From: Geothrix fuzhouensis
Lineage (GTDB): Bacteria; Acidobacteriota; Holophagae; Holophagales; Holophagaceae
DNA: 64,000 nucleotides
Reading direction: 5' to 3'
Assembly: GCF_024609325.1 (NCBI RefSeq)
Contig: NZ_JANHMQ010000001.1
Coordinates: 496,001 to 560,000, forward strand
Part shown: in pieces, positions 1 through 64,000 of the stretch
Position numbering within the stretch: the stretch's first letter is position 1
Layout of the letters: each line of letters begins with the position of its first letter
Made by a program: the position numbers and the translations under genes
Notes under the pieces: generated by a model
The model's input: only the letters and a program-made list of their open reading frames with translations
Told to the model about the DNA's origin: nothing
The model's database searches: none

Positions 1-412
1 GCAAGCCAACATCGCGCAGCAGCAACCACCGCATGTCGGTCAGGCGCTCGGCATCCGTCCGGTGCGTGGTGCCTCCGAAGCACCCGCAATCCACCGGATG
101 GTTGCGGGCGAGGTTGAGGGTGAGGGCCAGACTGAAGGCCAGGAGCAGCAGCGCGACCCATGTTAGGGCAGCCCGGATCCAGACGCCTAGGCAGAGCGCC
201 AGGCCGCAGACCAACTCCAGCCATGGCAGCACCAGGGCCATGGGGTTCAATACCTTGCCTGGAACCAATTGATAGGCCCAGATGGCTTTGGCGAAGCCGG
301 GTGGATCGCCGATCTTGGGCAGAGCCGCCGCGATGAAGACCAGACCCAGGGCGATTCTCACCGCCAGGCTGAGCCTGGGATGAAGGAGCCATCGCCGCAG
401 TCGGGGGCTCAT
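1..412 (-). CDS. MauE/DoxX-family integral membrane protein (3' end beyond window)
   Basis: Read leftward from an ATG at 412, this gives about 137 residues before the window edge cuts it. It has four hydrophobic helices, with a conserved-looking PKIGDPPGFAKAIWAYQLVP segment between helices 1 and 2 and a Cys-Gly-Cys (VDCGCFGG) near the end. That pattern fits MauE/DoxX-like membrane proteins, which are linked to periplasmic disulfide or thiol chemistry. Its start overlaps the stop of the upstream rhodanese gene by 4 bases (ATGA), so the two are probably translationally coupled. The exact subfamily cannot be set because the C-terminus is missing. Confidence 0.72.
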   Translation of the reverse strand, partial: MSPRLRRWLLHPRLSLAVRIALGLVFIAAALPKIGDPPGFAKAIWAYQLVPGKVLNPMALVLPWLELVCGLALCLGVWIRAALTWVALLLLAFSLALTLNLARNHPVDCGCFGGTTHRTDAERLTDMRWLLLRDVGL

Positions 413-1101
413 GGTCTTCCCTTCTCGACGGGCCGGCCCTGTGCCACCCAGGCTGGGAAACCATCGCGGAAAATGAGTATGTGGAAGTAACCTTCCCCCA
501 GCAACTTCTCGGCAAGCAGGTGGGAATCCCGGCAGTCACCCCCGCTGCAGTAGATGACGATGGGATCTTCCGAGCCCGGTCGGCGCGCGGCCTTGAACGA
601 GAGCAGGCGGTCGTCCAGATCGGATTCCCACACCGGGGTGCTCCAGGCCCCGGCGATGTGGCCTTCGGCAAATTCGGAGCCCCGGCGGGCGTCCAGGAAT
701 GGCGTGCCGTAATGGAAGGCCTGCCAGGCTTCCGCACTGCTGATCTCCCGGATGGGACTGAAGGATGGTGGTTCCGGCGTGGACGGGGCGACCGAGGCGG
801 GAGGCGGTGTCTTCCCGGGTGGAGTGGGCGGAGCCGAGTGGGGCAGGTGACCCCTCCCAGGCTCCTGGGTCACGGGTTCGGGCCTGACTCCTTCGGGGCG
901 TGGCGTTGCCGCGGGTCCGGGGCTCACAGGAGAGAGCGGCACCGCAGATCCGGCCCAAGCCAGGCGGCGTGCCGGGGAAGCGAGGCGGTTGGAGAGCAGC
1001 GCGGCCCCCACCGCCAGCCCGGCCAAGGCCAAGGTTCGGAAAGACGTGGATCGGGAGCCACGCAGCATGGACTGATCAGCTTGGCGGAATGAGCCTGGCA
1101 T
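409..1101 (-). CDS. Membrane-anchored or exported rhodanese-domain protein
   Basis: 230 residues. A hydrophobic segment (about 23-42) is followed by a Pro-rich linker (about 50-115) and a C-terminal rhodanese domain. The domain shows FLDARRGSEFAEGHIAGA and the active-site loop YCSGGDCRDS, whose first Cys is the expected sulfur carrier. The architecture places the rhodanese in the periplasm. The 4-bp overlap with the MauE/DoxX gene suggests joint work in sulfur transfer or thiol redox. No clear Shine-Dalgarno precedes the ATG at 1101, so a start at the internal Met (codon 12) is possible. The sulfur donor and acceptor are unknown. Confidence 0.75.
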   Translation of the reverse strand: MPGSFRQADQSMLRGSRSTSFRTLALAGLAVGAALLSNRLASPARRLAWAGSAVPLSPVSPGPAATPRPEGVRPEPVTQEPGRGHLPHSAPPTPPGKTPPPASVAPSTPEPPSFSPIREISSAEAWQAFHYGTPFLDARRGSEFAEGHIAGAWSTPVWESDLDDRLLSFKAARRPGSEDPIVIYCSGGDCRDSHLLAEKLLGEGYFHILIFRDGFPAWVAQGRPVEKGRP

Positions 1102-1104
1102 CGG

Positions 1105-1350
1105 TTACAACACGATGTACCGATAGGTTCCGGGCTCCTGCTCCTTCAGCAGAAGTTGGACAGTCCAGCGGCCGTCCGGAAACCGCTCATACATGGTGGC
1201 GCTCATGACGGATTCCTTCAGCCATTCCCGGATGTCTTCGTAGCGCTCGAAGGCCGGTGGAGCCCACTCCTCGCCCCCGCAGCCCCTGGCGGCGGATCCT
1301 GGCTTGATGTAATCCAGCAGGCGCGCCAGCGCGACTTCGGGGTTCGACAT
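1105..1350 (-). CDS. Small conserved-looking protein of unknown function
   Basis: 81 residues from an ATG at 1350, which has a GGAG about 9 bases upstream. An alternative TTG at 1389 would add 13 residues and overlap the PilZ stop. The protein is soluble, begins MSNPEVALARLLDYIKPG and has a CGGEEW segment, an amphipathic helix and a C-terminal strand with YRYIVL. It lies between the PilZ and rhodanese genes with short gaps, so it is probably cotranscribed with them. I do not recognise a family. Confidence 0.55.
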   Translation of the reverse strand: MSNPEVALARLLDYIKPGSAARGCGGEEWAPPAFERYEDIREWLKESVMSATMYERFPDGRWTVQLLLKEQEPGTYRYIVL

Positions 1351-1385
1351 GGAGGCTCCGGGTGATCCATCGGATGCAGGTTGGT

Positions 1386-1751
1386 TCAACCCTTGGGGTT
1401 TTCCTGGGCCTCGAAGGCCCGATCCGCCTCGGGTGAGACGGACCGGATCAGGGCCCTCAGGGCCTCGATGTCGCGACCTTCGAGCTCCCGCGAGAACTGG
1501 ATGGCCATGCCGTTGGCATCAGACCGGACCACGGTTCCCCGCGTCACGACCCGCTTGCCCGCCTCGGCCTCTTCAAGCAGGATGGCCACGCCGCAGGCGG
1601 TGCCCACGGGCAGCCGATCCGACCCGCCGATCAGGAGGCCGCCCATGCTGATGTTGATGGCCGTGGGGAAGGCGATGATGCGTTCCGGCGTCACCACCTT
1701 CACGCGGTAGGCAATGGGCACTCGGGGGTGCTGGCGTTGCTCGATGGTCAC
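1386..1751 (-). CDS. PilZ-domain protein (probable c-di-GMP receptor)
   Basis: About 121 residues from a GTG at 1751. The two halves of the PilZ signature are present: an Arg-rich N-terminus (EQRQHPRVPI) and NISMGGLLIGG, matching RxxxR and (D/N)xSxxG. Stand-alone PilZ proteins bind cyclic di-GMP and pass the signal to partners controlling motility, pili or polysaccharide. An in-frame start further upstream at 1826 would overlap asnB and is less likely. It follows asnB on the same strand after 49 bases. The partner protein is not evident. Confidence 0.8.
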   Translation of the reverse strand: MTIEQRQHPRVPIAYRVKVVTPERIIAFPTAINISMGGLLIGGSDRLPVGTACGVAILLEEAEAGKRVVTRGTVVRSDANGMAIQFSRELEGRDIEALRALIRSVSPEADRAFEAQENPKG

Positions 1752-1800
1752 GTTCGCTCTGCGGATGCCCAGTGTCGGTGGGTCTCGTGATGATAGCGCG

Positions 1801-3498
1801 TCACTCCTTGGCGTGGTCGTGCACATCGGTCACGGCCCGCCCGGAGGGATCGGCCTGGTTCGCGAAGGACGCGTCCCACCGCAGGGCGGTCTCGGTGCTG
1901 CAGGCCACGCTGCGCTCCCAGGGCACGCAGTTCACGGCCGTCGCGCTGGGGAAGTGGTGCTCGAAGATCCGCCGGTAGAGGTAAGCCTCCTTGGTTTCGG
2001 GGGTCTTCACAGGGAAACGCTCGGAGGCCCCCCGCATCATGGCGTCGCTGATCTCCCCCTCGGCCGCGGCCTTGAGGCTGTCGATCCAGCTGTAGCCCAC
2101 ACCATCCGAGAACTGCTCTTTCTGGCGCCAGAGGACCTCGTCGGGAATGAGGCCCTCGAAAGCCTTCCGGAGGGGGTACTTCTCGATGGGGCGGGGCCGG
2201 TGCGCGTTTCGCGGCAGCTTCACCGCGGGATCGAGGCGCATGGCCACGTCGAGGAATTCCCGGTCCAGGAAGGGGACCCGGGCTTCCACCCCCCAGGCCG
2301 CGCTGGACTTGTTGGCGCGGGCGCAGTCGTAGAGGTGCAGCTTCTGGAGCTTGCGCACCGTCTCGGCGTGCAATTCCGGGCCGTCCGGTGCCTTGTGGAA
2401 GTAGAGGTAGCCACCGAAGATCTCGTCTGCACCTTCGCCGGACAGCACCATCTTGATGCCCATGGCCCGGATCTTCCGCATCATGAGATACATGGGCGTG
2501 GACGCCCGGATCGTCGTGATATCGAAGGTCTCCAGGTGGTAGATCACATCCGAGAGGGCGTCCAGTCCCTCCTGCACGGTGAAGTGGATCTCGTGGTGGA
2601 TGGCGCCGATATGGTCTGCCACCAGCCGGGCCGGGGCCAGGTCCGGCGCGCCCGCCAAACCCACGGCGAAGCTGTGGATTCTCGGCCACCACGCCGGCGC
2701 CGTGCCCCCCTCCTCCACGCGACCCTCCCGAAACTGGGCGGCGATGGCCGCGATCAGAGAAGAGTCCACCCCCCCGGAGATCAGGACGCCATAGGGCACG
2801 TCGCACATGAGTTGCCGCCGCACCGCCGCTTCGAGCGCAGCGCGCAGGGCCGCGGAATCGTAGGGGGTATCCGGGACATGGCCGGGTTCGGCCCAGTCAG
2901 GCTCGTAGTAGCGTTGGAACCCCTCGTCCGCCTCGTGCCCGAGGTAGAAGTGTCCCGGGGGGAATTCGCGGATCCGCTCGCAGTGGCCCACCAGGGCCTT
3001 CATCTCCGAGGCGACGTACAGCCGGTCGTCCCGATCCCACCCCAGGTAGAGGGGGATGACGCCGATGGGGTCCCGGGCAATGAGGTAAGTCTCGCGCTTG
3101 GGGTCGTAGAGCACGAAGGCGAAGATGCCGTTCATCCGGTTGAGGAAATCCCGGGGCGAGAGCTCGTCGTAGAGGTAGAGGATCACCTCGCAATCCGAGA
3201 GGGTCTGGAAGTCATGGGCTTCCTGCAGGACATGCCGAAGCTCCCGGTGGTTGTAGATCTCCCCGTTCACCGCCAGGACCGTACCTTGGAGGGTGTCGAC
3301 CAGGGGCTGGGCCCCGTGCTCGACATCCACGATGGAGAGGCGTTCGTGGACGAGGATGGCCCGGTCGTCGCTGTAGATGCCACTCCAGTCCGGCCCCCGG
3401 TGGCGGATCTTCCGCGCCATGGCCAGGGCCTGGCGCCGGAGCTCCGACGGATTCGAGCGGGAAGGATCGATGTCGAGGATGGTGAGGATGCCGCACAT
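1801..3498 (-). CDS. asnB: Asparagine synthetase B (glutamine-hydrolysing)
   Basis: 565 residues, normal for the family. It starts MCGIL, so Cys2 becomes the N-terminal nucleophile of the class II glutamine amidotransferase domain (about 2-200). The synthetase domain follows, with the PP-loop SGGVDSS near residue 240 and GEGADEIFGGY further on. It converts aspartate, glutamine and ATP to asparagine, glutamate, AMP and PPi in the cytoplasm. The ATG at 3498 has GGAG five bases upstream. The leader has a short Asn-rich ORF and a terminator ending just before the ribosome-binding site, which points to control by transcription attenuation. The gene is divergent from tdh. Confidence 0.93.
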   Translation of the reverse strand: MCGILTILDIDPSRSNPSELRRQALAMARKIRHRGPDWSGIYSDDRAILVHERLSIVDVEHGAQPLVDTLQGTVLAVNGEIYNHRELRHVLQEAHDFQTLSDCEVILYLYDELSPRDFLNRMNGIFAFVLYDPKRETYLIARDPIGVIPLYLGWDRDDRLYVASEMKALVGHCERIREFPPGHFYLGHEADEGFQRYYEPDWAEPGHVPDTPYDSAALRAALEAAVRRQLMCDVPYGVLISGGVDSSLIAAIAAQFREGRVEEGGTAPAWWPRIHSFAVGLAGAPDLAPARLVADHIGAIHHEIHFTVQEGLDALSDVIYHLETFDITTIRASTPMYLMMRKIRAMGIKMVLSGEGADEIFGGYLYFHKAPDGPELHAETVRKLQKLHLYDCARANKSSAAWGVEARVPFLDREFLDVAMRLDPAVKLPRNAHRPRPIEKYPLRKAFEGLIPDEVLWRQKEQFSDGVGYSWIDSLKAAAEGEISDAMMRGASERFPVKTPETKEAYLYRRIFEHHFPSATAVNCVPWERSVACSTETALRWDASFANQADPSGRAVTDVHDHAKE

Positions 3499-3517
3499 GG
3501 GGACTCCAATAGCAAAA

Positions 3518-3545
3518 CCCCCGATCCGCTGTCGCGAATCGGGGG
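3518..3545 (-). terminator. Intrinsic terminator in the asnB leader (attenuator)
   Basis: Read on the minus strand, CCCCCGAT pairs perfectly with ATCGGGGG. An inner CGC/GCG closes a GACA loop, and TTTT follows at once. It lies between the leader ORF (stop at 3566) and the asnB ribosome-binding site, so transcripts ending here never reach asnB. Its 5' arm contains CGATTCGCG (3541-3533), an exact complement of CGCGAATCG in the leader ORF (3602-3594), which gives an alternative antiterminator pairing. Confidence 0.8.
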
Positions 3546-3565
3546 TGGTCCGGGAATTCAGGTGT

Positions 3566-3655
3566 CTAGGTGAGACCCTCGCCGGCCCACGCGCGATTCG
3601 CGCGAGGGAGCCGATTATTGGAATGGCGGTTGAACCGCGCGGAGAGGAAGGTCAT
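3566..3655 (-). CDS. Putative Asn-rich leader peptide of asnB
   Basis: A 29-codon ORF, ATG at 3655-3653 and TAG at 3568-3566, begins MTFLSARFNRHSNNRLP. It has Asn codons at positions 9, 13, 14 and 20, and three of these are AAT. It starts about 9 bases after the predicted transcription start and stops 20 bases before the terminator stem, as in trp/his-type attenuators. The expected role is to sense charged tRNA-Asn: a ribosome stalled at codons 13-14 would leave the segment at codons 18-21 free to pair with the terminator arm. The ribosome-binding site is weak (AGG). The role is inferred from layout. Confidence 0.6.
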   Translation of the reverse strand: MTFLSARFNRHSNNRLPRANRAWAGEGLT

Positions 3656-3670
3656 AGGTCGCCTGCAAGA

Positions 3671-3700
3671 ACCTTATCGGCTGGTTTCACGAATCGTCAA
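3671..3700 (-). promoter_or_regulatory. Probable sigma-70 promoter for the asnB leader
   Basis: On the minus strand, TTGACG (3700-3695) and TAAGGT (3676-3671) are separated by 18 bases. Transcription would start near 3664, just upstream of the leader-peptide ATG at 3655. This is the position an attenuator model needs. Confidence 0.5.
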
Positions 3701-3762
3701 GGGCGGAAGGGTAAGTTGGCCAGTTTTGATCTTGATGGTGAAATGGTGCGGTTGGAGGCGTC

Positions 3763-4794
3763 ATGAAAGCCCTGCTCAAGACCAAGCGCGAGGAAGGCAT
3801 CTGGATGGGCGAGGTGCCCATGCCCGAGATGGGCCCCAACGATGTGCTGATCCGCGTCCACAAGAGCGCCATCTGCGGCACCGACGTGCACATCTACAAC
3901 TGGGACGACTGGGCCCAGAAGACCATTCCCGTGCCCATGGTGGTCGGGCATGAGTATTTCGGGATCATCGAGAAGGTGGGTGCTGAAGTCGAGGGCTACC
4001 AGCCGGGCGATCGGGTGAGCGGCGAGGGGCACATCACCTGTGGCCACTGCCGTAACTGCCGGGCAGGCAAGCGCCACCTCTGCCGCAACACCGTGGGCGT
4101 AGGTGTGAATCGCACGGGCTCGTTTGCGGAATACCTCTCCATCCCCGCCTTCAATGTGTTCAAGGTGCCGGACAACATCCCGGACGAGGTGGCCTCCATC
4201 TTCGATCCGTATGGCAACGCGACCCACACGGCCCTCAGCTTCGACATGGTGGGCGAGGACGTGCTGATCACCGGCGCCGGCCCCATCGGCATCATGGCCG
4301 TGGCCATCGCGAAGCATGTGGGGGCGAGGAACGTGGTGATCACGGATGTGAACGAATACCGACTCGAACTGGCGCGGAAGATGGGCGCCACGGTCGCCGT
4401 GAACCCCATGCAGAAGAGCCTCCCCGAAGTGATGAAGGAATTGGGAATGACCGAAGGCTTCGACGTAGGCCTGGAGATGAGTGGCAACCGCAATGCCTTC
4501 GAATCGCTGCTGGAAGTGATGCACCATGGCGGCCGCGTGGCGCTGCTGGGCATCCTCCCCGGGGACTGTGCCATTGACTGGAGTCAGGTGATCTTCAAGG
4601 GCCTCGTCCTGAAAGGGATCTACGGGCGCGAAATGTTTGAAACCTGGTACAAGATGGCCGCGATGGTCCAGAGTGGCCTGGACATCACCCCGGTCATCAC
4701 GCACCGTTTCAGCATTGACGACTTCCAGAAGGGGTTCGACGCGATGAGGAGCGGGCAGAGCGGAAAGGTGATTTTGGACTGGGGCGTCAGCTAG
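3763..4794 (+). CDS. tdh: L-threonine 3-dehydrogenase
   Basis: 343 residues, close to the E. coli enzyme. This Zn-dependent medium-chain dehydrogenase oxidises threonine to 2-amino-3-ketobutyrate with NAD+. Visible are catalytic-zinc Cys38 in [19 protein letters not shown], the structural-zinc cysteines in [15 protein letters not shown] and the Rossmann motif GAGPIGIMA. The ATG has GGAGG four bases upstream. No kbl (the usual partner) is adjacent. The gene diverges from asnB, so the two amino-acid genes share a 264-bp control region. Confidence 0.93.
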
Positions 4795-4816
4795 TTTCCT
4801 GCCTGGAGGCACCTGC

Positions 4817-4841
4817 AAAATGCGGCCATGGGCCGCATTTT
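4817..4841. terminator. Bidirectional terminator between tdh and the lipoprotein gene
   Basis: A perfect palindrome: AAAATGCGGCC, a 3-base loop, then GGCCGCATTTT. It lies in the 95-base gap between convergent genes, with T-runs in both directions, so it can end both transcripts. Confidence 0.75.
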
Positions 4842-4889
4842 GTTAGCTGCCCAAGGTGTGCGCAGCTTGCCACGAGGTTGGTTGGAACC

Positions 4890-5513
4890 TCAACGGACGG
4901 GCTGTGGCTGGGGAACGGGCGGGAAGGGGCCGTCAGTCCAGGGGGCGCCGTCCTTGATGAGAATATCGCCAGCCAGCCCCTCGCCACCGGGGACGCCGTC
5001 CGTGCCAAGGCAGACCAGGTAGTACCCGTCCAGCTTGGTGTTGAATTTCTGTCGCACCGGGCCTCGCTTGACCTGGACTTCCTCCACCGGACGGCTGACG
5101 TAAGGGCGGTAGAGAAAAGGATGGCCCCAAGGGGCTTCGGGCACCTGGTCGAGGTATTCGGGGACCAGTCCCTGCAGCGAGTCTGGGTACTCACCGGTCT
5201 TGGCCTTGTAGCGGATCAGAGCGTCTGTGATGCGCTTGAGGGCCGCCCGCACCTGCTTCTGGCGGTCAGCCACGTCCCGATTCACAAAGGCTTCGATCAG
5301 GAATAGGTCCCGGGTGGCTTGGCGGGCCGCTTCCGTGTCCGGGTAGCGATCCACCAGCTGCTTCATCATGGCCCTGGCTTCGAGGCTCCGGCCTTCCAGG
5401 TTCAGTTTTCGGGCCTCTTCGTAGAGGTTCCCGGGCAGCCTGGGGTCTTCGGAAGTGCATCCGGACAGGAGCGTAAGAAGGGCCAAGGCGGGGGCGAAAC
5501 GCGTGCAATTCAT
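4890..5513 (-). CDS. Lipoprotein with helical repeats and a GspG-like C-terminal segment
   Basis: 207 residues. The N-terminus is a lipoprotein signal (ALLTLLSGC, acylated Cys at about 19). A helical, TPR-like part follows (LEARAMMKQLVDRYPDTEAA). The C-terminal part (YKAKTGEYPDSLQGLVPEYL, then a Tyr/Gly-rich strand region ending in LVCLGTDGVPGGEG) resembles the globular half of type II secretion pseudopilins, but without a prepilin leader. It probably sits on the periplasmic side of a membrane. It is convergent with tdh and monocistronic. The function is unknown. Confidence 0.65.
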   Translation of the reverse strand: MNCTRFAPALALLTLLSGCTSEDPRLPGNLYEEARKLNLEGRSLEARAMMKQLVDRYPDTEAARQATRDLFLIEAFVNRDVADRQKQVRAALKRITDALIRYKAKTGEYPDSLQGLVPEYLDQVPEAPWGHPFLYRPYVSRPVEEVQVKRGPVRQKFNTKLDGYYLVCLGTDGVPGGEGLAGDILIKDGAPWTDGPFPPVPQPQPVR

Positions 5514-5566
5514 GGCAAGAACCTTACCAGAGGCGCATGACGATAGGATGGAAGAAAGGGGGGCAC

Positions 5567-6220
5567 ATGACCGACAGGCCGATGCTGGTGGGCATCGTGG
5601 GTGGCTCGGGCAGCGGAAAGACCTCTGTGGCCGCCGAGCTGGTGAGACGGCTGCGTCGCCGCAAAGTGGCCACGCTCCTATTGGATATGGATGCCTACTA
5701 CGCGCCGTTGGAAGTAGTGAAGTCCCGCTTCGGCGGCATGCCGGTGAACTGGGATCATCCCCATGCCTTCGATCTGGAGCTCATGGCCACACACCTGGGG
5801 GCGCTGCATCGGGGCGAGAGCATCCAGAAGCCTCGCTATGACTTCACGATCTCTGATCGCACGGGCTGGGAGGAACCTGTGCCACCCGGCCAAGTGGTGA
5901 TTCTGGAAGGCCTTCTGCTCTTCGCGCTTCAGGAGCTCAGGGACTTGCTGGACGTGAAGGTCTTCGTGGATACGGATGCCGACATCCGCATCCTCCGCCG
6001 CATCCGACGGGATACAAAGGAGCGGGCCCGCAGCCTCGAAAGCGTCATGGATCAGTACGAACAGAGCGTCCGCCCCATGCATCTGGAGTTCGTGGAACCC
6101 AGCAAGCGCTGGGCGGATCTCATCGTGCCGACGGGCGTGGAGAACCGCACGGCTATGGATGTCATCACCCATCACATCTGCAGCCGCGTACTGGACCAAG
6201 GAGAACTTCAGCGTGTTTGA
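5567..6220 (+). CDS. udk: Uridine kinase family protein
   Basis: About 217 residues from the ATG at 5567, chosen because AAAGGGGGG lies just upstream. An earlier in-frame Met at 5537 has no such site. The Walker A motif GGSGSGKTS is near the N-terminus, followed by LLLDMDAYYAP (the substrate Asp region), the NWDHPHAFD motif and an RDxxxR-type lid (RRIRRDTKERAR). It phosphorylates uridine or cytidine to the monophosphate using ATP or GTP. It is the first gene of a tight three-gene run with a rhodanese and a Nudix gene. Confidence 0.88.
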   Translation: MTDRPMLVGIVGGSGSGKTSVAAELVRRLRRRKVATLLLDMDAYYAPLEVVKSRFGGMPVNWDHPHAFDLELMATHLGALHRGESIQKPRYDFTISDRTGWEEPVPPGQVVILEGLLLFALQELRDLLDVKVFVDTDADIRILRRIRRDTKERARSLESVMDQYEQSVRPMHLEFVEPSKRWADLIVPTGVENRTAMDVITHHICSRVLDQGELQRV

Positions 6221-6530
6221 GAACGGAATCCATCTATCCGCCGAGGCCTTCCGGGATCTGCCCGAGACCGTTCAGCGCCTCGACGTGCGCGAGCGCTGGG
6301 AATACGACCTGGCCCACATCCCCGGCGCCCTCCTCATCCCCCTGGGCGAGCTGGCGGACCGGGTTAGCGAGCTGGACCCCTCCCGGCCGGTGGCGGCCTA
6401 CTGCCACCATGGCACCCGGAGCCTCTATGCCCTCCGCTTCCTCCAGGGCGCGGGGTTCGCGGATCTGGCCCACCTGGCTGGCGGCATCGACGCTTACTGC
6501 CGCCTGGATCCCTCCGTGCCGAGGTACTGA
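6213..6530 (+). CDS. Stand-alone rhodanese-domain protein
   Basis: 105 residues from a GTG at 6213, with GGAG nine bases upstream. It overlaps the end of udk by 8 bases. The single cytoplasmic rhodanese domain shows LDVRERWEYDLAHIPGA and the active-site loop AAYCHHGTRS with its catalytic Cys, then LAGGIDAY. It probably transfers sulfur from a persulfide donor to an unknown acceptor, as do PspE/GlpE-type proteins. The start was set by frame, spacing and Shine-Dalgarno. Confidence 0.82.
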   Translation: MFENGIHLSAEAFRDLPETVQRLDVRERWEYDLAHIPGALLIPLGELADRVSELDPSRPVAAYCHHGTRSLYALRFLQGAGFADLAHLAGGIDAYCRLDPSVPRY

Positions 6531-7159
6531 TGCGGCTGCTGCACCGTCATCCCGAGGGCTTCGATCCGAACACCGCCTGGACCCAGGAGTCCGAGAGCGT
6601 GCGCCAGGATTCGCGGCTCTTCCGGCAGATCGTGGCCCAGCGGCGCAGCCCCCACACGGGACGGCAACATGCCTTCTACCGCCTCCAGGGGCCCGATTGG
6701 GTGAACGTGGTGGCCTTCACACGGGGCGGCGACTTGCTGGTGGTGGAGCAGTTCCGCCACGGCATCGACGCCTCCACACTCGAGATCCCGGGCGGGGGGT
6801 GCGATGCGGGGGAGGCCCCGGTGGTCGCGGCACTGCGTGAATTGCGGGAGGAGACGGGGTTCGTGTCCGACCGCTGGGTGGCCCTGGGTTCCTGCACCCC
6901 GAACCCGGCCACCCAGAACAACCGCTGCCACAGCTTCCTGGCCCTCGATTGCGACCCGGATGGCCCGCTGGCGCTGGACCCTGCCGAGGAACTGCAGGTC
7001 TGGGCCTGCCCCTGGCCCGAGTGGCGGGCCCGCATGGCCCGAGGGGAGATCCACCACGCACTGGTGCTGGCCGCCTTCCAGCTCCTGAGCCTCTGGGAGG
7101 GCTGGCCAGCCCTGAGGGAGCGACTGGAGGCCTCGACTGAAAAGCGCGGACAGGATTAA
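6530..7159 (+). CDS. Nudix hydrolase, ADP-ribose pyrophosphatase-like
   Basis: 209 residues. The Nudix box is intact: GGCDAGEAPVVAALRELREE followed by TG, with the metal-binding Glu residues in place. It is preceded by VVEQFRHG and EIPGG, features of ADP-ribose/NDP-sugar pyrophosphatases. The ATG shares one base with the stop of the rhodanese gene (TGATG), so the two are translationally coupled. The likely reaction is cleavage of ADP-ribose or another nucleoside-diphosphate derivative to a monophosphate. The substrate cannot be fixed from sequence. Confidence 0.85.
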   Translation: MRLLHRHPEGFDPNTAWTQESESVRQDSRLFRQIVAQRRSPHTGRQHAFYRLQGPDWVNVVAFTRGGDLLVVEQFRHGIDASTLEIPGGGCDAGEAPVVAALRELREETGFVSDRWVALGSCTPNPATQNNRCHSFLALDCDPDGPLALDPAEELQVWACPWPEWRARMARGEIHHALVLAAFQLLSLWEGWPALRERLEASTEKRGQD

Positions 7160-7241
7160 AAGGATTTAGATGGATTAACAGGATTCAGGCGAAGCGAGCT
7201 TTCATCCTGTTGGTCCTGCTTTTCATCCCGTTAATCCTGTC
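7149..7241. repeat. Imperfect intergenic inverted repeat (GGATTAA/TTAATCC type)
   Basis: Perfect 11-base arms GACAGGATTAA (7149-7159) and TTAATCCTGTC (7231-7241) enclose further variants of the same word (GGATTAACAGGATT). It fills most of the gap between the Nudix and yajQ genes. It looks like a dispersed intergenic palindrome, but copy number elsewhere cannot be judged here. Confidence 0.6.
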
Positions 7242-7305
7242 TCGGCCTTTTCCTAAGCCAAGGCGAAGCGCTAGTCTGAAGGGTGTATCCGGATGAGGTG
7301 CGGCC

Positions 7306-7803
7306 ATGGCCAGTGAATGTTCCTTTGATGTGGTCTGCAAGGTGGACCTGGACGAGGTGAAGAACGCCGTGTCCCAGGCCATGAAGGAGATCGGCCAGCG
7401 CTACGACTTCAAAGGCTCAGTGTCCAAGATCGAGCTGAAGGACGACAAGGTGCTGGTGCTCAACAGCGATGACGAGATGAAGCTCAAGGCCGTCATCGAT
7501 GTGCTGCAGACCAAGCTGCACAAGCGCGGCGTGAGCATCCGCAGCATGGAATACGGCAAGGTCGAACCCGCCACCAAGGGCACCGTCCGCCAGGAAGTCA
7601 CCATCCACCAGGGCATTCCTGTGGAGAAGGCCAAGGGCCTCATCAAGGCTGTCAAGGATGCCAAGATCAAGGTCCAGGCAAGCATCCAGGGTGACCAGCT
7701 CCGCGTGAGCGGCAAGAGCCGCGACGACCTGCAGGAAGTCATCGCCCTCTTCAAGAAGGACGACCAGGGGTTGGACCTGCAGTTCACGAATTACAGGGGC
7801 TGA
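7306..7803 (+). CDS. yajQ: YajQ family nucleotide-binding protein
   Basis: 165 residues, normal length. The N-terminal CSFDVVCKVDLDEVKNAV, then RYDFKGS and the C-terminal half with KKDDQGLDLQFTNYRG are family hallmarks. YajQ proteins have a double ferredoxin-like fold and bind RNA or c-di-GMP; in Xanthomonas a homologue works as a c-di-GMP effector with a transcription factor. It lies five bases upstream of the prenyl synthase gene and is probably cotranscribed. With the PilZ gene, it hints at c-di-GMP signalling in this organism. Confidence 0.92.
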   Translation: MASECSFDVVCKVDLDEVKNAVSQAMKEIGQRYDFKGSVSKIELKDDKVLVLNSDDEMKLKAVIDVLQTKLHKRGVSIRSMEYGKVEPATKGTVRQEVTIHQGIPVEKAKGLIKAVKDAKIKVQASIQGDQLRVSGKSRDDLQEVIALFKKDDQGLDLQFTNYRG

Positions 7804-7807
7804 ACCG

Positions 7808-8803
7808 TTGAGCCGACTCGACCTCTCCCGCTACTTCCTGCCCATCGCCCCCAAGCTGGCGGGTGTGGAGGCGGAGCTGCAGCGCATCCTGCAGAGCGAC
7901 GTGGAGGTCGTCCAGAAGCTGGCGGATCATGTCCGCGGTGGCCAGGGCAAGCGCCTGCGCCCGGCTCTGGTGATGCTGTCATCGCGATTCTGCGGTGTGC
8001 CCAATGACGAGGATGTGCGCTTCGGCGCCGTCTTCGAGCTGATCCACACGGCCACCCTGGTGCATGACGATGTCATCGACCACGCCCAGCTGCGGCGCGG
8101 GATGCCCACGCTCAACCGGCTCTGGGGCAACACACTGACAGTCCTTTTCGGGGACCTCCTCTACCTGGTGGCCATGAACGAGGCCATCGCCGGTCGGAGC
8201 TGGCGGATGATGGAGATCTTCGCGGAAGTCACCACCCGGATGATCGAAGGTGAGCTGATCCAGAACGACGTGCTCTACAAGCTGGACACCAGCCGCAAGG
8301 ACTACTTCGACATCCAGGAGCGGAAGACGGCCCTCCTGTTCAGTGGCTGCACCGAAACCGGCGCCGTCCTCACCGGTCGCAGCCTGGATGAATGCTTCGC
8401 CATGCGCGAGTACGGACTGGAGGTCGGCCGGGCCTTCCAGCTGGTGGACGACCTGCTGGACTACACCGCCACCAGCGAGCAGCTGGGCAAGCCGGCGTTC
8501 AGCGATCTCCGCGAGGGGAAACTCACCCTGCCCATGCTTACCCTGCTGGAAAAGGCCCCAGACGAGGTTCGGTCCCTGATCCGCACCATCTGGGACCGGG
8601 GCGAGGAAGTGCCCATTCCAGCGGATGAAGAGGCCCGGCTCCGCGCGATCATCGCGCAGCACGACGCCCTTTCTGAAACCCGCGACCTGGCCCTCAAGGC
8701 CTCGAAGAATGCCGTGGCCCAGCTCTCCGCCGTGCAGGGCGACACCAGCACTGGGAGCCTGCTCCGGGAGATTCCCGAGGCTCTGCTGTCGCGGAGCATG
8801 TGA
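7808..8803 (+). CDS. ispB: Long-chain trans-polyprenyl diphosphate synthase
   Basis: 331 residues from a TTG start, with AGGGG eight bases upstream at the end of yajQ. It has the two Asp-rich motifs of trans-prenyltransferases: first LVHDDVIDHA, second QLVDDLLDY, plus GKRLRPALV. It condenses IPP onto an allylic diphosphate to make the side chain of a quinone. The octaprenyl/solanesyl subclass is likely, but chain length is not certain. The UbiA-type prenyltransferase at 28252-29154 is a plausible consumer of its product. Confidence 0.88.
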   Translation: MSRLDLSRYFLPIAPKLAGVEAELQRILQSDVEVVQKLADHVRGGQGKRLRPALVMLSSRFCGVPNDEDVRFGAVFELIHTATLVHDDVIDHAQLRRGMPTLNRLWGNTLTVLFGDLLYLVAMNEAIAGRSWRMMEIFAEVTTRMIEGELIQNDVLYKLDTSRKDYFDIQERKTALLFSGCTETGAVLTGRSLDECFAMREYGLEVGRAFQLVDDLLDYTATSEQLGKPAFSDLREGKLTLPMLTLLEKAPDEVRSLIRTIWDRGEEVPIPADEEARLRAIIAQHDALSETRDLALKASKNAVAQLSAVQGDTSTGSLLREIPEALLSRSM

Positions 8804-8816
8804 GGGCTCCGATCCC

Positions 8817-10172
8817 TCAGCTCCGGAGCTGGGCCATCAGCTCCTGGAAGCGCGGATAGGACCGGACGGAATCCAGATCGCCGTCGTGGATGAACCAATC
8901 CTTCTGGGTAAGCCCTGCGGCCGCGGCCTGCTCCAGACAATCCAGGCTTTCTTCCGGATCGCCTGCCAGGGCATGGATGCAGCCCAGGTTGTAGAGCAGC
9001 ATGGGATCGTCGGGGTCCATGCTGCGGGCCATTCGGGCCCAGGCCAGGCCCTTCTCCCGCTCACCCAGGGCGACGAGGGCGTTGGCTCCCAGGTAGCGGG
9101 CGCGGACATCGTCGGGGGTGTGCTCCAGGCGTGCCTCCACCAGCGCCAGCCCGGTCTTGCGGGCCCGCTCGGCCTCATCTTCGAGGCCCAGGCTGTGGTA
9201 GACCTGGGCCACCAGCAGGATGGCTTGGAAGTCCTCCGGACGGAGGGCGGCCGCCCATTCGAAATACTCGATGGCCCTTTCCGGTTTACCGGCCGCGAAG
9301 CAATGGCGTGCGTAGAAATAGGCGGCACTGTAGAGGTTGGGGTCGAGGCGTAGTGCTGTTTCAAACGCGGTCTCAGCCTCGTCGGCCAGTCCGGCGGCGG
9401 ACAGGGCCACGCCCCGGGAGGCATGAGCCTCGGCCAAGTCCGGATCCAATTCCAGGGCCTTGCGGCTGCAGGACTCCGCCAATTCTCGCTGAGGCTCAGT
9501 CCGGTCGATGTAGATGTAGCTGTAGGCCGCGCAGTTGGCCAGACCCGCCCAGGCCGAGGGGAAATTCGGATCCAGATCCAAGGAGCGCCGGTACATGTCG
9601 GCCGCGAGGCTCATGCCTTGACGGTTGAACCTGAAATAGAACTGTCGCCCCCTCAAGTAGTATTCATAGGCTTCGAGATCCACCGGATATCTGGGCCGGA
9701 TGGGCGCGGACACATGCAGCGCAGAGGCCACGTGCCTGGTGATGTCATCGAGGGTTGCAAAGAGCTCCTGCCGGTCGAAGGCATAGGCCTTGGACCAGGT
9801 CGCCCGGCCTGATTTCACATCCACCAATTCCGCTTTCAGGTTCAGCAGGCTCGCTTCCTTCCGGAGCGTACCGGACAGGATGGCGGTCGCATGCAAATGG
9901 CGCCCAACGGCCAGCGGCGAAAGGGGCGAGCCCCCATAGCCGAAGGAAGTGGTCCTGGAAACCACCTGGAGGCCTTCCAGGTGGTTGAGGGCCTGCAGTA
10001 CCTCATCGGCGATGCCTTCGCTGAGATGCGAATCGCCGCCATCTGGTCGCTGGTCCAGGAAGGGCAGGACGGCCACCAGGGCCAGCGCCATTCGGGCTTT
10101 GGGGTGGACCGGGGCCTTTCTTGTCGCGGCCTCTTTGTGCGATCCGGGGGACTTCCCCATCTGCAGGGCCAT
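8817..10172 (-). CDS. TolB/FlgO-like plus TPR protein
   Basis: 451 residues. A hydrophobic stretch at about 28-38 leads into a domain with LSEGIADEVLQALNHLEGL and RTTSFGYGG (to about 150). This TolB N-terminal/FlgO-like module is common in front of TPRs in adenylate cyclase- or kinase-linked proteins. At least five TPR units follow (for example YYLRGRQFYF and LAEAHASRGVALSAAGLADE). No cyclase or DNA-binding domain is attached here. It is probably a scaffold or sensory protein. The ATG has GGAGG six bases upstream. A signal peptide is not convincing. Confidence 0.7.
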   Translation of the reverse strand: MALQMGKSPGSHKEAATRKAPVHPKARMALALVAVLPFLDQRPDGGDSHLSEGIADEVLQALNHLEGLQVVSRTTSFGYGGSPLSPLAVGRHLHATAILSGTLRKEASLLNLKAELVDVKSGRATWSKAYAFDRQELFATLDDITRHVASALHVSAPIRPRYPVDLEAYEYYLRGRQFYFRFNRQGMSLAADMYRRSLDLDPNFPSAWAGLANCAAYSYIYIDRTEPQRELAESCSRKALELDPDLAEAHASRGVALSAAGLADEAETAFETALRLDPNLYSAAYFYARHCFAAGKPERAIEYFEWAAALRPEDFQAILLVAQVYHSLGLEDEAERARKTGLALVEARLEHTPDDVRARYLGANALVALGEREKGLAWARMARSMDPDDPMLLYNLGCIHALAGDPEESLDCLEQAAAAGLTQKDWFIHDGDLDSVRSYPRFQELMAQLRS

Positions 10173-10376
10173 GTTCCACCTCCAGGACAGCTGTCAAAGC
10201 GAGCACTTATTCGGTGGAGCGGGAGCATCGTTTGAATGCAATGGAGTTCAGAGGAGCTTGCCATCCATCAATCCCAAACAGGACCGCCAAGTGGGCAGAC
10301 ACACCCAACCTGACCCGCAGGTGATATCCAGCATGGGAGCGTCAATTCGCCACGCAAGGGGAAGGCCGGGATCAAT

Positions 10377-10406
10377 CACGCTCTGGATCTCCGAATCCAG
10401 AGCGTG
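10377..10406 (-). terminator. Hairpin downstream of the pilT-like gene
   Basis: A perfect 12-bp stem: CACGCTCTGGAT, 6-base loop, ATCCAGAGCGTG. It lies between two minus-strand genes, about 60 bases past the stop of the PilT-like gene. No strong U-run follows, so termination is likely but not assured. The rest of the 294-base gap (10173-10466) shows nothing recognisable. Confidence 0.5.
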
Positions 10407-10466
10407 GTTCTCAAGTTGGAGGGTTCCGACAGATGGGAGGATGTTCGCCCGCCATCCGTTGGCCAC

Positions 10467-11993
10467 CTAACTTTCGACCTCTCCCAATCTCAGATCGAAG
10501 GGGATTCCCGCACGCTTGCAGGCAGCGATGAAGCTCTCCTTGTCGGGGCACTTGAGGTAGGCCTCCATGGGCTCAACTTTCTTGTCTTTCATGAGCTCGA
10601 CGAGCGAATCGTTCATGAGCTTCTGGCCATAGCTGCGGCCGGTCTGCATGGCGCTGGGAATCTGGAAGTTTTTGCCTTCGCGAATGAGATTGGCGATGGC
10701 GGGGCTGATGAAGAGCGTCTCCAGGGCGGCAACACGGCCGCCTCCGATCCGCTTGAGCAGGGTCTGGCTCACCACGCACTTCAGGGCATCGGCCAGCATC
10801 ACGCGGATCTGCTGCTGCCGATCGGCGGGAAACTGGTCCACGATGCGGTCGATGGTTCCGATGGCACTGCTGGTATGGAGGGTGCCGAAGACCAGATGGC
10901 CCGTGACAGCCGTTTCCAGGGCGATGGCGATGGTCTCGAGGTCGCGCATCTCACCCACCATCACGATATCGGGATCCTCGCGCAGGGCCGCGCGGAGTCC
11001 GTTTTTGAAGCTGTCTGTGTGGGTCCCTACCTCCCGCTGGTTCACCAGGCAGCCCTTGCGGGGGTGGACGAATTCGATGGGATCCTCGATGGTGAGGATG
11101 TGGTCATGGCGCTTCTGGTTGGCCAGGTCGAGGATGGCCGCCAGGGTGGTGGACTTGCCGCTGCCGGTCGGGCCCGTCACCAGCACAAGGCCCTTGGAGA
11201 GGTCGCAGAGGCGTCGGATGGGATCGGGCAGGCCCAACTTGTCGGGATCGGGAATCTGGTTGGGGATGACGCGGCAGACCAGGCCAGGCCCGACCCGATC
11301 CATGAAATAGTTCACACGGAGGCGGCAGTTGCCGGCCTCGTAGGCGTAGGCGAAATCCGCATCATGGCGTTCCTGGAAGTGATGCCAGGCGATCGGCGTG
11401 GCCAGGGCTTCCATCATCTCCAGCAGGGTGGCCGGTTCCAGCTGACCGAAACCTTCTAGTTCCTTCATGTCGCCGTGGGCGCGAACCAGGGGGGGTTCCA
11501 TGGAGGTGCAATGAAGGTCGGAACCTTGCTGGTGCAGGAGGGCGGCGAACAGGCGCTCGGCCAGCGGGTGGCCATGGCCCCCGCCAGGTCGGGGGGCTGA
11601 GGCTGCGGTGGGCGCCGGGGCTGAAACCACCTGGGGCGCAGGGGAGGGCCCTACGGCCATGGCGGGCGCGGCTGGTTGGGGGCGCGCAGGACCCCGCCAT
11701 TCGGCGACGAGGGTAGGGTTTTCTCCGTCGCGGCAGAGGCGGATCTGAAAGACCTGGCCAGCCAGGTCATAGTTGAACTCGGCTCTTCCTTCCAACTGCC
11801 AGGTGGCTTTCAGGTTGCGGGGAACCACATCCCCGGCCAGCGTATCGACCATCACCGCGGGTAATGGATTGGGCAGCAGGTCCAGGGTTTCGCCGGTCTT
11901 GAGCTCTAGGCGGGGTTTCTTATCCGCCTCCATGTGGAGTCGCGTGCCACCCCTGGCGATGACATGGGAAAGCAACCGGTCAATCTGGGCCAT
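10467..11993 (-). CDS. PilT-like type IV pilus retraction ATPase with extra N-terminal module
   Basis: 508 residues against about 345-370 for typical PilT. Residues about 150-500 form a full PilT: the N-terminal SDLHCTSMEPPLVRAHGDM, Walker A GPTGSGKST, Asp box TIEDPIEFVH, Walker B ALREDPDIVMVGEMRD and His box GHLVFGTLHTSSA. The first ~105 residues (GGTRLHMEADKKPRLELKTG) look like a second, degenerate copy of the PilT N-terminal domain, joined by an Ala/Pro linker. It would power pilus retraction at the inner membrane. No other pil genes are adjacent. The ATG has AGGAG six bases upstream. Confidence 0.85.
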   Translation of the reverse strand: MAQIDRLLSHVIARGGTRLHMEADKKPRLELKTGETLDLLPNPLPAVMVDTLAGDVVPRNLKATWQLEGRAEFNYDLAGQVFQIRLCRDGENPTLVAEWRGPARPQPAAPAMAVGPSPAPQVVSAPAPTAASAPRPGGGHGHPLAERLFAALLHQQGSDLHCTSMEPPLVRAHGDMKELEGFGQLEPATLLEMMEALATPIAWHHFQERHDADFAYAYEAGNCRLRVNYFMDRVGPGLVCRVIPNQIPDPDKLGLPDPIRRLCDLSKGLVLVTGPTGSGKSTTLAAILDLANQKRHDHILTIEDPIEFVHPRKGCLVNQREVGTHTDSFKNGLRAALREDPDIVMVGEMRDLETIAIALETAVTGHLVFGTLHTSSAIGTIDRIVDQFPADRQQQIRVMLADALKCVVSQTLLKRIGGGRVAALETLFISPAIANLIREGKNFQIPSAMQTGRSYGQKLMNDSLVELMKDKKVEPMEAYLKCPDKESFIAACKRAGIPFDLRLGEVES

Positions 11994-12098
11994 GAAAGTC
12001 TCCTGGGGCCTTCAAAGGATGCCACGGGTCACAGCCTTGAGGGTTCGGACCTGGCGGTCCGGCCGCTAGACTGAGGGGTGACCTTTTCGGGAGCGAGT

Positions 12099-13256
12099 AT
12101 GAATATTCATGAATACCAAGCCAAAGAGCTGCTGAGGCAGTACAAGGTGGCCACGCCCGACGGGAAGGTCGCCCAGGATGCGGAAGAGGCCCGCATGATC
12201 ACGAAGGAGTTCGGCGGGGCCAGTGTCGTCAAGGCGCAGATCCACGCTGGCGGCCGTGGCAAGGGCGGTGGTGTGAAATTCGCGACGGATCCCGACAAGG
12301 CCGCCGAGCTGTTCAAGGCCATGATCGGCATGCAACTGGTCACCAAGCAGACCGGTGCCGAGGGCCGCAAGGTCCGCACCGTGTTCCTCTCCAAGCCCGT
12401 GGACATCGAGCGCGAGCTCTACCTGAGCTTCCTGGTGGACCGCGTCACCAGCCGGGTCACCATCCTGGCCTCCACTGAAGGTGGCGTGGAGATCGAGGAG
12501 GTCGCCGCCAAGACCCCCAAGAAGATCGTCCGGGTGGCCGTGGATCCTGCCTTGGGTCTCAATGGCTTCCAGGCGCGCCAGGTGGCCTTCGCCCTGGGTC
12601 TCGAAGGCAATGCCTTCAAGCAGGGCGTCGTCTTCCTGCAGAACCTCTACAAACTCTTCGTGGAGAAGGACTGCTCCATGGTGGAGATCAACCCGCTGGT
12701 CGTGACCAAGCAGGGGGATGTCACCGCCCTGGATGCCAAGATCGGCTTCGATGACAACGGTTTGGTCCGCCACCCGGATGTTCTGGCCTACCGCGACCTC
12801 AACGAGGAAGCGGAAGAGGAAGTGGAAGCCAGCAAGTACAACCTCAACTTCATCAAGCTGGACGGCAGCATCGGCTGCATGGTGAACGGCGCGGGCCTGG
12901 CCATGGCCACCATGGACATCATCAAGTACTGCGGCAGTTCCCCGGCCAACTTCCTGGATGTGGGCGGCAGCGCCACCGAGGATGCGGTGAAGAACGCCTT
13001 CCGCATCATTCTGCAGGACAAGTCCGTGAAGGCCGTGCTCGTGAACATCTTCGGCGGCATCATGCGCTGCGACATCGTGGCCTCGGGCATCGTGAACGCG
13101 GCGAAGGAGATCGGCATCAAGGTGCCGGTGGTCGTTCGGTTGGAAGGCACCAACGTCGAAGAGGGCAAGAAGATCCTCGCGGAAAGCGGCCTGAACCTCA
13201 TCGTCGGAGCCGACCTGAAGGATGCCGCCGAGAAGGTGGTCGCCTCCATCAAGTAA
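12099..13256 (+). CDS. sucC: Succinyl-CoA synthetase beta subunit (ADP-forming)
   Basis: 385 residues. It starts [12 protein letters not shown], the canonical N-terminus, at an ATG preceded by GGGAG; an upstream GTG at 12078 is rejected. The ATP-grasp domain shows [16 protein letters not shown], and the CoA-ligase part carries [10 protein letters not shown]. With SucD it interconverts succinyl-CoA and succinate with substrate-level phosphorylation in the TCA cycle. sucD follows 45 bases downstream, so the two form an operon. A normal housekeeping gene. Confidence 0.96.
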
Positions 13257-13301
13257 GTTCATCCACGGAACCCGATCGATTCCATTTTTGCGAGGTATGA
13301 C

Positions 13302-14174
<873 letters not shown>

Positions 14175-14191
14175 CCACAACGAAAGGCTTC

Positions 14192-14257
14192 ACCACCAAG
14201 ACACCAAGACACCAGGACCTGCTTTTTCTTTTCTTGGTGTCTTGGTGTCTTGGTGGT
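14192..14257. repeat. Perfect 23-bp inverted repeat after sucD
   Basis: Left arm 14192-14214 and right arm 14235-14257 are exact reverse complements, built from ACCACCAAGACACC-type words, with a 20-base pyrimidine-rich loop. Each arm is itself a direct repeat of ACACCAAG. It fills the gap before the thioesterase gene. It may end sucCD transcription and is probably a dispersed intergenic repeat. Confidence 0.75.
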
Positions 14258-14268
14258 TAATTTTCATT

Positions 14269-14685
14269 ATGTTGATTTCACGGGAAATGGTTCTGGATCA
14301 GGACATCGGCCTCAACGCCACGCTGTTCGGCGGCGACATGATGGCCCGCATGGACAAGGTGGCGGGGATCGCGGCCTCGCTCATGTCCCGGAACCGCCGG
14401 TTCCTCACGCTCAAGGTCTCGGAGCTGGTCTTCCACAGCCCCGTGCGGGCCGGGGAGATCATCGAATTCTTCGTGGCCATCACCCGGCAAGGACGCACCA
14501 GCATGACCCTCCAGATCGAGGTGCAGGTCTACGAACCAATCTCCGACGCCCGGCGGGCCGTCACCAGCGGCGAATTTGTCATGGTGGCCGTGGACGAAGC
14601 CCAGCATCCCGAACCGATCCTGTGGAAGCCGGAGGCGGTCCAGGCGGCGACGGAAGCCCACCGGGCCCGGGCCGACCAGGCTTGA
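14269..14685 (+). CDS. Hotdog-fold acyl-CoA thioesterase
   Basis: About 138 residues from the ATG at 14269; a second Met at 14287 is possible and neither has a clear Shine-Dalgarno. It shows NATLFGGDMMARMDKVAGIAA (read in two overlapping parts LFGGDMMARMD and KVAGIAA), the hotdog helix of YciA/ACOT-type hydrolases, and VSELVFHSPVRAGEIIEF. These enzymes hydrolyse acyl-CoA to free CoA and fatty acid. Single-domain and probably multimeric. The start lies only 11 bases from the inverted repeat, so the 5' untranslated region probably forms a hairpin. Confidence 0.82.
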   Translation: MLISREMVLDQDIGLNATLFGGDMMARMDKVAGIAASLMSRNRRFLTLKVSELVFHSPVRAGEIIEFFVAITRQGRTSMTLQIEVQVYEPISDARRAVTSGEFVMVAVDEAQHPEPILWKPEAVQAATEAHRARADQA

Positions 14686-14703
14686 AGCGCGTATTCTGAT
14701 GGC

Positions 14704-15582
14704 ATGACGGATCTCATCAAGGCCCATCTGGATCACCGCCGCGTCTGGCGGGATTTCGACTACTGCTATCCCGTGATTTCACGTCGCAGCCGGGGGGTGA
14801 GCCTGGGCGTGAACTTGAACCCCGACAAGGTCTGCAACTTCGATTGCGTCTATTGCGAGGTGGACCGCCAAACGCCCGCGAAGCGGAAGGATCTGGACCT
14901 CGACTTGCTGGACAAGGAACTGGGCCTTCTGTTGGATCTGGCCACCAGTGGCGAGATCTATGCGATCCCGCCCTTCGATTCCGCCCGGCCCGGCCAGCGG
15001 CGTCTCAATGACATCGCCTTCAGCGGAGACGGCGAACCCACCACGGCCCGCGAGTTCGCGGAAGTCGTGGCGAGGGTCGCCGTCCTCAAGAAACAGCGCG
15101 GCCTCGACCTGGTGAAGCTCGTGCTCATCACCGATTCCAGCCGCCTCCAGGCACCGGAGGTGGTGAAGGGCCTGGAAACGCTCATGGCGAACCAGGGCGA
15201 GATCTGGGCCAAGCTGGATGCGGGAACTGAGGCCTACTACCGCGAGATCTGCCGCAGCCAGATTCCCTTCCAGCGAATCCTCGACAACCTGCTGGCCACC
15301 GCCCGACGCTGGCCCATCCTCATCCAGACCCTCTTCCTCAGCTGGAAGGGACAGGGGCCTTCCGTTGATGAGGTAGAGGCCTACTGCGGACGCCTGGAGA
15401 CCATCCTGGCCCAGGGTGGGCGCCTGCAGGCCCTCCAGCTCTATACCGTGGCGCGTCCCACGCCGGAACCCGAAGCGCGTCCGCTCTCCCGCCAGGAGAT
15501 GGACAGCCTCGCGGTGCAGGTCGGTGCCCGGCTGCCAGAGGTGCCCGTGGAGGTTTACTACGGGCCGGAGGTCTGGGGCTGA
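14704..15582 (+). CDS. Radical SAM protein of unknown target
   Basis: 292 residues. The cluster motif CNFDCVYCEVD (CxxxCxxC) binds a 4Fe-4S cluster with S-adenosylmethionine. It is preceded by GVNLNPDKV and followed by FSGDGEPTTAREF, the SAM-contacting GxGE-like strand. The size and motifs match small radical SAM proteins annotated as wybutosine-synthesis-like or just radical SAM. It overlaps the start of the CapA gene by one base (TGATG). The substrate is unknown. Confidence 0.8.
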   Translation: MTDLIKAHLDHRRVWRDFDYCYPVISRRSRGVSLGVNLNPDKVCNFDCVYCEVDRQTPAKRKDLDLDLLDKELGLLLDLATSGEIYAIPPFDSARPGQRRLNDIAFSGDGEPTTAREFAEVVARVAVLKKQRGLDLVKLVLITDSSRLQAPEVVKGLETLMANQGEIWAKLDAGTEAYYREICRSQIPFQRILDNLLATARRWPILIQTLFLSWKGQGPSVDEVEAYCGRLETILAQGGRLQALQLYTVARPTPEPEARPLSRQEMDSLAVQVGARLPEVPVEVYYGPEVWG

Positions 15583-16817
15583 TGCGCCAGGGGATCGGAA
15601 GTGCCGCAACGGGGGCGGCTGCACTGGCCGTGGTGCTGGCCTGGTCGTCGGCCTGCCGGCCCCGCCGCGTGCCACCCTCACCACCGCCTCCGCCGCGCCT
15701 GCGTCTCGTGGCGGTAGGGGACATCCTCATGCACCAGGATGTGAAGGCTTCGGCGGAGCACGCCTCGCAAGGCTTTCCGGCCCTGTGGGCGGACCTCGTG
15801 CCACTCTTCCAGGGCGCCGACCTGGCCTTCGGCAATCTGGAGACACCGGTCGCGCCCACCACGGGCCGGCCCGGCGTGCCCTTCCAGTTCAATGCGCCGG
15901 CCGCCCTTCCGGCCGCCTTGCGGGCCAGCGGGTTCACAGTGCTGTCCACGGCCAACAACCATGCCTTCGACCAGGGTGTGAAGGGCGTGCGGGAGACGCT
16001 CGACCGCCTGCACGCCGAGCATCTGGTGGCTGTGGGCAGCGGCGAGGATCAGCCCCGGGCGGAAGCGCTCCAGATTGTGGAGCGGCAGGGCCTCAAGGTC
16101 GCTTTCTTGGGCTTCACGGATCTCTTCAACCTGAACCTCAACCGGAAGGCCACGGAACCCTGGGTGCGGCCCCTGGATCTGGAACCGGCGCTGGCCGCCG
16201 TGCGGGAGGCCCGGCCCCGCGCGGACTTGGTGGTGGTGAGTGTCCATTGGGGCAACGAGTACCAGCGTCAGCCCACCCGGCGCCAGCGGGACATCGCGAA
16301 GCAGCTGGTGGCTGCGGGCTGCGACCTGCTGTTGGGCCACCATCCCCATGTCCTCCAGCCCGCGGAGATCGTGGAGGCGGGCGGGCGGAAGGCCCTGGTG
16401 GCCTATTCCCTGGGCAATTTCATCAGCAACCAGGACCGCATGTACCGCGCCGACCTCTTCCCGGTGGCAGGCGGCGACAGCCGCGACGGCGCGGCACTCC
16501 AGGCCGTGTTCGAACAACGCAAGGAAGCTGACGGGCGGACGCACCTGGCCCTGGCGGAGGCCTCCTTCGAGCCTCTGTGGACCGAGAACAACTGGGGGAA
16601 GCCCGCTTCGAAGCGAGAGATCCGGGTCATCCGCGTGGCTGCCGCCGAGGCTCGCGTGCGGGCGGAGGTGGAAGCCTTGTCGGTCCCGCAGGAAGGGCCG
16701 GAAGCGCCGACCCGCCGGGCGGCGCTCCTCGAAAAACAGGAGTATCTCCGGACCCTCATCCTGCGGCGGCAACGCATTGCGGAGACCCTGGGCCAGGCTT
16801 TCGTCACCGAGCCCTAA
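15582..16817 (+). CDS. CapA/PgsA-type metallophosphatase-like lipoprotein
   Basis: 411 residues. The N-terminus has a hydrophobic helix ending in SSAC, a probable lipobox, then a Pro-rich linker. The calcineurin-like CapA fold follows: VAVGDILMHQD, FGNLETPVAP, STANNHAFDQG, VVSVHWGNEY and LLGHHPHVLQP, supplying the metal-binding Asp, Asn and His residues. CapA/PgsA proteins take part in poly-gamma-glutamate or capsule assembly, but many stand-alone copies have no such partner, as here. It is coupled to the radical SAM gene and is tail-to-tail with the HD gene, overlapping it by 4 bases. Confidence 0.82.
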   Translation: MRQGIGSAATGAAALAVVLAWSSACRPRRVPPSPPPPPRLRLVAVGDILMHQDVKASAEHASQGFPALWADLVPLFQGADLAFGNLETPVAPTTGRPGVPFQFNAPAALPAALRASGFTVLSTANNHAFDQGVKGVRETLDRLHAEHLVAVGSGEDQPRAEALQIVERQGLKVAFLGFTDLFNLNLNRKATEPWVRPLDLEPALAAVREARPRADLVVVSVHWGNEYQRQPTRRQRDIAKQLVAAGCDLLLGHHPHVLQPAEIVEAGGRKALVAYSLGNFISNQDRMYRADLFPVAGGDSRDGAALQAVFEQRKEADGRTHLALAEASFEPLWTENNWGKPASKREIRVIRVAAAEARVRAEVEALSVPQEGPEAPTRRAALLEKQEYLRTLILRRQRIAETLGQAFVTEP

Positions 16818-17371
16818 GTCAGCCCGAGTTCTCCACGGTACTGGTGCAACACGGCGATGATGCGCGCAAGGTGCTCGTCCTCGGTGCCGCCTACGGCTTC
16901 CATGAGCATGCGGAAGCCCTCGGCCACCTCGAAGCGGTCCACGCCAGCGGCGAAGGCCTTGTCCTTGAGCTTCTTCTTCACGCTCTTCGGTTCGAGGCCC
17001 TCGGTGCGGGAGGGACGCACCAGGGCGCAAGCCATGACGAAGCCCGTGATCTCATCCGAAGCCAGCAGGGCCTTGTCCAGCAGGTGGTCGTAAGGCACAT
17101 TCCAATGGGTGTAGTGGGCGCTGATGGCGTAGGCCAGGTCCGGCTCACCGCGCTCACGGAGCCAGGCCACGATGCGCTTGGGGTGCTCCTCAGGCCAGCT
17201 GTCATAGTCCGCATCGTGCAGCAGACCCGCCAGGCCGAAGCGCTCCACATCCTCTCCCAGCTTCTCGGCCAGATCACGCAGCACCAACTCCACGGCCCGG
17301 GCGTGGGTCCGCAGCTTCTCGGAGGGCGTCCACTGGCAGAGCAGGGTCCAGGCTTCGGCGCGAGTGAGCAT
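16814..17371 (-). CDS. HD-domain hydrolase
   Basis: 185 residues. Metal-binding residues of an HD domain are visible: His in RTHARAVE, HD in GLLHDADYDSWPEEHP and the later Asp in LLASDEITGF. Such small HD proteins are predicted phosphohydrolases of nucleotides or related compounds. The ATG has GAGGAAG upstream. It lies 8 bases after truA, so it is last in a PHP, response-regulator, truA, HD transcription unit. The substrate is not known. Confidence 0.8.
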   Translation of the reverse strand: MLTRAEAWTLLCQWTPSEKLRTHARAVELVLRDLAEKLGEDVERFGLAGLLHDADYDSWPEEHPKRIVAWLRERGEPDLAYAISAHYTHWNVPYDHLLDKALLASDEITGFVMACALVRPSRTEGLEPKSVKKKLKDKAFAAGVDRFEVAEGFRMLMEAVGGTEDEHLARIIAVLHQYRGELGLT

Positions 17372-17379
17372 CGGCTTCC

Positions 17380-18210
17380 TCAGGGGATGATGATGGTGGG
17401 CCGCGGAGGTCCGGGTTCGGGATCGCCGGGATACCGGACGGCCTCCAGGAACAGGCCCGATGCGGGGGCGGCCTTGGCGGCCCAGTACAGGTTGGCGGCC
17501 TCGGTAGGGGCGTGGAGGTCCTCCAGCACCCGGAGTGGCTCTTCTTCGCCCAGGGCGCAGGCCACGGCGGCCCCCACCATGCGCCGGACCTGGCGGCGGA
17601 AGAAGTGCGAGGCCCGCACCCGCAGCAGCACCATGGATCCTGCTTCGACGACCTCGCAGCGGAGGATCCGGCTTAGACCATCCTCTTCGGCGTCCAGGTC
17701 GGCGAAGGAGCCCAGATCCTGGTCACCTTCGAAGGCCATCCAGGCTTTCTGCAGCCGATTGAGGTCCAGGCTGCGCTTCACCCACCAGATCCAGGGCTTG
17801 CCGAAGGCGCTCCGCCGATGGCTGATCTGGTAGAGGTAGGTGCGGTCGACCGCGTCAAATCGGGCATGGAAACGGGGCGCGCAGGTGCGCACGTCGCGGA
17901 TGGCGATGTCCTGGGGCAGGGTGGCGTCGAAGATCCGACGCAGTTCGCCAGCGCGGGGGGCGCCCTTGGCCTCCAGGTGCAGGTGGGCGACCTGCCCGAG
18001 GGCATGCACGCCGGCATCCGTGCGGCCGGCGCCACCGAGGTAGATGAGCCGCAGGCCGGCCTCGTGGATGAGGTGCTCCAGGCTGCCCGCCACCGTGCGG
18101 ACGCCCTCGCGGGACTGCTTCGGCCCTTGTTTCTGCCAGCCCTGGAAGCGGCTGCCGTCGTACTCCAACAGCAGGCGGAACGCGGCGTAGGGTAGGGGTT
18201 TCGCAGCCAC
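17380..18210 (-). CDS. truA: tRNA pseudouridine(38-40) synthase
   Basis: 276 residues from a GTG start one base after the response-regulator stop, with GGGAG just upstream. The catalytic Asp sits in AGRTDAGVHALGQVAH. FQGWQKQ near the N-terminus and the C-terminal FFRRQVRRMVG are also family motifs. It isomerises U38-U40 in the anticodon stem-loop of several tRNAs. Tight packing suggests translational coupling with the regulator gene upstream, but no functional link is obvious. Confidence 0.94.
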   Translation of the reverse strand: MAAKPLPYAAFRLLLEYDGSRFQGWQKQGPKQSREGVRTVAGSLEHLIHEAGLRLIYLGGAGRTDAGVHALGQVAHLHLEAKGAPRAGELRRIFDATLPQDIAIRDVRTCAPRFHARFDAVDRTYLYQISHRRSAFGKPWIWWVKRSLDLNRLQKAWMAFEGDQDLGSFADLDAEEDGLSRILRCEVVEAGSMVLLRVRASHFFRRQVRRMVGAAVACALGEEEPLRVLEDLHAPTEAANLYWAAKAAPASGLFLEAVRYPGDPEPGPPRPTIIIP

Positions 18211-18211
18211 C

Positions 18212-18610
18212 TCAGTCTCCCGTGACGGACTTCACCGCCTCGATCAGTGCCGCCGGATCGTGGATCGGTTTGGCGATGTAGCCTTCGGCGCCGGTCAGTT
18301 CCAGGTACTTCTCCCGGTCTCCGAACATGGCGTGGGCAGTGGCGAGAAGTACGGGAATGCGGCGGGTGGTCTCGTCCTGTTTAAGCAGCTTGGTGATGAA
18401 GATTCCATCCACCTTCTGGCCCTGATAGCTCGATCGGGACAGGCTCACGTCCATGATGATGGCCTTCAGGTCGGCTTCGCGCGCGAGGCGGAGAATTTCA
18501 CTAACTTCCTCCGAAACCAGTACTTCGTACCCACCTTTCTTCACCAGAACGGTCTGGATGAACTTCACATTGATGGGGTCATCCTCCACCAGAAGAATTC
18601 GGTCTGTCAT
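18212..18610 (-). CDS. Single-domain response regulator (CheY-like)
   Basis: 132 residues, receiver domain only. It shows the acidic pair in LLVEDDPINVKF, the phospho-acceptor Asp in IIMDVSLS, the Thr/Ser in LLATAHAM and the Lys in YIAKPIHDP. An inserted loop after the acceptor Asp (RSSYQGQKVDG) is longer than in CheY. Such stand-alone receivers in gliding or complex bacteria relay from hybrid kinases. The partner kinase is not adjacent. The ATG has GAGG upstream. Confidence 0.88.
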   Translation of the reverse strand: MTDRILLVEDDPINVKFIQTVLVKKGGYEVLVSEEVSEILRLAREADLKAIIMDVSLSRSSYQGQKVDGIFITKLLKQDETTRRIPVLLATAHAMFGDREKYLELTGAEGYIAKPIHDPAALIEAVKSVTGD

Positions 18611-18640
18611 AGCGGCCTCGGTATTTCCAGCCTATCGCAA

Positions 18641-19492
18641 TCAGCGGTAAGTGCCGCCCTTTTGCTGTCTTTCCAGGGCATCCAGGAGGTCGTCGGGAAC
18701 CTTGAGGCCACCCCGTCCGGCACCCAAGCGCAGGCCGGGCTTGTTGGCACCGTGGTAGTCGCTGCCGCCGGTGACCACCATGCCGAGGCTCGCGCCCAAG
18801 GCCACGAAGTACTTCTGCTCCGCCGCCCGATATTCGCCGTAGTAGGCCTCCAGGCCCTCCATCCCCTCCCGCTGGAGATCTCGCATGGCCTCGTCCCAAC
18901 GGAAAGCCCCTCCCGCGAAGCGGCCTGGATGAGCCACCACGGGCACGCCGCCGGCCTCGCGAATCCAGCGAGTGGCTTCCACAGGGCTCAGCTCCTCCCG
19001 GGGCACGAAGCCAGGGCAGTCGTCCCCGATGAGCCGCTCGAAGGCCTCGGGCGCCCGGCGCACGAACCCGCGGGCCGCGAGTGCCTTGGCGAAGTGGACG
19101 CGGGAGATCAGCGGGGTTTCAGCCTGGGCCTGCACGTCCTCGTAGGTGACAGGGCAGCCGAGTTCCCCCAGGCGCGTGATCATGCGAAGGTTTCGGTCGT
19201 CCCGACGCTGACGCAGCTCGTCGAGACGGGTCTGGAACCGCACATCCGTCGGATCGACCAGTAGACCCAGTACATGCAGAGAGCGGCCCAGGAAACGGCA
19301 GCTCAGCTCGGTGCCCACCAGCAGGCGCACCTTCACCTGTGGCTGCATGGCCAGGAATTCCGGGATGCCGCCCAGGGTGTCGTGGTCGGTGAGGCAGAGG
19401 GCCGTCAGCTTGGCCTCCTCTGCGAGCAGGGCCAAGCGCTCCGGCGTATCCGTGCCGTCTGAGTGGAGGGTGTGGCAGTGGAGATCGATCAC
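18641..19492 (-). CDS. PHP-domain phosphoesterase
   Basis: 283 residues from a GTG, without a clear Shine-Dalgarno. The N-terminus has the PHP metal motif DLHCHTLHSDGTDTP, then LTDHDTLGG and further on PVVAHPGRFAG and GGSDYHGANKPG. These match the family that includes 3',5'-nucleoside bisphosphate phosphatase (RNase AM, YciV). It probably hydrolyses pAp-like nucleotides or 5' RNA ends using three metal ions. It heads the minus-strand unit that continues through truA. The 225-base gap upstream holds only short GC-rich palindromes. Confidence 0.85.
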   Translation of the reverse strand: MIDLHCHTLHSDGTDTPERLALLAEEAKLTALCLTDHDTLGGIPEFLAMQPQVKVRLLVGTELSCRFLGRSLHVLGLLVDPTDVRFQTRLDELRQRRDDRNLRMITRLGELGCPVTYEDVQAQAETPLISRVHFAKALAARGFVRRAPEAFERLIGDDCPGFVPREELSPVEATRWIREAGGVPVVAHPGRFAGGAFRWDEAMRDLQREGMEGLEAYYGEYRAAEQKYFVALGASLGMVVTGGSDYHGANKPGLRLGAGRGGLKVPDDLLDALERQQKGGTYR

Positions 19493-19717
19493 AATCCGAC
19501 CGTAGCAGAGCGAAGGGAGGATTGGACGGAATGCCCGGAAGGGGCATTGCCGCCCGCAGGGCGAGGGCCGGAGGCCCGAGTCACGATGCCTCTCCAGAGA
19601 CCTGCTTGTTGGCCTTCTAGAGCACGATCAGCAGAACGGCAACCCCGAGAATAATTCGGGGGCTATGAGGCAGTCCAGATCCACGGCGGGCCAGGGGCCC
19701 TTGCTCGGAGTTTGTCG

Positions 19718-21241
19718 TTACTGGACGAAGTTCGAGGCGCTCTGAGCGTCGTCGGCGGGCTCTTCCATGGCCAAGCGGCGGAACAGCTTCATGTCGGCCA
19801 GCGACAGGATGCTCATGTAGGCGAAGCCGCTGAAGAAGAGCCAGAGGAAGGGGACCGAGGCCCACTTGCGGATGTAGATGGCCACGAAGAGGGCGGCGAA
19901 GTAGTAGACCGCGAAGCCCAGCTCCAGGAACGTCAGCAGGCTCTTGGGCACCTTGTAGGCGCGCTTGGAACAGGCCTTGCCATTGGCATCCATGCCGAGT
20001 TTCGGCGTGCGTTTGAATTCCTTGTCGTCGGTGAAGAACCCTTCCAGCACGGCCTTGGCCTGATTCAAGGCGAGGCCGATGCCCAGGCCCATGAGGCCAG
20101 GGATGTACTTCAGGCGCTTCTGCCAGCCGGTGTTATCGGTCAGTTCCTTCTGGGAGAGCCCAAAGTAGAGGCCCACGCTCACCGCGTTCAGCAGGAAGAA
20201 CGGCCCGTCCGTAAGCAGCAGGACGTGCACGGGCGTGCCAGCCCGGAAGATCATGGCGGGCACCATGATCACAGCGAGCACCACCATCAGCATGTAGTTG
20301 CAGTTGGCCGTAAGGTGGAACCAGCACTCCACCTTGGTGTGCAGGCTCTCGTTGGACATCCAGATGGTCTTCATGAGCTTGCGGATGACCTGGGCGTTGC
20401 CCTTGGCCCAGCGGTGCTGCTGGCTCTTGAAGGCATTGACTTCCACGGGCAGCTCGGCGGGAACGACGAGATCCTTGAGGTAGACGCCCGTCCAGCCCTT
20501 GAGCTGGGCGCGATAGGACAAGTCGGCATCCTCGGTGATGGTGTCGTGTTCCCAGCCACCGGCATCGGCGATGGCGGATACGCGCCACATGCCGGCGGTG
20601 CCGCTGAAGTTGAAGAAAGCCTTGGACCGGTGACGGGCCGTGTGTTCGAAGACGAAGTGGCCGTCGAGCAGGATGGCCTGCACCTGGGTCAGCAGGGAGA
20701 ATTCGCGGTTCAGGTGGGCCCAGCAGCCTTGGACGAAGGCCACTTTCTCGTCAGCGAAGTGGGGCACGGCCTTGCGGAGGAAGTCCTCGGTGGGCAGGAA
20801 GTCTGCATCGAACATGGCCACCAGCTCACCCTTGGCGACCTTCAGGCCCTCGGCCAGCGCGCCGGCCTTGAAGCCCGTGCGGTCCGTGCGGTGCAAGTAT
20901 TGGATATCGAAGCCAAGGGCCTGGTAGCGACTCACCACGGCGCTGGCCACCTTGACGGTCTCATCCGTGGAGTCGTCCAGCACCTGGATCTCAAGCTTCT
21001 CCTTGGGCCAGTCCATCTTCACAACGTGGTCCATGAGGCGCTCGATGACGTTCATCTCGTTGAACACCGCCAGCTGTACCGTGACCACCGGCAGGTAGTT
21101 CGCATCGCCCATGGGCTGGGGCACATCATTCTTATGGCGGTAGTAGAGCAGGAGCATCCAGAGGCGGTGCGCCCCGTAGACACTCAGGATGGTGAGCAGC
21201 GTGAAGTAGGTGCCGAGCACGATGGTCTTGACGACTTCCAT
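19718..21241 (-). CDS. Membrane glycosyltransferase, family 2 (cellulose synthase-like)
   Basis: About 507 residues from the ATG at 21241, preceded by GGGAGG at 11 bases; in-frame codons further upstream lack a site. It has one N-terminal helix, then a GT2 domain with LDDSTDETV, FDADFLP, TEDADLSYR and the processive-type QQHRWAKGN. Four or more C-terminal helices follow. This layout is typical of enzymes making beta-linked polysaccharides or glycosylating a lipid at the inner membrane. No cellulose-specific accessory genes are near, so the product is unknown. It is monocistronic and divergent from the kinase gene. Confidence 0.85.
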   Translation of the reverse strand: MEVVKTIVLGTYFTLLTILSVYGAHRLWMLLLYYRHKNDVPQPMGDANYLPVVTVQLAVFNEMNVIERLMDHVVKMDWPKEKLEIQVLDDSTDETVKVASAVVSRYQALGFDIQYLHRTDRTGFKAGALAEGLKVAKGELVAMFDADFLPTEDFLRKAVPHFADEKVAFVQGCWAHLNREFSLLTQVQAILLDGHFVFEHTARHRSKAFFNFSGTAGMWRVSAIADAGGWEHDTITEDADLSYRAQLKGWTGVYLKDLVVPAELPVEVNAFKSQQHRWAKGNAQVIRKLMKTIWMSNESLHTKVECWFHLTANCNYMLMVVLAVIMVPAMIFRAGTPVHVLLLTDGPFFLLNAVSVGLYFGLSQKELTDNTGWQKRLKYIPGLMGLGIGLALNQAKAVLEGFFTDDKEFKRTPKLGMDANGKACSKRAYKVPKSLLTFLELGFAVYYFAALFVAIYIRKWASVPFLWLFFSGFAYMSILSLADMKLFRRLAMEEPADDAQSASNFVQ

Positions 21242-21370
21242 CACGGAATAAGCCTCCCAGGTCCCGGGGTCGGCGGGACTATCGTTATTGTGCCACGGGG
21301 AGCGCGTAAAAACCACGAAGAATATGACAATCTACCGCTCCATCTCCGGTGCCTCCGGTAGGATGCTGAC

Positions 21371-23272
21371 ATGGCTGAACTCGACAACTTGAACCTCCCC
21401 AAGACCATCGGCCGTTATCAGGTCCTCCGCCTTCTGGGGTCCGGTGCAATGGGCAGTGTCGTCCTCGCCGAGGATCCCCGGATCAAGCGCAAGGTGGCCA
21501 TCAAGCTCATGAAGCTGGATGCGGTGAAGACTGAAACGGACAAGCACGAGCACCTGCTGCGCTTCCAGCGGGAGGCCGAGGTCTCCGGCCTGCTGAACCA
21601 CCCGGGCATCGTGGCCATCTACGATGTGGGCGAGGAAGAGGGCTACGGCCCCTTCCTCGCCATGGAATTCGTGCCCGGCAAGCCCCTGGATGGTCTGATG
21701 AAGGAAGGGGGGACGTTGCCCAGCAGGGAGAAGCTGCGCATCGCCGCAGGCCTGGCTGAGGCGCTGGACCACGCCCACGCCAAGGGCATCGTCCACCGGG
21801 ACGTGAAACCCGGCAACGCCATGGTGGGCGAGGACGGCCGCACCAAGCTCATGGACTTCGGCATCGCCAAACTGGAGGACGCCAACCTCACCCAGACCGG
21901 CACCTTCCTTGGCACACCCAGCTACGCCAGCCCTGAGCAGATCCGCGAAGGCAAGGTGGACAGCCGCTCGGACATCTTCAGCTTCGGCGTGCTGGTATTT
22001 GAGTTGATGAGCGGCCAGTCACCGTTTCCAGGGTCTTCGATCAACACCATCCTCTACCGCATCGTCAACGAACCCCCGGTCGAGGTGCAGCCGCCAGTGC
22101 TCGGGATCCTTCCCGATGGCTGGCGCCGGGTCTTCGACAAGGTGCTATCCAAGCGCCCCGAGGACCGCTACGCGACCTGCACGGCCTTCGTGCGCGACCT
22201 GCTGGACACCGTGCTGGATATCACCAAGGAGGACCGCCGCGAGCTCCTGGGTCTCCTGAAGGTCACTGGTGACTCGCCCATTCCCGAGATCCGTTCCACC
22301 GCTTTCGACGAGACCATGGTGGTGGCCCGTCCCGAGCCCCGCGGGACCGGTCGGATCTGGCTCGCTGCGGCCGCCGTGGCGCTCCTGGCGGTGGGCGGCT
22401 GGTTCCTGTCCCACGGCACCAAGGCCGCTCGCCTCCAGATCGAGTCCCAGCCCGCGGGTGCCAAAGTCTTCGTGAACGACCTGGCCGTGGGCACCACCCC
22501 CATGAACCAATCCCTGCAGGCGGGGGACACCCTGCGGCTGGAACTCAAGGGGTTTCGGCCTCTGGCTTACGCCTTCAAACCCGGCGAAGCCCCACCGGCC
22601 TTCGCCTTGGAGCCCGTCGTCACCGAAGAACTGATCGATTCCGTGCCCGCGGGCGCCACTGTGGTGCTGGATGAGAAGGCACAGGAGGGCGTCACCCCCC
22701 TCAAGGTGCTCTGGAACCAGGGCCAAGCCCATCGGCTTACGCTCACCAAGGAGAATCTGGGCTACGCCTCGGACTTCGCGTCCGGCGAGATCCCGGGCGG
22801 GCGGGCCTTCGAATTGAAGGAGTCCTCAACCGCGGAATCGCGGCAGGAACCGCCACTGGATCCCAACGCCCCCGGCAACCTAAAGCTGGCCGGTGGGTTC
22901 GGCGTTCGCGTGAAAGTGGACGGCAAGGACATGGGCGATCTGACCCCTGGGGCCAAGCTGGCGCTGCCCCCCGGCACCCACAAAGTGGACATGGCGAGTG
23001 CGAAGCACTACTTCAAGGACAGCCGCAGCCTGAGCGTAATCGCGGGCCAGACCGCGCCCCTGAACCTGCCTGCCCTCGCCACCCTCACCGTCGAGACCTT
23101 CCCCGGCACTGGCAAAGTCCTCGTGGACGGTCAGGACACCGGCATCGAAAGCGACGGAAGCAGCGTCAAAGTCGCCGAAGGCCGCCACACCATCACCGTC
23201 CGAGGCCCCAAAGGCAGCAAGAACGAGACTGTGGAGCTTCACGGGGACAAGGGATTGCGGTTTCCGCTGTGA
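21371..23272 (+). CDS. Transmembrane Ser/Thr protein kinase with PEGA repeats
   Basis: 633 residues. The kinase domain (about 14-275) has GSGAMGSVVLAEDP, the VAIKLM lysine, catalytic HRDVKPGNAM, DFGIAK and APE-like SPEQ. A single transmembrane helix (about 330-350) follows. The extracytoplasmic part contains PEGA-like modules, one beginning RLQIESQPAGAKVFVNDLAVG and a second at about 415-430. PknB-type kinases of this design link envelope sensing to cytoplasmic phosphorylation. Targets are unknown. Its promoter region is shared with the divergent glycosyltransferase. Confidence 0.9.
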   Translation: MAELDNLNLPKTIGRYQVLRLLGSGAMGSVVLAEDPRIKRKVAIKLMKLDAVKTETDKHEHLLRFQREAEVSGLLNHPGIVAIYDVGEEEGYGPFLAMEFVPGKPLDGLMKEGGTLPSREKLRIAAGLAEALDHAHAKGIVHRDVKPGNAMVGEDGRTKLMDFGIAKLEDANLTQTGTFLGTPSYASPEQIREGKVDSRSDIFSFGVLVFELMSGQSPFPGSSINTILYRIVNEPPVEVQPPVLGILPDGWRRVFDKVLSKRPEDRYATCTAFVRDLLDTVLDITKEDRRELLGLLKVTGDSPIPEIRSTAFDETMVVARPEPRGTGRIWLAAAAVALLAVGGWFLSHGTKAARLQIESQPAGAKVFVNDLAVGTTPMNQSLQAGDTLRLELKGFRPLAYAFKPGEAPPAFALEPVVTEELIDSVPAGATVVLDEKAQEGVTPLKVLWNQGQAHRLTLTKENLGYASDFASGEIPGGRAFELKESSTAESRQEPPLDPNAPGNLKLAGGFGVRVKVDGKDMGDLTPGAKLALPPGTHKVDMASAKHYFKDSRSLSVIAGQTAPLNLPALATLTVETFPGTGKVLVDGQDTGIESDGSSVKVAEGRHTITVRGPKGSKNETVELHGDKGLRFPL

Positions 23273-23342
23273 GACAGATTGCGATCTATCCGTCTTTGAA
23301 ATGATTCATCCACCCGTAGCCAGGCGTTCCCTCGGAAGTCCA

Positions 23343-23840
23343 ATGGCTCTCACCACCATGTCAAAGCAAATTCTCGGCCTCTTCGGGTGGCTGTGTATTT
23401 GCTTTGCCGCTGCAGCACTTGGGGCTTTTGCCTCTGTACAGGCGGGGACGTTCTATCAGGCGCTCGTTCGCCCTGATTGGGCCCCACCTGGATGGCTCTT
23501 TGGGCCTGTGTGGACGGTCCTCTACGTCCTCATGGCCATTTCAGCCTGGCTTGTATGGAGAGAGGGGGGTTTCCGAAAGGCGGGCTCTGCCCTCTCTCTG
23601 TTCCTTTTCCAGCTATCCGTGAATGCCTTGTGGACCTGGCTGTTCTTTGTTTGGCATCAAGGCGGTCTTGCCTTTGCTGAAATCCTCTTGCTGTGGTTGT
23701 TAATCCTTGGCACCGCAAGGGTGTTCTGGCGCCGCAGTCGTGTTGCAGGCGCCTTACTTCTTCCTTATTTAGCTTGGGTAGCTTTCGCCGCCGTTCTCAC
23801 CTGGGCCATCTGGAAAGGCAATCCCCATATCCTCGTCTAA
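23343..23840 (+). CDS. TspO/MBR family membrane protein
   Basis: About 165 residues from the ATG at 23343 (CGGAAG upstream; ATGs at 23301 and 23358 are alternatives). Five helices and the family signature are visible: YQALVRPDWAPPGWLFGPVW, then Trp/Asn-rich NALWTWLFF. TspO proteins bind porphyrins and affect stress responses. Base composition is less GC-rich and codon use less biased than in neighbours, and foreign-looking DNA follows. It may be the first gene of an acquired segment. Confidence 0.88.
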   Translation: MALTTMSKQILGLFGWLCICFAAAALGAFASVQAGTFYQALVRPDWAPPGWLFGPVWTVLYVLMAISAWLVWREGGFRKAGSALSLFLFQLSVNALWTWLFFVWHQGGLAFAEILLLWLLILGTARVFWRRSRVAGALLLPYLAWVAFAAVLTWAIWKGNPHILV

Positions 23841-23924
23841 CCCCCGATAAAATCGACCCCGCCTGCGTTGTCTTCCGCTCTTGTATGTTTCCTCCATCCG
23901 GCGCCCTTTCGATCATCAGACTGA

Positions 23925-24218
23925 TCTGACGGCCGGAAGAAGGTCCGCGTTTCAAACGGGGGGATGGAGCCGATTCCGTTCATGGCGCTGAAATAACCGC
24001 CGAGAGAGGTTCAGCCCATCCCCCTTCCCGTGGCACGCCGGAGGACCGGTGACAACCTTGGTTGACTTGCCGCATTTGCAAGAGTGGTCGTGGCGCCCAC
24101 GTTTGGAAACATAGGCTTTCCCGGACGAAATGGGAGGCCCCATGCAGAAGCAATACCCGCCTCACGCCTTGTTCTGGGCTGGGATCGACCTGGCCAAGGC
24201 GACCCTCTCAGCTTCTCG
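23925..24218 (+). mobile_element. IS110/IS1111-type insertion sequence remnant (5' end only)
   Basis: A reading frame from the ATG at 24142 (GGAGG five bases upstream) begins MQKQYPPHALFWAGIDLAKA, which matches the N-terminus of IS110-family transposases where GIDLAKA carries the first catalytic Asp. Similarity stops after about 25 residues and the sequence passes into an attC-like segment. The ~200 bases before it look like the element's 5' untranslated end. Boundaries are approximate. Only the 5' end survives, so it cannot move. Confidence 0.5.
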
Positions 24219-24246
24219 CTACCTCAGCTCCGGTTGTCGCCTTGGT

Positions 24247-24280
24247 GAAGGCGGGGCCGAACAGCTCGATATTCTTAGGC
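24247..24280 (+). other. attC-like right end A
   Basis: This stretch aligns closely with 24661-24693: both read GAAGG(C/A)GGGGCCG, then CAGCT, then a core-like end (TTCTTAGGC here). The first base of the expected GTTAGGC core is lost here. It lies 25 bases before the ATG of the cupin remnant, the spacing seen between an attC core and the next cassette gene. The left half seems to be replaced by the IS remnant. Confidence 0.4.
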
Positions 24281-24304
24281 AACCTTCAGAGGATCGAGGT
24301 GCCC

Positions 24305-24577
24305 ATGCAGCCGACCAGCAACTCCCAGCCAAACTATCAAGTCGAATTCAAGACCACCCATGCGAGTCGGCCGGGTTTTCGCATCAACGAGCTGCGGATT
24401 TCCCCAAGCCAGTGCGTACGATGGCACTATCACAACCACATTCAAGACACGTTTCCGCCACTCCGGCCGCACCTTATTACCAACCCAGGGCAGGGTTCGG
24501 CGACCTTCCTGAACCTTCAGGGAATCGGTGCATACGATTTAATCCCCTGCCTTGAAACCGACACTCCCGATGAGTAG
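24305..24577 (+). pseudogene. Cupin protein with internal deletion
   Basis: 90 codons. The N-terminal half ends in SQCVRWHYHNHIQDTF, the first cupin motif with its His residues. The next residues jump to RPHLITNPGQGSATFLNLQG, the second cupin motif. The 25-40 residues normally between them (strands and PGE loop) are missing in frame, so the barrel cannot close normally. It is therefore called a pseudogene, although the frame is open. It starts 25 bases after an attC-like end and may have been the body of a gene cassette. Confidence 0.55.
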
Positions 24578-24588
24578 GTATCTGGCTC

Positions 24589-24693
24589 GCCGAACCCTGC
24601 ACTCACCCGGACTCCGGTTGCATTGTCTTCAGCGCCTTCTCGTTCTCTGGATGGCTCGATGAAGGAGGGGCCGTTCAGCTGTATTCGTTAGGG
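24589..24693 (+). other. attC-like site B
   Basis: About 105 bases between the cupin stop and the next ORF. The left end reads CCGAACCCTGCACTCACCCGG; the right end reads GGGGCCGTTCAGCTGTATTC followed by GTTAGGG (24687-24693). Ends of this kind, with GAAC on the left, GTTAGG on the right and partial inverted similarity, are typical of attC sites. The left core deviates from RYYYAAC. An ORF begins 10 bases after the core. The call rests on layout and similarity to site A. Confidence 0.42.
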
Positions 24694-24703
24694 ACCCTTC
24701 GAG

Positions 24704-25111
24704 ATGAAACCAATCCTGATACCTGCGCTTTTCTGCTCATTGCTGTTTTCAGCCCAATCAGGCCAGGACTTGAGGAAGTCGAGACTGATCGGTGTCATCA
24801 GAGTTGGGGAGGTCTTTCAGGATTGTGCTCATGTCAGAAGGGCTGGTCGTCTTGCCGAAACGCCCATGGGGTTCATCATTTCCCCGGATGTTGCCTTCCA
24901 ACGTGCGCTTGATAAGGTCAAGTTCAGGTGTCCGAGCGAGTTCGGGAACCTGATCTTTGCAGATGATGATTACTACTACATCACGGTGGGCCCGGTTGAC
25001 AGCTTCCATGAGACAGCAAAGCGGGACATCACGCCCGCAGCGCTCAGAGCGTCCACCATCCGGGTCCATGGATTGACCGGCAAAGTGTTTCCGCCAAACA
25101 GCTCGAACTAA
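24704..25111 (+). CDS. Exported protein of unknown function
   Basis: 135 residues. The first ~18 residues (MKPILIPALFCSLLFSAQS) form a signal peptide. The mature part has two Cys residues that could form a disulfide and a strand with FADDDYYYITVGPVDSF. I recognise no family. It starts 10 bases after the attC-like core. Codon use is less GC-biased than in the flanking housekeeping genes. Small exported proteins without homologues are common cargo of integron cassettes. Confidence 0.6.
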   Translation: MKPILIPALFCSLLFSAQSGQDLRKSRLIGVIRVGEVFQDCAHVRRAGRLAETPMGFIISPDVAFQRALDKVKFRCPSEFGNLIFADDDYYYITVGPVDSFHETAKRDITPAALRASTIRVHGLTGKVFPPNSSN

Positions 25112-25306
25112 ACCAGCGCGGCTCCCCTCGGATCCAAGGGCAGGGGGGCCGGTCGGATCCGCTACTGGGCTCGATTTGCCGATAGGTTTCTGAGCTGGGA
25201 TGGTTGCAACCATTGGGACCTCAAAAACCACCGTTCGGCTGATTCCGTCGCCGGTGGGCGCCAGGTTCGTGTTTCATGGGTGATTCCCGCGAGGACACCG
25301 CCCTGT

Positions 25307-25828
25307 ATGCCAGTCAGCTCCATTAATCTCCAGCGCCAAGTCGCACCGGCCTGCTCGGCCTCCTTGTCGGCGTGGACACGCCGCAGAGGCCCGGCCCAGC
25401 CCGTTCTCACGGCCGAGTTCCCCACGGATGTGGTCTGCCAAACCCTCCGATTTCACCGGCTGCCGGAGTTCTCGCGGATCGAGGACTTCGAGGATCACCT
25501 TGCGACCGTGTTGAACAGCGGCGTCTGTGTGTTTTTCGAGGGAGCGGAACCCCTGCTGCTGTCCGGGCGGCCGCTTGTCGGATCTTTGCGGGGTCTGCGC
25601 ATTGAGCTCGGACCCGAAGGTCGTGCTCCATCGCGCTTCCATGTCCTGGGCCCCGGAGTCGACGCCTCTTTTGCCACAACCGACGGCGCTTTCCTGGCCG
25701 GCGAAGCCAACCGACGGCGGATCGACCTGATCCGTTACTGGTACCACAACGCCAAGCCCTATCTCCTGAGGGTTTGGAACGCCACGCACACACCGGTTCG
25801 CTCAGCCGGTCCGATCGATGCCGCCTAA
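25307..25828 (+). CDS. Protein with DUF4160-like C-terminal half
   Basis: About 173 residues from the ATG at 25307; the true start is uncertain and could lie further in, because the first ~35 residues are low-complexity. The C-terminal half (GLRIELGPEGRAPSRFHVLG and RRIDLIRYWYHNAKPYLLRV) resembles DUF4160, small proteins often seen with DUF2442 in mobile regions. The usual PHFH motif is replaced by SRFH. The N-terminal half (SRIEDFEDHLATVLNSG) is unassigned. No partner gene is adjacent. The 195 bases before it show no clear attC. Confidence 0.4.
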   Translation: MPVSSINLQRQVAPACSASLSAWTRRRGPAQPVLTAEFPTDVVCQTLRFHRLPEFSRIEDFEDHLATVLNSGVCVFFEGAEPLLLSGRPLVGSLRGLRIELGPEGRAPSRFHVLGPGVDASFATTDGAFLAGEANRRRIDLIRYWYHNAKPYLLRVWNATHTPVRSAGPIDAA

Positions 25829-26036
25829 ACAGAAGACCCGACTGGCTTCGCACCGCACTCTCAGCGGACTGTCCCTCCATGCGACTGCTGTTCCGTGGTT
25901 TCCGATTGGGCCTTTCGTTCGCTTTCCAATGAGACCAAGCTCCTTCCGGCGGCCTCGGTAGGAGCACAAGTGGAGGTCCGGGAGTGTGCGCGAAGCGCGA
26001 CCCCTCCCGACAGCCCTGATTCGAATCCCTCGCGCA

Positions 26037-26084
26037 CTCCCCAACCAAAACGGCCGCCTTGCGGCGGCCGTTTTGGTTGGGGAG
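26037..26084 (-). terminator. Terminator palindrome fused to the tRNA-Gln 3' end
   Basis: Perfect 22-base arms (26037-26058 and 26063-26084) around a 4-base loop. The right arm includes the last bases of tRNA-Gln (CTCCCCA, discriminator A and CCA, read on the minus strand). The left arm is an inverted copy of them. The GC-rich apex followed by TTTT would end the transcript. Further out, an inverted copy of the T-loop word TTCGAATCC occurs at 26020-26028. Confidence 0.75.
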
Positions 26085-26148
26085 GAAGGATTCGAACCCT
26101 CGGTACGCAGGATCAAAACCTGCTGCCTTACCACTTGGCTACTCCCCA
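26074..26148 (-). tRNA. tRNA-Gln (anticodon TTG)
   Basis: The minus strand reads TGGGGAGTAGCCAAGTGGTA at the 5' end. The anticodon loop is TTTTGAT with TTG at 34-36, and the T-arm contains GGTTCGAATCC. The acceptor pairs TGGGGAG with CTCCCCA, and CCA is encoded (26076-26074). The strong terminator reuses its 3' end. Confidence 0.95.
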
Positions 26149-26160
26149 GGCGGAAAGGCA

Positions 26161-26189
26161 AGCATAGCGCGGGTTCGCGTCCTGCCCAA
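26161..26189 (-). promoter_or_regulatory. Promoter of tRNA-Gln
   Basis: On the minus strand, TTGGGC (26189-26184) and TATGCT (26166-26161) are 17 bases apart. The start would be near 26154, six bases before the mature 5' end. Confidence 0.55.
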
Positions 26190-26230
26190 GCCTGAGGTTC
26201 AGGCTCTGGACCCAGCTTCAGGGCACAGCC

Positions 26231-26590
26231 TCAAGGATTGGTCTTGGGGGTGAAGCCGAATTCCTCGACTCCCAGCAGGTCGGGACGCACCTGGGCGGCT
26301 TCGCCACGCTCGATGCGGCTGAGGGCGCGGTGGCCGGTGGCAGTTTCGTAGGCCAGCAGCACTTTCTCTTCGATCTGCTCGCGGAGGGGGTTGTTAAGCG
26401 GGTAGGCGATGTCCTTGAAGCTGCCATCACGTTTGCGGCGGCTGGGCATGGCAACGAAGTAGCCGTCCTCACCCTCCACCACCCGGAGGTCACCCACCAG
26501 GAAGCAGTCGTCGATGACCAGCGCCGCGAAGGCCCGCAGCTTGTCGTCGCCTTCCACCTTGGTGATGCGGATGTCGGTGATGTTGAGCAT
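26231..26590 (-). CDS. spoVG: SpoVG family RNA/DNA-binding regulator
   Basis: 119 residues. It begins MLNITDIRITKVEGDDKLRA and carries DDCFLVGDLRVVEGEDGYFV and MPSRRKRDGSFKDIAYPLN, which are diagnostic of SpoVG. The C-terminal ~30 residues extend beyond the Bacillus protein. In Firmicutes, SpoVG affects sporulation and capsule; in other phyla it is a site-specific DNA/RNA-binding regulator. Spore formation need not follow. It is the last protein gene of a long minus-strand run and sits 57 bases after pgeF. Confidence 0.93.
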   Translation of the reverse strand: MLNITDIRITKVEGDDKLRAFAALVIDDCFLVGDLRVVEGEDGYFVAMPSRRKRDGSFKDIAYPLNNPLREQIEEKVLLAYETATGHRALSRIERGEAAQVRPDLLGVEEFGFTPKTNP

Positions 26591-26647
26591 GGGTGACCCT
26601 CAGTCTTCAGCCTTCATCCTGAGTCTTCAAGGAGGCCGACTTCCAGG

Positions 26648-27325
26648 TTAGCCGATCTCGATCCAGCCCCACTGGCGGCCGGTGGTTTCGCCTCGGCGAT
26701 AGGAATAGAGCAGGTCAGAGCGGCACATGGTGCAAAGGGCCACGCTGCCCTCGTGGACTGGCGTCAGGCCCAGATCGAGTGCCTGAGCCCGCAGGAAGCC
26801 GTGCAGGTCGAGATGGGCTCTCCCGGACGGTCCCTCGCTGCGGAGAGCCTCATGCCAGGCTGGATCCTGCCGGGCGGCGGCGATGACCTCCTCGCCCACC
26901 TCAAAGTGGCAGGCCAGGATGGCCGGACCGAACGCCCAGACCAGGTCCGCCGGCCTTCCGCCCAGCGACCGGTAACGTGCCGTGCCACGGCGCAGGATGC
27001 CGCGACCAGGCCCGGCAAAGGGGCTGTCATCGCCGTGCCCGGTGGCACCGCGCCAACCGGCGTGAAGGGCGGCCACCCAGGGGCGTCCATCGGCCAGCGG
27101 GCCGGCGAGGAGGATGGGCACGCAGTCGGCCACGCGCACACCGATGCGGACACCGGGGCGCGTGGTCCAGAGGCCATCGCCTTCCACCACCGCATCGGAG
27201 GCTTCCACCACGCCACAACCATGGACCTGGTTCAGGCGCCGAGCCGGCATGTCCTCCGGTAGATCCAGCCGCGTGGAAAAGCCCCAGCTCAGCGGGAAGG
27301 GGGGCCGCACCTCAGGGAAGAGCAA
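26648..27325 (-). CDS. pgeF: PgeF/YfiH family purine nucleoside phosphorylase (laccase domain)
   Basis: 225 residues from a TTG with GAGG seven bases upstream. The Cu/Zn-laccase-domain residues are visible: LNQVHGCGVV, VADCVPILL, ALHAGWRGA, CHFEVGEEV and LCTMCRSDLLYSYRR. Members of this family act on adenosine, inosine and related nucleosides; some edit peptidoglycan precursors. It is 8 bases downstream of the D-Ala-D-Ala peptidase gene, which fits a cell-wall link. The His and Cys metal ligands are present. Confidence 0.9.
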   Translation of the reverse strand: MLFPEVRPPFPLSWGFSTRLDLPEDMPARRLNQVHGCGVVEASDAVVEGDGLWTTRPGVRIGVRVADCVPILLAGPLADGRPWVAALHAGWRGATGHGDDSPFAGPGRGILRRGTARYRSLGGRPADLVWAFGPAILACHFEVGEEVIAAARQDPAWHEALRSEGPSGRAHLDLHGFLRAQALDLGLTPVHEGSVALCTMCRSDLLYSYRRGETTGRQWGWIEIG

Positions 27326-27333
27326 ACGGGGCC

Positions 27334-28170
27334 TCAGCCCTTAGGCCCGACGCGGGCTTCCAGCCATTGCTTGATGCGGTTGGCATCGCCCAGCCGCGAG
27401 TACTTGCCCCATGAATCCAGCAGGATGATGAGCACGGGCCTATTGGCCAGCATGGCCTGCATGACCAGGCAGCGGCCGGCCTCCTCGATGTAACCGGTCT
27501 TGGAGAGGCCGATGTTCCACCGGGAGCTGCGCACCAGGGCATTGGTGTTGGGGAACTGGATGCTGCGGCGGCCCGCCTGGATGCTGGTTTCCGGCCGCGT
27601 GGTGAAGTCGCGGATCTCGGGATAGCGGTAGGCGGCTTCCATGATGCGGGCCAGGTCGTGGGCGGAAGCCACATTGCCGGCGGAAAGACCGGAAGGATCC
27701 TCGAACTTGGTCTCCTCCAACCCGAGTTCCTTGGCCTTGGCGTTCATGTTCTGGACAAAGGCATCCAGCCCACCCGGGAAGGTGCGGCCTAAGGCGTGGG
27801 CCGCACGGTTCTCCGAGGCCAGCAGGGCCAGCAGCAGCGCCTGCTCCCGGGGCAGGCGCGTGCCGACAGGGAGGCGGGACCTGCTATGGCGCAGCATGTC
27901 CTTGTCGTCATTGGTGATGGTGAGGATCTCCTGGGGATCCAGGCGGGCATCCAACAACACCATGGCCGTCATGAGCTTGGTGAGCGAGGCGATGGGCTGA
28001 ACGGCTCCGGCCTGCTTCTCGATCAGGGTCTGGCCCGTGGCCTGGTCCAGCACCAGGGCCGAGGCGGACTTCAGCGAGAGCTTTGCCAGGGTGCGGGGGG
28101 CCGCTTGCAAGGCCGTGAGGGCCACGCAGCACAAAAATCCCACCCTACGGATGCCCCGGTTGAATCCCAT
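27334..28170 (-). CDS. D-alanyl-D-alanine endopeptidase (PBP7-type)
   Basis: About 278 residues from the ATG at 28170 (GGAG five bases upstream; a longer start at 28242 lacks a site). A signal sequence is followed by a penicillin-binding S11 peptidase domain: SxxK in IASLTKLMTAM, SxN in LLASENRAAHALG and KTG in LSKTGYIEEAG. The C-terminal domain of DacA-type proteins is absent, as in PbpG/PBP7. It cleaves D,D-crosslinks in periplasmic peptidoglycan. Confidence 0.87.
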   Translation of the reverse strand: MGFNRGIRRVGFLCCVALTALQAAPRTLAKLSLKSASALVLDQATGQTLIEKQAGAVQPIASLTKLMTAMVLLDARLDPQEILTITNDDKDMLRHSRSRLPVGTRLPREQALLLALLASENRAAHALGRTFPGGLDAFVQNMNAKAKELGLEETKFEDPSGLSAGNVASAHDLARIMEAAYRYPEIRDFTTRPETSIQAGRRSIQFPNTNALVRSSRWNIGLSKTGYIEEAGRCLVMQAMLANRPVLIILLDSWGKYSRLGDANRIKQWLEARVGPKG

Positions 28171-28251
28171 GCCTGCTCCATGAAGATAACGATTGTTGTC
28201 ACCCATTCCTAGTCTACCGGATCGGATGGTCGAGGCCTTCAATGAAATTGG

Positions 28252-29154
28252 TCAGGGCCAGAGCAGGGCCAAAAGGCTTAGATCCGTCACGGCCCAGGCA
28301 CCCAGGCCCCAATACATGCCAGTCTCGTGCCGTCGGTCGGTCCAGGTGCGCCAGCCTGCCATCCAGGGAAGAAGGATGCCCAGCCAGCCCGCCAGGGAGA
28401 GGCCCAGGAACAGGGCGTTCCGGCCTCGGGCCAAGGCTGCGGCGCCGAACAGCAGATGGGCCGCCAGGGCAGCCGCCAGGGCCAGGGCCAGGCTCCGGCC
28501 CACCCCCAGGCGGATCACGAGGGTGCGGTCGCCCCGGCGGCTGTCCTCGGCCACCTGGTAGATCTGGGTCATGGGGTAGAGGGCGGCGAAGAGGAACGCG
28601 AACCCCCAGGACGCCATCAGGATGGATGTGCTGAAGGGCCGTCCCGTGAGGGCCCAGCCTGCCAGGGGCGTGAACAGCCCGAAGCCCAGGCAGTTGATGA
28701 GCAGATCCCAACCAGCCCGAGCCTTGAGGCGCACCGGCGGCACGGAATACAGGACGCTCATGACCACGCAGGCGAGGTTGAGCAGGGCGAAGGGCCTGGG
28801 CAGCAGGAAACCCAGGATGGCGGAGGCCACCAGCAGCACAGAAGAGAAGCCCAGCAGATACTTCGGTGGCTTGGGCGGCGCCTTCAGGTAGCCAATGTCC
28901 CCTTCATCCTTGTCAAAAGCACTGTTGATGGCGAGGGTTCCACCGTTGAGTAGGGCGACGAACACGAGCCAACCCAGCAGGGTGGGCTTGGCTCGCAGGG
29001 CCCAGCCCGTGGCCAGCAGGGTGCCAAGCAGAAAATGGGCCGTCATGATGGGCCATTCCAGGGGGCGCAGGTGGAGCAGATAAGCCAGGGCCCTGGGCCC
29101 GAGGAGACGCTGGAAGAAAGCCCGGATGGGGTAGTTCTGGGTTTCTCCGGTCAC
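28252..29154 (-). CDS. UbiA-family prenyltransferase
   Basis: 300 residues from a GTG that overlaps the DUF116 stop (GTGA). It has about eight to nine membrane helices. The first Asp-rich motif (LAINSAFDKDEGD) and the second (YQVAEDSRRGDRTLVIRLG) match UbiA enzymes, with Mg-binding Asp residues. These enzymes attach a prenyl chain to an aromatic or lipid acceptor. The motifs are nearer to MenA/chlorophyll-synthase-like members than to heme-O synthase. The acceptor is unknown. It is coupled to a DUF116 gene. Confidence 0.82.
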   Translation of the reverse strand: MTGETQNYPIRAFFQRLLGPRALAYLLHLRPLEWPIMTAHFLLGTLLATGWALRAKPTLLGWLVFVALLNGGTLAINSAFDKDEGDIGYLKAPPKPPKYLLGFSSVLLVASAILGFLLPRPFALLNLACVVMSVLYSVPPVRLKARAGWDLLINCLGFGLFTPLAGWALTGRPFSTSILMASWGFAFLFAALYPMTQIYQVAEDSRRGDRTLVIRLGVGRSLALALAAALAAHLLFGAAALARGRNALFLGLSLAGWLGILLPWMAGWRTWTDRRHETGMYWGLGAWAVTDLSLLALLWP

Positions 29155-29939
29155 GCGATGCCTTCGTGCCGGAGGGCCTGGACCTCGCCGGAGGGCCTGC
29201 GGGGCTCCACCAGGTTCTCCATGGCGGCCAGCAGGTGCGGCACGCTGAAGTCCGTATCCACGCACATGCCGTGGGCCAGACTCAGGGGAATCACGTAGCA
29301 GGGGATCTCTGGCATCTTGGTGAGTCCCTTGAGCAGCCGGTCCGAGCAACTCACGGCCACCACCAGGTCGGGGCGGAATTCCCGGGCCTCGCGGTAGGCC
29401 TTGTGGCTGCGGTTGGTGATGCGGCCCTCCCAGCGGTTGGTCAGCACCAAGTTCATGTAGTCGCCTACGGGGCATAACCCGCAGTCATAACAGGCCTGGA
29501 GGTCGTCGAGAACGCCAGCCTTGCAGCGGGCCAGTTGAATGCAGTGGGGTAGCAGGATGAGAGCGCGCTTGGCCCGACGACCGTTGAAGGCCTCGCGGAT
29601 GCGCTGATTGTTGTGGCCGCAGAAAGACGAGATCCAGGCATCCTCCAGGCCCAGCCAGCGGGCGAGGGGGCGAAAGGCGTGGGCCCAGATGCTGTCCTGC
29701 CGGCGAACCGCGGTCAGGTTGCGGAGAAAGGCCTCGCCCCGCAGGAGGCTGGGCCAGACGGCGGCCAGGGCGCCCACGCCACCCAGCAGCCACCAGCCGC
29801 GCCCGGCGGTGTGGAGGGCGGCACCCGCGAAGGCGAAGCTCGCCGCAGCCAGGGGTAGGCCGCGGCGGACCCACAGAAACAGCGCACCCCGCTCCTCTGG
29901 CAAGGAGCCGGGCTGGGGCAGGGCGCGGGGTCCCTTCAC
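29151..29939 (-). CDS. DUF116 family membrane-associated Cys-rich protein
   Basis: 262 residues from a GTG whose bases belong to the last, diverged unit of the 101-bp repeat. Two N-terminal hydrophobic segments (about 22-62) precede a soluble domain with ILLPHCIQLARCKAGV and ACYDCGLCPVGD, the Cys pattern of DUF116, which suggests a metal or Fe-S site. VVAVSCSDRLLKGL follows. The function of DUF116 is not established. The GTGA overlap links it to the UbiA gene. Confidence 0.78.
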   Translation of the reverse strand: MKGPRALPQPGSLPEERGALFLWVRRGLPLAAASFAFAGAALHTAGRGWWLLGGVGALAAVWPSLLRGEAFLRNLTAVRRQDSIWAHAFRPLARWLGLEDAWISSFCGHNNQRIREAFNGRRAKRALILLPHCIQLARCKAGVLDDLQACYDCGLCPVGDYMNLVLTNRWEGRITNRSHKAYREAREFRPDLVVAVSCSDRLLKGLTKMPEIPCYVIPLSLAHGMCVDTDFSVPHLLAAMENLVEPRRPSGEVQALRHEGIA

Positions 29940-30275
29940 TTGCCGGCTCCGGCCAGGCCGATGATCTTCTTCTTCGCCTGTGGGGCAGGCAAAGGCCCCA
30001 TGGGTGGGCGTACGGCCGCCACCAGGCAGGGCGGAGTCACTTGGAGGCCCCGGCCAAGCCGATGATCTTCTTCTTCGCCTGTGGGGCAGGCGAAGGCCGC
30101 ATGGGTGGGCGTACGGCCGCCACCAGGCAGCGCGGCGTCACTTGGAGGCCCCGGCCAAGCCGATGATCTTCTTCTTCGCCTGCGGGGAAGGCGAAGGCCG
30201 CATGGGTGGGCGTACGGCCGCCACCAGGCAGCGCGGCGTCACTTGGAGGCCCCGGCCAAGCCGATGATCTTCTTC
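29939..30275. repeat. 101-bp tandem repeat, three full units plus a partial one
   Basis: Units begin at 29939, 30040, 30141 and 30242, an exact 101-base period. The two central units are nearly identical; the outer ones diverge. On the minus strand each unit starts with the last codons of mlaD (encoding KKIIGLAGASK and a TGA stop), followed by ~65 bases of GC-rich spacer. The tail of mlaD and its intergenic DNA have thus been copied in tandem, ending at the DUF116 start. The period is not a multiple of three, so it does not extend a protein. Confidence 0.9.
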
Positions 30276-31705
30276 AGGTCGTCGTCCTTCCAGCGCAGGC
30301 CGCCACCGAAGAAGATGGTGCGGAGGTCCTTGTTGCCAATGTCCTGGACGCCGGCCTGGACATAGGCGCCCTTCCAGAACTGGTAGCTGCTCGTGAAGCG
30401 GTAACGCGGGTTCGGCTTGTCGTCACGCTTGGTGAAGTCATAGGCCAGCAGGCCGAAGCGCAGGCGGTCATTGTCCATGGTGCGCAATTCCACCCCACCA
30501 CCGCCCTTGCCCTCGACGATGCCCGCGGAGAATACTGCGGCGCCAAGGCGTTTGGCGAACTGGGCCGATACCGTGAAGGCCCGATCCGTGGTGACGTACT
30601 GATTCCTCTCCAGCACGGTGACCGGTTGGCCGGTGACAGGATCGAGCTGGGTGACAGTGCGGGTGCTTTCGCTCAGCTTGCCATCCGGCGTGGAGGCGAA
30701 GCCCAGTGCGTACCAATAGTCAGGCCGGGGCGCAATCTCAAGGCCGAGACCCACGCGACTGTCCTTGCGCTTGTCCCACTGCGCCGCATCCATGTCGAGG
30801 CGGAAGTCCATCTTGTTGAAACCACCAAGCATGTTGTTTACGTTGTCCACGGCTTCGTTGATCTTCTTGACGGTGGTCTCGTCATTAAGCAGCTTGCCGA
30901 TGGTGCCTTCGCCATTGTTGATGCGGGTGGTGAGCACCTTCAGGTTGTCCGCGGTGCCCTGGAAACTCTGGGCCAGCTTGCGGACATCGCTCATGACGCC
31001 CTTCAACTCGGGCCGGTTTTCGTCCAGCATCGCGTTGAGGTTCTTGCCCACGGTCTCGAACTGCTGGGCCAGCTTGGGCAGCTTGTCCCGCAGGTCGGCA
31101 GTGATAGCTTCCACGTTGGCCATGGTGTTGTTGATGGCGCCGTGGTTCTCCTGAGCCATCGATCGGAACTCGGCGGTCAGCAGGCGGATGTTGTCCACGA
31201 TCTCATCGAGCTTCTGGCGCCCCTGCTCGCCCCCGATGGATTCGTTCAGAGCCTGCGTGATGCTCTTCACGTTCTTGCCGACGTCCGACATGGTTTCCAT
31301 GAGGTTGTCGAGGCTGGCGCCGGCCTTGCTGGGCAGAGGCTGATCCATGGGGAAGGGGCCTTTGGCGCTGTGGCCAGGATTCAGATCGATGTATTTCTCG
31401 CCCAGGATGCCGATGGAGCCCAGGGACACGCTGGCGTCGCCATAGACTTCAACATCCTTGGAGAGTCCCAGCACCACGCGTGCCTTGCCGTTTTCCAGGG
31501 CGATGGTGCGCACGTCACCCACCTTCACGCCGGCGATGCGCACGGCACTCTGGAGGTTCAGACCCGCCACCTGGTCGAAGTAGGTGAACCGCTCGGATTG
31601 GTTCTTCTTCCCGCCGACCTCCAGCTTTTCGGTGCGGAGGATAAGTACGGCCATCAGGGCGACCGCCCCGGTGAAGAAGAAGCCGACTTTGGTTTCGAGC
31701 TTCAT
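30239..31705 (-). CDS. mlaD: MlaD-type MCE-domain lipid-transport protein
   Basis: 488 residues. One N-terminal helix (MKLETKVGFFFTGAVALMAV) anchors it. The MCE domain (about 37-110) has FDQVAGLNLQSAVRIAGVKVG and LGSIGILGEKYIDLNPG. A long helical region follows (about 125-310). The last ~170 residues alternate short amphipathic strands (YWYALGFAST, RYRFTSSYQFW, AYVQAGVQDIGNKDLRTIFF), unlike the short E. coli MlaD, and may form a barrel-like C-terminal domain. It overlaps mlaF by 4 bases. Its last codons seed the tandem repeat downstream. Confidence 0.9.
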   Translation of the reverse strand: MKLETKVGFFFTGAVALMAVLILRTEKLEVGGKKNQSERFTYFDQVAGLNLQSAVRIAGVKVGDVRTIALENGKARVVLGLSKDVEVYGDASVSLGSIGILGEKYIDLNPGHSAKGPFPMDQPLPSKAGASLDNLMETMSDVGKNVKSITQALNESIGGEQGRQKLDEIVDNIRLLTAEFRSMAQENHGAINNTMANVEAITADLRDKLPKLAQQFETVGKNLNAMLDENRPELKGVMSDVRKLAQSFQGTADNLKVLTTRINNGEGTIGKLLNDETTVKKINEAVDNVNNMLGGFNKMDFRLDMDAAQWDKRKDSRVGLGLEIAPRPDYWYALGFASTPDGKLSESTRTVTQLDPVTGQPVTVLERNQYVTTDRAFTVSAQFAKRLGAAVFSAGIVEGKGGGGVELRTMDNDRLRFGLLAYDFTKRDDKPNPRYRFTSSYQFWKGAYVQAGVQDIGNKDLRTIFFGGGLRWKDDDLKKIIGLAGASK

Positions 31706-32493
31706 GGATGGGCCTCCTGGGTTCTGTGTTTGGGCGGCGGCGGGTCCTCAAGGAAGGGGCCCTCCGCATCCCCCCGCAGGAACTGCTGAATGACGGGATG
31801 GGGATTGACCTTGAATTCCGCGGGCGTCTCACAGGCGATGACCTCGCCGTGGAAGAGCAGGGCGATGCGATCGGCGATCTCGAAGGCAGACTTGAGGTCA
31901 TGCGTGATGGTGATGGTGGTGACGCCCAGTTCCTGCTTGAGGTCCAGGATCACGCGGCCGATGACATCGGTCATGACAGGGTCGAGGCCGGTGGTGGGCT
32001 CGTCGAAGAGCAGGATCTTGGGCTTGAGGGCGATGGCCCGGGCGAAACCCACGCGGCGCTTCATGCCGCCGGACAGCTCGGCAGGCTTCAGCTTGTCAGT
32101 ACCCTTCATACCCACCATCGAGAGGCATTCCTCGACTCGGGTCTGGACCTCCGCTTCGGTGATCTCGAGGTGTCGACGGAGCCCGAAGGCCACGTTCTCG
32201 AAGACGGTCATGGAATCAAAGAGGGCTGCCATCTGGAAGCACATGCCGATGCTCTGGCGGACCTCGAACAGCTCTTTCCGGTTCAGTTGGGCGATGATCT
32301 TGCCCTCGATGGCCACGTGCCCCGAGTCCGGCGTGAGCAGGCCCATGATGGTGCGGAGGAGCACGGTCTTGCCGGTGCCGGAGCCGCCCAAGACCACAAG
32401 GCTTTCGCCCTCCTGCACCTGGAGATTCACGTTGGACAGAACCACCTTCTGGCCGAAGGCTTTGGAGAGGCTGACGACATCGATCAGGGCCAT
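31702..32493 (-). CDS. mlaF: MlaF-type ABC transporter ATP-binding protein
   Basis: 263 residues. Walker A GGSGTGKTVL, the Q-loop region MCFQMAALFDSMTV, signature AELSGGMKRRVGFARAIAL, Walker B ILLFDEPTTGLDPV and the H-loop TITHDLKSAF are all present. The AALFDSMTV stretch after the Q-loop is typical of the Mla subfamily. It energises phospholipid transport between the inner membrane and MlaD. It sits between mlaE (4-base gap) and mlaD (4-base overlap). Confidence 0.94.
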   Translation of the reverse strand: MALIDVVSLSKAFGQKVVLSNVNLQVQEGESLVVLGGSGTGKTVLLRTIMGLLTPDSGHVAIEGKIIAQLNRKELFEVRQSIGMCFQMAALFDSMTVFENVAFGLRRHLEITEAEVQTRVEECLSMVGMKGTDKLKPAELSGGMKRRVGFARAIALKPKILLFDEPTTGLDPVMTDVIGRVILDLKQELGVTTITITHDLKSAFEIADRIALLFHGEVIACETPAEFKVNPHPVIQQFLRGDAEGPFLEDPPPPKHRTQEAHP

Positions 32494-32497
32494 GTCG

Positions 32498-33274
32498 TCA
32501 CACCAACAACAGTTTCGTCAAGAAAAAGTCGGAAATGAGGATCCACAGGCTGCTGGTCACTACGCTGCTGGTTGGGGCATTGCCCACACCTTCGGCGCCA
32601 CCACTGGTGCGGTAGCCCTTCCAACAACCCACGAGTGCGATGATCATCCCGAACACCAAGGCCTTGATGAGGGCGATGCGGACATCCCGGAAAGCCAGCA
32701 GCTTGTAGAATTCGCTGCTGTAGACAAAGGCGCTCTGGCCTTCCACACCCACCAGGATCAGGTAACCGCCCCAGAAGCCCACGTAGATGGAGGCCACGGT
32801 CAGGAGGGGGACCACCACGATGGCCGCCAAGAGGCGTGGCACGAAGAGGTAGTGAATGGGATCTGTGGCCAGACATTCGAGGGCGTCGATCTGCTCGGTC
32901 ACCTGCATGGTGCCCAGCTCGGCGGCCATGGCTGAGCCGATGCGACCCGAGAGCATGAGCCCCGTGATCACGGGCCCCAGCTCACGAACGATGGCCAGGC
33001 CTTCGACCTGGGAGGCAAGCCCCTCGGCCTGGAACTGTCTGAAGCCGAAGGCCAGCTGCACCGCGAACACCATGCTCACCGCCAGGCTCGTCAGCACCAC
33101 CACCGGGATGGAGTTGACTCCCACCGCCTGGAATTGGTTCATGAGGTTCTTGCCATCGAAAGGGCGCTTGAAGATGGCCGCGAAGGTGCGTCCCGCAAGT
33201 ACCGCGAAATCACCCGCGAGTTCGATGGCCCCTAATACACGGGTGCCGATACTGTCGATGAGGGTCAGAACCAT
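32498..33274 (-). CDS. mlaE: MlaE-type permease
   Basis: 258 residues with five to six membrane helices. Family features include MNQFQAVGVNSIPVVVLTSL, LGPVITGLMLSGRIGSAMAA and ELGTMQVTEQIDALECLATD. MlaE dimerises and sits with MlaF and MlaD in the inner membrane to move phospholipids toward or from the outer membrane. It is the first gene of mlaEFD. No mlaB or mlaC is visible nearby. Confidence 0.94.
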   Translation of the reverse strand: MVLTLIDSIGTRVLGAIELAGDFAVLAGRTFAAIFKRPFDGKNLMNQFQAVGVNSIPVVVLTSLAVSMVFAVQLAFGFRQFQAEGLASQVEGLAIVRELGPVITGLMLSGRIGSAMAAELGTMQVTEQIDALECLATDPIHYLFVPRLLAAIVVVPLLTVASIYVGFWGGYLILVGVEGQSAFVYSSEFYKLLAFRDVRIALIKALVFGMIIALVGCWKGYRTSGGAEGVGNAPTSSVVTSSLWILISDFFLTKLLLV

Positions 33275-33295
33275 GGGGCCCCGGGGTGCAAAGAA

Positions 33296-34693
33296 CTAGC
33301 TTAACCGAGTCTGGTTCTTCTGCCGGTTCCGCAGGCGGGAGGCGCCGCCTTCCCGCAGGGTCTGGGCGGTCCGGCTGAGGGCCAGGGCATCCGCCGGAAC
33401 GTCCTGGGTGATCGTGCTGCCCGCCCCGATGAGGGCGCCGTCGCCGATGGTTACGGGAGCGACCAGTTGGGTGTCAGATCCCACAAAGACCTGGCGGCCG
33501 ATGATCGTGCGGTGCTTGTTCACGCCATCATAGTTGCACGTGATGACCCCTGCTCCGATGTTGGTGCCTTCACCGATCTCCGTGTCGCCGAGATAGGCGA
33601 GGTGGTTGGCTTTGGCGCCTCGGAGGAGCCTGGCCTTCTTAGTCTCGACAAAGTTTCCGATGTGAACGCCTTCGCTCAGATCGGTGCCCTCGCGAAGTCG
33701 CGCGAAGGGGCCCACCTTGGCACTGGCACCCACCACGGCCTGCTCGATCACGCAGTAGGGGCGTACCTCTACGCCCTCGCCCAGGGTGGAATCCACGATG
33801 ACCGTGCCCTGACCGATGCGGCAACCTTCACCGACTAGGACCGAGCCCTCCAGCCGCACGCCGGGTTCCAGGAGCACATCCCGAGCAAGGACCACCCGCG
33901 GACCGACCAGTGTGCTGTCGGGATGGAGGAAGCTCACGCCCTCGGCCATCCAGTGCCGCTGGATCCGCCGCTGGGCCGCGGCCTGAAGAGTGGCCTGATC
34001 GTGCCTGGAGTTCATGCCTGCCAGTTCCTCGGGGTCGCAGACTTCCACGGCCACGGGAAGCTCCCGGGCCACCGCGGCCACCGCGTCCGTGAGGTAGTAC
34101 TCTTTCTGGGCGTTGTCGTTGGTGAGGCCCTGGAGGGCGCGGCGCAGCGCGGGCCAGGGCAGGGCATAAGCTCCGCCGTTCACGCGCTGGACCGTCAGTT
34201 GCTCGGGCGTGGCGTCCTTGGCCTCCACCAGACCCGCGAGGCGGCCATCGGGGTGTTGGATCACCCGGCCATAGGAGCCGGGTGTTTGCAGGTCCATGGC
34301 CAGGAGCAGGGCCTCCGCCGAGCAGAGCCGCACCACGGTGGCGGCGGAAGTGAGGGGCACATCACCGCAGAGAATGGCCACCTGCGTCGCGCCGAGCCGG
34401 TCCAGCTCAGGGATGCATACCTGAAGAGCATGGCCGGTGCCCAGGGGTTCGCCCTGGTCCACTGCGGTGACCGGGCAAGGCAGCAGCCCGGCCTTCTGCC
34501 AGGTTTCAAGAGCTGCCAGGACCAGGTTCTTGCCGTGATGGACCACGACCACGGCACCGCCGAGATCTGGAGGCAGGGCTCGAAGCGCCCAGAGCAGCGA
34601 AGGATCGCCCAGGATCGGGTGCAGGACCTTGGGAAGCCGGGATTTCATGCGAGTGCCAAGTCCCGCTGCAAGCATCACCGCCACCGTCGACAT
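33296..34693 (-). CDS. glmU: Bifunctional UDP-GlcNAc pyrophosphorylase / GlcN-1-P acetyltransferase
   Basis: 465 residues from the ATG at 34693, with GGAGG five bases upstream. The N-terminal uridyltransferase has MLAAGLGTRMKSRLPKVLH (nucleotide loop). The C-terminal left-handed beta-helix has hexapeptide repeats (for example VHIGNFVETKKARLLRGAKA and ITCNYDGVNKHRTIIG) for acetyl-CoA binding. It makes UDP-N-acetylglucosamine for peptidoglycan and LPS. Length and order are normal. Codon 1 is 19 bases after the stop of the signalling gene upstream. Confidence 0.95.
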   Translation of the reverse strand: MSTVAVMLAAGLGTRMKSRLPKVLHPILGDPSLLWALRALPPDLGGAVVVVHHGKNLVLAALETWQKAGLLPCPVTAVDQGEPLGTGHALQVCIPELDRLGATQVAILCGDVPLTSAATVVRLCSAEALLLAMDLQTPGSYGRVIQHPDGRLAGLVEAKDATPEQLTVQRVNGGAYALPWPALRRALQGLTNDNAQKEYYLTDAVAAVARELPVAVEVCDPEELAGMNSRHDQATLQAAAQRRIQRHWMAEGVSFLHPDSTLVGPRVVLARDVLLEPGVRLEGSVLVGEGCRIGQGTVIVDSTLGEGVEVRPYCVIEQAVVGASAKVGPFARLREGTDLSEGVHIGNFVETKKARLLRGAKANHLAYLGDTEIGEGTNIGAGVITCNYDGVNKHRTIIGRQVFVGSDTQLVAPVTIGDGALIGAGSTITQDVPADALALSRTAQTLREGGASRLRNRQKNQTRLS

Positions 34694-34712
34694 GCTGCCT
34701 CCAGTCTCCAGC

Positions 34713-36707
34713 CTACAACAGCTCTGCAGGGTCGCTCCGCCGGCTCCGCAGCAATGCCATGACGGACTGGGCAAAGGCCGCGGACTCGAAGGGCTTCTCC
34801 AGGAAACCGACCCGGCGCAGGCCGAGGGACTGGGGATCCATGGGCAGCGGTTGGCCCATGCCGATCACCAGGGTGGGAATCGGTTCCTTCTGGAAGGCGC
34901 GGAGAGCACGGTGGTGGCGCTCCAGTTTCGGTGTCCGTTCCAGCACCAGCACATCCGGCTGGGGCAACCCACGACTACCCCGCAGGAGTTGCGGCAGATC
35001 CTCGAAGGTTTCGCTTTGCCCACCCAGCCGCTGGACAAGATCGGCCAGGGCGCCTCGGGCCAGCGCATCCCGATCCACAATCCAGAGGCTCCGCCCGGAC
35101 AGCAGCGGCCCTTCCTGCGAGCGCGCCGGGATGGCGGCGGGCAGATAGACCCTCGGCCGCACCCCCGCCAGGACATCCTGTTCAAGCTCCAGCAGGCCGC
35201 CGGCTTCCAACACGGATTGCCGCAGCCAGCCGAGGCCGAACAGCTCCCGGGTCCAGCCCCCAACCCCTCCCACCGTATCTGCGTGAAGCAGCCCAAAACC
35301 GTGTCCTCCCAGGTCTGCCGTCTCCAGGGTCAGCATTAAATCCTTCTGGCCCGTGCGTTCTCGGGCATGGAGCAGCAACTGGGTGGCGATGCGTTTCAGG
35401 GCCTCTGGTTCCACGGCCAGGGGCAGGGCCACCGCCTGAAGGTCCAGCCTGCGATCAGGCGGCAGTATCTTTCTAAGGCTGGGCAGCAGCGCTTCCAGAA
35501 GCGAGCGTCCCTCGACCGGTTCGCGATCGGGGGTACTTGGCGATAGCCGGGCGGTGGCCGCTCTCACCCGCTCTGCGGCCAGACGGAGCGGACCTGCGGG
35601 AGCCTCCGCCAACAATCGTTCCGAGGCCGTGACAAGGGCGAGCATAGCATTGGCGCCGAGCCGACGGCGTTCCTCGTCGCCGCCCGAACGGGGCGAAGCG
35701 CCGGCTTGCAGAGTCAGCGAGCCGGCGGCGGCATTGGCGATCCAAACCAAACCCATGCCGCGATCGAACGCCGAGGCCTCCAGGACGACCTCGCTGAACG
35801 TCCCATCCCGGCTGACCTGGGTGGCGGCTACCGAGGCGCTTCCGAATTGGAGGAGCTGGGTCCGGATGGCCTGCCAAGTGGGCAGGTCGCCGCCCTGGAA
35901 CAGCGCCTCCATTGAGTAGCCTCGCAATTGATACCGGGGCAGGCCCACCAGCTGGCTGAAGGGGCCATTGGATTCGAGGACTCGGCCTTGGTCGTCCACC
36001 AACCACATGGGCTGCCGCGGATCGAGGCCCAGGGCGAGGCCCGGCAGCTCAGCCGGTTCCGCCTTCTCCAGCAGGGCCAAGGCCAAGCGGAGACCCTGGC
36101 CGCGTCCTTCCACCCAGGCGCCCTGTTCCCGCAGCCACTTCAGCTGCTGGAGGGCCACCAACCCCAGCAGCAGGCCCGCAAGGATGGCTGCTGGCCAGGA
36201 CAGGTGGGGGGCGCCCCGTGGCAGGAGAAGTTGGGCGAGGGCACCCGCTCCCAACGTGGTGGCGCCAACAAGCGGCATTCGCAGCTCCAGCTGGCGTCCG
36301 TGGGCCCACCGGTAGGCCCAGTCCGAGAGGACCAGCCAGAGCAGGGCCTCGAGAGCCGCGCCGATCCAGAAGTGCAGCACCGCGTGCCAGGGCAGATGGA
36401 GGCGGACCAGCAGGAGGGCCAGGAAGAGGCTGGCACCGCCCACGCCCACAGCCAACCGGCGGACGCCCTGGACCCCCTCCCGCTGGGCTTGGAGGAAGAT
36501 CGTGAACCCGAAGAGGGCCCCGCCGAGCTGGGCTGCGGGCAGAGGGAAACCGGTGAGATGGGCCCAGGGCAGGGCCAGCACGGCGAGGATCCCGCCCAGG
36601 AAGTAGCCGTAGGCCAGCCCCACACGGCCTTTGCGGCGGAAGAGCCAGAACCCCAGCCAGGGGGGGAGGGGCAGCAGCAGGGCCGAGATCAGGTCTGTGA
36701 ACGCCAT
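34713..36707 (-). CDS. Membrane PAS protein with degenerate kinase and receiver domains
   Basis: About 664 residues from the ATG at 36707 (GGGAG upstream). Seven or so N-terminal helices (1-200) lead to a PAS domain (WLVDDQGRVLESNGPFSQLV). The next region resembles a histidine kinase but lacks an H-box His and a normal N-box (ATQLLLHARERTG). The C-terminus looks like a receiver (SLWIVDRDALARGAL), but the acceptor Asp is Glu (DVLVLERTP), while the Lys in FLEKPF remains. Catalysis by the normal route is therefore unlikely; it may be a regulator by binding. Confidence 0.65.
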   Translation of the reverse strand: MAFTDLISALLLPLPPWLGFWLFRRKGRVGLAYGYFLGGILAVLALPWAHLTGFPLPAAQLGGALFGFTIFLQAQREGVQGVRRLAVGVGGASLFLALLLVRLHLPWHAVLHFWIGAALEALLWLVLSDWAYRWAHGRQLELRMPLVGATTLGAGALAQLLLPRGAPHLSWPAAILAGLLLGLVALQQLKWLREQGAWVEGRGQGLRLALALLEKAEPAELPGLALGLDPRQPMWLVDDQGRVLESNGPFSQLVGLPRYQLRGYSMEALFQGGDLPTWQAIRTQLLQFGSASVAATQVSRDGTFSEVVLEASAFDRGMGLVWIANAAAGSLTLQAGASPRSGGDEERRRLGANAMLALVTASERLLAEAPAGPLRLAAERVRAATARLSPSTPDREPVEGRSLLEALLPSLRKILPPDRRLDLQAVALPLAVEPEALKRIATQLLLHARERTGQKDLMLTLETADLGGHGFGLLHADTVGGVGGWTRELFGLGWLRQSVLEAGGLLELEQDVLAGVRPRVYLPAAIPARSQEGPLLSGRSLWIVDRDALARGALADLVQRLGGQSETFEDLPQLLRGSRGLPQPDVLVLERTPKLERHHRALRAFQKEPIPTLVIGMGQPLPMDPQSLGLRRVGFLEKPFESAAFAQSVMALLRSRRSDPAELL

Positions 36708-36732
36708 GGCGAGGGTGCTCCCGGAGAGGCTT

Positions 36733-37437
36733 TCACAGCAGGGTGGCGGGCCAGAGGCCGCGGAGGGCATTCAGACACCAGAGCTGCCCCTTGGCACAGT
36801 CGTCCAGAGCGAGGGGGGCGCAGCGCAGCGTCCAGCCCCGTTCCTCCGCCCAGGCTGGGAGGTCCAGCCGCTCCGCCACGCTAGCCACGCGGCCTTCGGC
36901 GGGAGGCAGGAGCAGCCATCCATCCCGCTCTACTGCCAGGGTGGCAATGGCACTCTCAGCGAGGGTGCCGTCCGGCCACAGCAGGAGCGCATCCTCTGCG
37001 CCACGGTGCCAGGCCTCCGAAAGAACCTGCGGTCGCCAGGGGCCGGATAGACCCTTGTGGCGGGCCAGCGGGTCCGGGCGCAGGTCGCCCATGGGGTGGG
37101 GCAAGGGTGCCAGACGGTAGGGTGTGGACACGTGCGGCAAGGGCTCCAGGCGGGCGTCCAGAAGCTTGAGATCCAGGTGGAGTTCCAGGCGCAAAGCTGC
37201 CTCCGGTGCCGCATGCCGCCTCAGCCAATGCCGCAGTTCCTCGGCGGCGTCGGCCAGCCAGGAGGGGGTGCGTCCCAATGCGCTGGCTCCGGCGTGGAGG
37301 CGATCCAGATGCGCTTCCAGATGCTGGGGCGCACCCTGGTGTACGGGGAGGGCGGTGCGCGGAATCGCACCAATCTGGGCATCCACGGCAGGCAGCGTCG
37401 CGCCTGGCCCGAAAGTAGCTCGGAGGGCGAGGCTCAA
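36733..37437 (-). CDS. Class IV PLP-dependent aminotransferase / aminodeoxychorismate lyase-like
   Basis: About 234 residues from a TTG that overlaps the pdxA stop (TTGA); a GTG a few codons later is an alternative. It shows LEAHLDRLHAGASALG, the Lys-containing LARHKGLSG (PLP Schiff base) and GAEDALLLWPDGTLAESAIA, as in PabC. PabC makes 4-aminobenzoate for folate from aminodeoxychorismate. D-amino acid or branched-chain transaminases are related alternatives. Coupling to pdxA is notable because pdxA makes the PLP cofactor. Confidence 0.72.
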   Translation of the reverse strand: MSLALRATFGPGATLPAVDAQIGAIPRTALPVHQGAPQHLEAHLDRLHAGASALGRTPSWLADAAEELRHWLRRHAAPEAALRLELHLDLKLLDARLEPLPHVSTPYRLAPLPHPMGDLRPDPLARHKGLSGPWRPQVLSEAWHRGAEDALLLWPDGTLAESAIATLAVERDGWLLLPPAEGRVASVAERLDLPAWAEERGWTLRCAPLALDDCAKGQLWCLNALRGLWPATLL

Positions 37438-38636
37438 GGCTCGGCCACTTGGGCGGTCCAGGGTTCCTGGTGGGCCCGCCCGGCCAGCCGCACCGCGAGG
37501 GCGGCGGCTTCGAGGAAGTTCCGGGGTTCTGCGATCCATCTCCCGGCCTTGTCGAAGGCCGTGCCGTGGTCGGGGCTGGTGCGGATGAAAGGCAGGCCGA
37601 GGGTGAGGTTCACGGCGCGGTGGGGCTCCAGCAGCTTGATGGGGATGAGCCCCTGGTCGTGGTAGAGGGCCACCACCAGGTCGAACTCGCCCGAAACGGC
37701 ACGGTGGAACAAGCTGTCCGAGGGCAGGGGACCGGAAAACTGCGGCCCTCGTGACCCTGTGGTGGCCCTGGAACCCGGAGCTACACCTGGGTGAAGGGTC
37801 CACCCAACCGGCACGGGATCCGACGGAAAGGGGGAGGGCACGGTCGAGTAAGGTCCGGCGGCCCCAGCTTCACGGAAGGCGGCTTCGGCCAGGTTGCGGG
37901 CCTCGGACAGCAACCGTTCTTCGCTGCCGAAAGCCCCCGCCTCGCCGGCGTGGGGGTTGAGGGCGCAGAGTGCCACCCGGAGATCCGGGATCCCTGTGAG
38001 TCGGATGAACTGGCTGGCGGAGAAGGCCAGGGTTTCGGCCACGGCTTCCGCATCCAGATCTTCAACCACAGAACGCAAGCTCTGATGGACCGTGTGCAGC
38101 ACCACGGACAAGCGGGGGCTCACAAAGGCCATGCGGGTGAGCGGTGCTCCGGCCAGGGCCTGCAGGTACTCGGTGTGGCCCGGGATGGGATATCCGGCGA
38201 GATGCGCGGCGGATTTGGCCATGGGCAGCGTGGTGAGGGCGTCCACAGCGCCCGACATCGCAAGGCCCGCCGCCAGACGCACGGCCTCCACGGTGGCCCT
38301 GCCCGAGGCGGCGGAGCCACGCCCAAGGGCCAACCGATCCGCGTGGATCTCAGGCGTGGGATCCAGCCAAAGGGCGATGGCGGATCGGCCGGGGCCTTCC
38401 ACATCGAGGCCGCAGGCCGTCCCCAGGAAGCCCTCTGGCGCAGGGGCTGGGGCATCTGTCCAGCGCCAGGCCGAGCGTCTTCCCTCAGTGCTCTTGAGAA
38501 GATCCACCCCGGCCCGCGCTCCAACTATCGTCACGTCGGCCCAAGACCGCAGCGTTGGGAGCGACCGCAGCAGCAGCTCGGGGCCGATGCCGCAGGGGTC
38601 TCCCAGGGTTATGGCGATACGCGGTGGGCGACTCAT
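37434..38636 (-). CDS. pdxA: 4-hydroxythreonine-4-phosphate dehydrogenase
   Basis: 400 residues against about 330 in E. coli. It begins with ITLGDPCGIGPELLLRSL. Metal-ligand and substrate regions include GYPIPGHTEYL, CALNPHAGEAGAFG and ALYHDQGLIPIKLL with the final RTSPDHGTAFD. About 40 of the extra residues lie in a Ser/Pro/Gly-rich insertion before GPLPSDSLFHRA, outside the active site. It oxidises 4-phosphohydroxy-threonine in pyridoxal phosphate synthesis. It overlaps the PabC-like gene by 4 bases. Confidence 0.93.
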   Translation of the reverse strand: MSRPPRIAITLGDPCGIGPELLLRSLPTLRSWADVTIVGARAGVDLLKSTEGRRSAWRWTDAPAPAPEGFLGTACGLDVEGPGRSAIALWLDPTPEIHADRLALGRGSAASGRATVEAVRLAAGLAMSGAVDALTTLPMAKSAAHLAGYPIPGHTEYLQALAGAPLTRMAFVSPRLSVVLHTVHQSLRSVVEDLDAEAVAETLAFSASQFIRLTGIPDLRVALCALNPHAGEAGAFGSEERLLSEARNLAEAAFREAGAAGPYSTVPSPFPSDPVPVGWTLHPGVAPGSRATTGSRGPQFSGPLPSDSLFHRAVSGEFDLVVALYHDQGLIPIKLLEPHRAVNLTLGLPFIRTSPDHGTAFDKAGRWIAEPRNFLEAAALAVRLAGRAHQEPWTAQVAEP

Positions 38637-38657
38637 GGTGATCCCGGGGGGGCGCTC

Positions 38658-39140
38658 TCAATCGTAGGCGGCGATCTCCACTTCCGTCGTCAGCGGCTCT
38701 TCCTTCTTGGCCGGGCGGCTGCGGCGGATCCGGGGCTCCTCCTCCTGCTTGTAGATATATTTGATGTTGTGTTTCGGAACGAGGACGTTGGGTTCTTTCA
38801 CCCGATTGATTTTCAGACAGTGCTTGTCATACCACTCGATGACACCGCGCACCTTCTCATCGTCCTGGAGCACGATCACCATCGGCGTCTTGGACTGCAT
38901 CTGCTTGAGATAGTAGAAGCTCTCTGCGTTTGTCTGTTCAGGCGGTGCGATCTTGCGCCGGGGGCTCCCCAGCCCCTGTGGCGCCGTGGCCGCCGAAGGA
39001 TTGGCGGCCGGGTTCGGCTCTCCACCCGCCGTCAGGGCGGAAGGGGCTGGCGTCAGCACCTCCCCACCACTTCCCTTGGCGGGGATGCCCAGCTTGTCCT
39101 TGAGTTCAGTGAGATTCGGTCGGATGAGCTTGCGATTCAT
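38658..39140 (-). CDS. hfq: Hfq-like RNA chaperone with long N-terminal extension
   Basis: 160 residues from the ATG at 39140 (AGGA upstream). Residues 70-130 form an Sm/Hfq domain: NAESFYYLKQMQSKTPMVIV, then VRGVIEWYDKHCLKINR and a YKHAIS-like PKHNIKYIYK. The Hfq proximal-site Gln and the C-terminal His are present in altered context. Residues 1-69 (Pro/Ala-rich) and the Arg/Lys-rich tail are not in classical Hfq (~100 residues). It is probably the organism's sRNA chaperone. It lies 21 bases upstream of pdxA. Confidence 0.75.
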   Translation of the reverse strand: MNRKLIRPNLTELKDKLGIPAKGSGGEVLTPAPSALTAGGEPNPAANPSAATAPQGLGSPRRKIAPPEQTNAESFYYLKQMQSKTPMVIVLQDDEKVRGVIEWYDKHCLKINRVKEPNVLVPKHNIKYIYKQEEEPRIRRSRPAKKEEPLTTEVEIAAYD

Positions 39141-39335
39141 GGCAGATCCTGGCCCGGTGGGCAGCACGGGGGATGTCAAAGGCATTGGCGAGTGGCCACG
39201 CTCTTTCACGCCTGAACGGTGCCTGCCGATAGGGCGGGAGCCGAAAGCAGTGGAAGGGATGAACCACTGTGGCAGGTGCCAAGTGGACCCTGCAAGGGTG
39301 TGTCCTGATTTAGATGTCGGAATGCTGCGGGAAGT

Positions 39336-41021
39336 TTACGCCTGATCGTCAGGTGGCGCCAATAGCTCTTCCTGTGGATATCCAGGTAGGAAAATCTGGA
39401 CGCGGGTACCGGCCCCAGGGCGGCTCTGGACCTCGATCCGCCATCCCATGGCCTCGGTGAACTTGTAGACCAGGCTCATGCCCAGCCCCGATCCCTCTTC
39501 GAAACTACCTGAGAATGGCACGAACATAAGGTCCAGCTGACCAGGCGACATCCCGCAGCCGTTGTCCTCCACAGCCAATTGGATCTGGCCTTCGGAAACG
39601 GTGGCTGAAAGACTGACCTGCGGGGAAGGAAGGCCCTTCACGGCCTTGCGGGCGTTGCTCAGCAGGTTCATGAGAACCCGGTGCAGGCCGACCGGATCTG
39701 CATAGAGCAGAGCCTGGGGCGGCTCCCGCAGGTTGAGAGTCAGGCCCTCCGTCCGGGGATCCATCTCCCAGCTCGCACGGGCCTCGTCCAGGACACGAGC
39801 AAGGGAAAGGACCACACCAGGGGCTGCCTCGGGTCTGGCTAGATCCAGGAAATCGGAGACGATGGCGCCCACCCGGTGGGTCTCCCGTTCCAGGATGCCC
39901 AGCACGCGGGTTCGGACCTCCTCCGAGGCGGCCTGGTGATTCAGCAGCTGTACGCACCCGCTGATGGAGGCCAGGGGGTTCCGAAGCTCATGGGCCAGGC
40001 CGGCGGCCAACTGCCCGATGGCCGCCAACCGCTCGCTGATTCGGGTCCGCTCCTCCAATGCCTTGAGCTCTGTCAAATCCTGGAACAACAGCAACTGGCC
40101 GGTCTCCTGGCCTCCAGAGCCCCGCAGAGAGGTCAGGTGGCCGCCCAGAATTTGAAGGTTCCGGGCTCCCGTCGGGAGGGTCAACTCGAATCGGTGTTGG
40201 GCCGGGAGGGGATGGCCCAGTGGGAGGAGATCCTGGATGGGAGCGCCCAGCGGCACGGACCGACCGAGGATGGCTATCGCCGCCGGATTGGCGGAGGTGA
40301 TCCGCCCGTCCGGGTCCAGGGTGATGAGACCGGAGGACATGGAGTCCACTACACGGCGATGCAGGGCCGACAGCTCGTCCACGGTGGCTTCGCTGGCGCT
40401 CAGGTCGGTGCGCAGCCGCTCAAGGGCCCGGCGGATGAGCACCACCACCAGGGTGGTGGCGAAGATTTGCAGGGAGGTGATGCCCAGCAGGAAGGGCAGG
40501 CGGCCCCCCTCCAGGTCGAGGCCTTCGCCAGAGAGGCCGAAGGGTGGGATCAGTCCGAGGGTGAAGCCCAGCACCAGCAGGATATGCGAGATGGAAGAGA
40601 CCACCCCCACCCAGACGATCTCGGTGGTTCCCAGGTAGAAGGCGGAGGCCAGCACGGGGAAGATATACAGGGTGGAGAACCGCTCCTGGACGACACCCTG
40701 GTAGGCGATGACCAGGGTGACCAGGGCCAGGTCCAGCACCAGGTTCCACCAGATCCAGGGCAGGGTCGGGGTGGGGAAGATCTGATCCCGGCTTCGGATG
40801 CCACGGCCAGCCTCCCAGATCGCCTCGACCAGCAGGAGTCCCAAGGTCGCCAGGTACAGATCCTCACCGGGGCCAGCGACCCGCCCTTCGGCGGGCAACG
40901 CAAGATGCAGCACCAGCAGACCGAAGCTGGCGTAGAGCCGGAAGGCGAGGGGAAGGAACGGCTGGCTGGCGTCCGGCACGCCCAGTCGGCCCAATGTGCG
41001 CTGGAGCATAGGATCCAGCAT
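39336..41021 (-). CDS. PilS/NtrB-type sensor histidine kinase
   Basis: About 561 residues; starts at 41021 or 41009 are both possible. Six helices (about 20-200), a PAS-like segment (LITLDPDGRITSANPAAIAI), then an H-box AAGLAHELRNPLASISG, N-box LLSNARKAVKG, G1 EDNGCGMSP and G2 GSGLGMSLVYKFTEA. The membrane layout resembles PilS. A cognate NtrC/PilR regulator is not adjacent within the window. It is divergent from fur with only ~25 bases between starts, so their promoters probably overlap. Confidence 0.85.
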   Translation of the reverse strand: MLDPMLQRTLGRLGVPDASQPFLPLAFRLYASFGLLVLHLALPAEGRVAGPGEDLYLATLGLLLVEAIWEAGRGIRSRDQIFPTPTLPWIWWNLVLDLALVTLVIAYQGVVQERFSTLYIFPVLASAFYLGTTEIVWVGVVSSISHILLVLGFTLGLIPPFGLSGEGLDLEGGRLPFLLGITSLQIFATTLVVVLIRRALERLRTDLSASEATVDELSALHRRVVDSMSSGLITLDPDGRITSANPAAIAILGRSVPLGAPIQDLLPLGHPLPAQHRFELTLPTGARNLQILGGHLTSLRGSGGQETGQLLLFQDLTELKALEERTRISERLAAIGQLAAGLAHELRNPLASISGCVQLLNHQAASEEVRTRVLGILERETHRVGAIVSDFLDLARPEAAPGVVLSLARVLDEARASWEMDPRTEGLTLNLREPPQALLYADPVGLHRVLMNLLSNARKAVKGLPSPQVSLSATVSEGQIQLAVEDNGCGMSPGQLDLMFVPFSGSFEEGSGLGMSLVYKFTEAMGWRIEVQSRPGAGTRVQIFLPGYPQEELLAPPDDQA

Positions 41022-41045
41022 GCCCGAATCTGGCATTCTAGGGCC

Positions 41046-41480
41046 ATGCCCGACCCCGCCCCCCCCTCCTCGCCATCCTTGCGTGCTGCTGGCATGCGGC
41101 AGACGCCACAGCGCGAAGGGATCCTCCAAGTGCTCAAGGACACGGATCGCCCACTCACGGTGGAGGAGATCTGGGAACGCATGCCGGAGCGGCGCTCAGG
41201 CCTGCCCACGGTCTATCGCAATCTCGAGCGCTTCGTGCAAGAAGGCTGGGCCGAGAGCATCATGGGCCCGGACCAGGTGATGCGCTTCGTCCGCTGTGAC
41301 TCGCGCCGGCATCACCACCACCTCCAGTGCGAGCGCTGCGGACGCACCGTAGAAGTGGATGCCTGTGGACTCGACGAGTCGCTCATCGAACTCGAGACGC
41401 TCTCGGGATTCCGGATCACCCGCCATCAGCTGATGCTCTTCGGTCTCTGCCCCACCTGCCGATCCGAAAAAGACCGTTGA
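41046..41480 (+). CDS. fur: Fur-family metal-responsive repressor
   Basis: 144 residues from the ATG at 41046; a Met at codon 17 is an alternative. Winged-helix RQTPQREGILQVLKDTDRPL and TVYRNLERFVQEGW precede HHHHLQCERCGRTVEVD and the C-terminal CPTCRSEKDR. The two CxxC pairs bind structural zinc; the HHHH cluster fits a sensing site. Which metal or peroxide it senses (Fur, Zur or PerR) cannot be settled. A tRNA-Gly promoter begins in its last codons. Confidence 0.9.
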   Translation: MPDPAPPSSPSLRAAGMRQTPQREGILQVLKDTDRPLTVEEIWERMPERRSGLPTVYRNLERFVQEGWAESIMGPDQVMRFVRCDSRRHHHHLQCERCGRTVEVDACGLDESLIELETLSGFRITRHQLMLFGLCPTCRSEKDR

Positions 41481-41505
41481 CCGTATCGCGCGCCATTGCT
41501 AGTCT
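41477..41505 (+). promoter_or_regulatory. Promoter of the tRNA-Gly/tRNA-Cys unit
   Basis: TTGACC (41477-41482) and TAGTCT (41500-41505) are 17 bases apart, close to the sigma-70 consensus. The start near 41512 is five bases before tRNA-Gly. The -35 box overlaps the end of fur. Confidence 0.65.
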
Positions 41506-41516
41506 TGATGTCTCAC

Positions 41517-41591
<75 letters not shown>

Positions 41592-41648
41592 CTTCCCGGG
41601 CCGCGCAAGCGGCCCGTAATGTTTGAAAGCCCCACTGCATCAACGCAA

Positions 41649-41723
41649 GGCGCCGTAGCCAAGTGGTAAGGCCCGGGACTGCAAATCCTGTATCCATCGG
41701 TTCGATTCCGATCGGCGCCTCCA
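41649..41723 (+). tRNA. tRNA-Cys (anticodon GCA)
   Basis: The 5' end GGCGCCGTAGCCAAGTGGTA pairs with CGGCGCC. The anticodon loop ACTGCAAAT gives GCA, the T-arm is GGTTCGATTCC and CCA is encoded. The 3' end plus terminator is repeated 163 bases downstream. Confidence 0.96.
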
Positions 41724-41948
41724 ATCAGCCCCCGCAAGGGGGCTTTTTTACGCCGATCGGAATCGAAGTCGTGGATGGCGCGCAGGTAGGCCCCGCCATG
41801 GGCGCCACTTGATGTGGCGTTCATGGCGAAAAGGGCCGTGCGCAGCCAGCCACGCGGCGGGCACCGGATTCCGATCGGCGCCTCCAATCAGCCCCCGCAA
41901 GGGGGCTTTTTCATGTGCCGATCGGAAGCGAAATCGCGGATGGCGCGA
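41704..41948 (+). repeat. Duplicated tRNA-Cys 3' end, terminator and inverted T-arm
   Basis: A unit of about 82 bases occurs at 41704-41785 and again at 41867-41948 (period 163). It contains GATTCCGATCGGCGCCTCCA (tRNA-Cys 3' end), the terminator and then CGCCGATCGGAATCG, an inverted copy of the tRNA T-arm/acceptor. The second copy is not attached to a tRNA. The ~80 bases between copies are GC-rich and have no gene. Confidence 0.85.
41727..41749 (+). terminator. Terminator of the tRNA-Gly/tRNA-Cys unit
   Basis: AGCCCCC-GCAA-GGGGGCT followed by a six-T run, beginning three bases after the tRNA CCA. A second copy lies at 41890-41911 in the duplicated unit. Confidence 0.9.
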
Positions 41949-41982
41949 GCAGGGCTGTTAGGTTGGTTCCGGAGATCCCGCC

Positions 41983-43131
41983 ATGAATAGCGCCACTGCC
42001 GTTTGCGCCTGTCTCTTGGTCTGCCTTCCTGCTCTCGCCCAGGCTTCGCTTCCCCAACTTCCCGTACCACCTCAGCGCCCCACGCTGGAAGAGGTCCGGA
42101 AGACCATGGGAATTCCGTCGCAGGGGGATCTCCGGGGCCAGCAGGACGCTGTTGGCTTCGCCTCGAAGCCAGAGCAGATGGCCAAAGTGTGGGAACGATC
42201 TGCCCTTCCTCCTTACCCGGAGTCCTTCGGACCCATGCCCGCCCCTGGCGTCGCCGGTCTCATCTGCCCTCACGATGACTACCTCTATGCAGGGCGCGTG
42301 TACCGCCAGTTGATGCCACTCGTGAAGGCCAGGACCATCGTGCTCGTTGGCGTGTTTCACAAATACCGCCGTTTCGGCGCGAAGGACGCTCTCGTCTTTG
42401 ATTCCTATCGCGCCTGGCGCTCACCGGATGGCGAGATCAAAGTCTCCGGCTTGCGCGAAGACTTGCTGGCGCGGATTCCGGCCTCGGATGTCATCCAGGA
42501 CGCAGCCATGCAGGACAGCGAGCATTCCGTCGAAGCGATCGCCTTCTGGATGAAGCACCAGGATCCGACGGTCGAGATCGTGTCCATCCTCGTACCTTCG
42601 GCCTCCTTCGAGCGCTTCCAGGAACTGGCTGCGCATCTTGGGAAGGCCCTGGCGGGAAGCATGAAAGCCCGCAATTGGACCCTCGGACGAGATCTGGCCA
42701 TCGTCATCTCCTCTGACGGCATTCATTACGGTGAGGACTTCAAGTACACGCCCTATGGCGGCGGAGGTGTGGCGGCTTACACCGAGGCCATCGAAAGGGA
42801 TCGCCAATTACTTAAGGGGCCTTTGGCGGGCCCGGTATCGGTGGCGAAAATCCGGAACTTCTTCACGACCGTGGTGAATCCCCAAAATCCTGACCAATAC
42901 CGCATGCCTTGGTGTGGTCGCTTCTCCATCCCGTTCGGCCTGTTGCTGCTGAACGAAACTGCCCAGAATCTGGGTTTGTCCGCTCCCGCAGGGTTCCCCG
43001 TGGCCTTTGGCACTTCTATCAGCTTTCCCCAGATCCCGGTTCGAGACCTGGGGTTGGGCGCGACTGCGGAAGCCAACCTGTACCATTTCGTCAGTTATCC
43101 CGGTGTGGCCTACACCCTGGGCGGTAAATGA
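41983..43131 (+). CDS. Exported Memo-family (AmmeMemoRadiSam B-like) protein
   Basis: 382 residues. The first ~22 residues are a signal peptide (CACLLVCLPALAQA). The body has Memo/dioxygenase-like motifs: AGLICPHDDYLYAGRVYRQL, LVGVFHKYRRFG, DSEHSVEAIAFWMKH and ISSDGIHYG, with His, Asp and Glu where class III extradiol dioxygenase relatives bind metal. Bacterial Memo proteins usually lack a signal and stand with AMMECR1 and radical SAM genes; neither is adjacent here. The ATG has GGAG upstream. Confidence 0.75.
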   Translation: MNSATAVCACLLVCLPALAQASLPQLPVPPQRPTLEEVRKTMGIPSQGDLRGQQDAVGFASKPEQMAKVWERSALPPYPESFGPMPAPGVAGLICPHDDYLYAGRVYRQLMPLVKARTIVLVGVFHKYRRFGAKDALVFDSYRAWRSPDGEIKVSGLREDLLARIPASDVIQDAAMQDSEHSVEAIAFWMKHQDPTVEIVSILVPSASFERFQELAAHLGKALAGSMKARNWTLGRDLAIVISSDGIHYGEDFKYTPYGGGGVAAYTEAIERDRQLLKGPLAGPVSVAKIRNFFTTVVNPQNPDQYRMPWCGRFSIPFGLLLLNETAQNLGLSAPAGFPVAFGTSISFPQIPVRDLGLGATAEANLYHFVSYPGVAYTLGGK

Positions 43132-43141
43132 TCCCCCTGGT

Positions 43142-44275
43142 TCACTCTGGCCTGGCGTCAATCCAGCCACCACCCAGCACCTCGCCATCTCGGTAGAAGA
43201 CCACCGCCTGACCAGCTGCGATGGCTCGCTGGGGCTCGGCGAAGGCGACTTTGACCCGGCCATCGGGCAGGGGGATGACCAGGGCGTCGGCCTCCGGGGA
43301 CCGGCTGCGGATGCGGGCCTGGCAGGCCAGGGGCCCCAGGGGAGGACCGTCGACCCAAGTCAGTTCGCGAGCCAGCAACTCAGCCCCCATGAGATCGGCC
43401 TCGCTGCCGACCCAGACCGTGTTGGTGGGGGGTTCGACCCGCACGACATACAAGGGCTCGGCGTAGGCGATCCCCAGGCCCCGACGCTGGCCAATGGTGT
43501 GTCGCCAGTAGCCGTGGTGTCGGCCCAGAATTCGACCATCCAGGTGCCGGATGTCACCATCACCCCGACCTGGATCGCGGCCTTCGGCTTCCAGGAAGCT
43601 GTCGTACCGGTCCTGGGTCACGAAGCAGATTTCCTGGCTTTCGGATTTTTCGGCCAAGTGCAGGCCCAGTTCGGCGCCCAGGCTTCTGACCTCGGGTTTG
43701 GTCAGCTGAGCGAGCGGGAACAATGTCCTCGCCAAGGTGGCTTGGGTGTGGTGGAAGAGAAAGTAGCTCTGGTCCTTGGCCGGGTCTGAGGCCTTTTGAA
43801 GGTGCCAGCGTCCGCCCTCCTGGGTGATGGTCGCGTAGTGGCCTGTGGCCACGAAGGGGGCCCCCAGGGATTCGGCCCGCTCCATCAGCGCCGAGAACTT
43901 GAGGTGCTGGTTGCAACGAATGCAGGGACTTGGTGTTTCGCCATCCAAGTACCCCTGGATGAATCCTTCGATGACCGTGTCGCGGAAGCGGGTTTCGAAA
44001 TCCATGACGTAATGGGCAAAGCCCATCTCGTGGGCCACCCTTCGGGCATCCTGGAAGTCGTCAAGCGTGCAGCACTTTCCTTCGGAAGCTCCACCAGCCT
44101 TCTTTTCGAAGAGCTGCATGGACACGCCGATGACCTCATAGCCGGCCCGGTGGAGCAGGGCGGCCATCACGGAGCTGTCGACCCCACCGGACATGGCGGC
44201 CAGTACCCTGTCCCCTGGCTGGAGCAGGGGGTGCTCCGATAGGGCTTCTTGAGCGCGAGAGAGCAATGAACTCAC
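43142..44275 (-). CDS. mnmA: tRNA-specific 2-thiouridylase
   Basis: 377 residues from a GTG with AGGA upstream. The PP-loop AMSGGVDSSVMAALL binds ATP. Catalytic Cys pair: SPCIRCNQH and SQEICFVTQD. The middle GMQLF-type segment and the C-terminal beta-barrel are normal. It thiolates U34 of tRNA-Lys, -Glu and -Gln, so tRNA-Gln(TTG) in this window is a substrate. It faces the Memo gene tail-to-tail with a 10-base gap. Confidence 0.95.
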   Translation of the reverse strand: MSSLLSRAQEALSEHPLLQPGDRVLAAMSGGVDSSVMAALLHRAGYEVIGVSMQLFEKKAGGASEGKCCTLDDFQDARRVAHEMGFAHYVMDFETRFRDTVIEGFIQGYLDGETPSPCIRCNQHLKFSALMERAESLGAPFVATGHYATITQEGGRWHLQKASDPAKDQSYFLFHHTQATLARTLFPLAQLTKPEVRSLGAELGLHLAEKSESQEICFVTQDRYDSFLEAEGRDPGRGDGDIRHLDGRILGRHHGYWRHTIGQRRGLGIAYAEPLYVVRVEPPTNTVWVGSEADLMGAELLARELTWVDGPPLGPLACQARIRSRSPEADALVIPLPDGRVKVAFAEPQRAIAAGQAVVFYRDGEVLGGGWIDARPE

Positions 44276-44309
44276 GATTCAACTTTCCTGGGAAGGCATG
44301 GGAAGGCTG

Positions 44310-46253
44310 TCAGTTGTATCTCTTTGATTTGAAGAGTTCATAAGCTGTCTGGAAATAGGCTATGGCCAAGTCGTCATGGACGACGCCTTCCGGGAGCGGG
44401 TGATACGAATCCTTTTCAGCGTCATAGACCTTGGACACCGTGGTGCCGTGGAGGCCAAGGATGGTGAGGGCCCCATCCTTCATCAGTGCCACATTGTCAT
44501 TGTGGTTGAACAGCAGCACCCGCCCGGATTCCGGTGTATTGAGCGCATCCTGACCGAACCAGGGCGCTGTGTAGGGCAGGCCGAGGAGACCCATGAGGGT
44601 AGGGGCCAGATCAATCTGGGACATGAGGCCATCTGAGCGCCTGGACGCCAGGCGGCCGGGAGCATAGAACATCAAGGGAATCTCATAGGTCTTCAGGGGG
44701 ATTTCCTGCCGTCCATAGACCCTGGCCCCATGGTCAGCGATGACGATGAAGAGGGTGTTCTTGAACCAGGCATGGTGTTCCGCATCCCGCAAAAAGCGCC
44801 CCTGGGCGAAATCGGCGTAACGCACGCCGGATTCCCGGCCTCCCCCTGTGGCTTTCACCCCGATGGATTCTAAGCCGGGCCGGAAGGTGTAAGGCTTGTG
44901 GTTCGAGGTGTTCATGATGTGGATAAAAAAGGGAACCCCGGTGGCGGAACGTCCGTCCGCATAGGACAATGCCATGTCGAAGAGATCCTCGTCCGAAACC
45001 CCCCAGATGTTCTCGAAGCGAGGTTGGGTCTTCAGGTTGGTCCGGTCGAGTACCTCATAGCCATTACTCTGAAAGAATTCATTCATGTTGTCGAAATAGC
45101 CGTAGCCGCCATATAGGAAAGCCGTCTGATAGCCCTGGCCCCGGAGGACTGAGCCGAGGGTGGCCAGGGACTCGTGTCCGGGTCGCCTGAGGATGGCTTC
45201 GGTGGGAATCGGAGGGATGGAAGCAGTAATGGCCTCCAGGCCTCGAACCGTGCGGGTTCCCGTGGCGTATACATGCCTGAACCAGAGCCCCTGCTGAGCA
45301 AAGTGGTCGAACTCAGGTGTCCAATTCCTTGTTGATCCATAGAGTTGACTGAACTCGGCTCCGAACGACTCGCTTGAAATAAGAACGACATTCATCTTGC
45401 CCAGACCATTGGGTCGGGCCGGGAATTGCCGATCCAGGCGGCCTTCTGAGAGCCGAGTGAAGGTGCCGGCTCCAGAGGCCAATTGGGTTGCCAGGAGCTT
45501 CAGGTTCTCGGCCGGAGGACGGGAGGCGTAGTAGGCGTGGTAGTTGATTTCACTCGTGTGAAGCGCCCGGAAGAAGCTGGATGGGCCATTGGCCTCAAGT
45601 TCGTTGGCGACCCGATTGGCGGAAATCCCGAAGAGGTTGGTGGGAACCAAGGCAATGACCAAGGCGAGCACAGCGCCATAGCCAGCCATGATAAGACTGC
45701 GAGTCTTGAAACTAACGGGTGTGGCCAGCGCCTTGGTCCATTGAGTGCGGAGTTTCCAGGTGGCCAAGGCGGCCACCACGACGCAGGCCAGCAGGATCTT
45801 GACCACGGGATACTCGGACCAGATATCTCCCGCGACCTCGGTAGGATAGATGAGGTAATTCACCGAAACCAAGTTGAACCTAGCGTTGAATTCTTCGAAA
45901 AAGAAATACTCGCAGGCCGCCAGGAATAGCCATCCAAGGGCATATAAAAAGGTGATGGCGGGAGGGAGCAGGGTGCCCCTGCGAGAACCCTTCAGCCATA
46001 GGTAAAGAGCCACAGGCAGCAGGAAGTAGAGGGACTGTATGGCATCAGAGGCCAGCCCGGCCGGGAGAATCCAGAGCAGGGAGGTGATCGGCACATGCGC
46101 TTCCCGGCCGAAGCTCACCCACAACACCACACGAAGCAGCAGGCCGAGGCCGAGGTAGCCCGCAGCGAATTGCAGGGCAGGACGGTACCGGTCCACCAGG
46201 GATTGGAGGGTCAGAGCGTGGGTGGGCTGTTCAGGATTCCGGAAGGTGTCCAA
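44310..46253 (-). CDS. LTA synthase-like membrane sulfatase/phosphotransferase
   Basis: About 647 residues from a TTG at 46253 with AGGA six bases upstream. Starts further upstream are excluded because a terminator lies there. Five N-terminal helices are followed by an extracytoplasmic alkaline-phosphatase-fold domain with LISSESFGAEFS, the Thr-bearing YATGTRTVRGLEA, HIMNTSNHKPY and IVIADHGARVYG. The fold is shared by LtaS, MdoB and related phosphoglycerol transferases. The target here is unknown; decoration of LPS or glucans is plausible near lptFG and kdsD. Confidence 0.82.
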   Translation of the reverse strand: MDTFRNPEQPTHALTLQSLVDRYRPALQFAAGYLGLGLLLRVVLWVSFGREAHVPITSLLWILPAGLASDAIQSLYFLLPVALYLWLKGSRRGTLLPPAITFLYALGWLFLAACEYFFFEEFNARFNLVSVNYLIYPTEVAGDIWSEYPVVKILLACVVVAALATWKLRTQWTKALATPVSFKTRSLIMAGYGAVLALVIALVPTNLFGISANRVANELEANGPSSFFRALHTSEINYHAYYASRPPAENLKLLATQLASGAGTFTRLSEGRLDRQFPARPNGLGKMNVVLISSESFGAEFSQLYGSTRNWTPEFDHFAQQGLWFRHVYATGTRTVRGLEAITASIPPIPTEAILRRPGHESLATLGSVLRGQGYQTAFLYGGYGYFDNMNEFFQSNGYEVLDRTNLKTQPRFENIWGVSDEDLFDMALSYADGRSATGVPFFIHIMNTSNHKPYTFRPGLESIGVKATGGGRESGVRYADFAQGRFLRDAEHHAWFKNTLFIVIADHGARVYGRQEIPLKTYEIPLMFYAPGRLASRRSDGLMSQIDLAPTLMGLLGLPYTAPWFGQDALNTPESGRVLLFNHNDNVALMKDGALTILGLHGTTVSKVYDAEKDSYHPLPEGVVHDDLAIAYFQTAYELFKSKRYN

Positions 46254-46274
46254 AAAGGTCCTTTCTGAGAAAAC

Positions 46275-46307
46275 AAAAAAGAAACCCCGCCCTGAGAAAA
46301 GGACGGG
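46275..46307 (-). terminator. Terminator downstream of lptFG
   Basis: On the minus strand, CCCGTCC pairs with GGGCGGG around an 8-base loop, followed by TTTCTTTTTT. It lies 73 bases after the lptFG stop and 22 bases before the LTA-synthase-like TTG. The downstream gene therefore needs its own promoter or read-through. Confidence 0.75.
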
Positions 46308-46379
46308 AAGCCTGGAGAGGCATTGTCTCATCTCCGGCAGTTGTGGGTCCAAGAGTTAGGCAAGCCGGAATGGGCACCT

Positions 46380-48599
46380 TCAGGTTCGCAGCTTCGAAAC
46401 GCGGGCCAGGGCGCTCCCGCCGAGAAGAAGAAAGGGGGCCAGGATGCCCCAGTAAGCTGGAATCTCAGAGGCACGGGCTGCTCCACCGAACAGCGTCTGG
46501 AGCCCCAGAAACACGAGCCCGCCGACCAGACCGACCCCGATGGCTTGACCCCGCCCCTGACGGGGACCCGGAAACGCATACGAGAGCATGGCCAAGACGA
46601 GGAGAGGGCCGGCCAACCAACCCAGGAGGCGACTCCACAGGAGGTAGGAGCGCTCAGGGTCCGGTGCCCAGCGTTGCCATTCGACCAGGTCCAGGGTTTG
46701 GGCTTCGGAGGCAGAAGGAGCGTCCCGAAGGGCCCGATCAGGGAAAAGGACCTCGGTGGCGGGCCCCGCTACCAGATGAGCTCCGCCCCAAGCCAGGGCT
46801 TCTGAACGCTCGGTCCCAGGTTGCCACCGGAGAAGGATCGGAGCCTCGCCTGGGCTCTTCAGGGGAAAGCCCCAGCGGACCTCGGGAGAGAGGTGCCATA
46901 GGACGCCCGTGGAGCCGAGGTACATCCAAGGGGCCGTGGAGGCCGCCCCCTGCGGGCGCTGAAGGATCTGGTAATAGAGCCTCCGGGCCTGGGTCCTGGC
47001 CATGGGAGCCAACCCAGCCTGGAGGAGGAAAGTGGCCAGGGCCACCGTACCCCAAGCGAAACGGCTGGCCCAGATCCATTGGAGTAGGCTGACGCCACCG
47101 GCACGGATGGCCAGCCATTCGCGGTTAAGCGCGGCCTCAGACAGGGTGAGCATGCTGCCGAGCAGGAAGGATACTGGGAAGGCCACTTCCAGAAATGGGG
47201 GTAAATTCCATATCCAATATTTAATAAAAACAACGAGATGAATATTATTTTTCGATAAGTCTCCAGCAAGATTTGAGAACTCGATGAGAAGGTCCAAGGC
47301 CAGAAGGCTGCCCAGGGTCAGACCCCAATTGCGCCACCAGGCGAGCGTAGACCAGTGGCGGAAGATGCCATGGCGCGTTCCCTGACCGTGAACCCACTGG
47401 AGCATCGATGATTTGGCGGCAGCCATCCGGGCATGAAGGGGGCCGAGGTGCAAGGTGTGTCCCAGCGAACGCAGGGCAAGCCCCCCAAGGCCAGGGCGAG
47501 TCCGGTGGGGTTTAAGGCGATAACTAAGGATGAACCACCCGGCTCCAAGGAAAAAGAAAGGGAGGATGAGGGTCGGATAGATCGATTTAACTTTTCCACC
47601 TAAAAGCATGTTTTCAATGTATTTCATCAATAAATAATAAACCAGGATTACGCCAAGGCTCTTGATGACGGCCCCTCCCCGGTAGAACCGCGGGTGCCCA
47701 AAGCCCAGGGCGATTCCCATAAGCAGCAAGGAGACGCCGGCAAGGGGCAGGGTGATTCTCCTGCTGAGCTCGATGGCGGATTGTTGGCGCTGAAGTTCGG
47801 GAATTCTGGCATCCCCGTAAGTTTGAAATAAGGCCTTGGAAGATTCATACCTCAGGGGAACCGGGGTGAGCAAGCGGGGCCCGGAGGGAATGGCAAAACG
47901 CAAAATCTGCTGTTCTTGCTTCAGGTGGATGACGCTGCCATCACCGGAAGGCTGGTAGAGCACACCTTGAAGGTCCGAGAGATGAAGTCGGATTTCAGCA
48001 TTTCCGACCGATGTGTTCTCCAGGGCATACGTCATCTTGGAGGCGGTCATGTGTTGCGTGCCCTGAGCCGTGGACTCCATGAGGTGGATCTGTCCGCTTT
48101 CTGATACCCAGAAGGCGGTGTCGGGAGAACCGGGTGGGTGCCAGGGAGGACTGCCCGGGCGAAGGAACCTGGCCTTGGCAGCCTCAGACATCTTTCGCCG
48201 AAGCGTCTGCTGGAGGTTCGCGGAGGCGGGCACCAGGAGATGAGCGTTGACAGAAGCCAGGAGCAGGAGTCCGCAGGCCAGGATCACCCAGGGGCTGAAC
48301 CAGGTCCGGCGGCCCGCGCCGAGCCCCTGGGCGGCCACCAGCTCGGAGCCCTCCATCAGCTGCTGGGTTCCCAGCAGCCCACCAAGCACCGCGGCCATGG
48401 GCAGAACCATGGAGAAGGTTTCAGGAAGGGACAGAAGAAGGAGAGGGAACATCCAACGCAGAGGGGCACCCTGCGAAAAGATCTCCTTCGAAATCGCCAC
48501 CATTTCCCAGGAGACCAGAAGAAAGCCGTAAAAGAACAACCCTCCCAGGAAGGGGGTTGTCCATCGGCGGAGAATGTATCGGGTCAGGACAGAGGGCAC
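46380..48599 (-). CDS. Fused LptF-LptG lipopolysaccharide export permease
   Basis: 739 residues, twice the usual ~360. The N-terminal half (1-390) is an LptF/YjgP-type permease: helices in LTRYILRRWTTPFLGG and PETFSMVLPMAAVLGGLLG, then a periplasmic beta domain and helices. The C-terminal half (about 400-739) repeats the pattern, with LPPFLEVAFPVSFLLGSMLT and its own beta domain. LptF and LptG normally form a heterodimer with LptB2 that lifts LPS from the inner membrane. No lptB is nearby. AT-rich patches interrupt the GC-rich gene at about 47205-47260 and 47580-47640. Confidence 0.85.
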   Translation of the reverse strand: MPSVLTRYILRRWTTPFLGGLFFYGFLLVSWEMVAISKEIFSQGAPLRWMFPLLLLSLPETFSMVLPMAAVLGGLLGTQQLMEGSELVAAQGLGAGRRTWFSPWVILACGLLLLASVNAHLLVPASANLQQTLRRKMSEAAKARFLRPGSPPWHPPGSPDTAFWVSESGQIHLMESTAQGTQHMTASKMTYALENTSVGNAEIRLHLSDLQGVLYQPSGDGSVIHLKQEQQILRFAIPSGPRLLTPVPLRYESSKALFQTYGDARIPELQRQQSAIELSRRITLPLAGVSLLLMGIALGFGHPRFYRGGAVIKSLGVILVYYLLMKYIENMLLGGKVKSIYPTLILPFFFLGAGWFILSYRLKPHRTRPGLGGLALRSLGHTLHLGPLHARMAAAKSSMLQWVHGQGTRHGIFRHWSTLAWWRNWGLTLGSLLALDLLIEFSNLAGDLSKNNIHLVVFIKYWIWNLPPFLEVAFPVSFLLGSMLTLSEAALNREWLAIRAGGVSLLQWIWASRFAWGTVALATFLLQAGLAPMARTQARRLYYQILQRPQGAASTAPWMYLGSTGVLWHLSPEVRWGFPLKSPGEAPILLRWQPGTERSEALAWGGAHLVAGPATEVLFPDRALRDAPSASEAQTLDLVEWQRWAPDPERSYLLWSRLLGWLAGPLLVLAMLSYAFPGPRQGRGQAIGVGLVGGLVFLGLQTLFGGAARASEIPAYWGILAPFLLLGGSALARVSKLRT

Positions 48600-48674
48600 T
48601 TTGAAGTCCGAATTTAACTTTCGATAATGTATATTATGTAACCTTGAAATGAAACCAAAGCACAGACCTGAACC

Positions 48675-49661
48675 TTACAAGACCTTTGCTGTCAACAGAT
48701 CGTGAATGTGGATGAGGCCTGTGGGGTGTTCAGTTTGCCCTACCATGAGGAAGGTGATCTTCCGGGCTTCCATGTCACCAGCGGCGTCCAAGGCCAGGGC
48801 CTCCTCGCTGATCATGGCCGGGGTTCGGGTCATCATCTGTTCAGCCCGCAGGTCGAGAGGGTTTCGCCGGTCGCGTTCGGTGGTCTCCAATGCCCGGCGG
48901 ATGTCCCCATCCGTGATAACGCCCAGAAGCCTCGGGCCTTCCATGACGCTGGTCATGCCCAGCCGGCCCTTCGTCATCGCCTTCAATACCTCGGTCAACC
49001 CCGAAGTAGCCGATACAACGGGCCACAATGTATGCATCAAGGCCTTTACCTTCACAAGTTTGGCCCCAAGACTTCCGGCGGGATGATTGAGGGCAAAATG
49101 ATCCCTGGTGAAGCCCCGGCGGGACATCAGGCTGGCCGCGAGCATATCGCCCCAGACCAGCTGGAGGGTGGTGCTGGCCATGGGGGCGAGATCCAAGGGG
49201 CAGCCTTCGCCCTGAGGCAACCGATAGGTGAAGGTCCAGTGAGCGACCTGCCCCAGGCTGCTCTCGGGCCGTGCCGTGATCGCAGCCATGGGGATGCCCA
49301 GGCGGATCAGGCTCGGAAGCAACCGGACCACCTCCTCGCTTTCTCCGCTGTTGGAGAGGGCGAGCACGGAATCCTCCCGGGTCACCATCCCGAGGTCACC
49401 GTGAAGGGCTTCGGCCGGATGGAGGAACAGACTGGGACAGCCGGTGGAAGCAAGCGTAGCCGCCACCTTCTGAGCTACGAGCCCCGACTTCCCCATGCCG
49501 GTCAGTACGACTCGGCCGGATCGCCCCAGCACCTTGCTGCACCAGTCATCCACTTGGATCGGATCCCAGCTATCGCGCAATTCCCTGAGAGCGGCCAGGG
49601 CTGCGTCCAGCACGGCGTGTCCAGCCTCTGCGGCCCCTGCGACCTGATTCTCGTCCGTCAC
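48675..49661 (-). CDS. kdsD: Arabinose-5-phosphate isomerase (KdsD/KpsF)
   Basis: 328 residues from a GTG with GGAG seven bases upstream. The SIS domain (about 30-180) has GRVVLTGMGKSGLVAQK and LHPAEALHGDLGMV. Two CBS domains complete it (about 205-325), with LGVITDGDIRRAL. It converts ribulose-5-phosphate to arabinose-5-phosphate for Kdo synthesis. Next to lptFG this supports an LPS-bearing outer membrane. The 75 bases between it and lptFG are AT-rich. Confidence 0.93.
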   Translation of the reverse strand: MTDENQVAGAAEAGHAVLDAALAALRELRDSWDPIQVDDWCSKVLGRSGRVVLTGMGKSGLVAQKVAATLASTGCPSLFLHPAEALHGDLGMVTREDSVLALSNSGESEEVVRLLPSLIRLGIPMAAITARPESSLGQVAHWTFTYRLPQGEGCPLDLAPMASTTLQLVWGDMLAASLMSRRGFTRDHFALNHPAGSLGAKLVKVKALMHTLWPVVSATSGLTEVLKAMTKGRLGMTSVMEGPRLLGVITDGDIRRALETTERDRRNPLDLRAEQMMTRTPAMISEEALALDAAGDMEARKITFLMVGQTEHPTGLIHIHDLLTAKVL

Positions 49662-49841
49662 GGTACCGACTCCGATGGGTGATGAGCAAAGAGTTCATGC
49701 TACCAGCCCTTCTCGCCCTCTCCTCCCTGCCCTAGAACCCCGCTGCTCCCTGCGATCAGGAGCCCCGCTTCATCCCAGGAGGCCGCACGAACAAGAGGCT
49801 TGTGACCGGAGCACCGCGCCCGCGTTTGCTACACTGGCCCC

Positions 49842-49917
49842 GGCCCTGTAGCTCAGCGGTCAGAGCTGGCGGCTCATAACCGCTTGGTCGTGGGTTCGAA
49901 CCCCACCGGGGCCACCA
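49842..49917 (+). tRNA. tRNA with CAT anticodon, probably tRNA-Ile2
   Basis: The 5' end GGCCCTGTAGCTCAGCGGTC pairs with CGGGGCC. The anticodon loop CTCATAA gives CAT. The acceptor and the anticodon arm with TTGGTCG match tRNA-Ile2 (lysidine-modified, reading AUA) better than elongator Met. Position 1 is G, so it is not an initiator. CCA is encoded. A -10-like TACACT lies at 49830-49835. Confidence 0.9.
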
Positions 49918-49924
49918 ACTGCGT

Positions 49925-49956
49925 GCATCGCCAGCGGAACAGCAAGCTGGCGATGC
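49925..49956. terminator. Hairpin between the CAU tRNA and the GntR gene
   Basis: GCATCGCCAGC and GCTGGCGATGC form an 11-bp stem around a 10-base loop. It serves the tRNA (plus) and may serve the convergent regulator gene (minus). Only a short T-run follows (TGTT). Confidence 0.6.
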
Positions 49957-49958
49957 TG

Positions 49959-50675
49959 TTAGACGATCCACTTCCGCAGTTCGCCTTCCGCGAAGCTCAA
50001 ATGCGCCAGCATGGCCTCGGAGGCCTTCTGGGGCGATCCCGAGCGGATGGCCTGGAGGATCTCAGAGTGCTGATCGATGATCCGCTGGGGGTTCTGGACG
50101 TTGTCATGGTACAGCTGCCGCCGGGCCACGGAATTGGCCTTGGCGAACTCCTCGGAGACGGTCTTGAAGAGCTTGGTCAGCAGGCTGTTGTGGGTAGCCT
50201 CGGCCACGGCGTAGTGGAAGGCGGTATCGAATTCCTCGCCCTTCTCTGAATCGTTCAGGTTGAGCCGCTCCCGCATGTTCGCCAGCATGGATTCGATCTG
50301 GTCGAGTTCCTCGAAGGTGGCCCGCTGGGCTGCCAGGCTCGCGGTAGCGGTCTCGAAGATTCGGCGCATCTCGAACATGTCGAGGAGCGAATTCCGTTCC
50401 ACTGCCAGGAACATCGCCAAGGGGCGGATGATGTCGTCGGTTTCGGTACCCCGGACGAAGGTACCCTCGCCAGGGCGGATATCGATGATGCCGAGCATCT
50501 CCAGGGTTCGGATGGCCTCCCGAACAGAGGCTCGGCTGACCTGGAACCGCTCGGCCAGATCGCGCTCGGCGAGGAGCTTGTCGCCAGGCTTCAGCTTCCC
50601 GTCAGCGATGAGGTGCTTGATCTGCTCCACGATCTCCTCGTAGAGCCTCCTGGACTTGATCGGGGTGAGTTCCAT
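49959..50675 (-). CDS. FadR-subfamily GntR regulator, probable lactate repressor
   Basis: 238 residues from the ATG at 50675 (AGGA nine bases upstream). The winged HTH has PGDKLLAERDLAERFQVSRA and REAIRTLEMLGIIDIRPGEG. The helical FCD domain (about 90-235) has the metal/ligand residues in FHYAVAEATHN and DQHSEILQAI. The gene diverges from the lactate permease and shares a 161-base region with a palindrome of the FadR-family type. It is most like LldR/LutR. Lactate as effector is inferred from context. Confidence 0.87.
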   Translation of the reverse strand: MELTPIKSRRLYEEIVEQIKHLIADGKLKPGDKLLAERDLAERFQVSRASVREAIRTLEMLGIIDIRPGEGTFVRGTETDDIIRPLAMFLAVERNSLLDMFEMRRIFETATASLAAQRATFEELDQIESMLANMRERLNLNDSEKGEEFDTAFHYAVAEATHNSLLTKLFKTVSEEFAKANSVARRQLYHDNVQNPQRIIDQHSEILQAIRSGSPQKASEAMLAHLSFAEGELRKWIV

Positions 50676-50744
50676 ATCAAAATATCCTAAATGATGGAAA
50701 AGAGAACAGATGGGAAATGTGACCAAAAGCAGTCGTCTTGCCTA

Positions 50745-50755
50745 TGGTCTGACCA
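50745..50755. promoter_or_regulatory. Probable operator of the lactate regulator
   Basis: TGGTCTGACCA is an exact palindrome and fits the FadR-subfamily half-site pattern TnGTnnnACnA. It lies in the divergent region, 82 bases before the permease ATG and 70 bases from the regulator start, so it could control both. No second perfect copy is evident in the region. Confidence 0.6.
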
Positions 50756-50836
50756 CTAGACCCATTGTAGGCTTCCACCAGGATCTTTCCAAAAACTCTA
50801 TCTCTCAATCCCCTTCCCCCCCATCTTGGAGGCTGC

Positions 50837-52591
50837 ATGACCCCCTGGACCCAAGTCTATTCCCCCGTCGCGGGGAATATCTTCCTATCAGCCCTGGTGG
50901 CCGCATTGCCGGTTTTCGTGCTCCTGGGCTTCCTGGCCAAGCATGTGAGGGCTCACTACTCAGCCATTTTGGGGCTCATCACCTGTCTATCCGTTGCCAT
51001 CTTCGTCTACAAGATGCCTGTGGGCATGGCCGGCATGGCAGCCTTCAATGGCGCCCTTGTAGGCTTGCTGCCCATCGGCTGGATTGTGCTGAACGCCATC
51101 TTCATCTACGACATCACGGTGAAATCCGGTGATTTCGAGGTGGTCAAGCACTCCATCGCGGGTCTGGCTTCGGATCGCCGCATCCAGGCACTGCTGATCG
51201 CCTTCAGCTTCGGCGCCTTCATTGAGGGCGCGGCCGGTTTCGGAACGCCCGTGGCGATTTCCGCGGCGATGCTCATTGGCCTGGGCTTCCGCCCCATGCA
51301 GGCTGCGGGGTTGGCCCTCATTGGCAATACGGCTCCGGTCGCCTACGGCGCCTTGGGCACACCCATCATCGCCCTCGCTGGCGTGACTGGTCTCCCTCTG
51401 GACATGCTGAGCGCCGCTGTGGGCCGCATCCTGCCCGTCTTCTCCCTGGTCGTCCCGTTCTGGATCATCTGGACCATGGCCGGACGCAAGGCGATGCTCG
51501 AAGTCTGGCCGGCCTGCCTGGTGGCCGGCGGCAGTTTCGCCATCACCCAATTCCTGGTGAGCAATTACCACGGTCCGTGGCTGGTGGACATCATCGGCGC
51601 CATCGTTTCCATGGTTGCTTTGGTCATTTTCCTCAAGGTCTGGCAGCCCAAGAACATCTGGCGCTACGAACACGAGCGGGACGAGTCTGTGGCGGCGAAT
51701 GTGGCTCAGAGCAAGGTCAAGGTTGTTAAGGCCTGGATGCCCTGGATCTTCCTGTCCGTCTTCGTGTTCGCCTGGGGCACCCCTCACGTCAAGAACTTCC
51801 TCAATGGTGGTACCAAGGCCCAGCCGAACTTCCTTTATGGCAAGACCGTGAAGAATTTCGAAATCCCCCTGCTCCATAACAATGTCGAAAAGGCTCCGCC
51901 GGTCGTGGCCAAGAAGTCCAAGGAAGCCGCGGTCTACTCTCTCAACTGGCTCTCCACCACGGGCACCAGCCTGTTCCTCGCCGGCATCTGCAGCGGCTTG
52001 CTGCTTGGATTTGGCCCCTGGGAACTGCTCAAGATCTTCGGCAACACGATCAATCGCGTGAAGATCTCCCTGCTCACCATCGCCGCCATGCTGGCCCTGG
52101 GCTTCACCTCCAAGTCCGCAGGTCTGGACGCCACCATGGGTCTGGCCTTCGCCGCCACCGGCGCACTCTTCCCCTTCTTCAGCGCCATGCTGGGCTGGTT
52201 GGGCGTGGCTCTCACCGGCAGTGACACCTCCTCCAATGTGCTGTTTGGTGGCCTCCAGAAGATCACGGCCCAGCAGCTGGGCCTGAATCCGGTCCTCACC
52301 GCCGCGGCCAACAGCGCCGGTGGCGTCATGGGCAAGATGATCGACGCCCAGAGCCTCGTGGTGGCCTCGGTCGCCACCAACCAGCAGGGCGAGGAAGGCA
52401 ACATTCTCCGCTACGTGTTCTTCCACAGCCTTTCCTTGGCCGCGCTGGTCGGAGTCGTGATCTTCCTCTATGCCAAGGTTCTGCCGGCCAATTGGATGCC
52501 CCAGGTTCCCCCCGCTCCCGCAGTGGTGGAGACAACCCCTGCTGCTCCTGCGGCTCCAGCCACCCTGCCCGCCCCCGCCCCTGCCAAGTAG
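50837..52591 (+). CDS. lldP: L-lactate permease
   Basis: 584 residues with about 13 membrane helices. Family motifs such as AFSFGAFIEGAAGFGTPVAI, GNTAPVAYGALGTPI and LGWLGVALTGSDTSSNVLFG are present. The Ala/Pro-rich tail after the last helix is unusual but harmless. It imports lactate with protons. The ATG has GGAGG upstream. It is the first gene of a lactate run with dld and lutABC, 95 bases before dld. Confidence 0.94.
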   Translation: MTPWTQVYSPVAGNIFLSALVAALPVFVLLGFLAKHVRAHYSAILGLITCLSVAIFVYKMPVGMAGMAAFNGALVGLLPIGWIVLNAIFIYDITVKSGDFEVVKHSIAGLASDRRIQALLIAFSFGAFIEGAAGFGTPVAISAAMLIGLGFRPMQAAGLALIGNTAPVAYGALGTPIIALAGVTGLPLDMLSAAVGRILPVFSLVVPFWIIWTMAGRKAMLEVWPACLVAGGSFAITQFLVSNYHGPWLVDIIGAIVSMVALVIFLKVWQPKNIWRYEHERDESVAANVAQSKVKVVKAWMPWIFLSVFVFAWGTPHVKNFLNGGTKAQPNFLYGKTVKNFEIPLLHNNVEKAPPVVAKKSKEAAVYSLNWLSTTGTSLFLAGICSGLLLGFGPWELLKIFGNTINRVKISLLTIAAMLALGFTSKSAGLDATMGLAFAATGALFPFFSAMLGWLGVALTGSDTSSNVLFGGLQKITAQQLGLNPVLTAAANSAGGVMGKMIDAQSLVVASVATNQQGEEGNILRYVFFHSLSLAALVGVVIFLYAKVLPANWMPQVPPAPAVVETTPAAPAAPATLPAPAPAK

Positions 52592-52686
52592 GCCGGGCGG
52601 CATTTTGACGTAAGACCCGGGTCCCGCCGCGCTCTACAGGCCGGCGGGACCTTTTTCGCGATCGCCCGACCCAGAGGATATTTCTC

Positions 52687-55542
52687 ATGAGCACCACCAC
52701 CGCCACTTCCCTGAGGGAATCCCTCGTGTCCATCGTCGGTCCCGACCGTGTTCTCGACCGGCCGGTGGACTTGATCGCCTTTGCTGCGGACGCGAGCTTC
52801 TACCGCCTTATCCCAAAGGCGGTGGTCTTTGCGAGCAGCGTGGAGGAGGTCAAATCGCTGTTCCGGCTCAGTCACGAGACCCGGATTCCCATGACCTTCC
52901 GAGCCGCAGGCACCAGCCTCTCGGGGCAGTCCGTGTCGGACGGCATCCTGGTGGAAGTGGCCCGCAACTGGCGCGGCATCCAGGTGCTGGAGGGAGGCGC
53001 CAAGGTGAAGGTCCAGCCCGGCGTCATCGGCGCCCATGTGAATCATGCGCTGCGCCCCTATCGCGCCAAGATGGGCCCCGATCCCGCCTCCATCAACACG
53101 TGCACCGTGGGCGGCATCCTTTCCAACAACTCCAGCGGCATGTGCTGTGGCGTCACGCAGAACGCCTACCACACACTGGAATCCCTGACCTTCGTCCTGC
53201 CCTCGGGCACGGTGATCGACACCGCCGCGCCGGATGCCGACGCCCGGTTCCGCGAAGCCGAGCCGGCCCTTGCGGAAGGGTTGTTGAGGCTCAAGCAGGA
53301 CCTCGAAGCCAACCGCCCCCTGGCTGAGCGCATCCGCGCCAAATACAAGATGAAGAACACCACGGGCTACTCGCTCAACGCCCTCATCGACTTCGACCGG
53401 CCCGTGGACATCTTCCGCAACGTGCTGGTGGGATCCGAGGGCACCCTGGCCTTCATCGCCGAGGCCGTCCTGAACACCGTGCCGGACCTGCCGGTGAAGG
53501 TGACGGGCCTCCTCATCTTCCCGGACCTCCACGCGGCCTGCGCGGCCATCGTGCCCCTGCGCGACGCCGGAGCCGCGGCCCTGGAGCTGCTGGACCGGGC
53601 CTCCCTGCGTTCCGTGGAGAACCAGGCGGGCATCCCCGCTGGCATCAAGTCCCTGCCCGAGGGCGCCGCCGCCTTGCTGGTGGAGTTCCAGGGGCCGGAC
53701 GAATCCGCTCGCGCCGAGCTGGAACGGCTGGCGCTGGCCGCCACCTCGGGGCTGAAGCTCCTGGAGCCGGCCCGCTTCACCCACGATCCGGTGGAACAGG
53801 CGCTGCTGTGGAAGATCCGCTCGGGCACCTTCCCCTCCGTGGGCGCGGTCCGCAAGCGGGGCACCACGGTGCTGATCGAGGACGTCGCCTTTCCGGTAGA
53901 CAAGCTCGCCGATGCCGCCGTGGACCTCACAAAGCTCTTCGCCAAACACCGCTACGACGAGGCCATCCTCTTCGGCCACGCCAAGGACGGCAACCTGCAC
54001 TTTGTCATCACCCAGTCCTTCAACGATCAGGTGGAGGTGGACCGCTATGCCGCCCTCATTGATGACGTGGTGGAATTGGTCGTGAAGAAATACGATGGCG
54101 CCCTGAAGGCCGAGCACGGTACGGGGCGCAACATGGCCCCCTTTGTGGAGGCCGAATGGGGCCCCGAGGCCAAGGCCGTCATGGAGCAGCTCAAGAATCT
54201 GGTGGATCCCAAGCGCCTGCTGAACCCCGGCGTGATCCTGAATGCCGATCCCCACTGCCACCTGTCTGACCTCAAGCCGATGCCCGGCGTCGAGGAGGAA
54301 GTCGACAAGTGCATCGAGTGCGGGTACTGCGAGCCCAAGTGCCCCAGCCGGGAACTCACCCTGACACCCCGTCAGCGCATCGTCGTGCGGCGCGAGATGG
54401 CCCGCCTCGAAGGCAACCGCGAGAACCCCGCCCTGCTCTCCTCCCTGCAGGGGGCCTTCCCCTACATGGCTCTGGAGACCTGCGCGACGGATGGCCTGTG
54501 CGCCACTGCCTGCCCCGTGGGCATCGACACCGGCCAGCTCACCAAGCGATTCCGCCGCGCCAGCCACAGCCGCCGCGCCCAGAAGATCGCCCTGACCGTG
54601 GCCCGCAACTTCGCCACGGTGGAGCCGGCCATGCGCCTGGCCCTCCGGTCCGGGCACATCGTCCAGAGCCTCTTCGGTCCCAAGGCCATGCCCTTCATTA
54701 CCCGGATCATGAAGACCTTCGGTGCCTCCCACCAATGGAGCCCGGAGATGCCCAAGCCCGCCAAGGCGCCGCTCCCCGTGACTTTCATGGAAGGTGCGCA
54801 GGCCATCTATTTCCCCGCCTGCCTCTCCCGGATGATGGGCCACCTGCCCGGCGAGCCCGAGGAGATGAGCCTGGTGGAGGCGCTGGTGAAGGTGTCCGCG
54901 CGGGCCGGCTACCCGGTCCACATCCCCTTCGACGTGGAAGGCACCTGCTGCGGCGTGCCCTTCTCCTCCAAGGGTTACGATGAGGCCCATCGCTACACCA
55001 TCAATCGCACGATCGAGAAGTTCTGGGAGTGGAGCCAGCAGGCTCGGCTCGCCATCGTGATGGACACCAGCCCCTGCACCTACGGCGTACTCACCAGCCG
55101 CGGCTACCTCACGCCCGAAAACCAGGCGAAGTTCGACAAGCTGGAAATCATCGACAGCACGGCCTTTGCCAACGACGTGCTGCTGCCCCGGTTGAAAGTG
55201 ACGCACAAAGTGGGCTCCGTGGTGCTCCATCCCGTCTGTTCGGTGACGAAGATGAACCTCCTGCCTCAGTTGGAGGGGGTCGCCAAGGCCTGCGCGGACA
55301 AGGTCGTGGTGCCGCGGGATGCCGGCTGCTGCGGCTTCGCCGGCGATCGCGGCTTCACCCACGCCGAATTGACGGCCTCCGCCACCAAGCACGAGGCCCG
55401 CGAAGTGAAGGCCGAGTCCTTCGACGGCCACTACGCCAGCAGCCGCACCTGCGAAGTGGGCATGACCCGTTCCACGGGCCAAGTCTATCGAAGCTTCCTA
55501 TACTTGCTCGAATCCGCGACTCGACCGGAGGCCTCCAAGTGA
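52687..55542 (+). CDS. FAD/Fe-S D-lactate dehydrogenase (Dld-II/GlcD-like fusion)
   Basis: 951 residues in three parts. First is an FAD-binding PCMH domain (about 30-200) with FRAAGTSLSGQS and NNSSGMCCGV. A GlcD-type cap domain follows, ending in GHAKDGNLHF and AEHGTGRNMAP. The C-terminal half binds two 4Fe-4S clusters (CIECGYCEPKCPS and CATDGLCATACPVG) and has CCG-type repeats (GTCCGVPF, AGCCGFAGDRGF). It would oxidise D-lactate and pass electrons to quinone. It overlaps lutA by four bases (GTGA). Confidence 0.88.
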   Translation: MSTTTATSLRESLVSIVGPDRVLDRPVDLIAFAADASFYRLIPKAVVFASSVEEVKSLFRLSHETRIPMTFRAAGTSLSGQSVSDGILVEVARNWRGIQVLEGGAKVKVQPGVIGAHVNHALRPYRAKMGPDPASINTCTVGGILSNNSSGMCCGVTQNAYHTLESLTFVLPSGTVIDTAAPDADARFREAEPALAEGLLRLKQDLEANRPLAERIRAKYKMKNTTGYSLNALIDFDRPVDIFRNVLVGSEGTLAFIAEAVLNTVPDLPVKVTGLLIFPDLHAACAAIVPLRDAGAAALELLDRASLRSVENQAGIPAGIKSLPEGAAALLVEFQGPDESARAELERLALAATSGLKLLEPARFTHDPVEQALLWKIRSGTFPSVGAVRKRGTTVLIEDVAFPVDKLADAAVDLTKLFAKHRYDEAILFGHAKDGNLHFVITQSFNDQVEVDRYAALIDDVVELVVKKYDGALKAEHGTGRNMAPFVEAEWGPEAKAVMEQLKNLVDPKRLLNPGVILNADPHCHLSDLKPMPGVEEEVDKCIECGYCEPKCPSRELTLTPRQRIVVRREMARLEGNRENPALLSSLQGAFPYMALETCATDGLCATACPVGIDTGQLTKRFRRASHSRRAQKIALTVARNFATVEPAMRLALRSGHIVQSLFGPKAMPFITRIMKTFGASHQWSPEMPKPAKAPLPVTFMEGAQAIYFPACLSRMMGHLPGEPEEMSLVEALVKVSARAGYPVHIPFDVEGTCCGVPFSSKGYDEAHRYTINRTIEKFWEWSQQARLAIVMDTSPCTYGVLTSRGYLTPENQAKFDKLEIIDSTAFANDVLLPRLKVTHKVGSVVLHPVCSVTKMNLLPQLEGVAKACADKVVVPRDAGCCGFAGDRGFTHAELTASATKHEAREVKAESFDGHYASSRTCEVGMTRSTGQVYRSFLYLLESATRPEASK

Positions 55543-56285
55543 ACGGTACCAAGCCCAAGAAGGTCTATTTCTACGGCACCTGCCTCGTAGACCTGTTCTT
55601 TCCGGACGCCGGTATGGCCGGCATCCAGCTCCTGCGCCGGGCCGGCGTGGAAGTAATCTTCCCCGAAGGCCAGACCTGTTGCGGACAGCCCGCCTTCAAC
55701 TGCGGCTACTGGGAGGAGGCCCGGGACGTGGCCCGCACCCAGGTGGCCCTCTTTCCTCAAGACCTACCCGTGATCCTGCCCTCCGGCAGCTGCGCGGGCA
55801 TGATGAAGGTTCACTACCCCGAGCTGTTCCACGGCCAGCCCGACGAGGCCAAGGTCCAGGCCTTCAGCGCCCGGGTCTACGAGCTGACCCAGTTCCTCGT
55901 GGATGTGCTGGACGTGCGGTTGCAGGATTTGGGCGAACCCGTGAAGGTCACCTGGCACAGCTCCTGCCACGCGGTCCGCGACCTGGGCCTCAAGGGCGAG
56001 CCCCAGGCCCTCATCGGCCAGCTGGCGAACGTGGAACTGGCGCCCCTCACCCGGGAGTATGAGTGCTGCGGCTTCGGTGGCACCTTCGCGGTGCGCCATC
56101 CCGAAATCTCCGGCGCCATGGTCACCGACAAGATCGCGGATGCCACCGCCACGGGTGCCTCCGTCGTCCTGTCCACGGACGGTGGCTGCCTGATGAATGT
56201 GAACGGTGCGCTGGAAGCCAAGAGCAGCAAGCTCAAGGTCCAGCACATCGCCGAATTCCTGTGGGAGCGCACCCGTGCACGCTGA
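55539..56285 (+). CDS. lutA: Lactate utilization protein A
   Basis: About 248 residues from a GTG overlapping the dld stop. Two CCG domains bind iron-sulfur centres: TCCGQPAFNCGYWEEA with LPSGSCAGMM, and WHSSCHAVRDLG with YECCGFGGTFAVRHPE. LutA works with LutB and LutC to oxidise L-lactate to pyruvate. It is the first of three coupled genes and overlaps lutB by 11 bases. Confidence 0.92.
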   Translation: MNGTKPKKVYFYGTCLVDLFFPDAGMAGIQLLRRAGVEVIFPEGQTCCGQPAFNCGYWEEARDVARTQVALFPQDLPVILPSGSCAGMMKVHYPELFHGQPDEAKVQAFSARVYELTQFLVDVLDVRLQDLGEPVKVTWHSSCHAVRDLGLKGEPQALIGQLANVELAPLTREYECCGFGGTFAVRHPEISGAMVTDKIADATATGASVVLSTDGGCLMNVNGALEAKSSKLKVQHIAEFLWERTRAR

Positions 56286-57708
56286 GAACGAAGTCCATTT
56301 CAGGGATGCCGCCGCCAAGGCCCTGCTGGATCCCCAGCTCCGGGCCAACTTCCGCCGCGCCATGGACGGCCTCATCGCCAAGCGCCTGGCCCAGTTCCCC
56401 GATCCGAGGGATCTCCAGGATCTGCGCGACCTCAGCACGGCCATCCGGTCCCGCAGCCTGCTCTGTCTGCCGGAGCTGCTGGAGCAGCTCGAGGCCAACT
56501 GCGCCAAGAACGGCATCAAGGTCCACTGGGCCGAGACCTGCGAACAGGCGAACCAGCTGATCCTGGGCATCCTCCAGGCCAAGGGCGCCAAGACCCTGGT
56601 CAAGGGCAAGAGCATGGTCTCCGAGGAGATGCATCTCAACGCCTTCCTCGAATCCAAGGGCATCGAGGCTCTGGAATCCGATCTGGGCGAGTACATCATC
56701 CAGCTCGATGGCGAGACGCCGAGCCACATCATCATGCCGGCCATCCACAAGAACAAGGATCAGATCGCCCGGCAGTTCAGCCAGAAGATCAAGGACGCGA
56801 AGTATACCGAGGACGTGGACGAGCTCACGGCCATGGCCCGAAAGGTGCTGCGCCAGAAGTTCCTCGACGCCGATGCGGGCCTGTCCGGCGTGAACTTCGC
56901 CGTGGCCGAGACCGGGACCCTCTGCCTGGTGGAGAACGAAGGCAATGGCCGCATGAGCACCCATGTGCCACCGCTCCACATCGCAGTCATGGGCCTGGAG
57001 AAGGTCGTGGCGCGGTTGGAGGATGTGGCCCCGCTCTACGCCATCCTCACGCGCTCCGCCACAGGCCAGGCCGTGAGCACCTACTTCAACCTGATCACCG
57101 GGCCCCGCGGCGAAGGCGAGAAGGACGGCCCCCAGGAAGTCCACCTGGTCATCCTCGACAACGGCCGGTCCCGCATCTACGCCGATCCCCAGCTGCGCGC
57201 CACCCTGCGCTGCATCCGCTGCGGCGCCTGCATGAACCACTGCCCCGTGTACACCCGCGTAGGCGGCCACGCCTACGAAGCCGTCTATCCAGGCCCCATC
57301 GGCAAGATCCTCACGCCGCAGATGGAAGGCGTGGGCGTCCGTCACGACCTCATCCATGGTTCCAGCCTCTGCGGTGCCTGCGGCGAGGTCTGCCCCGTGG
57401 AGATCCCCATCCCCGAGATCCTGGTGCGTCTGCGCCGGGAGGCCACCCACAGCGACGTGGGCTCGAACGTGGCCGGCAAGGGGACGGGCCGCACCGCCAC
57501 CGAGGATTGGGCCTGGCACCTCTGGGCGGGTGTGCTCAAGCGCCCCGCGCTCTACCGGGTCGCCACCTGGTTCGCCACACGCTTCGGGAAAGCCCTGCCC
57601 GCCAGAGCACCGCTGATCAAGAACTGGACCCAATTCCGCACGAAACCCGTTCCGGCCCGCCGCTCGCTCACCGAACGCCTCCGCGCCGAGGGAGTCTCCC
57701 ATGAGTAG
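56275..57708 (+). CDS. lutB: Lactate utilization protein B
   Basis: About 477 residues from a GTG at 56275. The N-terminal LUD domain has KGKSMVSEEMHLN and GVNFAVAETGTLCLVENEGN. A ferredoxin-like part carries CIRCGACMNHCPVY and CGACGEVCPVEIPIP for two 4Fe-4S clusters. The C-terminal ~100 residues (LWAGVLKRPALYRVATW) are typical of LutB. It is central to electron transfer in L-lactate oxidation. It overlaps lutA and lutC. Confidence 0.94.
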   Translation: MHAENEVHFRDAAAKALLDPQLRANFRRAMDGLIAKRLAQFPDPRDLQDLRDLSTAIRSRSLLCLPELLEQLEANCAKNGIKVHWAETCEQANQLILGILQAKGAKTLVKGKSMVSEEMHLNAFLESKGIEALESDLGEYIIQLDGETPSHIIMPAIHKNKDQIARQFSQKIKDAKYTEDVDELTAMARKVLRQKFLDADAGLSGVNFAVAETGTLCLVENEGNGRMSTHVPPLHIAVMGLEKVVARLEDVAPLYAILTRSATGQAVSTYFNLITGPRGEGEKDGPQEVHLVILDNGRSRIYADPQLRATLRCIRCGACMNHCPVYTRVGGHAYEAVYPGPIGKILTPQMEGVGVRHDLIHGSSLCGACGEVCPVEIPIPEILVRLRREATHSDVGSNVAGKGTGRTATEDWAWHLWAGVLKRPALYRVATWFATRFGKALPARAPLIKNWTQFRTKPVPARRSLTERLRAEGVSHE

Positions 57709-58384
57709 TCCGAACCCGTCCGCCTCTGACTCGCGCACCGCCATTCTCGGCCGCCTTCGCGCCTCGGGCGATTCCGGCCCCCTGCCCGCCCTCGACACCG
57801 CCGTTCTCGAGCGCCGCCAGTGGGATCCCGCCGAGCGCGTCACCCGGTTGCGCAAAGGCATGGAGGCAGTCCACACCGAGTTCCTAGAGGCGAAGCCAGA
57901 TACCTGGGCCGCCGTGGTCCGCGCCTTCTGTGACCGCGAGGGACTGAAGAACCTGCTGTACGGTCCCGTCAGCGAAGCGGGCACGACTCTGGCCGCCACC
58001 TGGGCACCCGGCGGCCCCAAGCTGGTGCCCTACGACCGCCCGGTGGAAACCTTCAAGCAGGAGCTGTTCGGAGCCATCGACGCTGGCTTCACCGGCACCG
58101 TGGGTGGTGTCGCCGAGACCGGCGGCCTATTGCTGATGCCTGGTCCCGCCGAGCCCAGGCTCATGTCCTTGGTGCCGCCCATCCACATCGCGCTGCTGCG
58201 GGCCTCCACGATCCAGGACAGCTTCTGGTCCGCCATAAAAGCCCTGGGCTGGGGCCGCGCCCTGCCCCCCAACGCCCTCATGATCTCCGGCCCCAGCAAG
58301 ACCGCCGACATCGAGCAGACCCTCGCCTACGGCGTCCACGGTCCCAAGCGTCTCATCGTGGTGCTGGTGGACGATCTGAAGTAG
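57701..58384 (+). CDS. lutC: Lactate utilization protein C
   Basis: 227 residues; the ATG overlaps the lutB stop by 8 bases. A single LUD domain has GGVAETGGLLLMPGPAEPRL and ISGPSKTADIEQTLAYGVHG. LutC is the third subunit of the LutABC lactate oxidation system. With LldP, the regulator and the FAD/Fe-S enzyme, the cluster covers uptake and oxidation of both lactate isomers. It ends the run, 36 bases before tRNA-Met. Confidence 0.94.
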   Translation: MSSPNPSASDSRTAILGRLRASGDSGPLPALDTAVLERRQWDPAERVTRLRKGMEAVHTEFLEAKPDTWAAVVRAFCDREGLKNLLYGPVSEAGTTLAATWAPGGPKLVPYDRPVETFKQELFGAIDAGFTGTVGGVAETGGLLLMPGPAEPRLMSLVPPIHIALLRASTIQDSFWSAIKALGWGRALPPNALMISGPSKTADIEQTLAYGVHGPKRLIVVLVDDLK

Positions 58385-58420
58385 ACGCAGACCCGCGCCC
58401 ACGCTAGACTGCTCCTTCAT

Positions 58421-58497
58421 GGCTGGGTAGCTCAGGTGGTTAGAGCGAGGGTCTCATAATCCCTAGGTCGGCAGTTCGAGTCTGCCTCCAGCCACCA
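58421..58497 (+). tRNA. tRNA-Met (CAT, elongator)
   Basis: The 5' end GGCTGGGTAGCTCAGGTGGT pairs with CTCCAGCC. The anticodon loop CTCATAA gives CAT, and position 1-72 is a normal G-C pair, so it is elongator type. CCA is encoded. Bases from the anticodon loop through CCA are repeated exactly at 61405-61450, making this the left boundary of an inserted element. Confidence 0.93.
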
Positions 58498-58512
58498 CTA
58501 AACAAAGCACTT

Positions 58513-58548
58513 AGCGCCATCTTCCAAGGTGGCGCTTTTTGTTTTTTC
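58513..58548 (+). terminator. Terminator after tRNA-Met
   Basis: AGCGCCA and TGGCGCT pair with inner CTT/AAG, followed by a long T-run (TTTTTGTTTTTT). It lies inside the inserted element, so the tRNA's original downstream hairpin has been displaced to 61452. Confidence 0.85.
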
Positions 58549-58943
58549 TACAATTTTTCTACAATCGCCAGCCGAAGGCCGTGGGATTCCATGTGGTCTG
58601 GTGCGGCTGGTGGACGTTGGGATAGCTTCAGCCGGGAAGATTTCTGGCCGGTTCAGGGTGGATCTGGACGCTCCAGGCATGCACGTCCCGATACCGCTGA
58701 ACGGCAGATGGAGATCAGGCCGATTGGTGCTGCCGATCCGGAAGATTTGGGCGAACCGTTCGGGCTGGGAAAGCGCCAGGGGACAGCCCGAAGGGCTAGG
58801 ACCCTGCGGGTGGCAAGTTGGACCGGTGGTCTCAGTGTTGCGCCTGCGGCGCATGACTTGTGTCGCGGGGGCTTGCGACACCACAAGACATGGTGCGCCC
58901 TGAGGGGGCTCGCCACGGAATGCCACATCGCGGAGGTAAACCC
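58549..58943. other. Gene-poor left part of the tRNA-Met element
   Basis: Opens with a repeated TTTCTACAAT word, then GC-rich DNA with only low-complexity open frames. I see no supported gene or RNA here. A ribosome-binding site for the next gene lies at its end. Confidence 0.4.
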
Positions 58944-59420
58944 ATGAGCAAGCTAGCCCAACCCAGGGCCAGGAGCGTGGTGCATGCGCGAATCGGGCGC
59001 GAAGCCTACGAGATCCTGGAATCGTTCGCAGGCCACCGAGGGTGCTCCCTCACCCAGGCTCTGAAAGACCTGCTCCAGGAGCTTCGGCAGCGAGAGATCG
59101 AGGACACCGCGTCTTCTCGTCTGGACTCCATCGCCCGATCCCTCCTGGCACTCCAGGAGCAGGCCGCCCGACATGCCACTCGGATCGAGGCTGTCGTGGC
59201 AGTCATGCGGAGCATCGAGAGCGGGCAGACCGAACGAGAGGCCCAGATTCTTCAGAACCTCGCGGGTGGGTGGATGAACTTCAGGCGGAAGGACGTTACA
59301 CCTTCACCAAGGACGAGGCATCCAGAGCTACCCGCCTCGTCGATCCAAACTTGCGGATCTACCTGGGGCGGTTGGTCAGCAAGGGGCGGTTGGCTATGCC
59401 CCGGCGCGGGTTCTTCGTGA
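58944..59420 (+). CDS. Ribbon-helix-helix-like / coiled-coil protein
   Basis: 158 residues from an ATG with GGAGGT seven bases upstream. Residues 10-50 (VVHARIGREAYEILESF, then CSLTQALKDLLQEL) fit a ribbon-helix-helix or similar small DNA-binding fold. A helical, coiled-coil-like part runs to about 108. The last ~50 residues are low-complexity and overlap the next gene in another frame. A frameshift may thus have separated this N-terminal part from, or fused it to, the AbiEi-like protein. The function is unknown. Confidence 0.45.
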   Translation: MSKLAQPRARSVVHARIGREAYEILESFAGHRGCSLTQALKDLLQELRQREIEDTASSRLDSIARSLLALQEQAARHATRIEAVVAVMRSIESGQTEREAQILQNLAGGWMNFRRKDVTPSPRTRHPELPASSIQTCGSTWGGWSARGGWLCPGAGSS

Positions 59421-60025
59421 TCGTCCCTTTGGAACATCGCTCACAGGGCGGGCCGCCCGCCCCCTGGTTCCTCGACGACCTGATGGCAGCCGAAGGCCGT
59501 GAATACTATGTGGCCCTCATGTCCGCCGCCGCCATCCATGGTGCGTCCACCCCACCCCTTCCGGCGCTCCAGGTCATGGTGGAGTTCCAGCGGAGGCCCT
59601 TGCAGGTTGGGCACCACCGGATCGACTTCTTCGTCCGCCCATCCGCCGATCTAATGCCTCGGCGGGAGGTGAAGACGCCCACGGGCACCATGATGGTTTC
59701 TACCCCGGCCAGCACCGCGCTGGACCTTGTGGCTTACCGGCGCGACATCGGGGGGCTTGACCGCGCCACATCCTTGATCTCCAGCTTTGCAGATCAGATC
59801 GACACCTACGACCTGCTGTTGTCCGCCAGACGGGCCAACCCACCCACCTTCCAGCGCCTGGGCTTCCTCCTTGAGCAGATGGGCAAGGAGGAGCAGGCGG
59901 AGGAGATCGAGATCATCCTCCGGTCCGTGAAACACGACATCGTCAAACTTCATCCCGGCGTTCCCGTCGGGGATTCGGCCTTCTCGAACCGATGGTTGCT
60001 CTGGCTTAACAGTGAACACGGGTAG
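59270..60025 (+). CDS. AbiEi-family antitoxin-like protein
   Basis: About 251 residues from a GTG in the overlap with the upstream gene. The N-terminal winged helix has YTFTKDEASRATRLVD and LRIYLGRLVSKGRLAMPRRG. The C-terminal part (YYVALMSAAAIHGAS, HHRIDFFVRPS, STPASTALDLVAYRRDIGG) matches AbiEi proteins of type IV toxin-antitoxin/abortive-infection systems. The usual partner, an AbiEii nucleotidyltransferase, is not next to it; an AAA ATPase is. The start is uncertain because upstream codons are open. Confidence 0.72.
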   Translation: MDELQAEGRYTFTKDEASRATRLVDPNLRIYLGRLVSKGRLAMPRRGFFVIVPLEHRSQGGPPAPWFLDDLMAAEGREYYVALMSAAAIHGASTPPLPALQVMVEFQRRPLQVGHHRIDFFVRPSADLMPRREVKTPTGTMMVSTPASTALDLVAYRRDIGGLDRATSLISSFADQIDTYDLLLSARRANPPTFQRLGFLLEQMGKEEQAEEIEIILRSVKHDIVKLHPGVPVGDSAFSNRWLLWLNSEHG

Positions 60026-60127
60026 AGTTCGAGGTCCTGAAGAGGCAAAGTTTTCAGTTCTTACAGATGATTATACCATTTCAAAATATGATATTGAATC
60101 GGTCGTTAATAGCCCTAGACTCTATTT

Positions 60128-61324
60128 ATGATCCAACGGGACCTCCTGCCCATCCTTCTACGCTGGGCCGCCGCCTACCCAGTCGTGACCCTGACAGGGC
60201 CTAGGCAGTCGGGGAAGACGACCCTATGCAAGGCGGCCTTTCCCAGCAAGCCATACGTGAGCCTGGAGCCGCTGGAGACCCGGGCCTTCGCCCTGGAGGA
60301 CCCCAGAGGGTTCCTGGCCCAATACCCTGATGGCGCCATCCTCGACGAGGTCCAGCACGCCGCCGGACTGCTCAGTTACATCCAGGACATGGTGGACAGG
60401 GACCCCGCCCCTGGTCGCTTCATCCTCACAGGCTCTCAACATTTCGGGCTGAGCGAGGCGGTGAGCCAGTCCCTGGCCGGAAGGACGGTCATCCTCCACC
60501 TGCTGCCGCCCAGCCTGGGCGAGCTGCGCCGATTCCCGGCGGCCCCGAAGGACTTGTTCTCCACGCTGTTCATGGGAGCCTACCCCCGCATCCATGACCA
60601 GGGCATCCCGCCGGAACGGTGGCTGGCCGACTATGTCGCCACCTATGTCCAACGCGACGTTCGGCAGGTGCTCAACGTGGGCGACCTGCTGGGCTTCAAC
60701 ACCTTCCTCCGCCTCTGTGCAGGCAGCACGGGGCAGGAACTCAACCTCTCCCGCCTCGGGGCGGATGCCGGGATCTCCCAGCCCACGGCCAAGGCATGGC
60801 TCTCGGTGCTGGAGAGCAGCTTCCTATGCTTCCGCCTGGGCCCGTGGCACACGAACCACCGCAAGCGGCTCGTCAAGGCCCCGAAGCTGCACTTCTACGA
60901 TGCGGGCCTGGTCTGCTATCTACTCGGCATCCGCACCGCCGAGCAGCTTGAGACCCACCCCCTGAGGGGCTCGATCTTCGAAACCTGGGTGGCCTCCGAG
61001 GTCATGAAGATGCACCTGCATCAGGGCCTGGAAGCCTCGGCGTTCCACTACCGGGAGGTCTCTGGCTTGGAGGTGGACCTTGTCATCCAGGGCCCCGACC
61101 GGACACGCCTCGTGGAGTTAAAGTCGGGACGCACCATCGACGGCTCCTGGCTGAAGCCGCTCCTGGAGGCCAAGGCGGCCCTGGAGGTCGGAGCACCGAA
61201 CCAGGGGTTTGAGCCCATCTTGGTCTATGGTGGTGATCAGCGGCAGCGCCGGAACGATGTCGAAATACGTCCCTGGGACAGCCTCGAAGACCTGGGTCCG
61301 TCCCCCGATATCGACCGTGGGTGA
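60128..61324 (+). CDS. AAA ATPase with C-terminal DUF4143 domain
   Basis: 398 residues. The N-terminal P-loop is LTGPRQSGKTTL, with Walker B AILDEVQHA and sensor ILTGSQHF. The C-terminal DUF4143 part has YVQRDVRQVLNVGDLLGFN, LHFYDAGLVCYLLGIR and GLEVDLVIQGPDRTRLVELK, an E-D-ExK array like PD-(D/E)xK nucleases. These ATPases are common near defence and toxin genes, with roles mostly unknown. The 102 bases before it are A+T-rich and may hold its own promoter. Confidence 0.85.
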   Translation: MIQRDLLPILLRWAAAYPVVTLTGPRQSGKTTLCKAAFPSKPYVSLEPLETRAFALEDPRGFLAQYPDGAILDEVQHAAGLLSYIQDMVDRDPAPGRFILTGSQHFGLSEAVSQSLAGRTVILHLLPPSLGELRRFPAAPKDLFSTLFMGAYPRIHDQGIPPERWLADYVATYVQRDVRQVLNVGDLLGFNTFLRLCAGSTGQELNLSRLGADAGISQPTAKAWLSVLESSFLCFRLGPWHTNHRKRLVKAPKLHFYDAGLVCYLLGIRTAEQLETHPLRGSIFETWVASEVMKMHLHQGLEASAFHYREVSGLEVDLVIQGPDRTRLVELKSGRTIDGSWLKPLLEAKAALEVGAPNQGFEPILVYGGDQRQRRNDVEIRPWDSLEDLGPSPDIDRG

Positions 61325-61441
61325 ACAAGGATTGAAACGAACAGGTGGTTTCGATCCTCGCCATCCCGCGCCACCATTGGATCCCAGCGATTTTCGTCCA
61401 GGTCCTCATAATCCCTAGGTCGGCAGTTCGAGTCTGCCTCC

Positions 61442-61836
61442 AGCCACCACCAAGAAGATCGGAGCCAGGGCTCCGATCTTCTTCTGTACGCCCGGCAGAT
61501 AAGCAGGCTCGAACTGCCGAGAAACAGCGGCGGCCCGGTAGGCCGCAGTGAGCAAGGCCCCAGTGGGGCCTGCGTAGCGTCCGCGGCCGGGGCCAGCCGC
61601 TGGCCAGTTCGAGTCTGCCTCCTTCGGGCCACGCGGACGTGGCCCGAAGTCTTACGTCAGCCACCACCAAGAAGATCGGAGCCAGGGCTCCGATCTTCTT
61701 CTGTACGCCCGGCAGATAAGCAGACTCGAACTGCCGAGAAACAGCGGCGGCCCGGTAGGCCGCAGTGAGCAAGGCCCCAGTGGGGCCTGCGCAGCGTCCG
61801 CGGCCGGGGCCAGCCGCTGGCCAGTTCGAGTCTGCC
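61442..61836 (+). repeat. Two 178-bp units with tRNA-Met 3' fragments (period 217)
   Basis: Units 61442-61619 and 61659-61836 are nearly identical. Each starts with the tRNA-Met 3' end (AGCCACCACC), then a 15-bp hairpin, an inverted T-arm (CAGACTCGAACTG at 61721-61733; one mismatch at 61504-61516), ~90 structured GC-rich bases and a direct T-arm (CAGTTCGAGTCTG at 61605 and 61822). Between units is a perfect 11-bp hairpin (61623-61648) that splits a tRNA-like acceptor. I see no gene here; open frames are tRNA antisense ghosts. Confidence 0.85.
61452..61483 (+). terminator. Hairpin behind the displaced tRNA-Met 3' half
   Basis: A perfect 15-bp stem (AAGAAGATCGGAGCC / GGCTCCGATCTTCTT) with a 2-base loop, two bases after the CCA-end of the repeat. 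A second copy is at 61669-61700. It is probably the original terminator of tRNA-Met before the element arrived. Confidence 0.7.
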
Positions 61837-61876
61837 CGACGGTTCCGAACAAACCAAAGCCCGCGCCCTTTCGGAA

Positions 61877-62425
61877 TCATTGCTTGGCAGGGTGCTCTTT
61901 CCACTTCCGCAGGGCCGCCAAGGTGTTCATCACATGCTGTTCAGGCTTCAGGTCCGTGAAGGTATAGAGAATTCGCCCATCCGGCGTGATGACATAGGAG
62001 GTGCGATTGGCGAATTGTGGCTTGGCCGGATGAATGGCGTCATAGGCCTTCATGATGGCTTGGTCTGGATCTGCGGCGACCGCGAACTTTCCTCGGCACT
62101 CAGTGACAGAGAAGCGGTTGAGCTTCTCGATGTCGTCGTGGGACACGCCAATCACTGTCGCACCCAGAGCCTTGTACTGATCCACGGCGTCGGCGAATTC
62201 ATGGGCCTCGATGGTGCAGCCCGGGGTGAACGCAGCTGGATAGAAGTAGAGGACCACGGGCCCCTGCTTCAGACTTTCGGCCAACGAGTAATCAAACACC
62301 TTGCCGCCCAAAGAGGCCTTGGCATGGAAATCGGGGGCCTTGTCTCCGACCTTCAAGGCCGCGAAGGCCGGCGTCAACCAGAGCAAGGAAGCCAATGCGA
62401 GTGAGATGTTTCCCCGGACCTTCAT
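61877..62425 (-). CDS. Exported peroxiredoxin (PrxQ/BCP-type)
   Basis: 182 residues from the ATG at 62425, with AAAGGAG upstream. A signal peptide (LALASLLWLTPAFA) precedes a thioredoxin-fold domain with VVLYFYPAAFTPGCTIEAHE, holding the peroxidatic Cys in the PGCT motif. A second Cys in VTECRGKFAVAADP could be the resolving one. It reduces hydrogen peroxide or lipid hydroperoxides, most likely in the periplasm. It is single, with the repeat array just downstream. Confidence 0.88.
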   Translation of the reverse strand: MKVRGNISLALASLLWLTPAFAALKVGDKAPDFHAKASLGGKVFDYSLAESLKQGPVVLYFYPAAFTPGCTIEAHEFADAVDQYKALGATVIGVSHDDIEKLNRFSVTECRGKFAVAADPDQAIMKAYDAIHPAKPQFANRTSYVITPDGRILYTFTDLKPEQHVMNTLAALRKWKEHPAKQ

Positions 62426-62760
62426 TCGCGTCTCCTTTCCCAAATTCCGTCATCCGAAGGATCCGACTGACGGGGGTGTGAATTCTGATCACACTGCGCC
62501 ACCGCCGCAAGGTGGCGCGTCTTGGGGGGTGCCTGAAACCATTGGTCCGAGTTGACTTGGAAATTTGTCTATTCGATTTATTTTCGCTATCCTGATCCAC
62601 CGCAAGGAAGTCCGATGGATCTCATTCCAACCTCGCAGCCAGGAATTCGCCAAGAGCCTTGTAGAGGGCAAGTGGTCCATCCAGGCCTGGTGATACGCAT
62701 CGTGAATCGAAGGGATCTGCGGTGATCGAGGGTGGGCCCCTCGGCGCGGAGGGTATCCGC
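62426..62760. other. Intergenic region between peroxiredoxin and dinB
   Basis: A hairpin GCGCCACC/GGTGGCGC lies at 62496-62518 without a T-run. The rest is a divergent promoter region with no recognisable operator; no LexA-type box was evident to the eye. Confidence 0.4.
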
Positions 62761-63924
62761 ATGTCGGGCCGGCCCCGTCGCATCGCCCACCTGGATATGG
62801 ATGCCTTCTTCGCGTCAGTGGAGCTGCGAGAGCACCCGGAGTTGAAGGGCCTGCCTGTCGTCGTCGGAGGCCGGCGCCCCGTGGCAGCTGAGGATGGGAA
62901 GGATTACCCGAGATTGAAGGACTACGTGGGCCGGGGCGTGGCCACCACGGCCACCTACGAGGCGCGTGCCTTCGGAGTGCACAGCGGAATGGGTCTGATG
63001 AAGGCGGCGACGCTGGCGCCAGAGGCCATCTTGCTGCCCGCCCACTTCGAGGCGTATGCCCAGGCGTCCCGGGCTTTCAAGGCCGCCGTGGCGGTAGTGA
63101 CACCCCTCATCGAGGACCGCGGCATCGATGAGATCTACCTCGATCTGACCAACGTTCCTGGCGAATCGATGGAGTTGGCTCGGCGCTTGAAGGAAGCCGT
63201 GCGCCAAGCCACCGGCCTCACTTGTTCCATCGGCATCACGCCCAACAAGCTGCTCTCCAAGCTGGCCTCTGAGCTGCAGAAGCCGGATGGCATAACCATC
63301 CTCGGGTTCGATGACATTCCGACCCGTATCTGGCCCCTGCCCTGCTCTGCCATCAACGGCATCGGACCCAAGGCCACGGCCAAACTGGAAAGCCTCCAAC
63401 TCTGGACCATCGGAGACCTGGCCAAAACCGATCCGGCCTGGCTGATCGAGCACTTCGGGCGTAGCTACGGGGCCTGGTTGCATGAGGCTGCGAATGCCAG
63501 GGACGATCGCCCCCTGGCGCTGTCCCGCAACCCCAAATCCATCAGCCGGGAAACCACCTTCGAGCGGGACCTGCATCCCAGGCTCGATCGGGAACAACTG
63601 TCGCGCATCCTGGTCGACCTGTGCGAGCGCCTCGCCGGAGACCTCGAGCGCAAGGGCTACCTGGCCTACACCATCGGAATCAAGCTGCGGTATGAAGATT
63701 TCAGCACGGTCACCCGCGACCAAACCCAGCCATCCCCCATCGCTGATGTGGCCTCCCTGCAAGGTGCCGCCAGGGCTTCCTTGAAACGGGTGGCGCTCGA
63801 TCACAGGCTGCGCTTGCTGGGGATTCGCGCCGGTTCACTTGTAAAAATTGGGGAGTACCGGTTGGGTCCAGGGATCGCATCTCGTGTGGCTGAACCAGGC
63901 CTCTTTGACCACCTGGATCCATGA
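62761..63924 (+). CDS. dinB: DNA polymerase IV (Y-family)
   Basis: 387 residues from the ATG at 62761 (GGAGG seven bases upstream; a GTG at 62722 is less likely). Catalytic motifs HLDMDAFFASVELREHP and DRGIDEIYLDLTNVPG supply the carboxylates. TCSIGITPNKLLSKLASEL and the HhH-containing INGIGPKATAKLESL follow, then the little-finger domain. It performs error-prone translesion synthesis. A beta-clamp-binding-like PGLFDHL lies at the end. Confidence 0.95.
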   Translation: MSGRPRRIAHLDMDAFFASVELREHPELKGLPVVVGGRRPVAAEDGKDYPRLKDYVGRGVATTATYEARAFGVHSGMGLMKAATLAPEAILLPAHFEAYAQASRAFKAAVAVVTPLIEDRGIDEIYLDLTNVPGESMELARRLKEAVRQATGLTCSIGITPNKLLSKLASELQKPDGITILGFDDIPTRIWPLPCSAINGIGPKATAKLESLQLWTIGDLAKTDPAWLIEHFGRSYGAWLHEAANARDDRPLALSRNPKSISRETTFERDLHPRLDREQLSRILVDLCERLAGDLERKGYLAYTIGIKLRYEDFSTVTRDQTQPSPIADVASLQGAARASLKRVALDHRLRLLGIRAGSLVKIGEYRLGPGIASRVAEPGLFDHLDP

Positions 63925-64000
63925 CTTGCATTAAGCCTCAAACGTGAGTTCCAGGGTTCCCTCGATTCGGTGCGTACCTCATCCCCTGATTACCTTTATG

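Follow-up and report, generated by a model that had tools for sequence, protein, structure and literature searches.

Does the DNA upstream of asnB in Geothrix fuzhouensis carry an attenuator through which the supply of charged tRNA-Asn controls asparagine synthesis? An initial annotation of the 64,000-nucleotide stretch analysed here (the window), made from the sequence alone, had proposed a promoter, an Asn-containing leader ORF, a terminator and an antiterminator in front of the gene. Our analyses point to a transcription attenuator of the ribosome-mediated trp type, sensing tRNA-Asn charging and controlling asnB, a reading to which we assign a probability of about 0.92; it draws on observed anatomy, conservation, covariation and agreement between sensor codons and gene product, and on a modelled switch.

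Organization of the asnB leader region

Between tdh (3763-4794, plus strand) and asnB (3498-1801, minus strand), the leader region occupies the minus strand; asnB encodes a glutamine-hydrolysing asparagine synthase B that scored 832.6 bits against NF006949 (cut-off 499). Reading along the minus strand, a promoter comes first, then an ORF of 29 codons, then a terminator and finally the ribosome-binding site of asnB (GGAG, 3507-3504). The promoter (3671-3700), as read from the sequence, has the -35 element TTGACG (3700-3695), an 18-nt spacer and the -10 element TAAGGT (3676-3671); it scored under the threshold of our promoter scan, and among the asnB and aroG leaders TTGACg is kept in nearly all, with the -10 element being conserved in those of asnB. 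The ORF (3566-3655) encodes MTFLSARFNRHSNNRLPRANRAWAGEGLT and has homologous ORFs throughout Geothrix. An intrinsic terminator (3514-3546), with a stem of 13 pairs (3546-3517) followed by TTTT, was identified by terminator scan, folding and pair counts; its folding energy was -26.1 kcal/mol (z -6.5), and it was the sole terminator-like site in positions 1-8000 of the window. The sequence and the terminator scan thus bear out the promoter, leader ORF and terminator of the initial annotation, and the exact complementarity that it described, between CGCGAATCG at leader codons 18-21 and CGATTCGCG in the terminator 5' arm, is present.

The antiterminator claimed in that annotation is also real, but larger than first described. 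Covariation and folding place its 5' arm at 3582-3602 and its 3' arm, which overlaps the terminator 5' arm, at 3533-3553; 3602-3582 and 3553-3533 form one long hairpin of about 17 pairs (-35.3 kcal/mol, z -3.8, 0/200 shuffles). In addition, RNAalifold and pair counts revealed a 5' hairpin, CCtCGCGCG-AAT-CGCGCGtGG (3587-3607), which competes with the antiterminator, and the folds placed a small hairpin over the stop codon of the leader (3561-3578), at the antiterminator apex; by eye, and on weak evidence, this hairpin appeared to be kept in relatives with varied sequence.

Asparagine codons of the leader peptide

All four Asn codons that had been listed are present, namely codon 9 (AAC, 3629-3631), codons 13 and 14 (AAT AAT, 3614-3619) and codon 20 (AAT, 3596-3598), with codons 9, 13 and 14 acting as sensor codons in our reading. 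Codon 20, however, is structural rather than a sensor: it lies within the antiterminator and belongs to the RNA structure, because its first base is paired to the terminator arm in 44/44 leaders while the residue alternates between Asn and Asp. Given an Asn codon frequency of 1.5% in the window genes, at least four Asn among 28 codons would occur with a probability of about 0.0009, and a chance origin is untenable because the codons are conserved in relatives. Among 13 Geothrix leaders of the same length, Asn was found at codons 9 and 13 in all 13 and at codon 11 in 12, and the amino acids at codons 3-6, 8 and 12 vary; the N-terminal half of the peptide is poorly conserved except for Asn, Arg and Thr-2. 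In the asnB leaders of Geothrix, the codon-13/14 position is occupied by either a single Asn codon or a pair of them, 6-7 codons before the structural Asn/Asp. The Asn-9 codon overlaps a small conserved GCGG-CCGC hairpin (codons 7-10), and in one leader (L021) this hairpin is lost and N-P-N-P-N is retained with a synonymous change. Leaders outside Geothrix retain Asn in other arrangements (NQNNN, NANNN and NNLNNN). Codon-position bias gave no coding signature on its own (differences 245/228/176).

Distribution of the asnB leader

BLAST searches with the leader region yielded matches in 21/25 genomes of the same genus, and a covariance model, R2, matched 54/77 Holophagaceae genomes in 6/11 genera, the closest named relative found being Geothrix campi, with 94% identity in asnB. 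The initial annotation had suggested looking in related Holophagae for conserved leader ORFs rich in Asn, for stems and for compensatory changes; all were found, and relatives keep both the Asn codons and the alternative pairing. In searches of 297 and 396 genomes of the phylum, no convincing leader was found outside Holophagaceae; one match there (G064) had no cognate leader and was attributed to chance. Likewise, asnB loci from other phyla had no Asn leader with terminator, except for a metagenome-assembled genome labelled Gemmatimonadetes (JACPFW010000012), which contains the asnB leader and an asnB 84% identical, and may represent a mislabelled bin or a transfer.

Nine genus members without the leader were examined. 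Seven had no asnB over the cut-off, several of these assemblies being incomplete, one had asnB interrupted by a contig end, and one had a leaderless asnB. In this last genome (G128), a TTGACG-TATAGG promoter is directly joined to the asnB start codon and the attenuator is absent, an apparent natural deletion judging from the sequence. In another Holophagaceae genus, two genomes (G351 and G138) have asnB behind the Asn leaders MTFASVNFANINPPPGWSW and MTFVLANVASNHPPPGWSR, respectively, with a different terminator; modelling the antiterminator of this second scaffold worked well in G138 but gave an ambiguous result in G351. An unrelated Asn-leader scaffold in front of the same gene suggests convergence or scaffold replacement.

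RNA structure and covariation

Covariation was assessed in 44 leaders (asnB, asnA-like and aroG). The antiterminator core was paired in 95.5% of cells, slid registers giving only 19 to 52%, and it contained 17 two-sided changes versus 0.8 in shuffled data, with 0/500 shuffles reaching 17, although shared ancestry inflates these counts and the signal is carried by two pairs. For example, the first base of codon 20 and its partner in the terminator arm (A5 column 88) formed A-U in 15 leaders, G-C in 17 and G-U in 12, and were broken in 0/44. The terminator stem was 96.8% paired, and the 5' hairpin 96.0%, one of its pairs varying among G-C, G-U and A-U. The antiterminator is therefore backed by covariation, and it is mutually exclusive with the terminator. 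Comparison of own with swapped duplex energies favoured an antiterminator for the asnB/aroG, pheA and proB types, and gave no such support for the proC type.

Related leaders preceding other amino acid genes

In the genome of G. fuzhouensis itself, the leader of aroG (DAHP synthase) is 73% identical to that of asnB over 114 nt and has YYWF in place of the Asn codons. Model R2 also detected a pheA leader (MTHSRRFFPFSFRTSGARVGGV) and, at E 0.07, a proB leader (MIPVATLNPIPSQPIPGAPVGGI), the assignment of which is supported by Pro-rich leaders preceding proB in other genomes; the leader-bearing genes of this genome are thus asnB, aroG, pheA and probably proB. Six weaker matches to the pattern, with three mismatches each, were no more than in a reversed control and were attributed to chance; one of them (L007) appeared from its surroundings to lie within another gene. 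Across Holophagaceae, leaders precede class-I and class-II DAHP synthase genes (Tyr/Trp/Phe; FYYFGF in the class-II leader of relatives), pheA (Phe), and proB and proC (Pro; TPRPSQPP in the proC leader of relatives). Also set aside were a match at carA consisting of a terminator only (L202), an aroG leader that had decayed (L212) and, in a contaminated genome, a leader with a broken terminator behind it (L194).

Asn leaders (QNNRNNA and RQNNRNNN) were also found before an archaeal-type asparagine synthetase A homologue, which is unrelated to AsnB and was identified by NF005054 (E 8e-28) and PDB entries 1nnh and 3p8t. Such AsnRS-like genes lie behind Asn leaders in three genomes (L153, L197 and L201 in G155, G352 and G337, respectively), and the g10 genomes examined (G155 and G337) have the archaeal-type synthetase with its Asn leader and no asnB over the cut-off. 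In G351, the leader MRSSSRQQQQNPRPPANREGTREGRG (L195, positions 780-950), with QQQQ and a poor T-run in its terminator, precedes an ammonium transporter gene (PF00909) and has the same CGCGAATCG/CGATTCGCG pairing; in this one genome it is perhaps a glutamine sensor. A further leader, MSLVHPQIKRNTNLPRVDRAWAG, precedes a gene for a 579-aa protein without a Pfam match (L196, G352).

The asnB, aroG and asnA-like leaders clearly appear to be one scaffold. Common descent of the pheA and proline leaders is unproven because they share layout and terminator style and little sequence. One ancestral attenuator cassette may have been duplicated in Holophagaceae and re-coded by swaps of sensor codons only, giving versions for asparagine, aromatic amino acids and proline, and a glutamine version before the ammonium transporter that would extend to nitrogen uptake; we consider the chances of this scenario to be even. 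The asnB attenuator of the initial annotation is supported, not as a lone case but as a member of a multi-gene leader family, and with an additional competing 5' hairpin.

In all eight gene groups, the commonest of four residue classes in the leader matched the gene product, a match reached by 24/40320 random label permutations (about 0.0006). This result bears on the possibility that the leader is a general translation sensor, triggered by any ribosome slowdown or antibiotic, with its residue composition being incidental. Antibiotic-responsive leader attenuators are described in other bacteria (PMC4335068, PMC4191407), but product-matched residues in 8/8 groups, retained while their neighbours drift, render a general sensor very improbable here. 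Among the sensor codons, U-ending forms are preferred: AAT accounted for 64/111 Asn sensor codons versus 77/242 in the window genes, TAT for 20/22 Tyr sensor codons in aroG leaders versus 76/240, and TTT for 28/47 Phe sensor codons in pheA leaders versus 91/534. Asparaginyl-tRNA synthetase was found over the cut-off in G. fuzhouensis and in 28/31 genomes of the genus, so that free asparagine would charge tRNA-Asn directly and asnB would be a sensible target.

Modelled switching and proposed mechanism

The switch was modelled by ViennaRNA folding of the RNA 3' of the ribosome front edge, placed 13 nt from the start of the A-site codon. In the asnB leaders (mean of 28), the half-made terminator arm was in the antiterminator with an occupancy of 0.83 when the last Asn codon held the ribosome, compared with 0.21 when the ribosome was at the stop codon; as a control, Escherichia coli trpL (sequence checked) gave 0.62 at the sensor codon and 0.01 at the stop by the same method. 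The corresponding values were 0.71 and 0.07 for aroG, 0.74 and 0.13 for asnA-like, 0.57 and 0.17 for proB, 0.43 and 0.20 for pheA, and 0.40 and 0.06 for proC leaders, with some pheA, proC and proB leaders showing weak modelled switching. In the model, the geometry is that of a trp-type attenuator, a sensor-stalled ribosome freeing the antiterminator arm and a ribosome at the stop codon covering it.

At equilibrium, the complete terminator was preferred in nearly all leaders, trpL included, and the finished terminator won despite a stalled ribosome (asnB 0.93, trpL 0.94), so that the switch must act kinetically, through timing. Without any ribosome, equilibrium folding of the asnB leaders gave an antiterminator occupancy of 0.77, and termination was not favoured. 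The equilibrium strength of the asnB terminator, together with the precedent of a leader peptide acting in trans, peTrpL (PMC7298713), might be taken to mean that the terminator is constitutive and ends a small RNA or leader-peptide transcript, with unregulated read-through into asnB or a trans-acting peptide; however, this would leave the covarying antiterminator and the product-matched codons unexplained, and the poor conservation of the N-terminal half of the peptide also speaks against it, so that we give it little credence. An RNA switch working without translation (T-box-like or a ligand-binding riboswitch), the ORF being accidental, would fit the strong alternative hairpins and the highly conserved 3' half of the RNA but is the least probable reading, since each gene group has an ORF with product-matched codons and an Rfam cmscan gave no match at gathering score, including to T-box and Trp, His, Leu, Thr and Phe operon leaders, the only hit being one at chance level (E 0.87).

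In the trp-type attenuator that we favour, plentiful Asn-tRNA would allow the ribosome to reach the leader stop codon and cover the antiterminator 5' arm (3602-3582); with this arm covered, the terminator (3546-3514) would form and transcription would halt short of asnB. With Asn-tRNA in short supply, the ribosome would stall at codons 13/14, its front edge reaching roughly to the base of the 5' hairpin, and the free arm would pair with 3553-3533, allowing RNA polymerase to read into asnB. That stalling at codons 13-14 frees the antiterminator had been proposed at the outset, and conservation, covariation and the modelled switch lend it support; for the cell, we infer transcription, ribosome stalling and read-through accordingly with this scheme. 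Leaders built on this scaffold but with other sensor codons precede aroG and the archaeal-type asparagine synthetase gene in Holophagaceae, and scaffolds of like layout precede pheA, proB, proC and the class-II DAHP synthase gene.

Comparison with known systems

Like the trp, his, leu, ilv, thr and phe attenuators, of which E. coli trpL is the type, the asnB leader has an ORF with cognate codons and a competing 5' hairpin, and, as in trpL, its antiterminator and terminator share an arm and respond in the same way in the folding model. Unlike them, it senses asparagine in our reading, its sister copies sensing proline and perhaps glutamine; it has no Rfam match, its scaffold recurs before several genes, and it occurs in Acidobacteriota. 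The T-box leaders of Gram-positive bacteria likewise respond to tRNA charging and govern termination in front of amino acid genes, but they bind tRNA directly and have no leader ORF, whereas the asnB leader has an ORF and no T-box match.

Predicted attenuation leaders with cognate codons include uORFC-8-2, upstream of cysS in Rhodobacterales, and uORFC-13-1, upstream of aroF in Acholeplasma, aroF being the same kind of gene as in our aroG copies; these occur in other lineages and have cysteine or phenylalanine codons, and the excerpts consulted make no mention of a scaffold shared between genes (PMC8632094). In the Salmonella mgtCBR leader, proline codons in the leader ORF influence attenuation, as might those of our proB and proC leaders, but mgtCBR governs Mg2+/virulence rather than proline synthesis and its RNA is unrelated (PMC3641672). 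According to Naville and Gautheret, hardly any of the attenuators predicted in Acidobacteria has a function associated with it (PMC2965389). We found no asparagine attenuator in the open literature searched, although an earlier prediction may exist elsewhere, and no earlier description of the aromatic and proline members of the family. The family is best read as classical ribosome-mediated attenuation, a known kind of mechanism, in which asparagine and proline are sensed.

Asparagine and proline synthesis therefore gain evidence of trp-type attenuation, within Acidobacteriota. Since the leaders of asnB and aroG can be aligned as DNA paralogues (73%, 114 nt) and have different sensors, copying and re-coding can be tested against repeated invention. 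In addition, the sensor codons predict gene function: the AsnRS-like gene behind an Asn leader, for example, probably encodes a working asparagine synthetase.

Follow-up and report, generated by a model that had tools for sequence, protein, structure and literature searches.

The locus behind tRNA-Cys(GCA)

The stretch of DNA analysed here (the window) comprises 64,000 nucleotides from Geothrix fuzhouensis (assembly GCF_024609325.1, contig NZ_JANHMQ010000001.1, positions 496,001 to 560,000 of the forward strand), and it contains a tRNA-Gly gene and a tRNA-Cys gene, the latter followed by an ordered series of copies of its own 3' end and T arm, together with terminators and a structured segment that will be called the body. 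Numbered from the first base of the window, the individual features are as follows:

41517-41591: tRNA-Gly(GCC) (ARAGORN and Rfam)
41649-41723, + strand: tRNA-Cys(GCA), the host gene, from whose T arm and 3' end the copies derive (ARAGORN and Rfam)
41727-41750, + strand: first terminator hairpin and T run (terminator scan, stem 41727-41744; sequence)
41751-41776, + strand: rcT, the first of two antisense copies of the tRNA-Cys T arm (inverted repeat I1: 26 nt that are 85% complementary to tRNA positions 41692-41717)
41770-41854, + strand: structured body, type A (covariation; match to covariance model R2 at G000:C1:537770-537854, 106.2 bits, the window itself being among the sequences from which R2 was built)
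41794-41828, + strand: inner hairpin of the type A body, where most of the compensatory changes fall (columns 25-59 of alignment A8)
41867-41886, + strand: T2, which repeats in sense orientation the final 20 nt of tRNA-Cys, beginning at T-loop position 57 and ending with CCA (direct repeat D1)
41890-41911, + strand: second terminator hairpin and T run (terminator scan, stem 41890-41907; direct repeat D1)
41917-41947, + strand: second antisense T-arm copy, together with the opening bases of a further, truncated body (direct repeat D2, 90% identical to 41752-41782; inverted repeat I2)

That the tRNA-Cys 3' end, its terminator and an antisense T-arm copy are duplicated 163 bases apart had already been noticed in a reading made from the sequence alone, and this is borne out. 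Repeat D1 (41704-41748 and 41867-41911) takes in the last 20 nt of tRNA-Cys, a spacer and the terminator, its two 45-nt copies being 100% identical at a spacing of 163, while repeat D2 (41752-41782 and 41917-41947) shows 90% identity at a spacing of 165, implying that the whole repeated unit is about 80 bases long. The antisense copy, which the same reading assigned to both units, does occur twice, but the second (41917-41932) is shorter than the first (16 as against 26 nt) and is 94% complementary, with one mismatch. Absent from that reading was the conserved structured body of about 85 nt that fills the interval between the two Cys copies.

A terminator scan of the stretch returned 4 terminator-like hairpins, as against a mean of 0.5 in shuffled sequences, and the 302-nt strand of the locus gave a folding z-score of -9.9. 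A promoter scan found no sigma-70-like promoter at the Cys unit, implying that any RNA made from it would depend on read-through. Searching the Cys stretch with Rfam at its cut-offs yielded tRNA only, a loose threshold adding only weak matches. On the minus strand, ORFs of 105 aa (41570-41887) and 102 aa (41416-41724) run antisense through the tRNA genes and the repeat; these are probably spurious, yet are of a kind that gets annotated.

Host genes, body families and distribution

When all 46 tRNA genes of the same genome were examined, the 110 nt behind the tRNA were found in 15 cases to contain a strong antisense copy of that gene's T arm (local score 12 or more), and in 13 of these 15 the gene's own T arm was the best or equal best match among the 46. 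In the count used for comparison between genomes the figure is 15 of 45, shuffled sequences reaching this score in 0.1% of cases, as against none of 45 tRNAs in four genomes of the same class outside the family.

A search of the 302-base Cys stretch against its own genome led to related pieces behind tRNA-Glu(CTC), where a 75-nt unit is repeated at 100% identity; the ends of this unit are tRNA-Glu copies, while its middle resembles the tRNA-Cys body. There are two body families in this genome, namely type A, found behind Cys, Glu(CTC), Val(GAC) and tmRNA (the sole non-tRNA host there), and type B, found behind three kinds of tRNA-Pro, Thr(CGT), His, Arg(TCT) and Arg(CCG). Each family was given a covariance model, R1 being built from 10 of the 15 type B bodies and R2 from 9 hand-chosen type A bodies. 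With the type B model, 18 matches were obtained in this genome at E of about 0.001 or better, all of them behind the type B tRNAs just listed, together with two weaker ones (E of about 0.03), one behind Pro(GGG) and the other behind no listed tRNA. Tandem units are common, up to three having been seen at His and at Pro(GGG), and the unit behind Ser(GCT) is reduced to an antisense copy with the start of a body, where another genome (G046) carries the full unit. At L039 the tRNA-Pro(TGG) gene is separated from its repeat array by an N run with long G and C tracts on either side, so that a misassembly is possible there. A second short repeat of roughly 90 bases, which begins CTGACTCGG-like and ends CGGATGGT-like, appears by eye to be inserted in or at the end of units at L042 (Val(GAC)), L086 (tmRNA), L130 (Leu(TAA)) and L189.

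Relatives found through the neighbouring gene were largely Geothrix. Covariance searches of 77 genomes of the family gave a type B match in 52 and a type A match in 47, the type A loci that were fetched being the stronger part of the listed matches. Across the phylum the type A model matched in 26 of 396 genomes, only one of which (G177) lies outside the family, and the type B model matched in none of 16 same-class genomes outside the family; as far as seen, the repeats are confined to one family of Acidobacteriota. In the G177 case (L188) a genome from another family of the phylum has a tmRNA-linked unit like those of Geothrix, preceded by the 3' fragment of a tmRNA; the contig is 10 kb long, and the unit may reflect transfer on an island or contamination. 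No match to a type B unit was found in plasmids or phages, nor any exact pattern match in viral contigs, and the annotated phage matches to the window stretch are tRNA-Cys genes, all nine being limited to the tRNA portion of the query. The literature searched yielded no account of such repeats for Geothrix, Holophagaceae or Acidobacteriota.

Within the family the repeats are tied to the 3' ends of tRNA and tmRNA genes. Taking the best 113 of 129 type A matches and removing the one on the antisense strand leaves 112 sense matches. An intact tRNA or tmRNA of the same strand precedes 99 of them, at a median distance of 57 nt; a further 9 lie behind a tRNA or tmRNA 3' fragment or copied end (by eye; one of these nine adjoins an assembly gap), and 4 are at contig edges. 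The hosts in this set of 112 comprise 16 anticodon kinds of tRNA, along with tmRNA. Among the type B loci fetched in the family search that had no tRNA according to ARAGORN and were not cut by a contig edge, three proved to lie behind tRNA 3' fragments, and one further locus is a mirror-image contig, probably an assembly artefact. At L093, L113, L117, L168 and L198, loci of several genomes judged by eye, islands split tRNA or tmRNA genes and the repeat remains behind the tRNA 3' fragment; at L117 an integrase-like C-terminus is visible just upstream of the fragment-linked repeat.

The presence of units varies between species. At the Cys locus the two repeats are 162-165 bases apart in 10 Geothrix genomes, while G. 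fermentans has a single unit with a cut body and a Geothrix MAG (L060) has no body; these cases, like that of Ser(GCT), look like deletions between repeats. Bodies are closest to one behind the same tRNA in the same genus in 57 of 79 cases, suggesting that movement is rare, and a body shared at 99% identity between Ser(GGA) in one genome (G049) and Ser(TGA) in another (G014), where terminators and antisense copies differ, points to movement or conversion between tRNA genes. The signs of concerted evolution at Cys are mixed: identity between the repeats is 0.898 within a genome, while between genomes it is 0.898 for first with first, 0.818 for second with second and 0.848 for first with second, and in 5 of 10 genomes no repeat is nearer to the second one than the first repeat of the same genome.

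Matching of ends and conserved base pairing

Both ends of a type A unit match the tRNA behind which it lies. For 79 first units (80 lying at most 110 nt from a tRNA, less one duplicate), the antisense copy had a median score of 16 against the host tRNA and a mean of 7.9 against other tRNAs, the host scoring higher in all 79; for the sense copy the corresponding figures were 18 and 7.4, with the host higher in 73 of the 79. A clear sense copy, defined by a score of at least 14, is present in 52 of the 79, and in 32 of these 52 its start lies exactly 20 nt from the tRNA end, at T-loop position 57, while in 38 of the 52 the likeness runs on past the CCA into the terminator. In one genome (G032) an altered T-loop base of tRNA-Cys is mirrored in both copies. 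The tmRNA units (n = 9) have T-arm scores of 5-8, which amounts to no real T-arm copy, and in these only the terminator stem reaches the CCA end; in most type B units, judged by eye, the repeat end is not identical to the full tRNA 3' end.

The base pairing of the bodies is conserved. Nine type A sequences share 34 pairs with 98.0% of cells paired, and changes on both sides of a pair were seen in 15 pairs, compared with 4.0 in shuffles that ignore relatedness. For ten type B sequences (22 pairs, 97.7% paired) there were 31 two-sided cells, compared with 10.0 in shuffles of the same kind, likewise blind to relatedness, one of five measures, that of further pair types, falling below the shuffles (12 against 14.5). 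Ten orthologous Cys bodies, finally, are 98.8% paired, with 7 two-sided pairs against 1.9 in shuffles (again ignoring relatedness), and most of their loop positions are invariant. As to which strand folds, G-U pairs on the tRNA strand exceed A-C mismatches by 39 to 8 in the one body family and by 76 to 15 in the other, type B. The tRNA strand is thereby favoured as the one that folds, with the caveats that the models had been fitted to this very strand and that a single column holds 61 of the 76 G-U pairs of type B; counting was confined to the first 41 of 53 rows and to the first 70 of 79, which when made unique gave 34 and 68.

Folding predictions suggest two possible registers for an RNA from this locus. 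An isolated unit (antisense copy, body, sense copy and second terminator) is predicted to form one long hairpin plus the terminator, at -106.2 kcal/mol, whereas in the full read-through RNA the antisense copy is predicted to pair with the T arm of the tRNA itself, at -181.1 kcal/mol as against -161.1 kcal/mol with the cloverleaf kept. It is the predicted gain of 20 kcal/mol from seizing the tRNA T arm that makes two registers possible, although during transcription the tRNA would presumably fold first.

Relation to known systems and possible origin

The closest likeness is to repeats of E. coli. The published account (PMC8144298) gives 22 tRNA-linked repeats (TLRs) at ten loci, each ending in 18-19 bp identical to the 3' end of the tRNA or rRNA gene that precedes it; they were first described in 1978, no function had been assigned to any TLR until that work, and those in tRNA operons are described as having none known, while the rRNA-operon sRNAs RrA, RrB and RrF are described there as transcribed with the gene by read-through of the first terminator, as processed, and as binding Hfq and CsrA in vitro. 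Among 32 tRNA genes of E. coli K-12, taken from nine selected stretches so that the counts are no census, we found an 18-19 nt sense copy behind 11, a twelfth row, argY, being the argZ copy again. A significant antisense T-arm copy occurs at tyrT and tyrV (score 16, reached in 0 of 300 shuffles), at lysQ (0 of 300) and at lysV (1 of 300); argV is marginal, and the remaining TLR-bearing genes have none; for ten genes there is too little sequence before the next tRNA for the antisense test to be made.

The defining marks of a TLR, namely a repeat whose 3' end is that of the upstream gene and a position directly downstream of a tRNA or rRNA gene in one to several (at most five) units per locus, are both found here, the shared 3' end in the window being 20 nt long. 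The likeness to the E. coli TLRs, including RtT behind tyrT and tyrV (RF00391), thus extends to place, to number of units and to the copying of the 3' end from the T loop onwards (18-19 nt there, mostly 20 nt here); tyrT, tyrV, lysQ and lysV also share the antisense T-arm copy, and RrA, RrB and RrF the position between two terminators. What distinguishes the present repeats is that they have two shared body families, an antisense copy in nearly every unit, a terminator copied along with the end, and tmRNA hosts. Neither R1 nor R2 had a match in five E. coli stretches, and Rfam's RtT model (cut-off 45 bits) exceeded its cut-off in none of 10 genomes here, the best score being 22.4 bits, while the E. 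coli control was positive; three weak RtT matches (19.7-22.3 bits) coincide with units behind tRNA-Gln in G070 and G071, and as the T arms of tRNA-Gln and tRNA-Tyr are similar, they may rest on the copied ends alone. The Holophagaceae and E. coli repeats have a plan in common, while their bodies differ. By plan the present finding belongs with the tRNA-linked repeats, as a new, much larger, tRNA-tracking variant, and is not an att scar.

By analogy with the rRNA-linked repeats of E. coli, the most likely working would be one of read-through, hairpin closure and cutting at both CCA ends. The unit consists of the gene 3' end, a terminator, the antisense T-arm copy, the structured body, the sense copy of the last 20 nt and a second terminator. 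Part of the RNA polymerase would pass the first terminator, the antisense copy would pair with the downstream sense copy so that the body is closed as one long hairpin, and the second terminator would end transcription; the enzymes that trim tRNA 3' ends would then cut behind both CCA ends, releasing a structured RNA of about 140 nt, which may or may not have a role. Recombination between the repeated ends would add, remove and homogenise units, and could help to keep the ends matched to the host tRNA.

That the repeats are TLRs of a lineage not found in print, working in this manner, we hold to be moderately probable. The read-through explanation is supported by the exclusive place of the repeats, their host-matching ends, the conserved pairing, the G-U bias, the two terminators and the same plan in E. 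coli TLRs, and is weakened by the failure to find a promoter, by carriage by only about a third of the tRNA genes (15 of 46), by the varying presence between species, by the tmRNA units with no T-arm copies, by the caveats attaching to the G-U counts, by RtT scores below the cut-off and by a predicted fold that favours the tRNA T arm. It also accords with the last of three options left by the sequence-only reading, those of duplication, failed or lost insertion, and a functional trailer RNA: the trailer option fits best, in view of the structured module, the same spacing of 162-165 in 10 Geothrix genomes, the compensatory changes among orthologs and the presence behind many other tRNAs, with the RNA itself a candidate only. 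More tentatively, and with rather less confidence, one may think of an element whose two ends are rewritten, forward and backward, to match the host tRNA, with its copy edge at T-loop base 57, which spreads among tRNA genes and keeps its core as a structured RNA, the E. coli TLRs being either a second branch or a separate invention of one wider system.

Turning to explanations that require no such RNA, REP/REPIN and MITE sequences are short non-coding hairpins present in many copies, and the repeats could be a non-autonomous mobile element of that general kind, folding as single-stranded DNA, inserting into nothing but the T arms of tRNA and tmRNA genes by means of a recombinase acting in trans, and keeping its fold for mobility. 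The identical orientation and exact target of all placed matches, the sharp copy edge at T-loop position 57 (32 of 52), the tandem units and their variable presence, and the body shared by Ser(GGA) and Ser(TGA) with differing terminators and antisense copies are all what such an element might produce, and single-strand folding would also yield a strand bias. We nonetheless think it unlikely: no recombinase was identified, 57 of 79 bodies are closest to one behind the same tRNA in the same genus, compensatory changes made in place among orthologs are not expected of dead insertions, and insertion alone leaves the new host's antisense copy unaccounted for. Confinement to tRNA and tmRNA 3' ends, with ends copied from the host gene, likewise sets the repeats apart from REP/REPIN and MITE. 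Less probable again, and improbable in absolute terms, is a neutral origin by tandem duplication of the tRNA end together with template switching at the terminator hairpin, which would supply an inverted copy and perfect the palindrome with no selection. It would explain why the antisense copy is an inverted copy of the sequence preceding the terminator, why units collapse, and why the second Cys repeat is nearest to its own first repeat in half of the ten genomes; however, palindrome perfection should erase internal loops, whereas these stay unpaired and nearly invariant among orthologs, the two body families common to different tRNAs are left unexplained, and antisense copies are lacking (0 of 45 tRNAs) in the four same-class genomes outside the family. 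The duplication option of the sequence-only reading survives in part, in that tandem and collapsed units both occur, but bare duplication fails to explain a shared body with tRNA-specific ends.

The remaining possibility, and much the least probable, is that the locus is the scar of an island or of a gene-less integrative element at a T-loop site in tRNA-Cys. The direct repeat of the tRNA 3' end does begin in the T loop, and tRNA and tmRNA genes are the usual targets of tyrosine integrases according to the Islander paper (PMC4383910), where a 2-kb length filter and an integrase are required of tRNA islands. Such islands share with the Cys unit a displaced tRNA 3'-end copy and their tRNA and tmRNA targets, but here only 163 bases, far under that filter, separate the copies, with no integrase ORF and no cargo between them, the interval is constant in 10 species, and there are a structured body shared behind many tRNAs and antisense copies, which a scar leaves unexplained; islands in this family, moreover, leave a different trace beside the repeats, in which the repeat still follows a tRNA 3' fragment. 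The att reading is accordingly disfavoured, as it is by the sequence-only reading's own proposal that many tandem copies in relatives would speak against a scar, tandem units being common.

The repeats thus provide a second, larger set of TLRs in another phylum, with many loci, two body families, compensatory changes and naturally collapsed sites, and impose a rule that any mechanism has to satisfy, that the ends match the host tRNA both ways round. The antisense T-arm copy, found in these repeats as well as at four of the examined E. coli genes, is a testable shared feature, and a displaced tRNA end is evidently not always an att scar.

One further system was considered. Integron attC sites are imperfect hairpins of about 85-125 nt in tandem arrays, with structure kept more than sequence, and their ends carry RYYYAAC and GTTRRRY boxes. 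The resemblance in hairpins and tandem arrays was pursued because IntI passes its curated cut-off in 46 of the 77 genomes; it was rejected, as R1 and R2 gave nothing better than E 0.35 in five integron stretches, four of which contain canonical attC-like sites with R-box ends (box search by script) that look different, and the T-arm ends of the tRNA units, by eye, do not fit the attC boxes. IntI and the repeats do not go together: G031, G050, G051, G064 and G066 have IntI with no R1 or R2 match, and G022, G036, G037, G046 and G047, several of them incomplete, have a match with no IntI. The G. fuzhouensis genome itself contains a chromosomal integron (L241, G000:C2:378000-397900), with an IntI over the curated cut-off (G000:C2:387622-388566, 461.9 bits) and about seven attC-like sites of 124-126 nt.
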